From contig NC_003281.10 of assembly GCF_000002985.6 (NCBI RefSeq), positions 11,780,001-11,844,000 on the forward strand: a stretch of 64,000 bases of DNA. Reading direction: 5' to 3'. The stretch comes from Caenorhabditis elegans. Lineage: Eukaryota > Nematoda > Chromadorea > Rhabditida > Rhabditidae. Each line of letters begins with the position of its first letter. Positions within the stretch are counted from its first letter, which is position 1. Below the pieces are notes generated by a model. The model searched no databases. It had not been told where the DNA came from and saw nothing but the letters and a program-made list of their open reading frames with translations. Positions 1 to 64,000 of the stretch are shown here, piece after piece. The position numbers and the translations under genes are program-made.

Positions 1-234
1 TAAATTTCGAAAAACTGTGATCTCTTTTTCTTTTTATTTAATTTTTAACTGTTTTCTGTATTTTTGCCCATTTTTTACACTTTTCCCCCAGAATTTGGGT
101 ATTTTTAAATTTAAAATTTGATTTTTTTTTTAAATTTAATACTCCTCATTTTCCTATTCTATTGGCAAAAACCATGGTTTTTTATCTGAAATTCTCTTAA
201 ATCTAGCCTAAAACCCTAGCAAAACCACTTCCAG

Positions 235-975
235 ATGGCCCAGAGCACACAAGAAGCAGAAGGAGAGCAACAGAGGCGACAAGCTGTGCTCCGGGAGCGA
301 TATTTGAGCTTTTTGCAGGTGAAAATTGGACATTTCATCTACAAAACCTCTCAAAAAATCGATATTTTTGGTGAAAATCTGAAAAATTCAGCGAAAATTT
401 TGAAAAAAGCCACCGATTTTCTCATTTTTCAAGTCTAAAAACTGAAAATTTTCCAAAAATCCCAATTTTTGTGCCATTTTTCCCCGAAAATTCTCGAAAA
501 ATTCCAGAAATCCGCCGACAAGCCAGCCACCATCGAAATGTGCGAACGAACTACGGTCACCGCCACAATTAAAGCATTTCAACCGTCTTCGGAGCACGTG
601 ATCGTCGGTACGGTGGCCGTGGCCTAGGAATTTTGCCGGTGGCCGAAGAATTTGAATTTTTTTTGCAATTTGCTGCTAAAAACCGTATTTTACTAGTGAA
701 ATTTGTGAAAAAATCGTGGAATTCGATAGAAATTTGAAAGTTTATCATGTGGAAGAGATTTCCAACAAAGAAAATCTTCGGCCACGGGGCGAAATTTCTA
801 CAAAAATTGCAAATTTTCCACATGGAAGAGTTTTCCAACTGAAAATCTTCGGCCACGTAATGAAAATTCTTTTTTTTCAGAAAAACTCGCCACACCCATC
901 GGAATTCTCGACAAAGCCGCACTACGATCGACGGATATTGTCAAAATCACATTTGACGGAAATTCGAAAAATTAA
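235..975 (+). CDS. Gemin7-like SMN-complex protein, 3 exons, 92 aa
   Basis: Exons 235-318, 508-607 and 881-975 join in phase to give 92 residues. The protein has the Gemin7 layout: an LRERYLSFLQ helix (residues 19-28), then an Sm-like strand region with TIEMCERTTVTATI, and a final block LATPIGILDKAALRSTDIV. Human Gemin7 has closely similar blocks in the same order (RERYL, a V-T-F-type strand, LQTPIGV, LRCSDII). In other animals Gemin7 pairs with Gemin6 as an Sm-like dimer in the SMN complex that assembles Sm rings on snRNAs in the cytoplasm. The start is the first ATG of the open frame and precedes the conserved helix by 18 residues. An AATAAA lies at 1019-1024. The N-terminus is shorter than in the human protein. 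Homology is by eye; the family call is fairly firm and the function is inferred. Confidence 0.8.
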
Positions 976-1079
976 TTCTTTTTTTTTTAAACTTTTTTTT
1001 TTACAACTGTATATTTATAATAAATCTGCAAGCTTTGTAAACAATTTTTCAGCCTATTTCAGCTTAATTTTGGCCTGAA

Positions 1080-2111
1080 TAATTCAAGATTCAAAATCAT
1101 TTTCCTTATTTAAGCCTATTTGTAGCCTGTGACGGCCCGAATTAGGCCTGAAAATCGTTTTTTAATTCCTGAATCCGGCAAAAAAAAGGGCCTGTGACGC
1201 CACAATGGCCCAAAATTTGAAAAAACCCAAGTCCGAATCCAAGTTTGTGTCAAATTCTCAAAGTTTCATGATGTTTTTCAACTTTAAGCCTTTTAAGCTT
1301 GCAAAACTAGATAATATTCTGAGAATTGCGTATTACACAGCATATTTGAAGCGCAAAATATCTCGCAGCGAAAACTACAGTAATTCTTAAAATGAATACT
1401 GTAGCACTTGTGTCGAATTACGGGCTCGAATGAATTTAGAATAAAAAATTTATTTATCGATAAAATATAAAATTTAAGCTAAAAAAGAGGAAATAATGCG
1501 AAGAATCACTCTCGTTATTCGAAAATAAGTAGTTAATTTCAAAAAATCAAGATCCCGTGAATCGACACAAGCGCTACAGTATTCATTTAAAGAATTACTG
1601 TAGTTTTCGCTGCGAGATATTTTGCGCGTCAAGAATTTTGTGCTCATATAATATATTTTTTTGCATTAAATGAGATTTCAAACATTTCACGTAACCCCCA
1701 CCGGGGGTGTCTTTTAATCACAAAACATAACTCTTGTTTCGTCGAAAATAGTTGAAGAGTACAGCCATTTCGAGCAGATTTTAGTTCCGGCTCACTGAAC
1801 TTTTTTACTTTTTTTCCTCTTTTTTTTCGTTCGTTGCCAATTAATCTATGGAGATTTCTATACTCTTTTTATTATTATTTTTTGTTTCAAATTTTTCAAA
1901 CTGTTTCAAACTTTGAATTTTAGCAAAGCAAACCTGAATTAATTATTGGTCCAATTTAACAAGTGCATTTTTTTCAAAAATTTCTAATTTTTTACTGAAA
2001 AAATGCCAGTTAGTTAAACTAGTTCTAATGGTCTCTTGCACTTTCATCTTTTGGAATTTGATCTCAGAACAAATTCTCAAATGGACAAAAAAATTCTAGA
2101 ACTTTTACCTA
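1080..2111. other. Intergenic region, no gene seen
   Basis: This AT-rich stretch separates the Gemin7-like gene from the chemoreceptor gene. Apart from the inverted-repeat element at 1313-1652 I see no coding signal. The last few hundred bases presumably hold the chemoreceptor promoter, but no motif is distinctive. Confidence 0.5.
1313..1652. repeat. Inverted-repeat (MITE-like) element
   Basis: The left arm (about 1313-1430) contains GCGCAAAATATCTCGCAGCG and CTACAGTAATTC. The right arm (about 1550-1652) carries the reverse complement of the same blocks. The same termini recur singly at 2598-2725 and as an inverted pair at 23395-23475 and 24125-24245, so this is a dispersed family with long terminal inverted repeats. 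Confidence 0.75.
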
Positions 2112-4074
2112 ATGGATGAGAGCGTTGCAATGTTTGTAAACTACTACTACATTGCCTATGTGATTTTCGCGTTGCCATTGAATTTTCTATTGATTTTCCT
2201 GATTTGGTTCAAGTCGCCGGTGTCTTTCAGCGCGTATAGGTGAGTTTAGGTGCCGATGAACATTTTTTAAAGCCTATTTTCAGACTACTTCTGCTCTACA
2301 CCAGTATCAGTGAGACTTTTCTCATCGTTTTCTCGTTTTTGTTACAAATGAGGTGGGTTTTATAGCAAACCGGCGGTTAAAATTTGAAATAAAAGGTGTT
2401 CTGGTTCTCCTCATATTTCGAAATGGAAGAGTTTGCCAAACTAGGCAATTTCGACTCAGCCACGGCCAGGGTAGATTTACGGCGCGTTGTGTGTCGCGTC
2501 GCGGCTCGGTTTTAGTTGTAAAACTAAATGTGTTTGTCCGTGTGGAGTACATATCGAAATTAGGCAAAACGGGAGGAAAAAAAGATTAATTTCAAAAAAA
2601 ATCAGTACAAGCGATACAGTAGTAATTTAAAGAATTACTGTAGTTTTCGCTACAAGATATTTTGCGCGTAAAATATGTTGTGCAATACGCATTCTCAGAA
2701 TTTTGTGTTCTCGTAATATAAATAGAAATATATAAATTTAACAAAAACTACTTGAAAAGTCGACGAAAATTTCGCATCAAAAAAATTTCATGTTATCAGA
2801 ATTTCCCGATTTCCAGAATCATCAGCGCCGGCGAATCGGTCGCCTTGGTACCATATGGCCCTCTTCGGCATGCGTCTCCTGTGATTGCCTTCATAGGTTA
2901 TAATTTTTATAATTTATTTCTTTGCACCACAAATCTCTCAATACTATTGTCCATGTACTATCGGTACTCGTTGATTTGTCACGGAAAGTGCGAGAATTTA
3001 GCGTTGAGTCGAAATTTCGGAGTAACGTTGGTGATTTCTGTTGGAATGCTGGTAAGTGAAGAGTGTTAGCCAAGATATGGGCGTGGCCTAAAATAATCTT
3101 GAATGTTTCTTTTGGTTCAAATTTTTGGGTTTTCTTGTCCTATTTCCTGAAACGCTTAGGAAGTAGGAAATTTCCATGATTTTCTTCTCAGGGTTTTCAT
3201 CAAGACTAGGCCTAAGCCTACGCGTAAGCCAAAGCTTAAGCCCAAAAAACCTAACCCTAAGCCTGAGCCCGAGCCTAAGCCTGAGCCTAGGTCTAAGCCT
3301 AAACCTAAACCTAAGACTAACCCTAAGCCTGAGCCTCAGCCTGAGCCTGAGCCTGAGCCTAGGTCTAAGCCTAATACTAGGACCACTTTCTAAATAAATT
3401 CCAAAATTTTCAGGTAGCAATTTTAATTCCTCCATACGACTTCCCTACAGTAACCCTGAACACGGAAAGATCGTATCCCAACTATCACCTATTAGATACT
3501 TTCGGCGAATATGGAGGCTTCAAGTCGACAACTCGGCTGGTTTATCTTATCAATACCACAATTCTCATGGGAATTCCCTACATGATGCCCGTTTTCATTC
3601 TGTACTGGAGACATCAGATCTTCAATCAAATCAACGAAGTTCAGACACATTTGAGTGAACGAACCAAGAAATCGTCGTTGGATTTGGTGAGGGTGAGTGG
3701 TAGGAGTAGGCTTGCCTGCCTAGTAGGTAGGCAAACAAGCAGGCAACTTTCCAATTTTTCCAGGCACTCACAATGCAGGCAATGTTCCCGATGGTATGCC
3801 TTCTTCCCAATGTTGCATACTTCCTTGTGGCGCAGGTGAGATAGGCAGGCAGGCAGGCACGCCTAGCCCATTGAAAAATTTCCAGCGAATCCACATCGAG
3901 TTCGAGATTGCCGAGTTCGTGCCGTTTCCAACCTGCGTCATCCCGTGCCTCATCGATCCGATTCTAACGATCTACTACGTTGCACCATATAGGAGTTTTG
4001 TGACGCGGCGGCAGAGAAGTGTCTCGATTGGGGTGACGTTGTCCGTGGCGCAGTCTTCCGCGAGGACTATTTGA
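2112..4074 (+). CDS. Seven-transmembrane chemoreceptor, Srd-like, 323 aa
   Basis: Six exons join in phase: 2112-2239, 2284-2352, 2817-3051, 3414-3692, 3764-3835 and 3886-4074. The product is 323 residues, usual for nematode serpentine receptors. Residues 10-33 form a hydrophobic first helix ([20 protein letters not shown]). [12 protein letters not shown] block and a [10 protein letters not shown] block follow near helix III, then a [19 protein letters not shown] helix. The C-terminal [20 protein letters not shown] with PYR directly after it is typical of the Srd family. Such receptors act in ciliated chemosensory neurons and couple to G proteins; the ligand is unknown. The third intron (3052-3413) contains degenerate telomere-like repeats. 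AATAAA lies at 4090-4095. Other Str-superfamily classes remain possible. No frameshift or premature stop is seen. Confidence 0.75.
2385..2590 (+). repeat. Solo copy of a long terminal-inverted-repeat arm
   Basis: This stretch, inside chemoreceptor intron 2, contains GGTAGATTTACGGCGCGTTG, CGCGTCGCGGCTCG and TCCGTGTGGAGTACA. The same blocks form the two inverted arms of the element at 41385-42240. Here only one arm is present, so it is a solo or truncated copy. Confidence 0.7.
2598..2725 (-). repeat. Single arm of the 1313-1652 element family
   Basis: The sequence carries AATTACTGTAGTTTTCGCTA and ATATTTTGCGCG, as in the right arm of the element at 1313-1652. No inverted partner is seen nearby. 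Confidence 0.6.
3205..3385. repeat. Degenerate interstitial telomeric repeat (GCCTAA)n
   Basis: Variants of GCCTAA, GCCTGA and CCTAAA run in tandem inside chemoreceptor intron 3. GCCTAA is the complement of TTAGGC, the nematode telomere unit. The copies are heavily diverged. Confidence 0.8.
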
Positions 4075-4213
4075 TTTTTTTTAAATATTAATAAAGTTTA
4101 TTTCAATTGTTATTTATGAGACACATAAATAGTAATCCAGGAGATCAGTGCAGTACAATATTCAAAGGGGGAGAAAGGCAATAGGTAGGGGGTATAAAAA
4201 TATTACAAAAAAT

Positions 4214-6052
4214 TCACAAACTTTGGAATTCATTTTTGAGCTCTTGTGGTTGTCCTGGCATCATCATTTGCTGCTGTTGCCACCAAAACTCGTATTGTTT
4301 TTGATAATACATATTCCAAGCTAATTGAGCATTATTTTGAACTTCGAAATTGTAATTCTGAGCACTTGCAAACTGTGGCTGGTAGTTCTGCGGAGCCACA
4401 AAATTCTGGTTGAAATAATACGGGGTTTGCTGTGGGAGATCTATTTGCGGTGAGATTGTCGGTGGGGTTACCAATTTGCTGCGTTTGGGCGGAGAGTTTT
4501 CAGAATTTTCAGAGTCTGAAGAAAGCCGTCTCTTGCCATTCGAACGAAATCCGGATGCAAATTTATTGTGATGAACCTTGAGGTTTTTGAGGATTTCGTT
4601 CTGGAAAAGGGTACAATTTTGTAGAGAATATATGTATGTAGTTGGTGAAAAATTTCTAGTTGTGGGTAATTGAATTTGCTACATTTTTTTATTTTTTAGT
4701 TGACAAAATTTTAATAGCGTAGTTTCAATCCGGCACTTAATGAAAACTTAATGCTTTTTCCGAAATTGCCATGCCGAATAAATTTACCGAATTTGACGTG
4801 CTCGACAAATATTTTGAAAAAGTCGATTTGCGGCCTAAGCTTAAGCCTAAGACTAAGCCTAAGCCTAAGCCTAAGCCTAAGCCTAAGCCTAAGCCTAAGC
4901 CTAAGCCCAAGCCCAAGCCCAAGCCTAGGGCTAATCAGTGATGGGCAGCGAACATGCTTTCTTGGCGAACGACGAATTCGGCAAATTTGTCTATGCAGTT
5001 TTTTAAGTTTTCCAGGTTTTTTCTGAAGGTTTTTTCCTGTATAATGGCGTAAGCCTAAGCCTAAGTCTAAGCCTAAGCCTGAGCCTAATCCTAAGCCTAA
5101 GCTTAAGCTTCAGCAAATGGCAACTTTCGGCAAGTTTTTCAGTATTTTTTTAATTTTGAATTAGATGCTTTCTATATGTCTACATTTATTTTTGATTTGA
5201 AAAGTTGGAATAGCGCTTCGAAATTTACAGTTTTGGAAACTTGAAAATATGCTCTCCAACTTTAAACTACTTCATCTCCGTTGATAGTGACGCGATTAAA
5301 ATGTTTTCAACTTTTTTCAACAAATTGTTGCAAATTTAATTTCCCACACCCTTTCAAATAACTAACCTGATAAGCAGTGACCACCATAAATTCAGTAGCC
5401 TCCAACCGGAACTGCTCCCCACTAAAATCCTCTTGATACCCTGTCTTATAATGTCGGACCTGTTTAACAGTGACCACTGGAATGTGCTTATGCATACTCT
5501 GCACTAAAATGACCTTCTGATCCTTGATTTCCGGGTTATTCGTGATTTTGATGTGAGCAAACGAGACGGGCTCACTCATCCATTCTGCTCCAGTACGCTT
5601 GCCACGCGGATGCTCCTTGTATTGGATTGGAAGAATCGGATCTCCTTTGGCGAATTCTTTCCATTCTCCTGCGTCGAATTTGTATCTGGAAATGAGTTCA
5701 AGTTTTTGAAATTGGAATCGTCCTATAGGTTATAACTCTGAAAGTATACCAGCTATCAAAAAGTTGTCAATTTAGAAATTGTAGCAAATTTAATTTTCTA
5801 CAATTTACCAGTTGAAAATTTTTTTCTATCTTTTAACCCAACTCACTTAATCCCGTCAACACGTTCCAAATGAATATAAATCGAGTAGAGACTGCCTGGA
5901 TCCAATCCCTTGATGATATAGTCCAAATGCGGAAAAATCACCCTTCCACGGTTTCTCGTCACAATCATTTCGGTTTTCGGGTAGAACTCTTCCCAAATTT
6001 CTGGTGTGCTCAAGGAGACTTTAATTCCGGATGGGGAGGTGCACGAGTACAT
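4214..6052 (-). CDS. tbx-38: T-box transcription factor, probable tbx-38, 303 aa
   Basis: Exons on the minus strand are 5847-6052, 5367-5685 and 4214-4600; they join in phase to 303 residues. The T-box fills about residues 6-195. Recognisable blocks are FYPKTEMIVTRNRGR, VIFPHLDYIIKGLDP, EWMSEPVSFAHIKITNN, KVILVQSMHKHIP, ATEFMVVTAYQNE and KVHHNKFASGFR. The C-terminus has a basic KRRLSSDSEN-PPKRSK stretch (possible nuclear signal) and a Gln/Asn-rich tail, perhaps for transcription. It binds DNA in the nucleus as a T-box regulator. The start is the ATG just before the T-box; an in-frame upstream ATG at about 6097 and another at 6275 are alternatives. The symbol rests on memory that tbx-38 (C24H11.3) lies next to paired PP1 genes; the paralogue tbx-37 or another divergent worm T-box cannot be excluded. 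The family call is firm and the symbol moderate. Confidence 0.75.
4833..5113. repeat. Interstitial telomeric repeat with a non-telomeric core
   Basis: Two GCCTAA tracts (4833-4930, with about eight perfect units at 4857-4907, and 5048-5113) flank a unique core of about 110 bp at 4936-5045. The core contains GGGCAGCGAACATGCTTTCT and GTTTTCCAGGTTTTTTCTGA. A related core lies in opposite orientation at 6482-6597. The element is inside the T-box gene intron 4601-5366. Confidence 0.85.
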
Positions 6053-6307
6053 GGTAATGCTGTAACAGGGGGAGTTATAGGAGTAACAGAAGCACAAAAA
6101 AGTGAGACCGGAAGTAGAGCAACAAAAATCTAATTGTAATAAAAGTGCTAACCACTCTCACTAATTCTGTAAAACTGAGCCGGTAAGTGGGCGGAGCCGG
6201 AAGGGGCTGGGCCACACGTAGGGGTGGACACGTGGCAAGTGGAGCACAACTTGGCACATATGAGCGTGTGGCCATGGGAGATGTAGCGCACGGCGGCCTT
6301 GGGTGCA

Positions 6308-6695
6308 GGCTTAGGCTTAGTCTTTAGGTTTAGTCTTAGGCTTAGTCTTTAGGTTTAGGTTTAGGCTTAGACATAGACATAGGCTTATGCTCAGGCTTAG
6401 GCTTAGAGTTATGCCTAGGCTTAGGTTTAGGCTCAGTCAGGCTTCTGCTTGGGCTTAGGCTTACAATTAGGCTTAGGCTTACACCTTTGAACAAGAAAAA
6501 ACCTTCAGAGAAAACCTGGAAAACTGGAAAAACTGCATAGGCAAAGTCGCCGAATTCGCCGTTCACCAAGAAAGCCTGTTCGCCGCCCATCCCTTATTAG
6601 GCTTAGGCTCAAGCTAAGGCTTAGGCTTAGGCTCAGGCTTAAGCTTAGACCTCAGCTCAGGCTCAGGTTTAGGCTAAAGCATAGGCTTAGGCTTT
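6308..6695. repeat. Interstitial telomeric repeat (TTAGGC)n with inverted core
   Basis: TTAGGC-like tracts at about 6308-6481 and 6598-6695 flank a core (6482-6597) that is the reverse complement of the one at 4936-5045. The whole unit lies just upstream of the T-box gene, in the opposite orientation to the intronic unit. Confidence 0.85.
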
Positions 6696-6719
6696 TTGAA
6701 TTCACACCAATATAATAAT

Positions 6720-6985
6720 GACCTAGAAGGATCACACGCGAAGTATATCCAAAATAACTGTAAAATCGGAACACTCATTAAACTGCGAGCCAATGTTGGT
6801 GTCTGATTCTTGAACACCTCTTCCTCCAACTGAGCATCTCTATGGTCTTCAGCAATCTAGAATGTGTAGTTCACACTTCAAAAGTATACCTCCACCCACA
6901 CCTTGACACCTCACACTCTAGTGATAGCGGTGCGCAGTTTTGAATTGGCTCGGAAGGAGAAGATGTGTCGGGCTCAGCGGGAGGG
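6720..6985 (-). other. Possible exon remnants of an unrecognised gene
   Basis: On the minus strand, an AG at about 6859 opens a frame reading IAEDHRDAQLEEEVFKNQTP and then about 25 further residues before it runs into telomere-like repeat. Upstream, 6985-6903 reads PPAEPDTSSPSEPIQNCAPL and ends at a possible GT donor. Both pieces are GC-richer than their surroundings. I find no start codon or family. They could be extra 5' exons of the T-box gene, an old pseudogene, or chance. Confidence 0.25.
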
Positions 6986-7029
6986 CTGGTGCATTTTGAA
7001 ATTGGTTAGAAACACAAGAAATTGATTAT

Positions 7030-7330
7030 AAAAATAATTTTATATTTTGTTTTTCATACATTTTTCAATAGCTTCATACTTAAACGTTACTATTAAATGT
7101 ACATTTCTTCCAGTAATTTTTACTGCAAATATGAGATTTTTCAAGTAATAATAACGGTTCAAAAACGGTTCGAAACACTTGGCAAAATACTTTATAGCAA
7201 AGTATAAGCGGCACATGTCTTTGAGCCGTAACACAACTCTCTGCCATGTATGGTACGCCACGTGGTTTGGAAAACGAAAGACACACGATATTGTGGGAAA
7301 CTTGGAGGACATCTGGAAAATTAAAGAAAA
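7030..7330 (-). repeat. Decayed copy of a fragment also found at 9985-10430
   Basis: The minus strand contains CCAAGTTTCCCACAATATCG and an AACCACGTGGCGTAC block. Related blocks occur at about 9985-10075 (plus) and 10365-10425 (minus) within the palindrome spacer. It contains an open frame of about 98 codons with no recognisable domain, so I treat it as a dispersed fragment and not a gene. Confidence 0.4.
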
Positions 7331-7489
7331 AAACAATATCGATTAGGAATTTAGGAATAGTTGGAAAACGATTTACAAACTTTTTGATAGCTTTGATAAC
7401 AATTTAATCACGAAAATTATAATAAAAAATTATTGAAAAAAATTTACAAAAAAAAAAAGAAATTTTTCGCGTCAAAAACAAAAAAAAAA
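7331..7489. other. AT-rich flank left of the palindrome
   Basis: This low-complexity stretch has long A runs at 7450-7495 and a GATAACAATTTAATCACG block that resembles the palindrome arm near 7548-7590. No gene is seen. Confidence 0.5.
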
Positions 7490-7747
7490 AAAAAACGCTA
7501 TAAAAAAGTTGTCAACTATCAAAATGTAGAACATAAAATTTACAATTTTTGGATAGTTTACAACTTTAATAACAATTTAGTTACGCAAGTTTAAAACAAT
7601 TTAAAAATGTTCGCGTCAAAAATAAAAACAATTGTTATCGCAATGGTCAATCAATAAATCATCAAAATCAATAAATCAATAGAAAGAAAATAAATTCATT
7701 AATTGATAATTCACACTTCAAAGGGATCAATTTGAATTGAAAACGAA

Positions 7748-9457
7748 ATGAGTTCAAATTCTTCGAATTCTTCAAATCCTGCTGCAACAGATGCTCCAAA
7801 GGTAAGTGGAAATTCAGATGATTCTTTAAAATGCCTCTACCTTTTCAGAAAACTTCCGTTGAACCGGGTTCGGAAGCCAACAATTGGCATATCACGGAGG
7901 CCGATGAGAAGGGATTCAAGTTGACCGATATGATCAAGAAACTTCTGAAGCCTGTATTCTCGAAAGCCATTATGTTTGATGTAAGTAAAGGAGACTCTAT
8001 ACCGGCCTGCCTGCTTCACCTGTGCCTGCCTACATGCCTTCCCATTGCCTATCTGAATCATCCCTGCATATTTACCTGCCTGCCTCATACCTGCCTAAAT
8101 GTTTAACCACTGCATTCCTACCTATTCTCTACCTGCACCATCCCTGCGTTTCTAAGCGGTTGCCTGCCTACCTACCCACGCCCCTGCCTGTCTATTTGCC
8201 TCCATGCCTACCTACGTTCCTAATGTCTTTTTTTCAGGAAAAAGAGATCCATGTGCTGTTGACACGTGTCTTCAAGTACTACACATCTCCACCGAACAAG
8301 AAAACTGCACCATCTGCTTCAGCATCTGCAACCACATCTATGAGCCCTCCAAAACCGGCTGCAAATGCTCTTTTGGAACTTCAAGCTCCGATCAACATTT
8401 GTGGAGATACCCACGGGCAGTACAACGACTTGCTTCGTATTTTCAATGTAAGTCCTTACCTGCCTGCCTACCATACCAACTGCATGTGTGCTAAGCTGTT
8501 CTATATGTTCCCTTTCAGGCCTGCGGAGCAGCGACAAAAACTCAATACCTCTTCCTCGGGGACTACGTGGATCGTGGAGGTCACTCATTGGAAGTCATTA
8601 TGCTTCTCTTCTCACTCAAATTGGCAATGCCCAGAAAGATGCATTTGTTGAGAGGAAATCATGAGTTGAAGGCCATCAACAAGTAAGCACATGTTAGTAG
8701 ATCTGACACAAAATAATCTTATTGGTAACAGAAACTACGGCTTCCACGCGGAGCTCAAGAAGCGTTTCCAAAGGGAAGAAGTGTATGAATCGGTTTACAA
8801 TCACTTCAATCAAGTCTTCTCGTATATGCCCCTGTGTGCAATCGTCTCGAAGCGTATTCTCTGCATGCACGGAGGGATTTCTCCACATTTGAAGTCTCTC
8901 GATGATATTCGTGCAATCCCATTGCCACTGGAAACTGCAAAGACTCATGTGAGTTTCCGTCAAAATGCCCGACTTGATCGGAATATCGATAGTCTGCGCT
9001 TCTTTTCATCTTAATACCATTTCAGCCTCTCGCTTGTGACTTGCTGTGGGCAGACCCTGAAAAGGATGCCAAAGGCTTTGAGCCCAACAAGATCCGTGCA
9101 ATCTCGAACGTCTTTGGAAAGAAGGAGGTTGATGATTTGTGCAAGAGATTGGATATCGATTTGATTGTCAGAGCTCATCAGGTTGGTCTTTTTACTAGTT
9201 CTATTTGTGCTCTATTAACTATAAATATTCTCCAGGTGGTCGAGTACGGGTATGCATTCTTCGCTGATCGTCGCCTCATCACTGTCTTCTCGGCATCTCG
9301 TTATCAAATTGAGCTCTGCAATTATGCAGCTGTTGTGGTGGTCAACAAGATGCTCGAACTTAGCTTTGTTCAGCTCAAACCCGAAGATTTCGAAGTTCGA
9401 CGTGATGAGTGCGAGGAGAATGCCAAGGATCAGACGACTTCAAATGTTCCTCATTGA
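7748..9457 (+). CDS. PP1-type Ser/Thr phosphatase, palindrome copy A, 384 aa
   Basis: Seven exons: 7748-7801, 7849-7980, 8238-8447, 8519-8682, 8732-8948, 9026-9181 and 9236-9457. The product is 384 residues, longer than typical PP1 (about 330). Metal and catalytic motifs are present: GDTHGQ (GDIHGQ in PP1), [30 protein letters not shown] and RAHQ. Two features are unusual. A Ser/Ala/Thr/Pro-rich insert of about 23 residues precedes the LLELQAP strand, and the SAPNYCGE loop before the C-terminal strands reads SASRYQIE. The enzyme should hydrolyse phosphoserine and phosphothreonine. Worms have many such divergent PP1 paralogues, often sperm-enriched; expression here is an inference. Introns carry a CCTGCCTGCC-type low-complexity repeat. 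AATAAA lies at 9479-9484. From memory this may be C24H11.1 or C24H11.2. Confidence 0.9.
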
Positions 9458-9499
9458 GTTTTTGGCTGTCTGAATTTGAATAAAGTGTTTTTGGGGGAA

Positions 9500-10493
9500 T
9501 TGGGGTTTGTACAGTCAATTTGTTAACTAGAATAGAACATTTACAGTAATTTGAAGTAACAATTAGTTTACGATTTTTCAAAAAATTGTGCAAATATCTC
9601 AGGTAGGGCTGTACAAATCGGATTCCGGTCGTCCGATTTTGACTCCGCCGGACGCACATGCGTCCGGTTTAAGGTAGGTTTCCACGGCGGCCGACAGTTT
9701 CCGAGTTTCGCCACCTTCTATACTAATCATAGAATTCTGTAGTGAGTGGCGAAACTCGGAAACTGTCGACCGCCGTGGAAACCTACCCCCAACCGGAACA
9801 AATCGCTTGCCGCCCCTTTGCCATATTCACTTCAGAATGGCTGCAATCTCATGTCCCAAAAATTGAGCAAACTACATAAAACTTGTCAACCGGAAAAAAT
9901 ACATATTTCCCCAAATTTCATAGTTAACAACTTATTGAATTCCCCTCTTGTTTTCAAGATACAATTGTACAAAGTGACGTCATCCTTTTAATGACCTCCC
10001 AGTTTCCCACCGTTCTGTCTCGTGTGTCCTCGTTTTCCAAGCCACGTGGTAGGTACGAAGATGTGTACCAAGAAACCAATATCTTCCAAATTTGTATTAA
10101 AGATATGCGTACGCATGACGGTCAGAAACATCGGCGGCAATAGCTTCTTTCAGAGTAGAGTTTGGGAAATTTTATGGACTAAACTTGTTCAGTAGAGCAT
10201 TGTTTGCTAAAGTTCAGGATATGTCCCTAACAACTGGCAAAAAATTGAGCGGCATGAGCCTTTAACCGTACCGCAAGCACTATTCCAGAGCATTCTTCCA
10301 AATTTGGAAGATATAGGTTTTCTGGTACATACGTATGCCTCTCCTTTTCACAATATTTTCCGAATTGCCACGTGGCGTGAAGAACGGGGGACACACGATA
10401 TAGTGGAAAATTGGAGGTCATCTTGGTATTACAGGAATGACGTCACGTAAAAAATTGTTAACCATTTTTAAAAAAGTGTGATCTATTCCCAAG
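9500..10493. other. Spacer of the phosphatase palindrome
   Basis: This 994-bp stretch between the arms has no convincing gene. It holds the hairpin at 9671-9787 and two partly inverted diverged copies of a fragment (about 9985-10130 plus, 10210-10430 minus) related to 7030-7330. An open frame on the minus strand at 10227-10421 has no recognisable domain. Confidence 0.6.
9671..9787. repeat. Short palindromic hairpin element
   Basis: The left arm AAGGTAGGTTTCCACGGCGG (from 9671) is matched by an inverted right arm ending at 9787. Arms of about 43 bp with few mismatches surround a loop of about 30 bp. Both arms include TTTCCGAGTTTCGCCAC or its complement. It looks like a small fold-back element or a hairpin-forming site. 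Confidence 0.8.
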
Positions 10494-10535
10494 TTCCCCC
10501 AAAAACACTTTATTCAAATTCAGACAGCCAAAAAC

Positions 10536-12245
10536 TCAATGAGGAACATTTGAAGTCGTCTGATCCTTGGCATTCTCCTCGCACTCATCACGTCGAACTT
10601 CGAAATCTTCGGGTTTGAGCTGAACAAAGCTAAGTTCGAGCATCTTGTTGACCACCACAACAGCTGCATAATTGCAGAGCTCAATTTGATAACGAGATGC
10701 CGAGAAGACAGTGATGAGGCGACGATCAGCGAAGAATGCATACCCGTACTCGACCACCTGGAGAATATTTATAGTTAATAGAGCACAAATAGAACTAGTA
10801 AAAAGACCAACCTGATGAGCTCTGACAATCAAATCGATATCCAATCTCTTGCACAAATCATCAACCTCCTTCTTTCCAAAGACGTTCGAGATTGCACGGA
10901 TCTTGTTGGGCTCAAAGCCTTTGGCATCCTTTTCAGGGTCTGCCCACAGCAAGTCACAAGCGAGAGGCTGAAATGGTATTAAGATGAAAAGAAGCGCAGA
11001 CTATCGATATTCCGATCAAGTCGGGCATTTTGACGGAAACTCACATGAGTCTTTGCAGTTTCCAGTGGCAATGGGATTGCACGAATATCATCGAGAGACT
11101 TCAAATGTGGAGAAATCCCTCCGTGCATGCAGAGAATACGCTTCGAGACGATTGCACACAGGGGCATATACGAGAAGACTTGATTGAAGTGATTGTAAAC
11201 CGATTCATACACTTCTTCCCTTTGGAAACGCTTCTTGAGCTCCGCGTGGAAGCCGTAGTTTCTGTTACCAATAAGATTATTTTGTGTCAGATCTACTAAC
11301 ATGTGCTTACTTGTTGATGGCCTTCAACTCATGATTTCCTCTCAACAAATGCATCTTTCTGGGCATTGCCAATTTGAGTGAGAAGAGAAGCATAATGACT
11401 TCCAATGAGTGACCTCCACGATCCACGTAGTCCCCGAGGAAGAGGTATTGAGTTTTTGTCGCTGCTCCGCAGGCCTGAAAGGGAACATATAGAACAGCTT
11501 AGCACACATGCAGTTGGTATGGTAGGCAGGCAGGTAAGGACTTACATTGAAAATACGAAGCAAGTCGTTGTACTGCCCGTGGGTATCTCCACAAATGTTG
11601 ATCGGAGCTTGAAGTTCCAAAAGAGCATTTGCAGCCGGTTTTGGAGGGCTCATAGATGTGGTTGCAGATGCTGAAGCAGATGGTGCAGTTTTCTTGTTCG
11701 GTGGAGATGTGTAGTACTTGAAGACACGTGTCAACAGCACATGGATCTCTTTTTCCTGAAAAAAAGACATTAGGAACGTAGGTAGGCATGGAGGCAAATA
11801 GACAGGCAGGGGCGTGGGTAGGTAGGCAGGCAACCGCTTAGAAACGCAGGGATGGTGCAGGTAGAGAATAGGTAGGAATGCAGTGGTTAAACATTTAGGC
11901 AGGTATGAGGCAGGCAGGTAAATATGCAGGGATGATTCAGATAGGCAATGGGAAGGCATGTAGGCAGGCACAGGTGAAGCAGGCAGGCCGGTATAGAGTC
12001 TCCTTTACTTACATCAAACATAATGGCTTTCGAGAATACAGGCTTCAGAAGTTTCTTGATCATATCGGTCAACTTGAATCCCTTCTCATCGGCCTCCGTG
12101 ATATGCCAATTGTTGGCTTCCGAACCCGGTTCAACGGAAGTTTTCTGAAAAGGTAGAGGCATTTTAAAGAATCATCTGAATTTCCACTTACCTTTGGAGC
12201 ATCTGTTGCAGCAGGATTTGAAGAATTCGGAGAATTTGAACTCAT
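10536..12245 (-). CDS. PP1-type Ser/Thr phosphatase, palindrome copy B, 384 aa
   Basis: This is the mirror image of the gene at 7748-9457. Exons are 12192-12245, 12013-12144, 11546-11755, 11311-11474, 11045-11261, 10812-10967 and 10536-10757. The protein is identical except at residue 6, where TCG (Ser) in copy A is CCG (Pro) here. All the PP1 motifs noted for copy A are present, as are its insert and altered SAPNYC loop. Splice sites are intact, so both copies look functional. The two genes are convergent, with 3' ends about 1.08 kb apart. Because introns and the untranslated flank match too, transcripts will be hard to assign without the residue-6 variant. Confidence 0.9.
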
Positions 12246-12503
12246 TTCGTTTTCAATTCAAATTGATCCCTTTGAAGTGTGAATTATCAATTAATGAATT
12301 TATTTTCTTTCTATTGATTTATTGATTTTGATGATTTATTGATTGACCATTGCGATAACAATTGTTTTTATTTTTGACGCGAACATTTTTAAATTGTTTT
12401 AAACTTGCGTAACTAAATTGTTATTAAAGTTGTAAACTATCCAAAAATTGTAAATTTTATGTTCTACATTTTGATAGTTGACAACTTTTTTATAGCGTTT
12501 TTT

Positions 12504-12781
12504 CAATTTTGGAGATATGTTGGTTTCAAAAATATCAAGCCTTAGATCATTCTTAATTAGGAATATCTCTACGTGCTTCCTAGCTTAATCCATGTCGTGG
12601 TGAGTCCTATTAAATATTGTTTCAACAATAATTTTTATTAGTTTTGCCAAACTTCCTCGAATTCGGGGCAGTTTTCTGCATTCCCCAAGACTCATTTTTC
12701 ACTGGCGCCGCTCCAATGTCTGCGTCTCTTCACACAGCTCCCGGAGGTCTTTTAAATGCAAGAAATACCGGTTTATTGGAC
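12504..12781. other. Unique spacer between palindrome and tRNA
   Basis: No gene is seen. The stretch holds the 5' flank of phosphatase copy B beyond the palindrome edge and the upstream flank of the tRNA gene. A short GC-richer part at 12650-12780 has no recognisable motif. Confidence 0.4.
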
Positions 12782-12853
12782 GCCCGTATAGCTCAGTGGC
12801 AGAGCGTCTGTCTCGTAAACAGAAGGTCGGCGGTTCAATCCCGCCTGGGGGCA
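12782..12853 (+). tRNA. tRNA-Thr (anticodon CGU)
   Basis: The 72-nt sequence folds as a cloverleaf. The D stem is GCTC/GAGC, the anticodon stem TCTGT/ACAGA encloses loop CTCGTAA (anticodon CGU, reading ACG), and the T stem GGCGG/CCGCC encloses TTCAATC. Internal promoter boxes TAGCTCAGTGG and GGTTCAATCCC are present, and a T run follows at about 12864. The acceptor stem GCCCGTA/TGGGGGC has one G-G mismatch at pair 5-68 and a U-G wobble at 6-67, so this copy may be slightly degenerate. It has no intron. Confidence 0.92.
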
Positions 12854-13023
12854 ATTTTGTTGGATTTTTTTCAAAAAAGTAGGATAAGAAAGTTATCTAG
12901 ATGAGCTCACAGCTCGGCAGAGCTCCTGAGAAACACCAATTTTGAAAAGCTTATATGAAAAAGCTGTTATGAATCTGCGAACATCTAAAACTGAAACGCT
13001 GAGGCTCGACGTATATGAGAAAA

Positions 13024-13243
13024 GTAGCGGCCGACAGCTCGCGGGTCACATTGCCACCTGCGAAATGTCGGCTGCTTCTACGACGCCTGCGCCGGCCACA
13101 AAGTGTATCCGAATGTATAGTGCGGCGCGGAACCCCGAACGTGTCGGCCGCTTCTAAATAACCAACTTTTCACACTTCATTGCAAACACACAGCGGCGAC
13201 GGCGTGAGGCCCGCATTTTGCGCCTCACTCAGCTGGGAGCCCT
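13024..13243 (+). repeat. Dispersed GC-rich repeat, inverted relative to 37974-38105
   Basis: The segment contains GCGGCCGACA, GTGCGGCGCGGAACCCCGAA, CGTGTCGGCCGCTTC and GCCTCACTCAGCTGGGAGCC. The reverse complement of most of this occurs at 37974-38105, inside an intron of the four-TM gene. The blocks GCGGCCGACA and TGTCGGCTGC also occur in the introns of the secreted peptide genes. Confidence 0.75.
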
Positions 13244-14029
13244 AGCTACAATTATCAAAAAATACTGCTCTTTTTGTTAGTAAATTAACTCGCATCCAAT
13301 TCTAAACCGCGTTTTTTTAAAGTTACAATAAATTTACCTGAGTAAGTTTTGTATTTTTTTAAAATAAAATGTTTCATTTTCTCTCAAAAACACAGAGAAA
13401 CCATGTCCACCCAACTTTTGACCTCATTGTCGGCGAGCGTGCAAATCGTATGGACATGTGCTCCAAATTGAGTTGCTCTTTTCTCTGCAGACAATTCAAT
13501 GGATGATACTTCTTTCTTAGAAATAAAAGACTCCCTTGTTCCTTGTCGATTTTTAGACCCAATTTATGAAAGTTTAATTTTTTTTCAAACTTTGTGTAAT
13601 TTTAAATTTTGTTCACTCTTATTTTAAACTGAAGAAACCTTGTTGTAAAAAATTCAAAAATTTTTTGTCAGAGTTACTAGAAACTATAGCAACAATTTTT
13701 ATATTTTTCAAACTTCCACTATCATAAGAATCACAAAATTTCCCACAATTTTTTTGAAATTTAAACAAAAATTATTGTGTGGCAAAACTCCCGATTTTGC
13801 GAAGCGCTGAAAATTTCAAAATTGCAAACTGGCCAAATTTGTCGGGTTTGTCAGTTTCCTAGACAGTCACTTAGGTATTTTCGGCATTTTCCAAATTTTT
13901 GGCATTTGCCGAATTTCCTTTTTTTTTTAGTCATGTAGGAATTTTTGACATTTTCCAAATTTCAATATTATCGGCAGTCAGGCATTTTCAGTATTTGCCG
14001 AATTTCAAGATTTTCGGAAAGTTTGGCGT
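13244..14029. other. Non-coding, AT-rich; one doubtful short frame
   Basis: I see no supported gene. A plus-strand frame at about 13402-13520 after a possible AG reads PTFDLIVGERANRMDMCSKL and ends soon after. It is short and isolated, so I do not call it a gene. The right end grades into the CGGCAAATTGCCG repeat. Confidence 0.4.
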
Positions 14030-14450
14030 TTTCGTCAGTTTTTTTTTTCGGTAAATCGGCAAATTAGCAAATTGCCGGAATGGAAATTTCCGGCAAATCA
14101 GAAAATTGGCAGAATTAAATATTTTTCGGCAAACTGTGGTTTTGCACTTTTTTTTTTTTGGAATATTCAGAATTTCAATTTTCATCGGCAAAATTGTACG
14201 CATCCTATGAATGTTCCTAAACTTGAAAAGTAAGCAATTTCTATGAAAATATCTAAAGAAAACGGGGGGAAAAAATTCAAAAAGGCACAGTTTCATGTGT
14301 TTCCGTCTTATAAGAAAATCCCTCTAAACACTTCCGGCAAATTTATGTTCGGCAAATTGCAAACCGACAAACCGCCAAATTGCCGGAATTGAGAATTCCC
14401 AAAAAATCGGCAAACCGGCAATTTGCCGATTTGACGATTTTTGCCGGCCA
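14030..14450. repeat. CGGCAAATTGCCG-type array with element tail
   Basis: The repeat words CGGCAAATTGCC and TTTCCGGCAAAT occur at 14050-14130 and 14325-14445. Between them lies a unique tail with TTATAAGAAAATCCCTCTAAA and CAAAATTGTACGCATCCTAT, found (often inverted) at 25225-25345, 31245-31345, 34080-34160 and 36065-36220. Confidence 0.75.
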
Positions 14451-15402
14451 CCCCTGCTACGAATCTCGGTTTGTTCCTTATTGTCAAAGATAAACGTTGT
14501 TTCAAAATATCCCCCATACAAACAAATTCAGTCGAAGCCGCTGCTGCTGCTGCACCCTGCCACCAAACATTCCGAGAAGGAAGCGACGCGCGGCGCATTT
14601 CCGGGCGGCCCTTGGGGACTTGTTGGGGTGTCGTCGTTTCGAAGAGGCACTTTTGAGGCCCCGAAGATGTCGTCTTTCCTACAACCACCACCAACGTCTT
14701 CTTGTTGTCGTCTATCAAACCCCAGAAAGCTGGGAGCTTCTTTATACAAACTCTCTGTATCTCTTTCTGTTTCTCTCTCTCTTTTATGTGCAAAAAAGAT
14801 AAACCACAACACAAGCGGATACACGCAAACGTCTTCTCCCGTCTCTTCTATTTTATCCCATCTTCTCCATTCCCCCAAAAAGTTTTGTTTCGTATCCCAC
14901 CATCTTTAGGTTCGATCAGTATATCCAGAACGTTCGATTTTTTTTCTTCATTTTAATTTTTTGTGAAACTTTACTAGAAGTTTTTCACTTTCTTATGTGT
15001 ATGTTTTTCTAGAGTTGTTTAAACATTTGCAACTAATTTTCTGATTAGTTAGCGAAAAATTCTTCAGTTAGCAACATGTTGCTATACATTTTTTTAAAAA
15101 TTTTTATCAGTTTAACTCCGGATAAAGTTGCAATGGGTTCATTTTGATCAGGTTTTAAAATGGACTGTATGTTGAAAACTGAGCGTCTTTGTGAAAGCAG
15201 GCGCAAAAATTAGAAGTTTATAAATTCATGTAAAAATGTAACAACAAAAAGACGAAAGCCCGGCGTCAGGCCCTGAAACCGCGCCTGCTTACCATGAAAG
15301 CCCTGTATATGACAAAATTTTTCAGCCAACAAATTTTTAAAAATCAGACCGTTTACACATTTCAAAATTTTCAAACTGAAAAGTCTAACAGTGAGCTGCA
15401 AT
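14451..15402. other. Upstream flank of the potassium channel gene, no clear exon
   Basis: The stretch has CT-rich low complexity at about 14755-14790 and a GC-richer segment with CTGCTGCTGCTG at 14538. Open frames overlap here but none has a domain or a clear splice link. It may contain a 5' exon or promoter for the channel gene, since the first recognised channel exon opens with an AG acceptor and no ATG at the boundary. Confidence 0.3.
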
Positions 15403-15652
15403 ACCGTATTTCCTCTAATAGTATTTCACCCAACTACTTTACTTTAGAAGGATATATCTCGGTTTATTAAAAAAAAATAGCAATAAATTTTCAACTGCAA
15501 AATTTGTATATATTTGCAGTGCAAATATATAGAAAAACGTATAACAAATGTTTTGTCAGTTGACAATTTTTCAATAAAACAAACGCCAACTGAGATATAA
15601 GCTGTCAAAGTTGAGCAATGGTGGTGCAATACTAAATGAGGGAATACGGTAC
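15403..15652. repeat. MITE with terminal inverted repeats TACCGTATT(T/C)CCTC
   Basis: The left end TACCGTATTTCCTCTAATAG is inverted at the right end (complement TACCGTATTCCCTCATTTAG). The internal parts pair partly (TATATCTCGGTTTATTAAA versus CTTATATCTCAGTTGGCG). A related half element with the same AACTTTGACAGCTTATATCTC block is at 35350-35480. Confidence 0.8.
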
Positions 15653-15747
15653 ATTCCTTGCGAGGCCCGTTATTAATTATTTATGCGGTTTCAAATTCTT
15701 TTCCTCTTTTGCAAAAAATTTTAAAATCCAAAATTTTCTATTTTCAG

Positions 15748-18700
15748 AATCATTCCCTCAGATACCACAGATGGCAGTCAAATAGACGACTGAAAATGAG
15801 AGACGAAGTCAGATCGTTTTGTCTGAAATTTACAACTTTTGTGAAATCTGTAAGTGACTCCTTGATTTTTTAAAAAATTTTCGAAAGTTGAAGTTCAGAT
15901 TAATATGTACTTTTTAATATAAAGTAGTGTTTAAATATTTCTTTTTCGATAAAAAATTTTTCCAATCTTCGAGAGTTCATATTGATGGAAAAAATAATGA
16001 TATAAAATAGTGTTTAAATATTTTATTATTATAATTCAGGCGACAATATTCACAATCACTCATGTCGGATTATGTTTTCTGGTGGCTCTGTATGCAGTGG
16101 CCGGAGCATTTATGTTTCAGGCAGTGGAATATCCTTATGAGCTGGGATTACAGGGAAAAGTGAAGAACGCTTCACTTAAGGTATTTTGACTTTTTAATTT
16201 TTTCAAATTAATTTTTGAATTTAAGGTTGTTGATGACATTTATCGATTTATTAATCGAAAAAATGTCATTGAAGAAACTGCTGTCAAAAATGAATCTCAA
16301 TGGGCGCTAAAAGAATTTGAGATGCTACTGGTGCATGCAATGAACTTTGAAGGTACCAAATAAGGCTAGTAGGCACATTTTCAAAATTTGAGAATTTTAA
16401 GGATACGATGAACATGACGAAGAACGACCCACCTTCCAATGGACATTCTCAGGCGCACTTCTCTATTCTATCACAGTTTTTACAACAATTGGTGAGTTCA
16501 CTTGAAATTGTATAATATATAATTTTTCGAAACTTCTAAAAAAAGAATAACCATTTGATTCATAGTTTTTTTTTAAATAGAAACCCACTTTAGAGACAGC
16601 AAGACTAATTTTCAAATTCCTCAAAGATTTGGAAAGTAATTGACATACGACAAAACCTTAGTCTGAATCAGAGGTGGGCAGAAATTGCCGGAAATTTTCG
16701 ATTCCGGTCAAGTGCCGGTTTGCCGGAAATTTTGAATTCTAGCCATTTGCCGATTTGCCGAAAATTTCAATTTCGGCAATTTGTCGATTTGCCGGAAATT
16801 TTTATTACCGGTTTACCAGAAATTTTGAATTCCGGCAATTTGCTGATTTGCCGGAAATTTTCAATTACGGCAAATTGCCGATTTGCAGGAAATTTTTTAT
16901 TCCTGCAATTTGCCGATTTACCAGAAATTTTGAATTCCGGCAATTTGCCGATTTGGCGGAAATGTTTAATTCCGGCATATTGCCGGTTTGCCGGAAATTT
17001 TGAATTCCGGCAATTTGCTGATTTGCCGGAAATTTTCAATTTCGGCAATTTACCGGTTTGTCGAGGTGCCGGAAATTTTCGATTCCGGCAATTTGCCGAT
17101 TTGCTGAAATATTTCAATTCTGACAATTTGCCGATTTGCCGGGAATTTTAATTTCGGAAATTTGCCGATTTTCCGTAAATTTTCAATACCGGCAATTTGC
17201 CGATTTGCCTGAAATTTTCAGTTCCGGCAATATGCCAATTTGCCGAATTTGCTGAAATATTTCAATTCCGGCAACTTTCCGATTTGCCGGTAATGTTTAA
17301 TTCCGACAATTTGCCGATTTTTCGAAAATTTTCAATTCCGGCAATTTGCCGGTTTGCCGATTCCCGGAAATTTTCAATTTCAAGATAGATGATAGGATAT
17401 GCACAATTTTGCCGATTAAAATATATTAAAAATTTATAAAAATTTCCTGAAAAAATAATGTGCAAACCCACATTTTCATTTCGAAACATTTCGCCGTTAG
17501 CCAAAAATTTTCAATTTCGGCAAGCTCCAAATTTGCCGTTTTCCGCCGACGCCTGGTTTGAATGTTTTCATAATATTTCCTTTATCTTCATTTTTTCAAG
17601 ACATGCTGTTTTTTGCGCCTCCCTTGAGAGTAGTTTTGGTGTCTCCAAACAGACCCTATTTTTAGATGTCTCATTAAAACCACATATTTACTGTGATCTA
17701 CTTAACCTTTTCTATCATAATGCAAAAAAACTGATCTTCTGGAAACTCGTGTTCTGATACGTCACAAGAGCCCAACGTTCCGATGGGAAACATTTTTGAG
17801 TGAGAATTGATGAGCGGGAAAGAAAGAAGAAATATAGCGTCTAGGGATTTTGGGAACAACTCTTTCCTTTTTTCTCGGTTATGGGAAATTGGTTTTAAAT
17901 ATGTTTGAACTCAGGGAACTTATTTTCATGATATGAAATTTAGGTTTTATTTATAGGTTACGGCCACATTTGTCCGAAAACCGACACTGGTCGACTGCTG
18001 ACAATCCTCTACTCGATTCTTGGAATACCATTGATGCTCTTATGTTTAGCAAATATTGCGGAGACACTTGCTCAGGTACCTGAAAACTTTTTTTTGCAGA
18101 TTAAGCCTGACAACTCCTTTTCCAGGTCTTCACTTACATCTACTTCAAGCTTTGTTGTGCCTATTGCCGCTGGCAAAAGAATCGACGAAGAGTTCGGCGG
18201 GCGGCTCTAAGCTTCCGTTATCATCCGAATGCCGCGGTGAATGTGCGAAGGGTTCAGAGCTCGCGGAGCAATCAGAGATATAATACAGTTCGGCGGCATG
18301 CGTCATTGAATAGGTCAAGGACGAGGAGTAATGATACGAAGTCGGTTAGGAGTTTTAATAGGTGAGTTCTGAAGCTTGATGATGCTCCAATTTTTCCACA
18401 CTTTAATGCACACCAGGGGTGTGCGGCAAATTTGCCGGATTTGCCGGATTTGTCCGAGCTCTGCAATTTTGCCGAATTTTCCGTTTGCCGAGCTCGTCAA
18501 ACTTGCCGAATTTGCTATTTGCCGAGCTTGTCAAATTTGCCGAATTTGCTATTTGCCGAGCTCGTCAAACTTGCCGAATTTGCCGTTTGCCGAGCTTGTC
18601 AAATTTGCCGAACTTGCCGTTCAATTTTGCCGTTTGTCGAGTTCGTCAAAATTACCGAATTTGCCGTTTGCCTAGCACGGCAGATTTGCCGAATTTGCCG

Positions 18701-21700
18701 GATTTGCCGAAAATTTTCGGCAAATTGTGGATTTGCACTTTTTTGTTTTAATTTCAAAAAGGAACAGTTTTAAGTGTTTCCGTTTTATAAAAAATCCCTC
18801 AAAAAACTTCCGGCAACTCGATGTCTAGCAAACGGCAAATTGCCAATTTGCCGAAAAGCAACATTTCCGGAAAATCGGCAAACCGGCAATTTGACGAATT
18901 GACTTGTCGAAATGCCAATTGCTGCCCATGTAGATCAAGAGGACGTCCCCCCATAACATCCCACCTAATTGTAGGAACAATCAAATTTCCATAATATTTT
19001 AACTCAGGTACGACTCAACCAACACCCAACCCGTACAACCTCCTCGATTCGACACGATGTCTCTACCCGGCCGTCGAAAAATCAGCACTCAATCCCGAAG
19101 CCCAAATGGGACGATGCCTCGACTACCGAACTTCCCACAACCAAAACGGTACAGCTTTGCATTCAGTTTTCTGAGTTTATTGTACACGTCCTAGTCATTT
19201 TTCAGAAGTTTCAGAGGAGCGCACTTGCAAAAGTCGAATACTGCGATCAATATGGAGCAGTTGTATACGGATGAGAAGCGGAGCAGAAGGGGAAGGCATG
19301 CAGTTAGTGAGAGTCCTGCGAGGGAGTATAAAGGTGAGGAAATTCATTTTCTATCATTTTCCATATTCTATGAAATTTGAACCCTGCAACTTTGATGCTT
19401 TTCGAACGAAAAAATGGGAATTTTTGGAAACATTTTGTTCTTTTTTTCTTAATTTTGGAGATATCGGGATGAAATTGTAGTTACAGAGGTTTTTTTTAAA
19501 TTTTTTAATTATTTTTAAAAGTTTCCGGCAAATCGGAAAATTACCGAAATTGAAAATTTCAAGCACCTCGGCAAAACGGTAAATTAACGGATTTGAAGTT
19601 TCCGGCAAATCGGCAAACCGGCAAATTTCCGATTTGTCGAATTTGCCGGAAAAACGGCAACTGCCGGCCGGAAATTTTCGTTGCACATTTTATTTTGGAA
19701 ATTTTAGAATTTCATATTTAATCGGCAAAAAAAATTATTTAAAACATTCTAAATTTTATATGATTTTTTCGAAATTTGAAATTTGGAAAATTCTCAGTTT
19801 TTATCACTTTTTGGGAGTCGTTGACCCAACAAAAAAATTATGATCCACTCAGTGGTGCGCGGCAAACAATTTTTTCCTTCAAATCGGCGAATTGCCGGAA
19901 TTAAAAATTTCCGGCAAATCGACAAATTGCCGGATTTGAAATTTCCGGCTAATCGGCGAATTGCCGGAATTGAAAGTTTCAGTCAAATCGGCAAACCGGC
20001 AAATTTCCGATTTGCCGAATTTGCCGGAAAATTTTCGTTGCACATTTTTTTTCCTGGGAATTTCAGAGTTTCAATTTTAATTTCAAATAGGCACAGTTTT
20101 AAGTGTTTCCGTCTTATAAAAAATCTATCTAAAAACCTCCGGCAAATTGATGTTTGGCAAAAGGCGAATCGGCAAATTGCCGGAAATGAAAATTTTCGGC
20201 AAATGTTACCATCACTCTGGACAAGAGACGAGAACAAAAACGATTCAGAAAAATTCTTTAAACATTCCTAGGTGGCCTTCTTGTTCGTGCCCAACACCAA
20301 CCCGATGAAGGAGTTGTCGACCTGAAAGCCTACGGTGGCTCGGCCGCCGCGTTCCACGACCTGGTGACCAGAAAACCCCGTCGAGACGATGCAGCAGTTC
20401 CAAACGTCATAATCTCGAGGACCAGAGATGAGGATGTCAAGTCGGATCCCGACAAGACAGAGGAAACTAGCGTATGTGTTTTTAGAGATTGAACTCAGAT
20501 TAAACTAAGTATGCTTTAGATGTCACTGACCGACGATGAGGATATGCAGAAGCCACCAAGAAGGAACAATTCCGCACGGGAATTGAGGGAAAAGGAAATG
20601 ATGATGATGAACTCGTTAAATCATAAGCAGCCAAGTATGGATAGTAGTACATCGAGAAGATTGCGGGATATTGATGGAAGAAGCTATCGATCGGATCGAT
20701 CTGAAAGATCAGATGAAATGTCATTGCATTCGTTGAGGAGAAATGTAAGTTTTGGTTTATACACATACCAGGGGTGTTCGGCAAATCTCAAAATTTGCCG
20801 AGATCGGCAAATTCGGCAAATCTCTTTCTCCAATATTTGCCGAGCACGGCAAATTCGGCAAATTTGCCGTGCTTAACAAACTCCAAAAAATGTGACATTT
20901 TTTGATGTTTTTTGGAGCACCAAAACTACTGAGTTCTGAACAAAAATCTAGTTTCTGAATAAGTTCCGTGTAGTGTGTCTGCTCAAGTATAAAAGTAACT
21001 CAATTTTGTGCCATTTTACTAAATTTTTGGGGACAAAATCAATAGTTTTGGTCAAAACTCTATTGACAAAATTTTGATGTGTGCGGCAAATTTCGAAACT
21101 TGCTGAGCATTCGGCAAATCTACTTTTTTGAAATTTGCCGAGCTCGGCAAACGGCAAATTCGGCGAATTCGGCAAATTTGCCGCACACCCCTGCTTTTCG
21201 GAGCTCGGCAAATTCGGCAAATGTACTTTTTTGAAATTTGCCGTGCTCGGCAAATTCGGCTTATTAGGTTATAAGGCTTCATTATGAGGCTTCAAGGATA
21301 TTTCCTGTAGGCAGGCAGGCATTCTCGTGCCTTCTCATCGTGTTTCTTCATTTCAGGGTCACCGAAACCAGGAGAAAATGCCTGTCAGCGTTGGTATTTG
21401 CATCGTCTTCGCGTTCATTTCTGGCGGAGCTTGGCTGTTCTCCTGGTGGGAGAATTGGAATGGATTTGATGGTGCCTATTATTGCTTTATTACTTTGAGG
21501 TTTGTAATTTAACAGTTTTTTAATCAAAAAAAAACTATATTTTTCCAGTACAATTGGTTTTGGAGACATCGTACCTGGTCAGGCTCTTGACGAAGGGAGC
21601 CAGGAGAAACTTGTAGTTTGTGCGCTTTATCTGCTGTTTGGAATGGCTCTTATTGGTAAGGTATACGCTGGATTTTAAAGAAAATTAAGTATATTTTAGC

Positions 21701-23240
21701 GATGTGCTTCAAGTTAATGCAAGACGATGTTGTACAAAAGGCGAGATGGCTCGGGCAGAAAATTGGGATTCTTGGTGAGTGGTTTTGAATGAATATAGAT
21801 TGATTATAGCAATAGAAAATGGAGAGCGCCAGTGGAAAAATTGTCTCAAAACATAGCTACGACACCAAAATGATCAAATATCATATTAAAAAAATTATTT
21901 GAAAAATTCTAAATTCTATATAATTTTTTGAAATTTAAAAATTTGGAAAATTCGCAGGTTTTGCCAATTTTTTCAAGAAAATTTAGAACAAATTTATGAT
22001 CTACTTAGGGATGCGTGGCAAACGATTTTTTTTCGGCAAATTGGTCATATGAGGGAACTGAAATTTCTGGCATATCGGCAAGTTGCCGGAATTGAAAATT
22101 TCTGGCAATTCCGCAATTTGCCGGATGTGAAAATTTCCGGCAAATTGGCAAATCCGCAATTTGTCTTATATGAAAATTTTCGGCAAGTCGCCATACCCGT
22201 AATTTGCTGAAAATTAAAATTGCCGGAATTGAAATTTCCGGCAAATCGGCAAATTGCCGGAATTGAAATTTCCGGCAAATTGACAAACTGGCAATTTGCC
22301 GAAAACGAAAATTTCTGATGACCAAATATCATAGTAAAATAATTATTCAAAAATTGTAAATTTTATACAATTTTTTGAAATTTGAAATGTGGAAAATTCT
22401 CTGTTTTACTATTAGTCACTTTTTTGGAAGTCGTTGATCATAAAAAATTATGATCTACTGGTGCGCGGCAAACGATATTTTTCCGGCAAATCGGCAAACC
22501 CGCAAACTGCCTGAATTTAAAATTTCCGGCAAATTGGCAACTCCGAAAATTGCCGGAATTTACAATTTCCGGCAAATCGGCAATTTGCCAAAAATGAAAA
22601 TTTTTGTATTTGTAGACAAACAAAATTGTCAAACGGCATTGAAACACTGCTATAGTTTCCTCGAAAAAATGGCAAAAATTCTGTAAAGGCCACTTTTTGA
22701 CTACCAATATATTTAAATATAAATTTTTCAAAAATTTTTGAAAAGTTTTACTATGATAATTGGTTAATTTCCCCACTGGCGCTACTTCAGTTTTCAGTTA
22801 CTTAAAAAAATAGCCTAATCGTGTTTGTCGTATGCTTCTGCTTATGTGTCGTCCTTATTCATTTCAGCTCGGCCGTTTGAGTTGTCTCGTGAAATTGCAA
22901 AACATGCAATATTCCTATTCGGATACTCGGTTTCAAGTAATTTCTAAGTTTTTCCTTAAATGATCCCTAAAATTTATTTCTACCAAATTTGCAGTCCGCG
23001 ATGAGTCGTCAGAATCCGAGTCGGATTTCGACGACGATATGATAGAAGAAGACGAGGAGGATATGAGCGAAGAGCGCAACGATCAGGTATATGTAAGTAG
23101 TTTAGAAAGAACGCATTTTCTTATTTTGTTAATTGATTTAGAAATTGTTTTAGGACAAACGAACCATTTCCTCGGGCTCATCGAAGCAGAATGAGGAGTA
23201 TATTCATCCAAGGAAGTATCATCATCATCACAGGAGATAG
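15748..23240 (+). CDS. Two-pore-domain (TWK) K+ channel, 16 exons, at least 695 aa
   Basis: Exons: 15748-15849, 16040-16180, 16226-16352, 16402-16491, 17957-18075, 18126-18361, 19008-19148, 19206-19333, 20272-20471, 20520-20744, 21357-21499, 21549-21655, 21700-21774, 22868-22936, 22995-23092 and 23154-23240. All join in phase to 695 residues from the first acceptor. TM1 is about residues 36-60 ([20 protein letters not shown]). The first pore loop has TTIGYGH (about 150-156), then TM2 ([19 protein letters not shown]). TM3 is [17 protein letters not shown], the second filter STIGFGD is near residue 551, and TM4 follows. It should form a dimeric background potassium channel in the plasma membrane. 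The cytoplasmic M2-M3 linker, usually short, is about 300 residues and Arg/Ser-rich. The C-tail has an acidic [17 protein letters not shown] stretch and a His cluster. The 5' end is uncertain: the frame is open from the acceptor, and the first ATG is at 15796. I do not know the twk number. Confidence 0.9.
16680..17400. repeat. 35-bp minisatellite array in channel intron 4
   Basis: About twenty diverged units of roughly 35 bp, each carrying the words TTTGCCGGAAATTTT and AATTCCGGCAATTTGCCGAT. Units vary by point changes and small indels. The array lies within intron 16492-17956. Confidence 0.85.
18415..18915. repeat. GCCGAGCTCGTCAAATTTGC-type array in channel intron 6
   Basis: A second subfamily with units of about 30 bp contains TTTGCCGAGCTCGTCAAACT. 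It grades into the common CGGCAAATTGCCG type and its tail (TAAGTGTTTCCGTTTTATAA) near 18770. Confidence 0.8.
19515..20205. repeat. Minisatellite arrays with element tail in channel intron 8
   Basis: Units with TTTCCGGCAAATCGGCAAAC occur at 19525-19675 and 19875-20030, followed by the tail CACAGTTTTAAGTGTTTCCG at about 20093 and a further unit. Flanks duplicated inside the intron (CATATAATTTTTGGGAGTCG-like) recur at 22410. Confidence 0.75.
20770..21265. repeat. GAGCTCGGCAAATTCGGCAAA array in channel intron 10
   Basis: Two clusters (20775-20875 and 21085-21260) of the CTCGGCAAATTCGGCAAAT subfamily face one another as inverted copies around a unique middle, giving a fold-back of about 490 bp. 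Confidence 0.75.
22010..22605. repeat. Minisatellite arrays in channel intron 13
   Basis: Two arrays (22015-22315 and 22465-22600) of 35-bp units of the CGGCAAATTGCCGG type are separated by a duplicated flank (AAAATTATGATCTACT occurs on both sides). Confidence 0.8.
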
Positions 23241-23394
23241 ATTTAAATCGATTTTTTAGTGGAAGAATCATCAAATTTTGGGGTTTTTTTCGGACGGGTT
23301 TTTTTTTGATTTTTGGATTTATTATTTCCATTTTTCCGATTTTTTTTTGAGTTTTTGAGTATTAAAATAGCTCACCTCAATATTCCGGGAGTAC

Positions 23395-24245
23395 TAAATT
23401 CTGAGAATGCGTATTACACAACATATTTGACGCGCAAAATATCTCGTAGCGAAAACTTTGGTGTCGATTTACGGCAGGGAGTGGGCGGCAAACGACTTTT
23501 TCCGGCAAATCGGCAAATTGCCGGAATTGAAAATTTCTGGCAAATCGGCAATTTGGCATTTTGCCGGAATTAAAATTTGCCGGCAAATCGGCAATTTGGC
23601 ATTTTGCTGGAATTAAAATTTTCCGGCAAATTGCCAATTATGTGTATTATTTTTGTACTCTTTTCTAATGACACGATTCATATGGAATCGTATTGAAATA
23701 AATAAATAAATCGGCAAATTGCCGGAGTTTAAAACTTCTGGCAAATCGACGAATTGGCAAGTTGCCGGATTTGAAAATTTCTGACGAAACGGCAAATTGC
23801 CGGAATTGGAAATTTCCGGCAAATCGACAAATTGCCGGAATTGAAAATTTCTGCCAAAACGGCAAACTGCCGGAATAGGAAAATTCCGGCAAATCGACAA
23901 ATTGGCAAGTTGCCGGAATTGAAAATTTCTGGCGAAACGGCAAATTGCTGGAATTCGAAATTTCCGGCAAATCGGCAAACTGGCGGAATTGGAATTTTCC
24001 GGCAAAACGGCAAATTGCCGGAATTGAAAATTTCCGGCAATTTGTCGATTTGCCGAATTTGCAGAGAAAAAAAAGTTCGAATTATGACAGTGTTTTCTTT
24101 TAATATTTTGTCGATTAAAAAATGATTTCCGTAAATCGACACCAGCGCTACAGTATTAATTAAAAAAATTACTGTAGTTTTCGCTACGAGATATTTTTCG
24201 CGTCAGATATGTTGCGCAGTACGCATTCTCAGAATTTTGGGTTCC
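23395..24245. mobile_element. Composite element: inverted termini enclosing a minisatellite
   Basis: The left terminus (23395-23475) contains CTGAGAATGCGTATTACACA and GCGCAAAATATCTCGTAGCG. The right terminus (24125-24245) is its inverted counterpart, with CGCAGTACGCATTCTCAG. Between them are two 35-bp minisatellite arrays (23485-23645 and 23710-24065). No coding frame is present, so it would be a non-autonomous DNA element. Confidence 0.7.
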
Positions 24246-24581
24246 CACAAGCTTTTCTTCATTTTTAATTCACATTTTCTTCTCTCTCTCTCTCTCTTGC
24301 ATTCAAAACTTTGATCTTAATATTTTTAAAATTTACTCACTTTCTACTGTTTTTATTTTCATAACAACACAATAAAATTCAATGTTTCATTAAAAATTGT
24401 AATTATTATCAAGGTCTGAAAGAATCTTTAAAAAATATTTGAACTGCTTGAAAAATGTCTCCTGCTAATTTTGGTGCAAACCTGTGAGATGTCGGCTGCT
24501 ACTTGTCATTAGTAACTCTACAGTTTTTTACATCGTTTTCAAAAAATTCAATATAAATTATTTATCACTGTTCAATTCAAA
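24246..24581. other. Intergenic, CT microsatellite
   Basis: A (TC)n tract lies at about 24283-24297. A small GAGATGTCGGCTGCTACTTG block at 24486 matches part of the GCGGCCGACA repeat family. No gene is seen. Confidence 0.5.
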
Positions 24582-26779
24582 CTAAGATGGTTTTTTGATT
24601 TGAGCAAACTTCCATGTAAAAATAAACACGTGTTCGAGAAACCAAATCGACAAAATTGTGAATATAAGTTTGGACTTATTGAACGCAAAATACTCGCAAG
24701 CTTCTCCAAACCACGATTTTTTATCATCAAGAAGATGAACACTTTGAATTTCTGGATCTCGAATTTTGACTCGTCTCACTGGTTTTTCCATTCTCCTTTT
24801 CACCCGGAAACTTTCCAGAACTTGAATGGAAAAACTCGGATCTTCTTGGAGAATTAACTGAAACTTTTTCCAAGAGTGGCGGGTTATCCAATTTTTATCA
24901 TATTCATCTGTTCTCGAGAAATCGTCAAGTAAGACGAGAAGGCGATACATTCGAAAGCGGCATGCGAGAAGGAGGAATTCAGTGAAGTAGAATCCTGGAA
25001 AATCAATTGGAAAATTTACAATTTAATGTATTATTAGAAACAGGAATGGGTGGCAAAGGCAACTGCAAGTTCGGCAATTTTTTAGTCGGCAAATTCGGCA
25101 AATCGGCAAATTGCCGGTTTGTCGATTTGCCGGAAATTTCCAACTCCGGCAAATTGTCGATTTGCCGGCAATGCGAGTTCCGTCAATTTGCCGATATGCC
25201 CTTTGCCTGATATCTATTTGCCGGAAATTTTTAGAGGGATTTTTTATAAGACGGCAACACTTTTAGATATTTTCATAGAATTTGCTTACTTTCCAAAATA
25301 GATGTAGGAACATTCATAGGATGCGTACAATTTTGCCGATTTAAATTGAAATTCTGAAATTTCCAAAAAAAAACTGTGCAAAACCACAATTTGCCGAAAG
25401 TATTCGGCACTTGCCGTTTTTCCGGCAAATCGGCAATTTGCCGGAAAATTTCCATTCAGGCATTTTGCCAATTTGTCAATTTGCTGGTGATCTCTATTCC
25501 GGCAATTTGCCAATTTGCCGGAGAGCTCAATTCAGGCAATTGTCAATTTCAGCAATTTGCCGTTTTTCCGATTTGCCGGAGTTTTCTATTCCGGCAATTT
25601 GCCGGAGATCCCAATTACGACTATTTGCCGAATTTGCCTGAGATCTAAATTTGCTGATTTGCCAAAGATCTCAATTCCGACAAAAATCGTTTGCCTCGGC
25701 GGAGCTGGTAAATGCATTTAAAAAAAAAATCATATTAGGCAGCAAACGATTTTTTTTTTAATAAAAATTTCCGGCAAATCGGCAAACCGGCAATTTGCTT
25801 CAAACTCTAATTTTTTTCATACTCTAATATTTCAACAATTTTTGAAGATCAAACTGAGAGGTGATACACAAAATACACGCCTACAAGAATGCTTAAAAAT
25901 TTTTTTTTTGTTTTTAAATCTATATATTCTTCCACCAAAATTTCTCAACCTTATGCACTTTGTTCTTATTCAATTTTTGCACACATCTTGCTAACAACTA
26001 TCTGCAAACGCCTCCAATCTAAAAAATACCTAATCCCTTTTTATTATTTAAGAGTTAAGCTTAATCTTGTTAGTCCAATTGTAACTTACGTGATATCCGC
26101 TTATGCGGAGGGTTCAGAACCCGTAACATCTCGAGAAACACCTCTGGATCCACATCGAGCAAGGTGATCTCAATGCCGGAGGAGCTGTCGCGGAGCTTGT
26201 TGAACACTTCCGAGTTTGAGACAATTGTCTGGAAGAGGTTTTACAGCTAGTGTCAGTAGATGAGTTGTTACCTCCATACAGAGAAATATCTTCTGATTGG
26301 CAACGTTCACAATTAAACCATCCTCGTTTTCAGATTCTTTATCGGCTGGACCAATGTACTCTTCACCGTATAACTTCGTTACCTTGAATGTGACCTCTAT
26401 TGAAGTCCAGTCTAGATACTCAATATCATAAGTATCCTCGCATTTTTCTTCAAATGGAAATGGCTCTGATCTCTCGTAATAGCTAAAATGCTCATCCTTG
26501 AACCATATTTTTACGGATGACTGGTATTCGATTTCTGGGGTTTCTTTGAAAAAGGCGGCAATGTGGAATTTTCGATCCTTGATGAAGAAGAACCTGGAAA
26601 TTTTATGGAGTAGGATTTATTTTTTATTTTTTTATTTTTATTTTATATGAAAAGGGTTTAAAGTATAATACTCACCACAAATAATTAGCAACATAGGCAT
26701 GTTGTGGATTTGTATCCGGTGTCATGACGAGGCTCTTCTCACTCGTAGCATCTTCCCCAACACGATACACATCACTCAT
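24582..26779 (-). CDS. BTB-domain protein with hydrophobic C-terminus, 325 aa
   Basis: Minus-strand exons 26676-26779, 26272-26593, 26090-26228 and 24582-24994 join in phase to 325 residues. Residues 35-130 (FFIKDRKFHIAAFFKETPEI, then a WFKDEHFSYYER region) resemble a MATH-like beta domain weakly. From about residue 130 a BTB fold is apparent: GLIVNVANQKIFLCMETIVS, NSEVFNKLRDSS, IEITLLDVDPEVFLEMLRVL. A BACK-like helical region follows (FYFTEFLLLACRFRMYRLLV). The last 25 residues include LIFTILSIWFLEHVFIF, a possible membrane segment, which is unusual for this class. Nematode MATH-BTB proteins are typically cullin-3 substrate adaptors; that role is inferred. The start ATG at 26779 is the first in frame. 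Intron 24995-26089 is filled with minisatellite. Confidence 0.75.
25065..25805. repeat. Minisatellite plus unique tail inside the BTB gene intron
   Basis: Arrays of CGGCAATTTGCCGATTTGCC units at 25075-25215 and 25385-25690 flank a unique tail at 25225-25380 containing TTAGAGGGATTTTTTATAAG and GGATGCGTACAATTTTGCCG. The same array-tail-array order is seen at 31085-31530, 33998-34350 and 35946-36355. Confidence 0.85.
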
Positions 26780-27795
26780 CTATAGTGAATGAGCTTAAAA
26801 GAAATGAGGTTAGGAACAACGCACGGATTATATATTGCAGGTTGCTATTAGCGACAAATAACCCGAAGAGGAGATGCGAGAACGATGGGCGGTTGATTAT
26901 TGTCAAGGGACAATGGGAGAGAGGAAATGTATATTATTTGTTTTTGAGAAGAATAGATATTAGAAGTTTGGTTTTGGTGATTTCTAAGCGAGCACTATAC
27001 ATTTGGGATTTTCCACTATATAGATTAAAATCAAACGATCAGAATTCTTGGATACATAGAAAGGGTGGGCTGCAATTGACGATTTGCCGGACATTTTTAA
27101 TTCCGGCAAATTGTCGATATGCCGATTTGTCGGAAACTTTCAATTACGGCAAATTGCCGGTTGCCGAATTTGCCGGAAAATTTCACTTCCGGCAATTTTG
27201 TCAATTTACCGATTTACCGGAAACTTTCAATTCCGGCAAATTGCCAATTTCCAGGAAATTTTCATTTTGGGAAATTTGCCGGTTTGCCAATTTGCCGATA
27301 TTTTCATAGATTTCACTGATTTTTCAAGATAGATGTATAGGTACAATTTTGTAGTTTAAAATTAAAATTCCGAAATTTCCAGAAAAATGGGCAAACCCAC
27401 AAAAGAAACGGCAATTTGGTATGGAAAACTTTAATTTTAAAGGATTAAAGGATTAAAGGACGATCCGTTCTTCAAGTGCTATGCACTGCGGATCTGGGAT
27501 TCAGGTACACTGCCTGGTGGTGATCCCTCTGGGCTGTAATTTTTTGCAATTTTTAAATTTCGAATTTGGAATTACATTTTTTGAGAAACAGTGAGCCAAC
27601 GTTAGGAAAAAACTGGGAAATATATGATTTGACGGCAAAAAATAACAAAACGTTTTGCTGTTGAAAATAAAAGTTTGTTTTGCTTTACATTTTTTGCTTT
27701 TCACCATTTTTCTAACTCCCCAGAAATAGGGCTTCCATGTAGGTGCCTACCTGCCTGCCTGCCTGCCTGCCGGAACATAAGTATTACTAGTATGT
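26780..27795. other. Intergenic between BTB gene and peptide cluster
   Basis: The stretch holds the BTB gene promoter and the minisatellite at 27070-27330. A (GCCT)n microsatellite at 27749-27773 immediately precedes the first peptide gene. A plus-strand open frame from 26785 runs into the minisatellite and has no domain, so it is not called. Confidence 0.5.
27070..27330. repeat. 35-bp minisatellite array
   Basis: Seven or so units with TTTCAATTCCGGCAAATTGC and GATTTGCCGG words, ending with a partial tail (TTTTCATAGATTTCACTGAT). Confidence 0.8.
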
Positions 27796-28414
27796 ATGCT
27801 TGTATTTGGAGCATTTTGTGCTCCAGCAAAACTGAAGGACAAAGTTGGAGAACATGCGCTGACGTGGACAATAGTGGAAGCTAGTCAAACACCGTGAGTT
27901 TTGTAGCGGCCGACACCTGATGGGACACCTCTTGGGTAAAAGACCGCTGCTTCCTTCTTTTCCTCCTAAGATAGCGGCCGACATTTACGGGGTAATGAGT
28001 AGGGCCTGTGTACAAGATCCTTGATTATACACGACCCGGCAAGTGGTACATCCATTCAAATGCGCTCTACTGATAATTTGAGTGTAGACTAGGTTTGGGC
28101 GCGTGATAACAAAAAAAAAGCATTGGTCCCAAAATTTTAGAATTTATTTTCGGCCATTTTTTATATGCATCACAAAAAACTGGATTAACCGTTTTTGAGA
28201 TAGACGCGCCCAAACGTTCAGGTATACGGTAGACAAACTAAAAGAAGGCAAAAACGCGTACGGCTTGCCGGGCCGTGTTATACTTTAGTTTTCATTTTTT
28301 ATAATTTTCAGGCATATCCGGACTCGTCGATACTATGGAGGTTGGGGATTCGCCCGACCATGGGGTTTCGGAGGGTATGGCATACCGACTACCGGATACC
28401 CATTCTGGGGATGA
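27796..28414 (+). CDS. Small Gly/Trp/Tyr-rich peptide gene, copy 1, 5'-truncated
   Basis: Exon 1 (27796-27893) and exon 2 (28312-28414) join in phase. The product starts MLVFGAFCAPAKLKDKVGEH and ends with TRRYYGGWGFARPWGFGGYG and a short FWG tail. It is clearly a paralogue of the genes at 29118 and 30560. Its signal peptide is cut short: an in-frame TAA sits just upstream of the ATG, where the intact copies have five to eight more hydrophobic residues. The disrupted sequence abuts a (GCCT)n microsatellite and a dispersed GGGCTTCCATGTAGG repeat. The shared TATA-box promoter block is missing. It may be a decaying pseudogene, though both exons are open. AATAAA is at 28459-28464. Confidence 0.5.
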
Positions 28415-29040
28415 AAAGTTGTATCCAAGTTGTAATTTTATGTGGTTGTAGGGTTAGAAATAAAGTTTTTGACGCATTATGTTATTGTAAATAAAAAACA
28501 TGAAAAAATCTGAAATTCGGAAACTAGCTGTTCAAAAGCATGTGGTGTCAATAGGGCTTCCATAGTAGGCAGGCTCGATTTCAGGGCCTGACGCCTGACT
28601 ATAAATTAAAAAACAAACAAAAGTTCAAGTTTGTTTTAGCATGAGGCGCAGTTCGAGAGGCAGGCGAAGGTCGCCTTAAAGTCAATCAGGCAGGCGTTTT
28701 AAAGTCTTCATGGAACCGGCTAGGTGTCAATGTGAAATGTTTTTGAAACTACACAGCTCTTGGGTCCTCATTTTCCTCTTCATTTTTTTTAAAGCAATGG
28801 TCTTTCATTTTTCTCCAGTTATTTTTTCAATTTCAGACACTTAACCTTTTAAAAACAAACAGTCGTTTTTAATTGTCTTGTTTTGAGATGTAAATTTTCC
28901 ATGTCTAAACATCATTTTTTTCACTTTAAGTTGCCGCAATCAGGAAGTTTTCAGATATGTAATTGCTACATATTTACCCCTCTGATCAGAATCTGCATGC
29001 TAATCTACAATGGTAACGAAACTTTTAAAAGTACAAACTA
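28415..29040. other. Spacer between peptide genes 1 and 2
   Basis: A dispersed repeat (GGGCTTCCATAGTAGGCAGG at about 28553 to GCAGGCGTTTTAAAG at about 28700) is a copy of a family seen at 27728, 32240, 56595 and 60778. Otherwise I see only AT-rich flank leading to the promoter of the second gene. Confidence 0.5.
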
Positions 29041-29083
29041 CACAACTGTCTCAACCCCGCCTATAATGGTTATATATAAGGTC
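29041..29083 (+). promoter_or_regulatory. Conserved TATA-box promoter block, peptide gene 2
   Basis: The block has TCAACCCCGCC, ATGG and TATATATAAGGTCC (TATA at 29071-29079), about 40 bp before the start codon. The same words in the same order occur at 30496-30537 before the third gene, in otherwise diverged flanks, which suggests selection on a shared promoter. Confidence 0.65.
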
Positions 29084-29117
29084 CTTGAGAAAAACTAAAC
29101 AATAAGACTTTTAAAAA

Positions 29118-29561
29118 ATGAATAAACTCTCAGTACTACTATGCCTGCTTGTATTTGAAGCATTTTGTGCTCCAGCAAACCTAAAGGGCAAAGTTGGAGA
29201 ACATGCACTGACGTGGACAAAAGTGGGAGCTAGTCAAACACCGTGAGTTTTGTAGCGGCCGACACATCGTGGGCAAAGCGACCGACATATTACGGGTCAA
29301 CACTTTTCTGGGCCCATAGTTTGTCGGCTGCTTTTTGCTTTTTGTTTTTTAGCGTTTATTTTTATCATTTTCAGACACATCCGTACTCGTCGATGGGGAT
29401 ACTATGGTGGTTGGGGATACCGTCCGTACGGTTGGGGATATCACCGTCCATGGGGTTGGGGTTGGCGCCGACCGTATTACGGAGGATATGGAATGCCATA
29501 TGGTGGATATGGTGAATACGGTGGATTTGGTGGATATGGTGGCTACCCGTACTGGCGTTAA
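29118..29561 (+). CDS. Secreted Gly/Trp/Tyr/Arg-rich peptide, copy 2, 103 aa
   Basis: Exons 29118-29242 and 29375-29561 give 103 residues. Residues 1-18 form a signal peptide (MNKLSVLLCLLVFEAFCA), followed by a conserved NLKGKVGEHALTWTKVGASQ segment. Exon 2 begins HIRTRRW and then consists of WGYYGGWGYRPYGWGYHRPW-type repeats, ending YGGYPYWR. Composition resembles the worm antimicrobial or neuropeptide-like (YGGW) secreted peptides, but the spacer and the HRPWG repeats differ from the nlp genes I know. A role in epidermal or gut defence is inferred only. The intron holds a small GCGGCCGACA repeat. AATAAA is at 29619-29624. Sixteen bases of AT-rich leader precede the ATG after the AATAAGACTTTT block shared with copy 3. 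Confidence 0.75.
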
Positions 29562-29659
29562 TGATTCTATTCAACATGCACATATTTTATACTGTATTTA
29601 TTTGGTTTTTTGGTTGGAAATAAAGTGTTTAGCACACTATGCTATTGTAAATTGAGAAC

Positions 29660-30495
29660 AAAAATCTGAGAATTGTCAATTGCATTGTAATGTGGTGCCT
29701 TTTGAAATTATACAGCCCTAGGGTTCCCCACTAACTAGACATATACAGTACCGGCCAATATTCTATTTGCTTTGAGGTTTTCAGGTTTTTTTTTTGTTTT
29801 TAAATGATTATTCAGTGAGTACTACTCAAAAACTTGAAGTTCTAGCAATAAAAAATTACCCCCCCCCCCACGGTTTGCAACCTGTTTTTAGCTGAAAAAA
29901 AATTCGTGAGGCACTAAAATATTTTTTCATGGAAACGCCTCGGCCCGGAATTGTGCAGGGCTTTCAAAAAAAAAAAGTTAGACATGGACTCGCGAGATGT
30001 CCGCTGTTTTTTGTCACTACAACTATGTAGGTAACAATATGGACAATATTTTGACAGTTGAAAGTTTTTTGGCAGAACCCCTAGTTTTGAGTTGTACTCA
30101 TTTATATACCTTAAAAACTATATTGATAACCTAAAATCATTTTTTAAGTTTTTTAAGCGGTTGTCTTTTATTTTTGCCTGGTTTTTTTTTTGAATTTCAG
30201 CAACTTAACCTTTTAAAAGTCAACAAACAAAGTTATTCAATTTTCTTGTTTCCCACAGTTAACCTTCCGTGTCTAGACTTTGTCCATATTTTCCTTACTT
30301 CAAATTGATCTAATGTTTTATCGATGTTGCGGTAATCATCGAGTTTGCCGAATTTACATCAAAGGACATTTTTGAAAGTCACAAGGATTCTGACCTCACG
30401 TCATTTCTTATTTATAGGAAGTTTTTGATTACCTATGTGATTTCTTTTTATTTACCTGCAAATCTGCATGTTCTAGAATGTTCACGCACAAACTA
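29660..30495. other. Spacer between peptide genes 2 and 3
   Basis: AT-rich sequence with an 11-C run at 29859-29869. Parts (CAACTTAACCTTTTAAAAG at about 30200) repeat the flank before gene 2 (CACTTAACCTTTTAAAAAC at about 28840), showing that the duplicated unit includes more than 250 bp of upstream DNA. No further gene is seen. Confidence 0.5.
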
Positions 30496-30537
30496 CACAA
30501 ATGTTTCAACCCCGCCTTTGATGGCTATATAAGGTCC
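30496..30537 (+). promoter_or_regulatory. Conserved TATA-box promoter block, peptide gene 3
   Basis: Contains TTTCAACCCCGCCTTTGATG and TATATAAGGTCCC (TATA at 30526-30532), matching the block at 29041-29083. The start codon is 23 bp downstream. Confidence 0.65.
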
Positions 30538-30559
30538 CAGACAATAAGACTTTTTGAGA

Positions 30560-30969
30560 ATGCATTTGCTTTCAGTATTACTAGTATTTCTTCTTGTATT
30601 TGGAGCATTTTGTGCTCCAGCAACACTAAAGGAGAAAGTTGGAGATCATGCACTGACGTGGACAAAAGTGGAAGCTAGTCAAACGCCGTGAGTTTTGTAG
30701 CGGCCGACACATGATGGGTCACGACATATTACGGGTAAACACCTTTCTGGGCTCATGGTTTGTCGGCTGCTTCTTGCTTTTTGTGTTTTAGCGTCCATTT
30801 CAAAATTATTTTCAGACACATCCGCACTCGTCGATGGGGGCCTTGGGGATGGCATCGTCCATTCGGTTGGGGATTTCACCGCCCGTGGGGGTTGGGATGG
30901 CACCGTCCGTTTTTTGGAGGCTATGGCATGCCGTTTGGTGGATTTGGTGGATACCCATTCTGGGGTTAA
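30560..30969 (+). CDS. Secreted Gly/Trp/Phe/Arg-rich peptide, copy 3, 93 aa
   Basis: Exons 30560-30687 and 30816-30969 give 93 residues. The signal peptide is MHLLSVLLVFLLVFGAFCA; then TLKEKVGDHALTWTKVEASQ matches copy 2. Exon 2 encodes HIRTRRWGPWGWHRPFGWGF followed by further HRPWG and HRPFF units and ends GGYPFWG. Compared with copy 2, most repeat tyrosines are replaced by Phe, His or Trp, while the TRRW start and the terminal aromatic-Gly pattern are kept. A secreted product is likely; the function is unknown. The poly(A) signal appears to be the variant AATGAA at 31027-31032. Confidence 0.75.
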
Positions 30970-31084
30970 AATTGGAATTCGAGTTGTAAATATTTGCAAT
31001 TGTATTTATTTGGTTGTCCGGTTAGAAATGAAGTTTTTGAGAAGTTCATTATGTTATTGAAAATTGAGAAAAAATCTGAAATGT

Positions 31085-31530
31085 GTGTCGTTTGGCAAAT
31101 TTATTTTCCGACAAATTTTAAAATCCGGCAATTTGCCCATTTGCCGGAAATTTTTTCTATTTTTCGCAATTGCTGGTTTGCCGATTTGCCGGAAATGTTT
31201 AATTCCGGTAATTTGCCGGTTTGCCGATTGCCGATTATAAATTTGCCGGAGGTTTTAGAGGGATTTTTTTATAGAACGAAAACACTTATAACTGTGCCTG
31301 TTTGAAATTGTTTTCCTTAGACGTTTTCTTATATTTTCTGTGTACAATTTTGTCGTTTAAAATTGAAATTCTGAAATTTCCAGAAAAAAAATGGGCAAAC
31401 CCACAATTTTCCGAAAATTTTCACCAATCGCTGTTTTTCCAGCAAATTCGGCATATCGACATTTGGTCAGTTTACCGATTTGCAGGAAATTGTTCATTCC
31501 GGCAATCTGCCGATTTGCCGGAAAAATTGT
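31085..31530. repeat. Minisatellite element (array-tail-array)
   Basis: CGGCAATTTGCCGATTTGCC units at 31120-31250 and 31430-31530 flank the unique tail (TTTTAGAGGGATTTTTTTAT at about 31253, TACAATTTTGTCG at 31343). The organisation matches 25065-25805. Confidence 0.8.
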
Positions 31531-32520
31531 TTGCTGTTCAGGTGCACAACCTGCCTCGCGCCGGCCAGCTTACATCCTACTTTCTTCGTATTAACAATGG
31601 CAAGAAAAATTAAACAGAGACTATAATTACCAGACTGAAGTTATCTTAATCAGATTATACGTTATAGAGTCCTAGATTCGGCCATGATATTTTTTCCCCG
31701 ATTTTCATTAAAAGTCACTCAAAACCAATAAACAAGAAATCCTTCAAAACACGGGTATAACTTGAATTCGGAAGTTTCAGAGCGCTTCTTCATTTTCCAG
31801 ACACAAACCCTCCACCATCTCTCTCTCATGTATTTTCTATCAACAAAATCTGTGAAGCAAAGTGGCCTCCTCGCTGCCGCCACACCCATTACTTTTCTCT
31901 ACAGTACCATGCGATGATTATTCCCGACGGAACAATTGCGCGCGAAAAAACATGCAAAGCATGGTCATTGCAATGCGATTCAATTCGTTTCCCAATACAA
32001 AATCGAATTACCCGAGACTGTGTCGTCGTCTTCGTCGTCGTTTCTGCCTTTTCCCCCCTGTCATCCGAACCTCGCCAATTATCTTCTTCTACCGGAGACA
32101 GGCGAGACGACAAGGTGGGGGCGGTGTTGTCGTTGTCGCAATGCCTACACATTCTCTGTTTCACTTCACTCTCCGTTTCTCTATTTATGTTTCATATCCA
32201 ACCTGTTATGACTATTCACGTTATTGTTGTTGTATTTAGGGCTTCCATGTAGGCGTTAAAAAGCCTGCCTGCTTGACCTTAAGAGGACCTCCGCCTGCCT
32301 AAAATCCGCGCCTTGGCTTTATTTCCATCAAATTGATAGAAATTAGAGAATTAGAAATGTGTAAATTCACGTAAAAATATAAAAAAAGAGAAAGGCATGT
32401 TTCAGGCAGGCTTTTTTCAGGCAGCCCCTGTATGAATTTTGATCCTTCTATTTTTCTAGGATCCTGATTGTGAGTTATTCAGCTTTAGTAAGACTAAACA
32501 CTTGATGTTCTAATTCTAGG
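31531..32520. other. Non-coding region with CT-rich and (GTC)n sequence
   Basis: Low-complexity TCGTCGTCTTCGTCGTCG lies at about 32023-32040 and overlapping open frames result from it. A dispersed GGGCTTCCATGTAGGCG repeat is at 32239. I find no gene, though an upstream exon for the candidate at 32521 could hide here. Confidence 0.4.
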
Positions 32521-32622
32521 TCACCTACAAAAACTACGCAAGCATAAATTATCAAAAGTTCATTCCGGAAAATTCATTGGCCTTCCACATCGGAAGTTAC
32601 TCGGCGCATTTGTTCCTGAAGG
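32521..32622 (+). other. Possible orphan exon
   Basis: After an AG acceptor (CTAATTCTAG) an open frame reads VTYKNYASINYQKFIPENSL and continues AFHIGSYSAHLFLK to a weak donor (GTCTCT), with a stop ten codons later. Codon use looks coding and GC is higher than the flanks. No family is recognised, and no partner exon could be linked. It may be a pseudogene piece or an alternative exon of the four-TM gene. Confidence 0.25.
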
Positions 32623-32819
32623 TCTCTCATGATGTCATATGTTTTCGAAGTTAGGTTTCATAGAACTTTTGTGATCTTTTCCCTATGTTTAGTATACTTC
32701 TTGTTAGAATTGAATGCATGTTTTTATTTTTGAATGGAATAATATTTTCCTATCGTTAATTTCGAATTTCATATATATAACTTGATTTTTATGCAAGAAC
32801 GTAGAAAATGGGGGGAGGG

Positions 32820-33870
32820 TGAATCGGAAATTCCGGCAATAGGCAGTAGCTGTAATTGCCTATTTTCGAATTTTCTGGAAATTGGTAATTTCGTCAATAG
32901 TCTGTTTTTTGAAATTTCCGGCAATTCCGGCAATCGCCGATTTTCGATATTTTTGAAATTTCTGTATTTTGGAAATTATGGCAATTGTAAATTTTGGAAT
33001 TTTCAGGCAATCGGCAATTCCAGCAGTTGCCCATTTTGTAAATTTTTAGAATTCCCAGAAATTGGCAATTCCGGCAACAGCCTGTTTTTCGAAATTTCCG
33101 GCGATTCTGACAATTGCCGATTTTCGACATTTTCGAAATTTCCGAGTTTTGGTAATTATGGCAGTTGTAAATTTTTGAGTTTTACGCCAATCCGCAAACC
33201 CGACAGTTGCCGATTATTGAAATTTTCAAAATTTCCGGCAATCGACAATATCAGCAGTTGCCGACTTTTGAAATTTTCGGACAATAACAACAATTGCCAA
33301 TTTTCGAAATTTCTGACAGCCGGCGATTCCGGCAATTTCCAACTTTTGTAATTTCCGGCAATTCCGACAATTGCCGATTTTCGACATTTTTGAAATTTCT
33401 GTACATTGGTAATTATGGCGATTACCAATTTTCGAATTTCCGGCAAACTGTTATTCCGGCGATTGCAGACTTTTGAAATTTCCGGACGATACCAACAATT
33501 GCCTATTTTCGAATTTTCTGGAAATTGGTAATTTCGTCAATAGTCTGTTTTTTGAAATTTCCGGCAATTCCGGCAATTGCCGATTTTCGATATTTTGAAA
33601 TTTCCGAATTTTGGAAATTATGGCAATTGTAAATTTTGGAATTTTCAGGCAATCGGCAATTCCAGCAGTTGCCCATTTTGTAAATTTTTAGAATTCCTAG
33701 AAATTGGCAATTCCGGCAGTTGCCTACTTTTGAAATTTTCGGACAATATCATCAATTGCCGATTTTTAAAATTTCCAGCAATTGCCAATTCCGGCAATTT
33801 CCGATTTTGGTAATTTCCGGCAATAGGCCCTTGCCGGCTTTTAAAATTTCCGGCAATTTTCGCGCATCCC
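32820..33870. repeat. CCGGCAATTGCCGATTTTCGAAA array with internal 643-bp duplication
   Basis: A distinct subfamily of the Cgg-caa-ttg-ccg repeats, with unit words TTTCCGGCAATTCCGGCAAT and GCCGATTTTCGA. A stretch of about 215 bp starting at 32857 (TGCCTATTTTCGAATTTTCT) is repeated almost unchanged from 33500, showing a higher-order duplication with 643-bp spacing. Confidence 0.85.
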
Positions 33871-33997
33871 TGCGTAGTACTCGCAAAAATACTGTGAATT
33901 GCTATAAACAAAAAACTCATCTGATCAAAAAGTATGCGAACTGTCAAAAAATCCATTGAAACTTACATTTCGGTTGGACATGGTGGAGGATTATTTT

Positions 33998-34350
33998 TCA
34001 ATTAGCCATTTTCCGGAAATTTAAATTTTCGCCAAATTGCCGATTTTCCACTTGCCGGATATCGGTTTGCCGGAAATTTTTAGAGGGATTTTTTATAAGA
34101 CGTTCATAGAATTTGCTTACTTTTAAAATAGATGCGGAAAAATTGATAGATAGCGTACAACTTTGCCGATTAAAATTGAAATTCTGAAATTTCAAAAAAA
34201 AAAATGTGCAAAACCGCATTTTCAGCAATTGCCCCATTTCTGACAAAGGCAAGTTGTCAATTTGCCAATCTGCATATTTTCCGGATATTTTCAATTCCGG
34301 CAATTTGCCGATTTGCCGATTGGCAGGAAAAAATCGTTTGCCGCCCACCC
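33998..34350. repeat. Minisatellite element (array-tail-array)
   Basis: Units at 34010-34075 and 34205-34345 flank the unique tail with TTAGAGGGATTTTTTATAAG (34080) and AGCGTACAACTTTGCCG. Same layout as 25065-25805. Confidence 0.8.
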
Positions 34351-35945
34351 TTAAGTGTGCTTCATTATTATGACCTACGAAAAAAATGGCACCCGGCAAA
34401 TGTCGGATGCTGTAGAACCCATGCCATTCAAAACGCCAATGCCGCATTCACGTTTTTTTTCACTTAAAAAATATATGTATGCGTATATCCAAAATCCGAC
34501 AGGTTTCTGCATTACGCCCTTCTCTCTCTTTCCTTTTCAACATCGAGGTCTTATCCCCACCGATTTTTTCATTTTTCTTTTCAAAAAGATGCCTAGCCAC
34601 ACCTAAAAAGATGAACAAAGAGAGAGAGAGAAAGAACCTTGGAAAGTTATCAACATTTGGTTCATGTCCATTAGGGGAACCTTTTTGACCATTTCCAAAT
34701 TAAGGTTCGAAGATTTTTTATTTTGAGGTTGTGATGGGAAGGAAACCTGTGAAACCTCCCCACAATTCCCTTACTTTCCAGTAAATTTCCCTTTCATCCA
34801 TGTGTACCACCCCCCTATGCAATTAACCATCGGATATATACTATATATACCTTCTGAATGTTTTGCCACGCGCAGGTAATGTCTGTGTCTCTTTTATTGC
34901 CCCTACTATTTCCATGTGTAAGACCTTGTATAGTACAAGATGATGATGGAGGAACTAGAGAAGGGTGTGGTTTTGGTGTGATTCGTTTTTCTTTTTTTTT
35001 TTACTTCATTCCTTCAGTGGGATTGTGTCTCCGCAATACGATCTCTTTTACGATTCATTATTATTGATCAAAACTTTTTTCTATCTTTAATTTAGGCTTT
35101 ATGGTAATACGTATCTTGGTAGGATTGTTTTATTACATATATCTCCTCAATTAATCGTATTGGCCTACTCGGACAATTTCGTTAGTCTTGTGGTAAAATC
35201 TTGGTGACTGGGAATTTATATGTTGTATGTTCTTATACATATATATATATATATATAGTTGTTGCAACTATTATTTTCACTTTTTCTTTGACAAAGTTGT
35301 ATATTCAATTCTTAGCTTATAAATGATTGTAACGTTTTCTGTTCAGTGAAGATATACCGCATTTCCTCTATTAGTGTTGCACCCCATTGTTCAACTTTGA
35401 CAGCTTATATCTCAGTTATAGTTTTTTCTATTCAAAAATTGCTAACTAACAAAATATTTTTTAGTTCTTTTTCTATCATTTCAAAGTTAACAATATATTG
35501 ATATCTTATAAATGAGCCAAGATACAACGTTTCAAAGCTGGTTTCCAATATCTAGTAGTTCCATTCACCTCGCAATTTCTATAAATCCAAAGCTCAGCGG
35601 GTGATTTTACTGCTCTGCGGGATACTCTGTTGACCTTATAGTTTCTTCAATTTGGATCAGAGGATAGAATTAATCTTTAGACTACTTGAGATTTTTTCCA
35701 TTTCTGTTTAGTCAAGTGTCATTCTGAAACTTTTCCTTTTTGAAGAGAGGGGATTTCAATTTTTGTTAATGTATTTTAAACCTTCATGATTTTTCTCTAA
35801 ACTAAGACAATCTGATGTTTGAACACTGTCATTGTTCTCATTTTTGACGATGAATTGATAACCTCACCTTGGCCATATATTGTTGAACAGTAAATCATAA
35901 AATCAATTTTATATGAACACAATTCAATTTCCACTATATATTTTT
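34351..35945. other. Long unique non-coding stretch, possible distal promoter
   Basis: No gene is supported. A TATA-like ATATATACTATATATACC at about 34834-34851 is followed by an ATG-containing segment and a good 5' splice site (CGCGCAG then GTAATG at 34876). This could be a 5' exon spliced to the acceptor at 36570 of the four-TM gene. A (TA)n tract lies at 35241-35260 and a half MITE at 35350-35480. Confidence 0.3.
35350..35480 (+). repeat. Half copy of the 15403-15652 MITE
   Basis: ACCGCATTTCCTCTATTAGT and AACTTTGACAGCTTATATCT match the complement of the right end of the element at 15403-15652. The other terminus is missing. Confidence 0.65.
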
Positions 35946-36355
35946 ACAACGATTTTCCGATTTGGCAAAAATTTTCAATTCCGGCAAAATGCCGGCTTGC
36001 CGGTTTGCCGAAGTTTTTCATTTTCGGCAAATTGCACATTTGCCGGTTTTCCGAATACTAATTTACCGGAAGTGTTTAGAGGGTTTTTTAATATGACGGA
36101 AACACTTAAAACTGTGCCGTTTAAAAAATATTTTCCCGTTTTCTTCAGATATTTTCATAGAATTTGCTTACTTTTCAAAATAGATTTAGGAGCATTCATA
36201 GGGTGCGTACAATTTTGCCGATTAAAATTGATGTTCTGAAATTTCCAAAAAAAAATGTGTAAAACCAGAATTTGCTGAAAATTTTTGGCAATTGCCGTTT
36301 TTCCGGCAAATTTGCCATATAAGCAATTTGCCGGTTTGCCTGAAAAAAACGTTGC
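35946..36355. repeat. Minisatellite element with unique tail
   Basis: Units at 35950-36060 and 36270-36355 flank the tail (AGTGTTTAGAGGGTTTTTTA at 36070, TAGGGTGCGTACAATTTTGC at 36198). It ends in a (TA)n tract. Confidence 0.8.
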
Positions 36356-36364
36356 CGCTCACCC

Positions 36365-36368
<4 letters not shown>

Positions 36369-36409
<41 letters not shown>
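36369..36409. repeat. (TA)n microsatellite
   Basis: About twenty uninterrupted TA dinucleotides lie directly after the minisatellite element. Confidence 0.95.
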
Positions 36410-36413
<4 letters not shown>

Positions 36414-36577
36414 TCCGATATTTCTCACAACTATCTTCCCTATGGAAACTCCAGTTTTTTTTTCTAAACTTCCCTTTGAAATCTCTTTGAAATTTCACGA
36501 TCGATTTTTTTTCGGCTCTGCATTTCCCAAAACCTCAAATTTTTCTGATAATTCTTGCATTTTTTTTCAGAAGCTCT

Positions 36578-39500
36578 ATGGCAAAAGTAGAAGTGCAAAT
36601 ACGTCGGTGTTTCTGCTGCGGGCTATCCGTGGCCACTTCTGCAATTGCTATATATACACTGGTGAGTCTCCTTCAAAATTAAAAATTGAAAACTAATTTT
36701 AAAAAGAAGGCAATGTCGTCAAGCCATCTTGTCTAATCACCCTTGATCAAAACTGGCTTGCTAAACGTAATATTACAACAAATTGCCATTGGAGGAAGGC
36801 AATCACTTTTTGATTTATGGCATTGTTGCGGGAAAATGTAGGAGGGGATGAGAAAATATACGATGTGTTGTCGGTTGGACGACGACTTTGTTCTAGTAAT
36901 TACGGGGGTGACATTTTCTGGATTTTTCTTTTCCGGAACTCAGTATACATCAGGGATGGGTGGCAAACCGGCAAACCGGCAAATTGCCGATTTTCCGAAT
37001 TTCCCGGAAATCGGCAAATCGGCAAATTTTCGGAATAGAAAATTTCCGGCAAATTGGGGCTTTGCCCATTGTTTTGGAAATTCAGAATTTCTATTTTAAT
37101 CGGAACATTTGTGCGCATCCTATGAATGTGCAGAGGTAGGCGGCAAACGATTTTTTCCGGAATTTAAAATTTCCGGCAAATCGGTAAATTGCCGGAAACA
37201 AAAACTTCCGGCAAATCGGCAAATTGCTGGAATTGAAATTTTCCGGAAAATCGGCAAATTGCCGGAATTGAAAATTTCTGGCAAATCGGCAAATTGCTGG
37301 AATTGAAATTTTCCGGAAAATCGGCAAATTGCCGGAATTGAGAATTTCCGGCAAATCGTCAAATTGCTGGAATTGAAATTTTCCGGAATATCGGCAAATT
37401 GCCGGAATTGAAAATTTCCGGCAAATCGGCAAATTGCCGGAATTGAAAATTTTCAGCACCTCGGCAAATTGCCGGAATTGAAAATTTTCGCAAATCAACA
37501 AATTGCCGGAATTGAAAATTTCCGGCAAATCGGTAAATTGCCGGAATTGGAAATTTCCGACAAATCGACAAACCGGCGAATTGCCGGAATTGAAAATTTC
37601 CGGCAAATCGGCGAATTGCCGGAATTGAAAATTTCTGGCAAACCGGCAATTCGCCGATTTGCCGAAAGCCAATTTCCGCCTATCCCCTGGAAATTTCTAG
37701 TCCTTTCAAAATCAAATTTCAGATCCTTTACCTTCTGCTCTCCGGCCTCGCTGCTTGGGGACTCTCAGACACCACCCAAAATGGAGACGCATCCCACTAC
37801 AACTCTTGTGAGCTAGAGGCTCAGGGAAAAATCAATGCGGAGAATCGGAAGCTCACGTTTACCGGGGGACGAACTGTCGTGGTCGTGCAGGATTCTACTT
37901 CTTACCATTGCTCACTTGGGTTGTATACAGAGGAGCTAAAGTACTCGGCGTCGAGTAAGTTTTCTTTGACTTCGGGCTCCCAGCTGAGTGAGGCGCGAAA
38001 GCCGACGCCGCTGTGTATGTGCAATGAAGTGCGAAATGTAGTTATTTGGAAGCGGCCGACACGTTCGGGGTTCCGCGCCGCACTATACAATCAGATACAT
38101 GCGGCTTGAGTGACGTCATGCGACCGGTGCTTGCAGCGACCTCATGGGAGTCCTACTTTGACTTAGGTAACTCCAATTTGGGATTTCAGATCGCTATGTT
38201 TCCCTGGTCATTGACATCCTTCTCTACGTCTCCCTTGTTCTTGCATCCATTGTTCTCCTCATTGGCCTTTGCTCCTACAACCAATGGCTTCTCCTTCCAT
38301 GGGCATTCCTCATGATCATTGACATTGTCCGTGGTTTTATATCGGTGTTCTTTATTTTCTGGTACTCCTATGGTAATTTGGCGAGAATCGCCACCGGAAT
38401 CTTCTTCCTCGGATTGCAGTTCCTCCACGTGAGTTTTGATTAATGTTGCGAGGGGAAAAAGAAATGGTTTCAGATCTCATTGTGGATGATTATTGCCGCC
38501 AAGTTCCAGAGAATCTACAATCGAAAGAATGGAATTCCAGATAAAGTGGTGAGTTGAAAAATTATTGTGGTCTGTAAATTTCGGGCCTAGCCTAGAAAAA
38601 AGAAGCCTAGGAACTAAGCCTAAAAACTAGACCTAAAGGAAGAATTGATTTGAAGGCCTAACCCTAAAAATAGAGCTTAAAAATTAAGCCTAAAAACGTT
38701 ACCTGTAAGCAAAAGTGTCTGAAACCATGAGCCTAAAGAAAACTAGGTCTGAAAACTTAGGTTTAAACTTCAATCCTGAAAACTTGAACCAAGAAATCTA
38801 ATCCTGTAAACTGAGCCTGAAAAATTAAGCCTAAAGTCAAAGCCTGAAATCCTAGCATTAAAAACCGGAGCCTAGAAAGCTAAGGTAGGAAGCTTGAGTC
38901 TGAAAAATGAGCCCGGAAACTTGAGCTTAAAAACCAGAAACTAGAAAGCTGGGCCTGATAACTTACGGCTAAAAATCTAATCCTGAAAACTGGCCCAAAA
39001 AATTTAGACCCGAAATAAAAGCCTAAAATTCTAAGGCCAAACCCCTGAGCCTTGAAAGCCAAGCCTGATTACTGAAGCTTAAAAAAAGGCCTGCTAAGCT
39101 CAGCTTAAAAACCTGAACCTAGAAAGCTGAGCCTGAAAACTTAAGGCTAAAAATCTAATCCTGAAAACTGGCTCTAAAAATTTAGGCCCGAATTAAAAGC
39201 CTAAAATCCTAAAATCAAATACCTGGGCCTGAAATACTAAGCCGAAAAAGAGCCTCATTGCGGTTTGATCTACAAAAAATGCGGGATTTTTTTCCCGGAA
39301 ACATTGTGACGTCAGCACACTCTTAACCATGCGAAATCAGTTGAGATGTCTGCGTCTCACCTCCCGCATTTTCGGTAGATCAAAGCGAAATGGGACTTTC
39401 TGGTTCCACGTATACAATTTTTAAAAAAAACTATCCCCCATTTTCCAGTACGACGTCCGTGGAGGCTCCCGTGCTCCATCCACCTACTACGGAGAGACCC

Positions 39501-39610
39501 ACGCAGTTGCTCCACCACCACACCGAGGAGCAACGGACTACTATCCAGAGCAACACCGACCCCAACAACAATATGGACACTACGATCAGCAGCCACCATA
39601 TCGGTATTAA
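36578..39610 (+). CDS. Four-transmembrane protein of unknown function, 263 aa
   Basis: Exons 36578-36661, 37723-37954, 38190-38428, 38474-38548 and 39449-39610 join in phase to 263 residues. An N-terminal Cys motif (RRCFCCGLSVATSA) opens TM1 (about 15-42). A lumenal or extracellular loop of about 65 residues follows, with two cysteines. TM2 is about 109-131 (IDILLYVSLVLASIVLLIGL), TM3 about 135-162 (LLLPWAFLMIIDIVRGFISV) and TM4 about 168-192. The C-tail is rich in Pro, Gln and Tyr and ends YDQQPPYRY. The layout resembles LAPTM4-like or nematode DUF7027-type proteins, which sit in endosomes and lysosomes; this is a weak resemblance. An AG acceptor at 36570, seven bases before the ATG, suggests trans-splicing or an upstream non-coding exon. 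AATAAA at 39787-39792. The gene is tail-to-tail with maa-1. Confidence 0.8.
36955..37680. repeat. Best-preserved 35-bp minisatellite array in the window
   Basis: From 37150 to 37660 about fourteen units follow one another with an exact 35-bp period, unit words being AATTGAAAATTTCCGGCAAA and TCGGCAAATTGCCGG. Each unit holds an imperfect dyad. The array lies in intron 1 of the four-TM gene. Confidence 0.9.
37974..38105 (-). repeat. Dispersed GC-rich repeat, second copy
   Basis: Inverted copy of 13024-13243, sharing GGCTCCCAGCTGAGTGAGGC, GAAGCGGCCGACACGTTCGG and GTTCCGCGCCGCACTATAC. It lies in intron 2 of the four-TM gene. Confidence 0.75.
38578..39240. repeat. Highly diverged AAGCCTAAAAACT repeat
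   Basis: Units such as AAGCCTAAAAACTAGACCTA and GAGCCTGAAAACTTAAGGCT run for about 660 bp in intron 4 of the four-TM gene. They mix telomere-like GCCTAA/GCCTGA words with A-rich spacers of 8-12 bp, so they look like an expanded, decayed derivative of the telomeric type. Confidence 0.65.
39245..39412. repeat. Palindromic MITE, copy 1
   Basis: TGATCTACAAAAAATGCGGG near the left end is inverted as CCCGCATTTTCGGTAGATCA near the right end; the middle has TGACGTCAGCA and CATGCGAAATCAGTTGAGA. Copies 2 and 3 are at 41715-41884 and 44685-44866. Confidence 0.85.
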
Positions 39611-39804
39611 TAATTGTTTCCTTTTACCATTGTTGCTCATTTCTTCCGCATTTTTCTTCCCCCAGTTAAACCGGTACATGTCCTCTCTTGCTCCTCGCCA
39701 CTACCTTTGTATAATTTTTTGAAATTGTTTTAAAAAAAGAAGAAAATCAAATACTTATTCTTTGTGTTTTATGTAGTACATATATTAATAAAGATTCCAA
39801 TACT

Positions 39805-42468
39805 TCACATCAGTAATCGAAGAAATCGTCGGAGCCATCGGAGTAGAAACTTCGTGACAAATGGCCAGAATACGAAAAAGATTATGGTTTTCCAAGAAGT
39901 GACACGTGGCACCAGAACGTAGACTGTCTGAAAGTTCAAGCTTTTGTTAGAGTAGGTCTGGGCAATGGGTCCAAAACTGTACTGTTTGTTTGTCGGGCTC
40001 TAGACTCGGGCCCTGGAAAAAACCGCGAAAAATGTATTCGGGATTCATTTATATCCGCAGTATTTTTTTGAAACTGTTGCTTTTTTTTACTGGATTTTTT
40101 TTGCCAAACTTTGGGATGTATAATTTTTCGTAATTTTTTCCTTTTATCCGTGCTTCTAGGCTCAGGTTTTTTTTGTTTTTCCGCTTTTTTTTGGGATTGT
40201 TCCATTTTTGCCCTTTTTCTTAAAATTTTTATAAGTTTTTTTCCACGATTTTCGTGTATTTATGTCTTCATTTTTTCTTTCGATTTCCAGGATTTTTTTT
40301 TGAATTCTTAAGTCTATGCCTAAGCCTAATTGGCAAACAAACAAATTTTTAAAAAAGTCGTGAGAGCCAATTTGAAAACACCTTAAGCTCCATAACTCGG
40401 CGAGTTTCTATCGAATCAATCTGAAACTTCAGACTTAAGCTTCTTGGTGGCCTATACGACTCTCCGTAAAAATTCGCGTTGGTCGGCCAACTGGAACCCC
40501 CTCAAAAATTAAAAAAACCGGAAAATCCTAAGCCTAAATAGCTAACGCTCGCCACTGACGCCAAGCCTAAGATTAAACCTACGCCAAAGCCTAAGACTAA
40601 GCCAATAACTTTAAAACCTAAGCCTGAGCCAAAGCCTAAGGCCAAGCCTAAGCCTAGATCCCAAGACATTCAAAAACCGCTTACCGCTTTTTTCATGAGT
40701 CCAATCAGTAAATTGTGCCGCTCCTCCACAGCCTTTCCAAGTTTATCAATCGACTCTGTGATAACTTTCAGCTCTTTTTCGAGCCTATGGCATGAGGATT
40801 TAAGCGAACTCTGTCGGGATATCCTTCTGTTAAAGGAGTTGTGTGGTTCAGTGAACGATGATGATCTGAAATTCTGGTTGGAATTGGGGGGGGCCTTCTT
40901 CACTACTCTACTCACGAACCTTGACTGAATCTCATCGTCAATTGCGTCTGCGTACTCATTATCCGATAGAATGCATGCACTGGAGTTCGGGGTTTCGACG
41001 TTGTCAGTTTCGTTTTCCGTTTCTTTGTTTTCCGTTTTCTTTGGATGTTCAACAGCTTGATCCTTCCCCTCCAGAACCCCCAAAACCTCAAACTTCGGAG
41101 CCAACAGCTCATAGGTGTCTCCCTTCATCCACTCCTCTGTCTTGTATTCCTTCTGAACTTCTCGAATCTTCTGAACAATCGAGTCCACGTATGCTTGCTT
41201 GGCTTCATCCATCGTCATGTTGTCCAGCTTATTCCACGCGTTCCACTTGTAGACTCCTTGAATGTCGTAGAAGCTCGGTTTTGGTAGATCACATTTTCCA
41301 TGGGTGGCTTGTTTGAAAAGCGCGTAGAAGTTTAGCTTCTCGTCTGTTGATGTTTTTATTGGTCCTGTAACGAAAAGGGTTTTGTGGCAATGCGCTTCTG
41401 GCTTCCCTCATAAATTGAAATGGAAGAGTTTGCCGAACTAGGCCATTTTGGGGTAGATTTACGGCGCGTTGCGTGTCGCGTCGCGGCTCGATTTTAGTTG
41501 TAAAACTAAATGTATCTGTCCGTGTGGAGTACACGACTTTCCCATGTCCGGCAGGCTATTGTCAATGGAGCGCGAAAAATACAATGAGGATGGCTAGGAG
41601 CCCGTGTGTGCGCCTTTTAAAAGTACTGTAAAAAGTACTACATCGTTGTTTTGGAATTTTTTGCGCTTTTTTACTGTTAATTTTGATGAATTTTTTGTCG
41701 AAATTCACACGTTGTGTCAGGCTGCCCCATCACGGTTTGATCTACAAAAAATGCGGGAATTTTTTGCGCAAAAAAATGTGACGACAGCACGTTCTTAACC
41801 ATGCAAAATCAGTTGAGAAGTCTGCGTCTCTTCTCCCGCATTTTTGTAGATCACGCCGAAATGAGACACTCTGGCACCACGTGAATCAATTTAACAACCA
41901 GAAAAAATTTGAACCTTTGAATTTACAGTTTGGCCGCCAATTCCTCACGAGACCCAATTTTTAGCGTTGGAGCGCTCTTGCATTTCTATTTCAAAACGCG
42001 TTTTCACGGGGTTCTGGCTTTCCTCGTTGAATTTTTCGCGCTCCATTGATACTCCCTTGCCGGACAACGCGTGGGAAAGTCGTGTACTCCACACGGACAG
42101 TTACATTTAGTTTTACAATCGAGCCGCGACGCGATACACAACGCGCCGTAAATCTACCCCAGATATGGCCGAGCCAAAATGGCCTAGTTCGGCAAACTCT
42201 TCCATTTCAATTTATGAGGGAAGCCAGAAATCCGTGACGCGTTTTCTCCGGAATTGAATTTAAAAGTTGCTGAAAATTCCTTTCAGATAATTTCTTAAAT
42301 TTTTTAAATTTTGACTTGTGGTGAGACCCTGCAAAAAATTAGTGACCGCGAAAAACTCGAAAAACATGGCCGAGTTCTTCCTCGGCTACCTATCATCAAA
42401 TTTCAATTAAGCTTACCATCTTTTGGCAGATTTTGAACAATAAAAACAGCAGTTTCAAACACCGACAT
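39805..42468 (-). CDS. maa-1: MAA-1, membrane-anchored acyl-CoA-binding protein, 284 aa
   Basis: Minus-strand exons 42417-42468, 40685-41364 and 39805-39927 join in phase to 284 residues. The N-terminal acyl-CoA-binding domain (about residues 4-92) shows the family signature: FETAVFIVQNLPKDG, KLNFYALFKQATHGKC, YKWNAWNKLDNMTMDEAKQA and YVDSIVQKIREV. A charged acidic linker follows, then a possible coiled coil (HRLEKELKVITESIDKLGKA). The final exon encodes SWKTIIFFVFWPFVTKFLLR and a basic RRFLRLLM end, a tail anchor. ACBD5 is the vertebrate relative; worm MAA-1 is described as an endosomal membrane protein acting in recycling. The start is fixed by alignment with the ACBP N-terminus, although the frame is open upstream. 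Intron 2 contains telomere-like repeats and intron 1 nested mobile elements. The symbol comes from recognising this architecture and the neighbour rsp-8. Confidence 0.9.
40305..40665. repeat. Degenerate telomere-like repeats in maa-1 intron 2
   Basis: CCTAAGCCTAA and CCTAAGACTAAG tracts at 40310-40330 and 40555-40660 flank unique sequence. Copies are strongly diverged. Confidence 0.7.
41385..42240. mobile_element. Element with about 180-bp terminal inverted repeats
   Basis: The left arm (about 41385-41575) includes TCATAAATTGAAATGGAAGA, GGTAGATTTACGGCGCGTTG and CGTGTGGAGTACACGACTTT. The right arm (about 42020-42240) is its inverted copy. It sits in maa-1 intron 1, has no open frame of its own, and contains a second mobile element (41715-41884). 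A solo arm is at 2385-2590. Confidence 0.85.
41715..41884. repeat. Palindromic MITE, copy 2, nested
   Basis: Carries TGATCTACAAAAAATGCGGG and its inverted partner CCCGCATTTTTGTAGATCA, as in copy 1 (39245-39412). It lies between the arms of the larger element at 41385-42240, so it inserted later. Confidence 0.85.
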
Positions 42469-43791
42469 TTCGAAGAACCACCGGGACCGGAGTTGATCAA
42501 CAGCCGATAAAATTAGGAAAATAATTCTAGAAATTAAACGTTTGATAAGATAAGGAAGCAATTTACGGAAAAAATTCGGAAAAATTCGCATAAAAACCAC
42601 CAAAAATCGATGTAAATAAGAAAAAGTGGTAGAACACAAAAAGAATGCCAGAATGATAGATTAATTGATAAGACACCATGCAACAGTGTAGTCGTTTAAA
42701 GAAAACTGGTATGGCATTGAAGAAATGGTTTTTGTGGAAAAAAATATCTAAAATGGTCGAAAATGGCCGAAAATTGCTATTTAAAAATTTTGAAAAAAAT
42801 TGTTTTTTTTTTCAAAATTTCAATTTTTTCAAATTTTCCGAAAGTTCAACTAAAACTGTATAATATATGAACAATTATTATTCATTTGCGACGAAAATAC
42901 AGTAGCCGGTCTCTACACGGCAATTTTTGTTAAATGCGAAAAGGTATGCGCCTTTAAAGATTACTGTAGCTCTAAATTTTCGCTTTTTCCGAATTTTCAT
43001 TGACTTTTCATGGATTTTTTTTTCAAAAGTTAGATGTAATTTTTTGTTTATAAAATAAATTTTTATTGGAAACCCCGGAAAATTCAATTAAAATAATTTC
43101 GCTGCAATGCACGCCTTTTAGCACAACTTATCCCATCGAGACCGAGTACCGTATTATAGGCTCTAAAATCGAAAATTTTTGCGGTTGTGGAATAAAATTA
43201 ATTTAAACATCCGCATTAATTTGAATGCAACACAAGGAAAAATGTATTTGCTCTCTGTTTTAATAAATATTTTGAATTTAAATGAACAAAAAAAGTTAAA
43301 ATATCTATTTTTATCGGTAATACTCTGAAAAAAAGTTATTTATTCAATTTCAAATCGATATTTTTCGATTTATCAATGCTTCAGTAATTTCTACTCTTCA
43401 ATTTTCCCTGTTTACACTTTAAAATTGCAATTTGCCCTCGATTTTCGATCATTTCGGCGCCATGTGTGTCGTCAGCTGATTCGTCAAGTCCGCAACGGTG
43501 CGTCACGGTGAACACACACGTCGGTGTATGCACAGCGTTGCAGACCGTATCCCCGGTTTTTAGGACAACTCGAATTTCGTATTTTTTGCATTTTTTGGAC
43601 CCAAAATTCACGGAAAACTCGATGCTTCTATAATTTTTTTTCGCTTTTTTTCGCCTGGAAGCCTCCAATAACTCGCCCCGACCGGCACAACAACAAAAGG
43701 TACGGGTTTTTAATTATTTTTGGGATTTTGGGATTTTTTTAAAGCGTAAAAATTATTTGCCTTTAAATAATTAAATTTTTTTTTTGCAGAA
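42469..43791. other. Divergent promoter region of maa-1 and the C1orf131-like gene
   Basis: The interval separates two head-to-head genes. A GC-richer block at 43430-43570 (GGTGCGTCACGGTGAACACA) may be the core promoter of the right-hand gene. A likely 5' untranslated exon ends at 43699 (CACAACAACAAAAG then GTACGGG) and is spliced to the AG at 43788. No other gene is seen. Confidence 0.5.
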
Positions 43792-44440
43792 ATGGCTGAC
43801 GATTGGGGATGCAATGTGGATTTGTTCGGCGAGTCGAGCAAGACAAGCTCCAAGTCTCTCACGGAACTTGTGGACAGTCTCACCAAAAAGAATTTGGTTG
43901 GTATTTATTTGATTATTTTATTAAATAATTAATTTTAATCAATTAATAAAAAGTTGATTTCAGAACGGAGCAGCTCGTCCGCAATCTACACCGCAGGAAG
44001 CGGAAAATGTGAAAGTAGTCGCGATGAAGCGCAAGATTCCGATGGTTCACGCGCCGAAGATTTTGAAGAAAAAGAAGGCAAATGGACATCACAATAATAA
44101 TAACAACAATCTGAAAGTTCTGGATGATGCAAACCCAAAGAGAGTACACTTCGATGTAAGGCATAAAATGGCGCGAAATTCTTCGATGCTAATTTTTTTA
44201 CAATTTCAGATTGAGCAGTTTCTGTCACGAGAAGCAGGAAAAGGCGACCGAGTCGAGGCTCGTGAGCGAATGCTCGCTTCTTTGGGAGCTGCTCCGGCGA
44301 AGCGTGGCTACGTCAACTACAAGGATCTGAAGATCGATCGAGCGGCGAAGAAGGCCGAGGCGAAGGCTCACGCAGAGATGAACCACGCCAATAGTCTCTC
44401 CATGCTTAATATCAAGAAGAAAAATAAGAAACGGAAGTAG
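43792..44440 (+). CDS. C1orf131-like (DUF4602) nucleolar protein, 175 aa
   Basis: Exons 43792-43896, 43964-44155 and 44210-44440 give 175 residues. The protein is basic, starts MADDWGCNVDLFGESSKTSS and has a KILKKKKANGHH stretch plus an Asn run. The conserved C-terminal domain reads FLSREAGKGDRVEARERMLA, LGAAPAKRGYVNYKDLK and ends with a lysine/arginine tail (KKKNKKRK), matching the F-G-K-R-x-x-x-E-x-R-x-x-x-L-G-x-x-P-P-K-x-x-Y-x-N-Y-K pattern of DUF4602. Human C1orf131 is part of the small-subunit processome in the nucleolus, so a role in 18S rRNA maturation is likely. The start is two bases past an AG, so a 5' exon or trans-splice leader is expected. From memory this is probably C18D11.3. 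Confidence 0.8.
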
Positions 44441-44684
44441 TGCAAGCTAAATACCAAACAAATTAATAATCTTTGTTCTTGATTTTTTAATGTTTTTTTA
44501 TCTGTTCCTCCGTTCAACTGATAACCCCCCACTGTTTTATCATTTTCAATGCACGCTGGACGTGAAAACGCTCTGCTGGCATCAGATTTGTTAGTTCTCT
44601 ACATTTTCTTCCCCCCCCCCTTTCCGCTACTTTATCTCAGAATTTCGGGAGGCTCCCCCTATATCTGCCTCCATTCACGTAGTG

Positions 44685-44866
44685 CCAGACTGTCCCATTA
44701 CGGGTTGATCTACAAAAAACGCGGGAATTTTTTGCCCAAAAAAATGTGACGTCAGCAAGTTCTTGACCATGCGAAATCAGATGAAAACTCTGCGTTTCTT
44801 CTCCCGCATTTTTTGTAGATCAACGTAGACCAAGCCGAAATGAGACACTCTGACATCACGTGTCCA
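44685..44866. repeat. Palindromic MITE, copy 3
   Basis: TGATCTACAAAAAACGCGGG and CCCGCATTTTTTGTAGATCA form the inverted ends. Outer CACGTAGTGCC and ACATCACGTG also pair. It lies downstream of the C1orf131-like gene. Confidence 0.85.
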
Positions 44867-46430
44867 TTTCCGTAAACTGTACATCAAAAGCCTCCCCCAC
44901 CCACCAATACTTCCATCTCTGTCTGCTGCTATTACGTGTTTTGCTAATTTTTGATAAATTCGGCAAATATTATAATTTTTTATTACTTTTAACAGGTTCT
45001 TTTCCCTTTAAATTTATTGATGTTTCCTAATTTTAAATATTGATGTTACTTTTCAGAGTTTAACTACGAATTTGCTTCCGCTAATATTTCAAAAATTTAC
45101 AGAAAAATGAGCCAAAAAGCAGTCTTTCCTCGTAAAGTTGAAAAAATGCTCAAAAATTGTCTGAAAGTTGGAATTTTCAAAATTTCAGGCAATTTTTTTT
45201 AGCATTTCCCAACTGTTAGAAGTAAAATAAAGGCTATTTTCAGATAAATCAAATATTTTGGCGTATTTTCCTGAAGCTTTCATTTTTTTGAAGCATTTTT
45301 CCAAATGTTTCAACTGATATAGTATGGAAAAAGCTTCATTTTAGTTGAAAAAATTTTTAAAAAATGTCCAAAAGTTGTCTGAAAAATTGAAATTCGTATG
45401 TTTTCCGGCAATTTTAAATTGTCAGATCATTTTTCGGTAGTTTTTCCCACTATTCTTCTTAAATAAAAGCTATTTGTATATAAATTTCCATGAAAAACAT
45501 TGGTTTTTCAACTTTCTTCAAAAAAAATTCCAAAAATATTCAATTTCGACGACTTTAATATGCAAAATATCGCTTTCTTCCTCTATTTTCAGCTAAATCG
45601 ACTGTTTTTCTATAAAATTTTCAGTTTAAAAAATTAATTTTAAGATTTAGAGATAGGTTTTTTTTCAATTTTCTTCGAAATACACCCCAAAAAATCAGAT
45701 TTTGGTGACTTTAAATTGTAAAATATCACTTTTGTTGAAAAAACCACTTCCAGGCACTATTTTCCTGCAATATTCATCGATTTCGTCCCGCAATTATTAC
45801 GCCGCTTTTTATCGACCAATTTCCAGTGCAAACGCGCTCCACCGAACAACCACGCACGCGGCGCGTCTTGCTTCGATTAGTGTGTTTCTTCATTCAAATT
45901 GTCATTCTCTCCCGCCGCTTTTTTCTTCCTTATTGTTTGATTTTTCTCGAATATTTTATATTCTTTCTACGCTAAAAATACCGAATTTCGGTTAAAAAGT
46001 CTTGAAAAATGCTAATTTTCAGCTAAAACTTACCATTTTTTTGCAAATTTAAGTGGTTTTTCATGATTTTCCTTTAAAACTACATAAAACTGCAATAAAG
46101 GATGATTTAAAGATTGAAAACAGGTTCTTATTTTAAAGAAAAACTTAAGTTTTCATGTGGAATTCAAATTTTTTTTGTATTTTTAACACTAAAATACCAA
46201 AAAAATTAGCTTTGTTTGTGGATTTTTAAATGAAAATTTGAGTTTTTCGGCAATTTATTGTATTTCAGTCATAATATGTATGCTTCGGAATCGAAAAAAA
46301 TTGATTTTTTGAGATTTTAGCTGAAAATAAGCCTTTTTCCCAGATTTTCATTTGAAAACCTTCATTTTCTTCGTTTTTTCGCTGCATTTTTCCATTTTAA
46401 TCTTAAATTTTTTGCAGTTTTCCTTCCAAA
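44867..46430. other. Upstream region of rsp-8, no gene seen
   Basis: AT-rich sequence with a diverged tandem duplication (about 45120-45300 and 45335-45490, both with GTTGAAAAAAT and TTGTCTGAAA). An AG acceptor at 46416, fourteen bases before the rsp-8 start codon, suggests a trans-spliced leader or a 5' intron. Confidence 0.45.
45826..45890 (+). promoter_or_regulatory. GC-rich candidate core promoter of rsp-8
   Basis: A sharp GC-rich island in AT-rich DNA contains GCAAACGCGCTCCACCG, CCACGCACGCGGCGCGTC and TTGCTTCGATTAG. Position (about 550 bp upstream of rsp-8) and composition suggest a promoter; there is no direct evidence. Confidence 0.3.
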
Positions 46431-49400
46431 ATGGGCCATCGTTCGCGTAGCAATAGCAGATCGCAATCACGTTCTCGAGAGGTTTGTTTTTAATTTTTTA
46501 AATTTGTTTTTTTCGTAATTTCCACTAACTTTTTTAACCGTTTTGCACGTTTCTAACACGCTAAATTCTGTAAAATTTCGAAGAAAACGTGTTTTTTCCA
46601 AAAATTTCAGTAGAAAATGTTAAAAAATTAAAAAATCTGCAGCAGACTCCTCTCTCTGAAATGAATATGTGAGAAGAAAGAAAATGCGGAGAAACACGCT
46701 GAAAAAAGAAAATTGTTGTGTTCGGAAAATATATGGTATATTTGGGAGAGAGAAAGGCTTTGGAAGAAAGAAAATAAAGAATATATTCTGGGGGAAATGG
46801 AAATTCAACTGAGAGAAGAGATTAAAGAAGGTTTTGGTCGGACATTTGCCCCGTTTTGCAGAATTCTCGTGGACGCTCCAGATCGGCTTCAAAGTCACCA
46901 GTATATCATCGCAGGGAACGCGAGAGGTGAGTTTTCATGGAGTTTGGCGGACGAGGATCTACGCGAATCTGGCACAGTGCCAAGTTTTTGACACTGCAAC
47001 TTTTTCCTCACGAGGGACGAGGAAAAGTGGTTTCTAGGCCATGGCCGAGGGGCCGACAAGTTTCAGCGGCCATTTATCTTGCTTTGTTTTCCGCCTGTTT
47101 TCTTTTGTTTTTCACAGCTTTTTCCCGTTTTTTCTTAATAAAACTGATAAATAAATATTTTTTGCAGATGCTAAAACAATTTCCAAGTAAAAAAATTATG
47201 TATTCAGTGGGCAAGCAGCGGTGAAAGTGGGCATTGTAATATGATGGATTACGGGAATACAAAACCTAAACTTTTTCTGAAACATGATACATATGCTGCT
47301 TAGATGCTGAAACTACCTGATTTTCATAACGAGACCGCTGAAAAAGTTTTGAGGTTTTCAAAATTCAACTTTTTTGGTGAAAAAGTCGAGATTTTCGCGC
47401 AAAATGTCGAGTTTTGAAAATCTCAAAACTTTTTCAGCGGTCTCGTTATAAAAATCAGGTAGTTTCAGCCTCTAAGCAGAATATATATCATGTTTCAGAA
47501 AAAGTTTGGGTTTTTTATTCCCGTAATCCATCAAATTACATTACCCACTTTCACCGCTACTTGCCGACTGATAACATGAAACATTTTTTTACTTGGAAAT
47601 TGTTTTAGCATCTGCAAAAAGTATTTATTTATCAGTTTTAATAAGAAAAAACGGGAAAAAGCTGTGAAAAACGAAAGAAAACAGGCGGAAAACAAAGCAA
47701 GATAAATGGCCGCTGAAACTTGTCGGCCCCTCGGCCATGGCCTAGAAACCACTTTTCCTCGTCCCTCGTGAGGAAAAAGTTGCAGTGTTTGAGGCCCCAC
47801 AATTTGATGATAATTGAGGAGAAATGGAAACTTTGCGGCTAAAAAAAAAAAGAAGAAAAAACCGTGCCGCAGGGTTGCAAATTTACGCTCCGCCTCCTCT
47901 TTTTCGGTGCCACGGATGATCGGTTGTTCAATTTCAACAGCTCTTTAAAACACGTCGTCTAGTCAAAATGCCACAAAAAAACTGCAAAAAAATTAATGAA
48001 TTTGAAAAAAAGATTTTTACGACTCCGCCTCGATGCTCCGCCCACTTTTCCGTGCCGCACTTTGATTTTTCTCAATTCCGAAGCATATTTTTGAATTTTT
48101 TTTAGTGGAAAAAACCAGTTTTCTACGTAAGAAAATCTATATTTTACAATTAAAATACAAAAAATTACCAAAAAAACTCTAACTTTAATATAGAATCCAA
48201 CGAACGACTCTAAATAAGTGTCTCTCTCGTTGAATTTCCATAAAATTTGAATTTTTCGGCAACTTTTTCGAATTGTAATCATAAAATATAGGTTTTCTTA
48301 AATGAAAACCAGTTTTTTTTTCCTTTAGAAAATTCAAGAATTTGCGTTAGAATTTGCAAAAGTTGGAGTGCGGCACGGAAAAAGGTGCGGAGCATCGAGG
48401 CGGAGCCAAAAGTCGTCATTTTTTCAAATTCATGAATTTTTTAGGTTTTTGTGGTTTTTCGACTAGAAAACTAGATTTGAAGAAGAGCTGCCTCACAGAA
48501 AAAGAGGCGGAGCGTAATTTTGCAATCCTGCGGCACGGTTTTTTCTGCATTTTTTCAAATTTAATTATCATCAAATTGTGAGGATATTTCATGCCAAATT
48601 TGTTGAAAAAAAGACGAAATATCCAAAAACCACGCCGCAGGGTTGCAAAATTCATATATAAGATTTTCGTAGATCTTCTTCCCCAACAGATCCTCTTTCC
48701 GTATAACCTCCATCAAATTTGCAGCTCCCGTTCCCGTTCTCCACGTGCTCGATACGGAGGTGGTGGTGGTGGCGGTGGCGGTGGTGGCCGCGGCCGTAAC
48801 CAACAGTATGATCGTGAAAATCCACAGCCATCAAAGTGCCTCGGAGTATTCAATCTGTCTTCGTACACAACTGAAAAAGACTTGCGCGACGTGTTCGGCG
48901 AGTTTGGAGAGATTAACAAGTGCGATCTGGTCTACGATCGTCCATCGGGAAATTCACGTGGATTCGGCTTCATTTACTTTAATTTGATTGAGGATGCGAC
49001 AGCGGCGAGGGATAAGCTGTGCAATACAGATTTGGATGGTCATAAGGTTCGATTCAGACAAAAAGCGCAAAAGAAAAACGGAACATTTGAAATTTTGGCC
49101 AAATTTCCACCCCGATTTTCAAAAAAAAAAAACCGAAAAATCCGGTTTTTTTTTTTGAGTAAATAATAACTCAAATTTTTCAGAGAAAAACCGTCAAAAA
49201 ATCGCGAAAAATTGAAAAATCAAGCTCAGATTTGAATTCCGACCAATCAGCGATTCGAACTCCGCCCACTGCACCTGATTGGTTGACAAGTGGGCGGAGC
49301 GAATCGATGATTGGTCGGGGGTTCTCATTTTGGAGGGAATTTAGTCAAAATTTAAAAATCGCAATTTTTCTGAATTTTAAACTATTTTGGATGCTACCAC

Positions 49401-50728
49401 GAACTTGGAAAAATCGATTTTTCACGCTTTTTGGAACATTTCCCCATGCGGAATTCAACAACTTTGAATTTATTCAGAAAAAAATAAATAAAAATCGAAA
49501 AAAAAAGTTAATTTTTGATTTTTTCCAAAAAAAAAAAAATCGGAAAAATCGCGAAAAAATTTTTTTGTCATGAAAATCGAGAAAAAAGAAAACCTAGGAA
49601 AAAAAATTGAGAAATTTCTAAAATTCCAAAAAAAACGGTAAATTGCCGGTTTGCCCATTTGCCGGAAATTTTCAATTCTGGCATTTTGCCGATTTGCCTT
49701 AAAAATCCCCCGCTCTCCAAAATGAGAGCTCCCCTACCAATCAGCGATTCGCTTCGCGCCAACTTTTCAACCAATCAGGTGAAATGGGCGGAGTTCGAAT
49801 TCGCTGATTGGCCGGGGGGAGTGCTCTGGGAAATTAGTCAAAATCGCGATTTTTGTCCTTTTTTTCTTGGATTATCTAATTTTCTCAATTTTTCCAGATT
49901 CGCGTCGACTTTTCCTTGACAAAACGCGGCCATTCACCAACTCCTGGGCAATACATGGGAGATCGTCGTGGTGGAGGCAGCAGCGGTGGCGGTCGATTCG
50001 GCGGTGGCGGAGGAGATCGATTCAACGATCGAGGATCTCGTGGTGGTGATCGCTATGGTGGAGATCGTCGTGGTGGCGGCGGCGGCGGCGGTGGTGATCG
50101 GTACGGTGGAGGTGGTGGAGATCGTTATGGAGGTGATCGATATGGTGGTGGTGGTGGACGTAGAGGTTCTCCGGACAGACGGTTCGTTTTTTCTAAATAG
50201 ATTTTTTTTGAGAAATTTGGCCGAAAATTTTGAAAAAAAAAAAACAGTTTCTGCTGAAATTCAATATATTTTCAGATTGTGAAAACTAAAAATTTGACCC
50301 AAAATTTAATTTTTCCAGTTTTTTCTTAAAATTTCGACTGAAAATTAATATTTTGGAAAACAATTTTAAAGGATTTTGCCTGAAAACAGTTTTTTAGTAT
50401 TTTTATTGAGAAATTGCTGAATTTCCAAAAAAAAAAATCGGCAAATTGCCGGTTTGCCGATTTGCCGGAAATTGTCAATTGCCGACAACGACGAAAATTC
50501 ATACATTCTTCTCATTTCAGTGGCGGATTCCGTAGTGGAGGCGGCGGTGGTGGATACATGAGAAGCGGTGGCGGTGGAGGAGGACCAGATCGTCGTGATC
50601 ATCGAGACAACGATCGAAACGGTGGAGGTGGTGGACACCGTCCGTATGATCCATCGTTCAGACGTCGCGTCGAATCGTACGGATCTGGAAATAGCGGTGG
50701 TGGCGGCGGACGTCGTGATAGATATTAA
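46431..50728 (+). CDS. rsp-8: RSP-8, Tra2-like SR splicing factor, 309 aa
   Basis: Exons 46431-46481, 46862-46926, 48725-49046, 49898-50181 and 50521-50728 join in phase to 309 residues. Residues 1-48 are Arg/Ser-rich (RSRSNSRSQSRSRE, RSRSASKSP, SRSRSPRARY), then a poly-Gly stretch. The RNA-recognition motif (about 70-150) has RNP2 LGVFNL, YTTEKDLRDVF, and RNP1 RGFGFIYF. It is followed by IRVDFSLTKRGHSPTPG, the linker typical of Transformer-2. The C-terminus is Gly/Arg/Asp-rich (RGG-like, GDRYGGDRY repeats) and not the second RS domain of vertebrate TRA2. It should act in the nucleus in exon inclusion. The 1.8-kb intron 2 carries fold-back elements. AATAAA at 50955-50960. Confidence 0.92.
46991..47788. 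mobile_element. Fold-back palindromic element, copy 1 (798 bp)
   Basis: The whole 798 bp is one near-perfect palindrome centred at about 47389. It starts ACACTGCAACTTTTTCCTCA and ends with the complement. Internal landmarks include GGCCATGGCCGAGGGGCCGA, CCCGTTTTTTCTTAATAAAA and AACTTTTTCAGCGGTCTCGT on each arm. A second copy is at 59934-60725. It lies in rsp-8 intron 2 in both orientations by nature. Confidence 0.9.
47798..48583. repeat. Second inverted repeat in rsp-8 intron 2
   Basis: CACAATTTGATGATAATT at the left is inverted at the right (AATTATCATCAAATTGTG). Arms of about 260 bp share CCGTGCCGCAGGGTTGCAAA, TCCGCCTC and CGATGCTCCGCCC-type words and surround about 270 bp of AT-rich sequence. 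The CCGCAGGGTTGCAAA word recurs at 48640. Confidence 0.8.
49237..49822. repeat. Two inverted CCAATCAGCG repeats in rsp-8 intron 3
   Basis: A block at 49237-49322 (CCGACCAATCAGCGATTCGA, GTGGGCGGAGCGAATCGATG) is itself inverted, and a related one at 49737-49822 (CCAATCAGCGATTCGCTTCG, GCTGATTGGCCGGGGG) is too. The same start occurs at 51738. Minisatellite units are at 49635-49705. Confidence 0.7.
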
Positions 50729-51468
50729 ATTCCCACACTTCTTACCTCATCCCATCCCGAGAAACATGCATCTCCAAAATATGCAAAGCAATCGATTTTA
50801 ATCATCACCATCCTTAATTCTGTTTTAAGAGACCCAATTTTCCGTTTTCTATTTTTATTTTTATTATTACCATGATTCTCCCCTTAAGACCCTCGTTTTC
50901 CATCTATTTATCAATATTTGTTTGTTTCTTATCGCAATCGCGCGAAACTCTAAAAAATAAAAGCGAGACGAGCATTCCGCTTTCTTTAAAAAAAAAATCA
51001 TACGAACATTTGAAGAGGTATTTTTAAGGGAATAATAAGAGGAATAAAATAATAAGGGGAATGGGTATAATTAAATAACAAAACAAAGAAAAACACAAAT
51101 GATTACTTTAAAAAAAAACATCCAATCTCTCTGGGGAACATTACAAGGGGTACCCGCACACAGAAAGAATGGTAAATGAGGGGGGGGGGGGGGGGCGATG
51201 CTACCGTAACCCAGTGTACAGTAATCCTATAGAATCTGCACATCTGCAGATAGAGACAAATCTATTATACTTACTCGAATACATTAAAAAACGATATTAA
51301 AACCAAACCAAAATCTATGAAAGAAGAGGATTACGGTAGTTCAAAAGGGGGGCGACGGGGAAACCAATAAATGGGCGGGGCTTGTGGAGAAGGGAGATTT
51401 TTGGAAAGTGAGAGAGAGATAGAGAGATAGACGCAGAGAAAAAGAGGAAAAAGATGAAAAAGAAGGAA
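50729..51468. other. 3' flank shared by rsp-8 and ntl-3 (convergent)
   Basis: Contains the rsp-8 3'-untranslated region and, from about 51100, presumed 3'-untranslated region of ntl-3. A 16-G run is at 51180-51195 and an AG-rich low-complexity tract at 51405-51460. No gene is seen. Confidence 0.5.
51180..51195. repeat. Poly-G tract (16 G)
   Basis: Sixteen uninterrupted guanines. Tracts like this can form G-quadruplexes and in C. elegans are kept stable by DOG-1/FANCJ. Confidence 0.95.
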
Positions 51469-54400
51469 TCAGTCGAATTCCTTGTCCTCGAGGAATTTGT
51501 ACTCAAAAGTGAACGATTCCTTCTTGCGTTGAGACCATTTTTCGAAATCAAAGTACACGTATGTTCCCTGGAAACAAAAAAACTTTTTGAAGATTGATTT
51601 AAAATACTCAAAATAGGTTGAAAATCCATTAAAAAATGCGTTTTTTTTTTCGTTAATTTACTTATATAGAATTTTAAGTTTTTTTTTTCAAGTTTTGATT
51701 TTTAAGATGAATTTTTGCTTTGAAAATTTCAAAAAAAATTGAATTCCGACCAATCAGCGTCTTCAAATCGGCAAATTGCCGGAATTGAACATTTCCGGCA
51801 AATCGGCATTTTGCTGGAATTGAAAATTTCCGAAAAAAAAAATTTAAAATTTGCCGGAACTGAAATTTCGGGCAAGTAAGCAATTTGCCGGAATGGAAAT
51901 TTCCGAAAAAAAAATTAAAATTAGTTTTTTTTTTAATTTGCCGGAACTGAAATTTCCGGAAAATCGGCATTTTGCCGGAATTGAAAATTTCCGGCAAATC
52001 GGCATTTTGCCGGAATTGAAAATTTCCGGCAAATCGGCATTTTGCCGGAATTGAAAATTTCCGGCAAACAGGCAATTTCTCAATTTTTTTCGCACATTTT
52101 CCTAGGTTTTCTATTTTTTTGTTGTTTGATTTTTCGAAAAAAAAAATTCCCAAAAACATTTCCCACAAACCTGCTCATAATCGTCCGTAATCTGTTTCGG
52201 CTCCTCGTGTCGCTGGAACCATGTCAAATATTTCGTGTGAAAACGCCACGAGAGCTTTTTGAGAGCCTTTGCCGCCAGCAGCTGGGCACGTGTTCCTTCC
52301 ATATAGTAGAAAATGAAGAATAACGTGTCAGGAGCCAAGCGGAGATAGTATTCCAAGCTGTCCGATGTGTTTGGTGCGGTCTGCGAAAAAAAATGCAGTT
52401 TTTTTTGAAATTTTTTTTTTGAAAAATTGAAAAACAATTTTAAAAAATTGAAAAAAAATTCCAAAAGTTCTTTTGGAATTCCGAGTCACCACGAAAAGGA
52501 GATTTACTAAATGTGAATCTACGGAAATTAGATTTTTTCCTTAAAATCGGTTTTTTTTTGAATTTGTCATTTTACGTGAAAAAAATTTGGTCTCGACACG
52601 AATGCGCCTTTAAAGATTACTGTGACTTTCACCGATCACACCTTTTCAGGCAGGCACTATGAAAAGAAGATATATCGGAGGAAGAAGATCTACGGGGAAA
52701 ATGGACTTGAAGCCATGCCCGATTTTCAGTGCCGCCCACAATTTTTTTCAAAGTCAACGAAGCACAGCGGGAAGTGGAAATCCCGAAAAAAAGATACGTG
52801 CGGCACATAAAAATGGGCGTGGCTTCAGAGTCGTGTTTCCCCGTAGATCCTCTTCCGACAGATCACTTTTTCGTGGTGCCTGACAGGAGTGTGATTGGAA
52901 AATGTTCGAAATTTTCAAGAAAAATCTAAATTTTTTTGATCTACGGAAAGCGGCACTGAAGCCACGCCCGTTTTTCAGTGCCGCGCGTAATTTTTTTCCG
53001 AGATCAAAGAAAAAAAAGCTTCCGTGCGGCACAGAAAAATGGGCGTGGCTTCAGTCAGAGCAGCTTTCCGTAGATCTTCTTCCGGTAGATCGTCTTTTTG
53101 TGGTGCCTCTCAGGGTTCTGATAGGAATTTTTTCGAGGAAAATCTTTTTTGCAAAAAATGATCTACGGAAAGCTGCTCTGACTGAAGCCACGCCCATTTT
53201 TCCATGCCGCGCGCAACTTTTTTCCGAGATCAACAGTAGCAAGAATGCAAATTCGAAAAAAAAAAGCTTCCGTGCGGCACATAAAAATGGGCGTGGCTTC
53301 AGAGTCGTATTTCCGTAGATTTTCTTCCGGCAAATCACATCTTCATGCTGACTGATATGGGTTTTCTCAATTTTTAACCAATTAAAAAAAAGAAACGCGC
53401 TCTTCTCACCTGTCCATACCAACTTGGCACCGGGAACGAGACCTTCGATAAGTAGTTCCTCGGCTTCTCACTATCCAACGGGAACGTTGCCTTAGCACAC
53501 GCCAACTCCAATGCGGCAAGCTGTCCGTCAAACTCCTGTGTCATCGAGGTACGTCCGAGTGGTGAAGCGCCCAACCACGCCGGGATATGAGCTCGTTTTG
53601 GTCCGGTGGCGACAGCCTGTTGAGAAGCAGCAGCCATATTGAGTGCAGCTTGCAGTGCCGCCGCCGGATCGTCAGTTGACATCATTCCACCCAACATTGA
53701 TGATGATGTAGTAGTCGTGGTGGGGGTGGTTGGAATGATTGTTGACTGATGATGATGCTGCTGCTGGAGCTGCTGCTGGCGCTCCTGTTGCGTCAACCGA
53801 GTCGCCGCGGCCGGAGAATCCACTCCTGAAGAAAAAAAATCGATGAAATTAACCTAACTTGCCAAGGAGACCCCACGAAACGGAGCTTTGTCAAACGTGG
53901 ATCTACGGAAAAGAAAAAGACGAGTTTTTCCTCAATTTTCTGGGAAAAAAGTCAAAAATGAACTAGTTTTTCTCAAAAAAAACAACAAAGAATGAAACAA
54001 TTTCCGATCACACTTTTAACAGGCTCTACAAAAAGGAAATCTGTGAAATGTGGTTCTACGAAAAGTGAACCTAGATGGGTCCCAGATCCAATTTTCGTAG
54101 ATCTTTGTCCAGCAGAATATCCTTTCGTGGTGCCTGTCAAGGGATCGTGTCTAAATCTTCTCGGCAATTTTTCAGCGAAAATCGAAAACTCGAATGATGC
54201 GAGCAGAAAAGTGCAAACGAGGAAACTTTAGAAAATGCCTTAAACAGGCAAGATGCACCTGTAGGCAGGCAGGCAGGCAACATGTGCCAACGTGAAACCT
54301 CAATTTCGATGACGTCACTCAGTAAGAGGGCACAGAGAACACACTTGCACTATGAAAACATGAGAGAGGAAGGATAATCTCACTCAGCAACAACAACAAA

Positions 54401-57400
54401 AAAAAAGAGAACAGCTGCCTGCTGTGGTGTTCTTTCATCACGGGCGCCACAGAAAATTGGCGGTTTCGTCATAATCGTCGGTGGAGAGGAGGAAGATCGA
54501 AAAAATCGGATTTTTGGAATTTTTGAGGAATATACTAACAACCTTTGTAGAAGAAAACCTAAAATTTCGCCGGAATATGTAGAAAGGATTGTGTTGTCGG
54601 AGGGTCTTGGCACGACTAATACTTGTTTAATCCAGTGTGTGCCTTTAAAGTTGACCGGTTCGATTTTCAAAAAACGGCCTAGAAAAATCTAAAACTCGGC
54701 CACCGATTTTGACACCTTTTTAGAGTCTTGTAGAAAAAAAGCTTTCCTAGCTAACAACGTGGCCTAGAAGTAGAAAAAACTAGGCCATTGTGCTGAAAAC
54801 TACAATTTTCAGAGGAAACTGATCGATTTTTCAGAAATTCCCTAGAAATTCCAAAAGAAAACGAACATGACTGTACAACACAGATGCTTGTTTATGCTTC
54901 CAGTACACAAAAGACGACGGAGCGAGAGAGAGAGAGAGAGACGGAGAGATAGAACGCGCCGAGAGGAGACGTAGAAAGCGAACGACGATGCATTAACTGA
55001 GGATGACGAAAAAAAATCAAACATAGTGATATACTTGGCGGTGAGGAGAACAGGAAACGAAACAACAAATAAATCAATAGCTATTTGTGTGTGTGTGTGT
55101 GTGTTTCGTTCGCAAGCAATCTACAAAGAGTTCAGGGGTACGTGGCAATGGGAAATTACCGGAAATAGACAACTGCCGGTTTTGGAATTTCCCGGCAATT
55201 GCCGAAATTGTAGAAATTGGTAGGAAATTTTCGTTTTCAGGAATTACCGAAAATTTTCCAAATCCGGCAATTGCTGAAATTGCCGGAAATGTTCATTTTA
55301 AGCAATTGCTGAAACTGTCGACAGCCGAAATTTTTTTAAACCGGCAATAGTCGAAATCGCCGCAATTGCCGGAAATTTGCATTTTCAGCAATTGCCGAAA
55401 ATTTCCAAAACTGGCAATTGTCGAAATTGCCGGAAATTTTCATTTTCAGGAATCGCCGAAAATTTTCCAAAACTGGCAATTGTCGTAATTGCCGACTGCC
55501 GAAATTTTCCAAAACCGGCAATTGCCAAAATTGTCAGAAATTTTCATTTTCAGCAATTGCCGAAAATTTCCAAAACTGGCAATTGTCGAAATTGCCGGAA
55601 ATTTTCATTTTCAGGAATCGCCGAAAATTTTCCAAAACTGGCAATTGTCGTAATTGCCGACTGCCGAAATTTTCCAAAACCGGCAATTGCCAAAATTGTC
55701 AGAAATTTTCATTTTCAGCAATTGCCGAAAATTTCCAAAACTGGCAATTGTCGAAATTGCCGGAAATTTTCATTTTCAGGAATCGCCGAAAATTTTCCAA
55801 AACTGGCAATTGTCGTAATTGCCGACTGCCGAAATTTTAAAAAACCGGCAATTGCCAAAATTGTCAGAAATTTTCATTTTCTGCAATAGCTGAAAAATTT
55901 CAAACCCGGCAATTGCCGAAATTGCCGGAAATTTGCATTTTCAGGAATTGCCGAAAATTTTCCGAATCCGGCAACTACCGAAATTGCCGACTGTCGAAAA
56001 TTTCCGAATCCGGCAATTGCTGAAATTGCCGAAAATTCCCTAAACCGGCAATTGCCGAAATTGCCGATTTCCGCGAACCCCTGGTTCAACACGGGCGGAG
56101 CCAAGAGTGACGCAATTTCTTGAGCTCTTTTTTGCACATCAAAAAATGCTCCATCTCAAGAGAGAGAGAGAGAGCCGAGGAGAACACAAACACAAACACA
56201 CACAGACATATTGCAACACATATATGCTGCTGCTGCTCATTATGTGTGCTTCATGCCTGGCTCTGGAGGCGTTACGTGGGAGGAGGAGGAATGGGCGCTG
56301 ACGTCACAATTTCTGATTTCGAGCGGAGGAGAAAAGCAGAAAAAGCAGAAGCTTCCATGGTGACGACGATGACGAGAAAATGGAGAATTAGAACACAGAA
56401 AAAAACCAGGTCAATAGCGAGCGAGAAAACTGGTGTTCTCCGATCTTTGCAGGGGGTGAAGGACATGTGACAGAGGCTTTTTTTTCGAATCTCTCCAGAG
56501 GCTCTACGAATTTCTAATTCTGGGCTTCTCCTCTTTCCCCCATAAAAGTCATCGTACCGCCTGTTTTAATACAGCTGCAGATGGAAGAAGTAGAGGCTTC
56601 GGTGGTAGGCAGGCGCGGTGTTAGGGCCTACCGCCTGCCTAAAAGCTCATTTCCATCAATTTGATGAGAAAATCAAATTAAGGAACGAACAAAAAAGGCG
56701 AAGTGAGGCGAGAGGCAGGCCTAGGTCAGGCAGGTAGGCGTTTTGACGCCTACATGGGAGTACAAGTGAAACGAGGTGAAAAAGTGAGCCAAGAATGTTT
56801 CAAAGGACACCGCATAATTATCATCATCATGAAGGAACACGAAAACTAGGAGCCATAGAAGAGAGACGCAGGAGAGTGGAGATAGAAGAACACGAGAATA
56901 CTCTTGAGAGAGCGCGCGCGCTCCCAAAAAATGATGACTATTCGAAGGAGGTGGGGGGGGGGGGGGGACGATGACCAAAAATAGATCAAAAATTGTTTTT
57001 TTCAGTTTAATTTTTTATAGGTCTGGAATTTCATGTTTTTTGGAGTCCTAATCATTCGTAGTATTTCGAAGTAAGCCTGTAGGCATGCCTACCTGTCTAT
57101 CAAAAAGAAAATCGGAATACGAAAATATTTCGATTTTTCCGAATATATCATTAAAAAATTTTTGGCATTTTTCATATTTTTATAAGAACATTTTTTAAAG
57201 GTCTGCAAAAAAATTTGTTGTTTCTGGCGCATGTAGGCACAAAAATGCCTGCCTGCCTGCCTATCATAAAATCGAACAATTTTAGATTTCCGATTTTTTT
57301 TTGTTGGATTTTTTGTAGTTTTTCCAATATTTCGAAGAAAAAATTTCGATTTTTCGAGAAAAAAGCTTCAAATTGTAGCCATTTTTCATATTTTTAGACA

Positions 57401-60400
57401 ATTTTTTTTTCGATGTTTCCCTAAAAAATTGGGAAAAAAAATCGAAAAACTCAAAATTCACAAAAATATAAAAGAAATTCATGAAGGATCGAATTTTTGC
57501 GATTTTTTTAAAAAGATTTTGAGCTCAAAAATCATGAAAAAATTTTTTTTCAGAATTTTAAGCTGAAAATTCCAAAAAGAAAAATTTTTTACAGATTTTA
57601 ATATTTTTTCGTCTAAAAATATATTATTATATTTTTTGACAAAAATGTAACAAAATTGCATGAAAAATATTGAATTTTTGAGCTTAAAAATTCAAAAAAT
57701 TAGTTTTTTTGCAGATATTAATTTGTTTTATGACCGTTTCTCGAAAAATGAAATAACTTTTTAAAATTTTTTTCTCAAATTTTCTGAAATCCCTATGTAA
57801 AAAACTACTGAAAAAGTGTTAAAAATGACCAAAAATTGCAATTTTGCATTTTTTGGAACTTAAAACGCAAAAAGGTTTCAAATTACATTTTTTTTTTGCA
57901 AAGGAAAATAATAGCAACTAATATAACTCTCAGTAATTGTGCCAATTCCCCGTTTCTCCTTACCATTGACAAACGTCTCCGAGACGGTTTGCTGCACAAC
58001 TAGGGGAACTTCAGCTGGTTCTGACGATGTTGTAGTGGTGGTGGTGGTTGTGGTGGTGGCAGGTGCTGCTGCAGATCCACGAGACGTCGTTGAGGTGATA
58101 CTTTCCTTCTTTTGAGGCATCTGAAGATATATAGAGGGTTACTTGCGATTTTGAGCTTTTTTTGGAATATAGAATTACTGGGGGGGATTCACAAAAACAG
58201 TGAAAATTTGAGCGAAAAAATTCAGTTTTTAGGTACTTTTCCTTATTTTCATTTTTTTAGTTCGGAATTTTGAAAGCTGAATTTTAAAAAAATAAATTGT
58301 TGAAAAATTATTTAAAGGTGACTCAAAATTGTCTGAAAACATCGAATTTCATAATGAAACTTCTTGAAATCTTCTCAAAAAAAGTTACGGCTGCTCAAAA
58401 AATGACCTAAAATTAGTTAAAATTTGAAATTTGACCGTTTTGCGGCTGGAAACTAACTTTTTCAACATCACCGTCTAATTTTGAGTATACAAGTTAATTA
58501 TCTTGCGTTTTCAACTCGATTTAGGCACATTTAGGGTCGATCTGGTGATCCAAATGTACCTAAACCGAGTTGAAAACGCAAGATAATTAACTAGTGTATC
58601 CAAAATTAGACGATAATTTCAAAAAAGTTAGTTTCCAGCCGCAAGACGGTCAAATTTCAAATTTTAACTAATTTTAGGTCATTTTTTGAGCCGTCATAAC
58701 TTATTTTTTGAGAAGTTTTCAAGAAGTTTCACTTTGAAATTCGGTGTTTTCAAACAATTTCTAGTCTAATAAAGCTATAAAAAGTTCTACTACATCACCT
58801 TAAAATGTTAAAATTTCTGACAATAACTGATAAATCTTTAAAAAAACGTTCTAGAACTTGGATATTCCAAAAAAAAAAAAAAAATTGCCAGCTTTTGTTT
58901 TTTTCTTTGAAAATTTCCATGAAAAGCCACCATAAATTTAGTGGGGTGCTTCATCTTAAAAATGTTGCCTAGCATTCCATATTATGCTGTCCTAGTTCTG
59001 AATATGTTCCTTGTTGTAAACTAGTTCCTTCGTTTCTTTTTTAATATGGAAATTTCGGGAAAAATCTGGAAATTCTCTTCTTTGTTTTTCTACTAGAAAA
59101 CGAGGAAAATTGCTCCAAAACAAGCAGAAATCGACTGAAAATCACGTTTTTTTGCAGTTTTTCTTTTTGTCGGAATTTTTTTTTTAGAATTTTAGAAAAT
59201 ACCAAAAAATTATTGGCTTTTTTTAATATTAAAACTTGTTTAAATGTTTAAATGTTATTTTCGTCTAAAATATGATGTATTCTGATTTTATCAAATTTTG
59301 AGCTAAAAATTACCAAAAAATATGATTTTTCTAACATTTTATCAAGTTTTTTTCGTTGGAAAAATAAAAAATTCTGGTTTTTTTACAAAAAATTGTACTT
59401 AAATTCTTTTTTTGTTTCTCGAAAATATCAAAAAATCGCATTTTTCGAAATTTCTAATTTTTGGTTACTGTAGCCTACTACCGTACCCCAAAACATTGAA
59501 ATTCACGAGATTTGGCACAAAAATCGAAAGCTAAGGGGTAAAAATTCACGCTGAATTCGAAAATTTCAACGGGAAAGTGACGTAAAAAACATATAAATGC
59601 ATCAAATTATACGTTTTTTCTAAATCTATCTAAAAACCACAATACCATATAACTAATATATATATTTATATATACTATATACTATATATCACAAATCACA
59701 ATCACAACGGTCATATACATCTATCTATATATATATATATATATATCACCTCCTCATCAGCATTAAGATCTTTCTCTTCGGCAGAATCAACGGAACACGA
59801 TTTTTCCGTAATTTGAAGAGAGTCTTCCGATAGCTTTTCGGCTACAAGAGGAGCCTCCGGGCTTTCTTCGTCTTCCTGATATTATTTTAGATGTTTTAGT
59901 TTTTTTTTTTCAAATTTCTATGTTTCTATGCTACACTGCAACTTTTTTCGAACGAGGGACGAGGCAAAAAGGTTTCTAGGCCATGGCCGAGTCCCTGACA
60001 AATTTCAGCGGCCATTTATCTTGCTTTGTTTTTCGCCTGTTTTCCTTCGTTTTTCACAGCCTTTTGCCGTTTTTTCTTATTAAAACAGATAAATAAATAT
60101 TTTTTGCAGATGCTAAAATAATTTCCAAGTAAAAAAATTATGTTATCAGTCGGCAAGTAGCGGTGAAAGTGGGCAATGTAATTTGATGGATTACGGGAAT
60201 AAAAAACCCAAACTTTTTCTGAAACATGGTATATATTCTGCTTAGAGGCTGAAACTACCTGATTTTTATAACGAGACCGCTGAAAAAGTTTTGAGATTTT
60301 CAAAACTCGACATTTTGCGCGAAAATCTCGACTTTTTCACCAAAAAAGTTGAATTTTGAAAACCTCAAAACTTTTTCAGCGGTCTCGTTATGAAAACCAG

Positions 60401-63400
60401 GTACTTTCAGCATCTAAGCAGCATATGTATCATGTTTGGGAAAAAGATTGGGTTTTGCATTCCCGTAATCCATCATATTACGTTGCCCTCTTTCACCGCT
60501 ACTTGCCGACTGATAACATAATTTTTTTACTTGGAAATTATTTTAGCATCTGCAAAAAATATTTATTTATTAGTTTTAATAAGAAAAAACGGCAAAAGGC
60601 TGTGAAAAACGAAAGAAAACAGGCGGAAAACAAAGCAAGATAAAAGGCCGCTGAAACTTGTCGGCGTCTCGGCCATGGCCTAGAAACCACTTTGCCTCGT
60701 CCCTCGTGAAGAAAAAGTTGCAGTGCTACATAGGCTAATTAATCGCTAGAAATCAAAGTTTTTCTCTATTTTTTTCAAGGGCTTCCATGGCAGCAGGCAT
60801 GGTTTCAGGGCCTGACGGCTGCCTGAAACCTGCTCGCCTCACGCTGGCTTTTCGCTTTTTTTCTGCATTTTGGCGTAAGTTTTCAAATTTCAAAGTTTTT
60901 AGCCCTAATTGTTCTACAGTTTTGGCCATGTTTCCCTACTTTTTCCATTAAAAAATGATGCCAACATATAGAAAATCACTCGATTAATCTGAAAATAACA
61001 TTTATTTTAGCTTAAACATTCGATAAAGTGGTCGAAAATTTGTTAATCCGACTTATCAGATTTTTGAGCACTTTTTCGAATTTTTCAGCTAGAATAAATG
61101 TTATTTTCAGATTAATCAATTGGTTTTATGAATTTTTTGAGTGAAAAATGTTGGAAAAACATGATTTTTCGCTCTAAGAATTTCGATTATGTTTTACAGT
61201 TTTGGTCTAATGCACCATGTTTTTCTACATTTTTTATTAAATATTAACGCCAAAATATAGAAAATCACTTGATTAATCTGAAAATAACGTCAATTTTAGC
61301 TTAAATATTCGAAAAAGTGCTTAAAAATTCGATAAATCGGCATTTTTGAGCACTTTTTCGAATGTTTAAGCTGAAATTAACGTCATTTTCCTATTAGTCA
61401 AGTGATTTTCTACATTTTGGCATTATTTTTTAATGAAAAATGTTGTAAAAACATGGTTTTTTTCTAAGAATCTGCATTTTTTCTTTTTTTCCAGTTTTGA
61501 CCTTGTTTCCCTAAATTTTTCATTCAAAAATATTGTCAAAACATAGAAAATCACTTGATTAATCTGAAAATAACGTTAATTTTAGCCTAAAATTCGAAAA
61601 AATGCTCAAAAATTCCGATTTATCAAATTTTTGAGCACTTTTTCGAATTTTTAAGCTAAAATAGATGCTATTTTCAAATTAATCAATTGATTTTCTATGT
61701 TCTGGCAATATTTTTTTTAATAAATGAATAATTTTGGAAAACATGGTGCATCTTGGCGCTGGCTCCGTGCCAGATTCTTATTCCACAGATCCCCCTTTCC
61801 GTGGGGCCATTATAGGCTTAAAGGCCAATTTTTTTCGTCAAACAAACCTCGCTAACAGATTGAGCCAACACTGGTTTACTAGCGGCTGCTGCAGCCGGCG
61901 GAAAAACTGGTGAAGCAGCGGCGATAGGAGCCGCCTGAGCCAGTGACGGGGCCGGTGAGTTTGCCGAAATCGGAGTTGATGGGACGGGTGTAGTTGTACT
62001 TCGACCGGCTGCCACTGAATTGTACGGTATCCCGGGTGGTGGTGGGGCTGCGGATGCTGGAAGAAATATAAATTTTTTGTGGTTTTTTGGTTGAAAATTT
62101 GAAAATTTCAGTTTTTTAATTGGAAATTTTGGGGATTTCTCTATTTTTTTTTACGCAAAATGTTTTTTTCAGCTACTTTTTTTTAGAAAATTTCTGAAAA
62201 TTTGTGAAAAATTCAAATTGCCGAAAATGGAAATTTGCCAGAATTGAAAATATCCGGCAAATCGTCAAATTGCCGGATTTGAAAATTTCTGGCAAATCGG
62301 TCAAAAGCCGAAAATGAAAAATTCCGGAAAATCGGGAATTTGCCGGAATTGAAAATATCCGGCAAATCGTCAAATTGCCGGATTTGAAAATTTCTGGCAA
62401 ATAGGCAGATTGTCGGATTTCAAAATTTCTGTCAAATCGGCAAACCGGCAATTTCCCGAAAATCAAAAATTCCGGCAAATCGGCGGAATTGAATATTTCC
62501 GGCAAATCGGCATATCAGGCAAATTTGCAATTTGCAGGAATTGAAAATTATGAAAAAAAAATTCCAGCAAATCGGCATATCAGGGGAATTGAAAATTTCC
62601 GGCAAATCGGCAAGTTCCCGAAAATCCAAATTCCCGACAAATTGGTAAATTGCCGGAATTAAAAATTTTCGGCAATTCGGCAAGTCGTCGGAATTGAAAA
62701 TTTCCGGCAAATCGGCAAATTGGCGGATTTCAAAATTTCCAGCACATCGGCGGAATTGAAACTTCCCAGTGAATCGACAAATCGCTAGAAATGAAAATTT
62801 CCGGCAAATCGGCAAATTGCCGGCATTGAAGTTTTCCGGCAAATATCCAAATTGCCGAAAATGAAAATTTCCAGCAAATCGGCAAATCGCCAGAATTGAA
62901 AATTTCTGGCAAATCGGCAAACCGACAATTTGCCGAAAATTAAATATTCCGGCAAATCGGTAACTTGCCGGATTTGAAAATTTCCGGCGAATCGGCACTT
63001 TTTAACCATTTTTCCTATATTTCAACGCGGAATTCCATAATTTTCCCATTTTCAGGGCGCAATTTCTCTAGAAATCGATTTTTCCTAAATCTCTCCAAAT
63101 TCTCCAAATCCTCACCAGGCGTGACAGGCGGTGTTCTAGGCCTATCCACATTCGAATCTTTACTAGCCAGCCGCTTAAGTTCCGGCGTAACCGCGTGTGG
63201 CGACGGCATTGACAACGGAACAATCCGCCGTCCAGCAGGGCTCGGCGGTTGTCCATTCTCTCCACTTGTGTGCCGTGAGCCCGACACTGCTCCAGACTCG
63301 GCCGTGTCAATCCCGAGCTCATGACCGTTCTCCCGATGCTCATCGTCCACTGACGCCACGTTGACTCCTCCAATCTGTTGGCAAAGCTTCTCAAGATTAA

Positions 63401-63551
63401 GCTCATCGTAAGCATCATCGGGATCATAATTGTCCGCTTCTTCCGAATCTTCTTCGTTCATCATTTCTACGTATGTCTCGATGGGCTCTTTCAGCGTTTC
63501 TAGCACCATTTTTGCGTTTAGGCTCTCGTTGCTGATCATTCGCATGCAAAT
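51469..63551 (-). CDS. ntl-3: NTL-3, CCR4-NOT subunit (CNOT3), C-terminal ~550 aa; 5' end outside window
   Basis: Minus-strand exons 63116-63551, 61848-62056, 59750-59875, 57964-58120, 53410-53825, 52171-52380 and 51469-51567 join in phase to 550 residues. The first begins at an acceptor, so the N-terminal coiled-coil half lies beyond the right edge. The start here ([20 protein letters not shown]) resembles the region after the CNOT3 coiled coil, with an acidic [21 protein letters not shown] long Pro/Ser/Thr/Ala/Gln-rich linker includes poly-Thr and Gln/His runs. The C-terminal NOT box is highly conserved: [12 protein letters not shown]-type [60 protein letters not shown] and [14 protein letters not shown]. 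It acts with CCR4-NOT in mRNA deadenylation and repression. Introns are long and loaded with repeats. Intron 53826-57963 is 4.1 kb, and an internal start at MPQKKES (58118) is possible. Confidence 0.93.
51770..52085. repeat. Minisatellite array in ntl-3 final intron
   Basis: Units GAAAATTTCCGGCAAATCGG with CATTTTGCCGGAATT repeat at 35 bp between 51960 and 52065, and less regularly upstream. Confidence 0.85.
52622..53345. repeat. Three diverged tandem units of about 230-250 bp in an ntl-3 intron
   Basis: Each unit has GTGCGGCACA(T/G)AAAAATGGG, GCGTGGCTTCAG, CCGTAGAT(C/T)(C/T)TCTTCC and TTTTCGTGGTGCCT-type words. The GTGCGGCAC word is at about 52798, 53024 and 53272. Neighbouring units are partly inverted (GAAGCCACGCCC versus GGGCGTGGCTTC). 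A faint further copy lies at 54000-54160. Confidence 0.75.
53826..55139. other. Left part of the 4.1-kb ntl-3 intron, no gene seen
   Basis: Contains a faint copy of the 52622-53345 unit (54000-54160), an AGGCAGGCAGGCAGGCAA tract at 54263, a (GA)n tract at about 54925-54945 and a (TG)n tract at 55085-55105. No open frame with a domain is found. Confidence 0.5.
55140..56085. repeat. CCGGCAATTGCCGAAATTGCC array with a 165-bp higher-order repeat
   Basis: Between 55380 and 55874 three units of exactly 165 bp follow each other (CATTTTCAGCAATTGCC starts at 55380, 55545 and 55710, with a fourth diverged start at 55875). Each unit is made of smaller GGCAATTGCCGAAATT-type elements. Flanks to 55140 and 56085 hold the lower-order repeat only. 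The open frames across it simply reflect the period 165 being a multiple of three. Confidence 0.92.
56086..57963. other. Right part of the 4.1-kb ntl-3 intron
   Basis: Holds a (GA)n tract at 56160-56174, a CRE-like TGACGTCA at 56299, a dispersed TTCGGTGGTAGGCAGGCGCG repeat pair at 56595-56755 that is palindromic, a 15-G run at 56953-56967, and AT-rich sequence after 57000. These features would suit an internal promoter, but I have no direct support. Confidence 0.4.
56953..56967. repeat. Poly-G tract (15 G)
   Basis: Fifteen uninterrupted guanines inside the ntl-3 intron, another possible G-quadruplex site. Confidence 0.95.
58326..58766. repeat. Palindrome of about 440 bp in ntl-3 intron
   Basis: Arms pair around about 58545. 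GTTAATTATCTTGCGTTTTC on the left faces GAAAACGCAAGATAATTAAC on the right, and TTTTGCGGCTGGAAACTAAC faces GTTAGTTTCCAGCCGCAAGA. Small mismatches accumulate outward. It looks like a fold-back element. Confidence 0.85.
59934..60725. mobile_element. Fold-back palindromic element, copy 2 (about 792 bp)
   Basis: Same element as 46991-47788, with CACTGCAACTTTTTTCGAAC at the left end and the inverted GAAGAAAAAGTTGCAGTG at the right. Landmarks GGCCATGGCCGAG, AACTTTTTCAGCGGTCTCGT and GATGGATTACGGGAAT are kept on both arms. It lies in the ntl-3 intron 59876-61847. Confidence 0.9.
60905..61745. repeat. Three tandem units of about 290 bp, each palindromic
   Basis: Units begin with CAGTTTTGGCCATGTTTCCC at about 60919, CAGTTTTGGTCTAATGCACC at 61198 and CAGTTTTGACCTTGTTTCCC at 61494. 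Within each, ATCACTTGATTAATCTGAAA and TTTTCAGATTAATCAA-type words are inverted copies, with TTTTTGAGCACTTTTTCGAA near the centre. Confidence 0.8.
62215..63005. repeat. 35-bp minisatellite array in ntl-3 intron
   Basis: About twenty units with TTTCCGGCAAATCGGCAAAT words, variable in length because of deletions inside units. It fills most of intron 62057-63115. Confidence 0.88.
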
Positions 63552-63754
63552 CTGCAAAATTTTAAAACTTTCACGATTTTATTTGGTCTCGCAGCGAAAA
63601 TTCGCGTTTTTCCCCTTTTTTCCTAAAAAAAAATTGGAATTTCCTGCTTTTCACGACAATTTTTCAAAATTTTTTGGGAAAAAAGATTGTAGGATTTTTT
63701 GAAAAAAAAGTCCAGCTTTTGGGCAAAAAAATCCAAATTTTGAATTTTTGTGAA

Positions 63755-64000
63755 GACATTTCCGGCAATTCGGCAAACCGGCACTTTGCCGGAATTGAAA
63801 CTTTCCGGCAAATCGGCAAGTTGCCGGATTTGAACATTTCCGGCGAATAAGCAATTTGCCAGAATTGAAAATTACCGGCAAATCGACAAATTGCCGGATT
63901 TAAAAATTTCCGGCAAATAGGCAATTTGCCGGAATTGAAAATTTTTGGCAAATCGGCAAGTTGCCGGAATTGAAAATTTCCGGCAAACCGGCAAATTGCA
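63755..64000. repeat. 35-bp minisatellite array at the right edge
   Basis: Seven units of GAAAATTTCCGGCAAATCGG and CAAGTTGCCGGAATT type run to the end of the window, within the next ntl-3 intron. Confidence 0.88.

Follow-up and report, generated by a model that had tools for sequence, protein, structure and literature searches.

How do two copies of one gene come to face each other across a short spacer with a single base of difference between them, and how long ago did this arrangement arise? The question is raised by a palindrome in a 64,000-nucleotide stretch of Caenorhabditis elegans DNA (the window; positions 11780001-11844000 of contig C3), each arm of which carries a complete gene for a PP1-like phosphatase. 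Near-identical inverted gene pairs of C. elegans have been read in two ways, as newborn duplicates and as old pairs kept alike by gene conversion. This locus can tell how a palindrome formed, since a diverged third copy of the gene, with recognisable flanks on both sides, is present elsewhere in the genome.

Palindrome arms and their identity

Arm 1 occupies positions 7490..9499 on the + strand and arm 2 positions 10494..12503 on the − strand, each with a length of 2010 bp. Exact pairing of the two arms in inverted orientation gave identity at 2009 of the 2010 positions. Specifically, the sole mismatch (T on the + strand at 7763, paired with 12230, which is G on the + and C on the − strand) splits the pairing into two uninterrupted stretches, one of 273 and one of 1736 bases. 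The edges of the arms are abrupt, with 30-45 mismatches per 50 bases past them, that is, background level (from 9500 toward the centre). These properties bear out the original prediction of a near-perfect 2-kb palindrome, and for a match of such length and identity a chance origin can be regarded as ruled out.

A search of the worm's own genome (100,286,401 bases in 7 contigs) with the arm returned 55 matches, consisting of both arms as separate loci, a relative on contig C4 with 83% identity, and 52 short matches, 48 of which hit a repeat (or sequence like it) lying within the first ~100 bases of the arm. All other inverted matches in the window with a length of ≥150 bases and an identity of ≥85% are repeat elements, none longer than 808 bases.

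The arms are separated by a spacer of 994 bp (9500..10493). It contains a dispersed palindromic repeat with many genome copies (9600..9797) and a self-inverted, MITE-like element (9974..10446, approximate ends), a partial relative of which is found to the left of arm 1, within 7089-7310. Repeat elements were considered as a source of the breakpoints, a role that is not supported, as both the ~9974-10446 element and its 7089-7310 relative lie away from the arm edges.

Twin phosphatase genes

Gene models built from splice sites reveal a complete gene of seven exons and 384 codons in each arm. Gene 1 spans 7748..9457 on the + strand (exons 7748-7801, 7849-7980, 8238-8447, 8519-8682, 8732-8948, 9026-9181 and 9236-9457), and gene 2, with the same exon structure, spans 10536..12245 on the − strand. 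Each arm thereby comprises 258 bases upstream, 1155 coding bases with the stop codon counted in, 555 intronic bases and 42 bases past the stop. The proteins, each of 384 residues, differ at codon 6 alone, as originally predicted, with TCG (Ser) in gene 1 and CCG (Pro) in gene 2. The database protein P0001 (serine/threonine-protein phosphatase, Caenorhabditis elegans) carries Pro6, and Pro also occupies the aligned place, in a low-complexity stretch, in relatives from C. remanei, C. briggsae and C. brenneri; the copy on C4 has TCG, as in arm 1.

We take the twin genes to be C24H11.1 and C24H11.2. In the passages seen of two papers located under these names, each of which has one of the two in an expression table, we found no mention of a palindrome. 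LeBlanc's 2000 catalogue, which covers inverted repeats on chromosomes III and X and is cited in PMC1803023, may list it.

With respect to the encoded protein, a Pfam search assigned the Metallophos domain alone, with no match to PF16891, and the best solved relative was a PP1 subunit, FAP15. The motifs GDTHG, GDYVDRG, RGNHE, HGG and RAHQ, which we presume to supply the metal ligands, are retained in the alignment, and for this reason the phosphatase is probably active. The SAPNYCGEF loop of PP1, in contrast, is replaced by SASRYQIEL, and a Ser/Pro-rich insert precedes the core. The SASRYQ sequence recurs in 10 of the 120 relatives listed, and in 8 of the 8 that reach the loop region among the ten aligned; these relatives come from a protein database clustered at 90%, in which twin copies of other species would be hidden.

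The replaced loop rules out a standard PP1 identity, and we consider the arm protein to be, by its sequence, a nematode PP1-like phosphatase. The original term "PP1 genes" is accordingly apt for the metallophosphatase core and its aligned metal motifs, and too strong with regard to the PP1 loop. Likewise, the description of the gene as fast-evolving would fit the 74% and 73% identity of the C. remanei and C. briggsae relatives to the arm protein. Set beside PP1 catalytic subunits such as GSP-3/GSP-4, the twins share the core and differ in the loop, the insert and the lack of a PF16891 match. GSP-3 and GSP-4 are the known sperm PP1 enzymes (PMC11269235, PMC11914268), and the main text of PMC11914268 does not mention C24H11.

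A protein search of the own genome found no match above 61% identity outside the three copies, long matches being lower. Two further PP1-like inverted pairs were observed, one on C4 near 10.75/10.96 Mb (95.6% over 4066 aligned bases, in an alignment that extends to the limit of the sequence compared) and one on C2 near 9.83/10.03 Mb (92.1% over 1495 aligned bases), the members of each lying ~200 kb apart. These pairs point to a gene family that has been duplicated in inverted form more than once.

A diverged third copy and its flanks

The third copy lies at C4:13320001-13321871. Under the exon model of the arm it contains three in-frame stops, and no protein from this locus is among the 120 relatives listed; its sequence is that of a pseudogene. 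Compared with the arms, its exons are 89-94% identical and its six introns 63-89%, from which it is evident that introns of this phosphatase gene do diverge. Coding divergence amounts to dN of 0.055-0.058 and dS of 0.18-0.21, and noncoding divergence from arm 1 to 0.228 over 705 sites. The value of this copy is that it shows the neighbourhood of the gene before the palindrome, so that the original flanks can be assigned to the arms.

In terms of the upstream side, the flank of the C4 copy is homologous to the outer flank of arm 1 (7311..7488, + strand), at 88% over 7311-7369 and 76% over 7402-7488. This alignment scores 44, a value reached by 0 of 500 shuffles (shuffle maximum 25), whereas the outer flank of arm 2 scores 15, reached by 153 of 500. 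The 7311-7369 segment has one other match in the genome, namely the C4 upstream flank; 7402-7488 has one further 47-base match on C3 and is related to a repeat inside the arm. No other match in the genome was found for the outer flank of arm 2.

The downstream side shows the opposite assignment over a shorter distance. Here the C4 flank is homologous to the inner flank of arm 2 (10448..10493, − strand; CTTGGGAAT..ATCACA) over about 28-46 bp, with an anchored score of 21 (0 of 300 shuffles), compared with 6 for the inner flank of arm 1 (14 of 300 shuffles over 40 bases and 19 of 300 over 60 bases). The corresponding local scores are 21 (0 of 2000 shuffles) and 13 (78 of 2000). A genome query made up of the final 42 bases of arm 2 and the adjoining 46 bases gave a match to C4 that runs ~28 bases past the arm edge and one to arm 1 that stops ~6 bases past it; when the spacer element is omitted the arm 2 side aligns further with the C4 flank (2 of 2000 shuffles). 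Used on its own as a genome query, the 100-base C4 downstream flank returned no match other than itself, with E allowed as high as 10.

There is also some likeness on the arm 1 side. Its inner flank and the C4 downstream flank have an exact 13-base word in common, the best score between them over a longer stretch is reached by 46 of 2000 shuffles, and the inner flanks of arms 1 and 2 give slightly high scores against each other (reached by 7 and by 9 of 300 shuffles). Arm 1 may consequently have weak homology to the C4 downstream flank beyond its inner edge, and this would weaken the claim of an inversion.

The original flanks are, in sum, split between the copies, strongly upstream and over a shorter match downstream. 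A plain duplication, in which one arm carries both original flanks, was rejected on this ground, since the C4 upstream flank fits the outside of arm 1 and the C4 downstream flank the inside of arm 2. Because a plain inverted copy would keep both flanks at one gene, the presence of one at each copy suggests a spacer that probably runs opposite to its original orientation.

Origin of the palindrome

The explanation we favour, with moderate confidence, is that one PP1-like gene was recently duplicated in inverted orientation and that the adjoining ~1-kb segment was inverted along with it. The starting point would have been a single gene, its upstream flank being the sequence now outside arm 1 and its downstream flank the one that today adjoins arm 2 on the inside. 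A single event would then have copied the gene, along with the segment downstream of it, in reverse, whether by a template switch back over the gene, by staggered breaks, or by a fold-back palindrome with subsequent loss of central sequence on the arm 1 side. The product would consist, in order, of the upstream flank, the gene, the downstream segment in inverted form, the gene in inverted form and unrelated sequence; a single substitution would have followed. None of these routes needs a later exchange between the arms. Staggered breaks have a precedent in Drosophila, where they left an inverted segment with an inverted duplicate at either end (PMC5080602); the arrangement at the twin genes is similar, unlike in scale (~1 kb here, chromosome-scale there) and in that the mechanism here would be read back from its product.

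A recent inverted duplication, one of the two origins originally proposed, is supported by the identity through introns and flanks, the sharp edges and the far more diverged third copy. The inversion is suggested by the split of the flanks and youth solely by the identity of the arms, and a single event is the simplest account. One difference in 2010 positions would correspond to about 124,000 generations (limits about 3,100-693,000) at a rate of 2e-9 per site and generation, a value that is a true age only without conversion. The rate is derived from PMC8727991, where 4.22e-8 is given for msh-2 knockdown, a value about 23 times that of the wild type.

The same split of the flanks is given equally by a single event, by fold-back with central deletion, or by a plain inverted duplication whose spacer was flipped later, when the arms crossed over. 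Inverted arms of such length and likeness, 994 bp apart, are substrates for recombination. In addition, recombination among inverted paralogs is described in PMC3449122 as yielding inversions, and such a crossover, which would mean that the arms recombine, predicts the identical split; it calls for two events where one suffices, and we regard it as unlikely. We are similarly doubtful of the other origin in the original prediction, an old palindrome with arms held identical by arm-to-arm gene conversion. Here the published C. elegans inverted pairs count against youth, being old and kept identical: according to PMC1803023, pairs are far more alike within species than between species, and Zhao and co-workers argue for such upkeep of other worm gene pairs. 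The slight likeness of the inner flank of arm 1 to the other two inner flanks may further represent the remains of an older, longer duplication. Gene conversion does occur in C. elegans. Against its having kept these arms alike, identity reaches the very edges of the arms without decay, and in the largest survey of C. elegans conversion tracts (PMC3966223) these average 117 bp (range 12-2,958; surviving tracts mostly 50-200), so that for 2 kb a single duplication is a simpler account than a series of conversions.

An artefact in which one gene was wrongly duplicated in the reference would account for the near-identity of the arms. The inner and outer flanks of each arm differ, however, giving four different unique flanks that argue against a simple assembly duplicate; moreover, one base differs between the arms, and the flanks match two different ends of the C4 copy. 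We consider this possibility highly improbable. Taken together, these observations indicate that the palindrome is real and probably young, and the evidence from the flanks for an inverted spacer is what the present analysis adds.

Transcription of the twin genes

Each gene has its own AATAAA poly(A) signal, at 9479..9484 (+ strand) inside arm 1 and at 10509..10514 (− strand) inside arm 2, in both cases 15-20 bases before the inner edge. Given these signals, transcripts of either gene are expected to stop within the arm that encodes them, and as both genes look intact, two near-identical phosphatases are expected. The twin mRNAs would have one and the same sense sequence and would therefore not pair with each other. 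This does not favour the earlier proposal that convergent transcription of identical genes could make double-stranded RNA, since convergence alone would not suffice; with AATAAA inside each arm and 994 bp between the arms, read-through of the spacer would be needed, and the position of the signals argues against its being routine.

Relation to known palindromes and significance

We take C3 to be chromosome III and hence an autosome, which makes the originally drawn analogy with the palindromes of mammalian sex chromosomes a weak one. The human Y-chromosome palindromes, as cited in PMC1803023, do have long near-identical gene-bearing arms, as here; the present palindrome lies on a worm autosome and is far smaller.

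Closer counterparts exist within the species. Near-perfect inverted gene pairs are an already published class in C. elegans, and the twin phosphatase pair, with opposite paralogs in near-perfect arms, is a further case. The pairs of PMC1803023 (F44E5.4/F44E5.5, HSP16 locus) resemble ours in their ~2 kb arms, >99% identity, two inverted paralogs and short spacer, convergent cases included; F44E5.4/F44E5.5 has 2207-bp arms, 99.7% identical, and a 126-bp spacer. Those pairs are also present in C. briggsae and C. remanei and are claimed to be actively maintained; the twin phosphatase locus differs from them in a spacer that looks inverted. The locus also shows the near-zero divergence and sharp edges of newborn inverted duplicates, which, in the account of Katju and Lynch as relayed in PMC2728529, are adjacent and inverted, with inversion probably part of the duplication itself. 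What sets the phosphatase locus apart from these is the diverged third copy that polarises its flanks.

A more speculative idea, and in our estimate an improbable one, is that the arms recombine often enough in this selfing worm for the spacer orientation to flip between strains, the same exchange keeping the genes identical. The locus would then act as a small, reversible inversion switch, and a crossover between the twins would already have inverted the spacer of the reference strain. Were the arms to recombine, strains would differ in the orientation of their spacer, which could be scored directly. Both readings of such pairs, as newborn or as conversion-kept, are testable at this locus with existing strain assemblies.

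Related gene copies and neighbouring repeats

The third, diverged copy of the arm phosphatase gene (L009, C4:13318001-13324000) is a pseudogene copy with three in-frame stops, and its upstream flank contains an inserted dispersed repeat. Besides the genes of arm 1 and arm 2, PP1-like genes were also observed in two more inverted pairs in the genome, one on C4 (L019/L020, ~10.75 and ~10.96 Mb; 95.6% identity) and one on C2 (L021/L022, ~9.83 and ~10.03 Mb; 92.1% identity), each with a separation of ~200 kb.

Immediately beyond arm 2 lies a tRNA-Thr gene (anticodon CGT; window 12782-12853). To the left of arm 1, two blocks of telomere-like repeats face one another, at window 5047-5114 (five GCCTAA units, counted in 5000-5130) and 6338-6702 (14 TTAGGC units, counted in 6300-6720). 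Elsewhere in the window, two palindromic repeat elements of ~800 bases (46991-47788 and 59926-60733) each show a self-inverted identity of 90-93%, and their mutual likeness is 90-94%.
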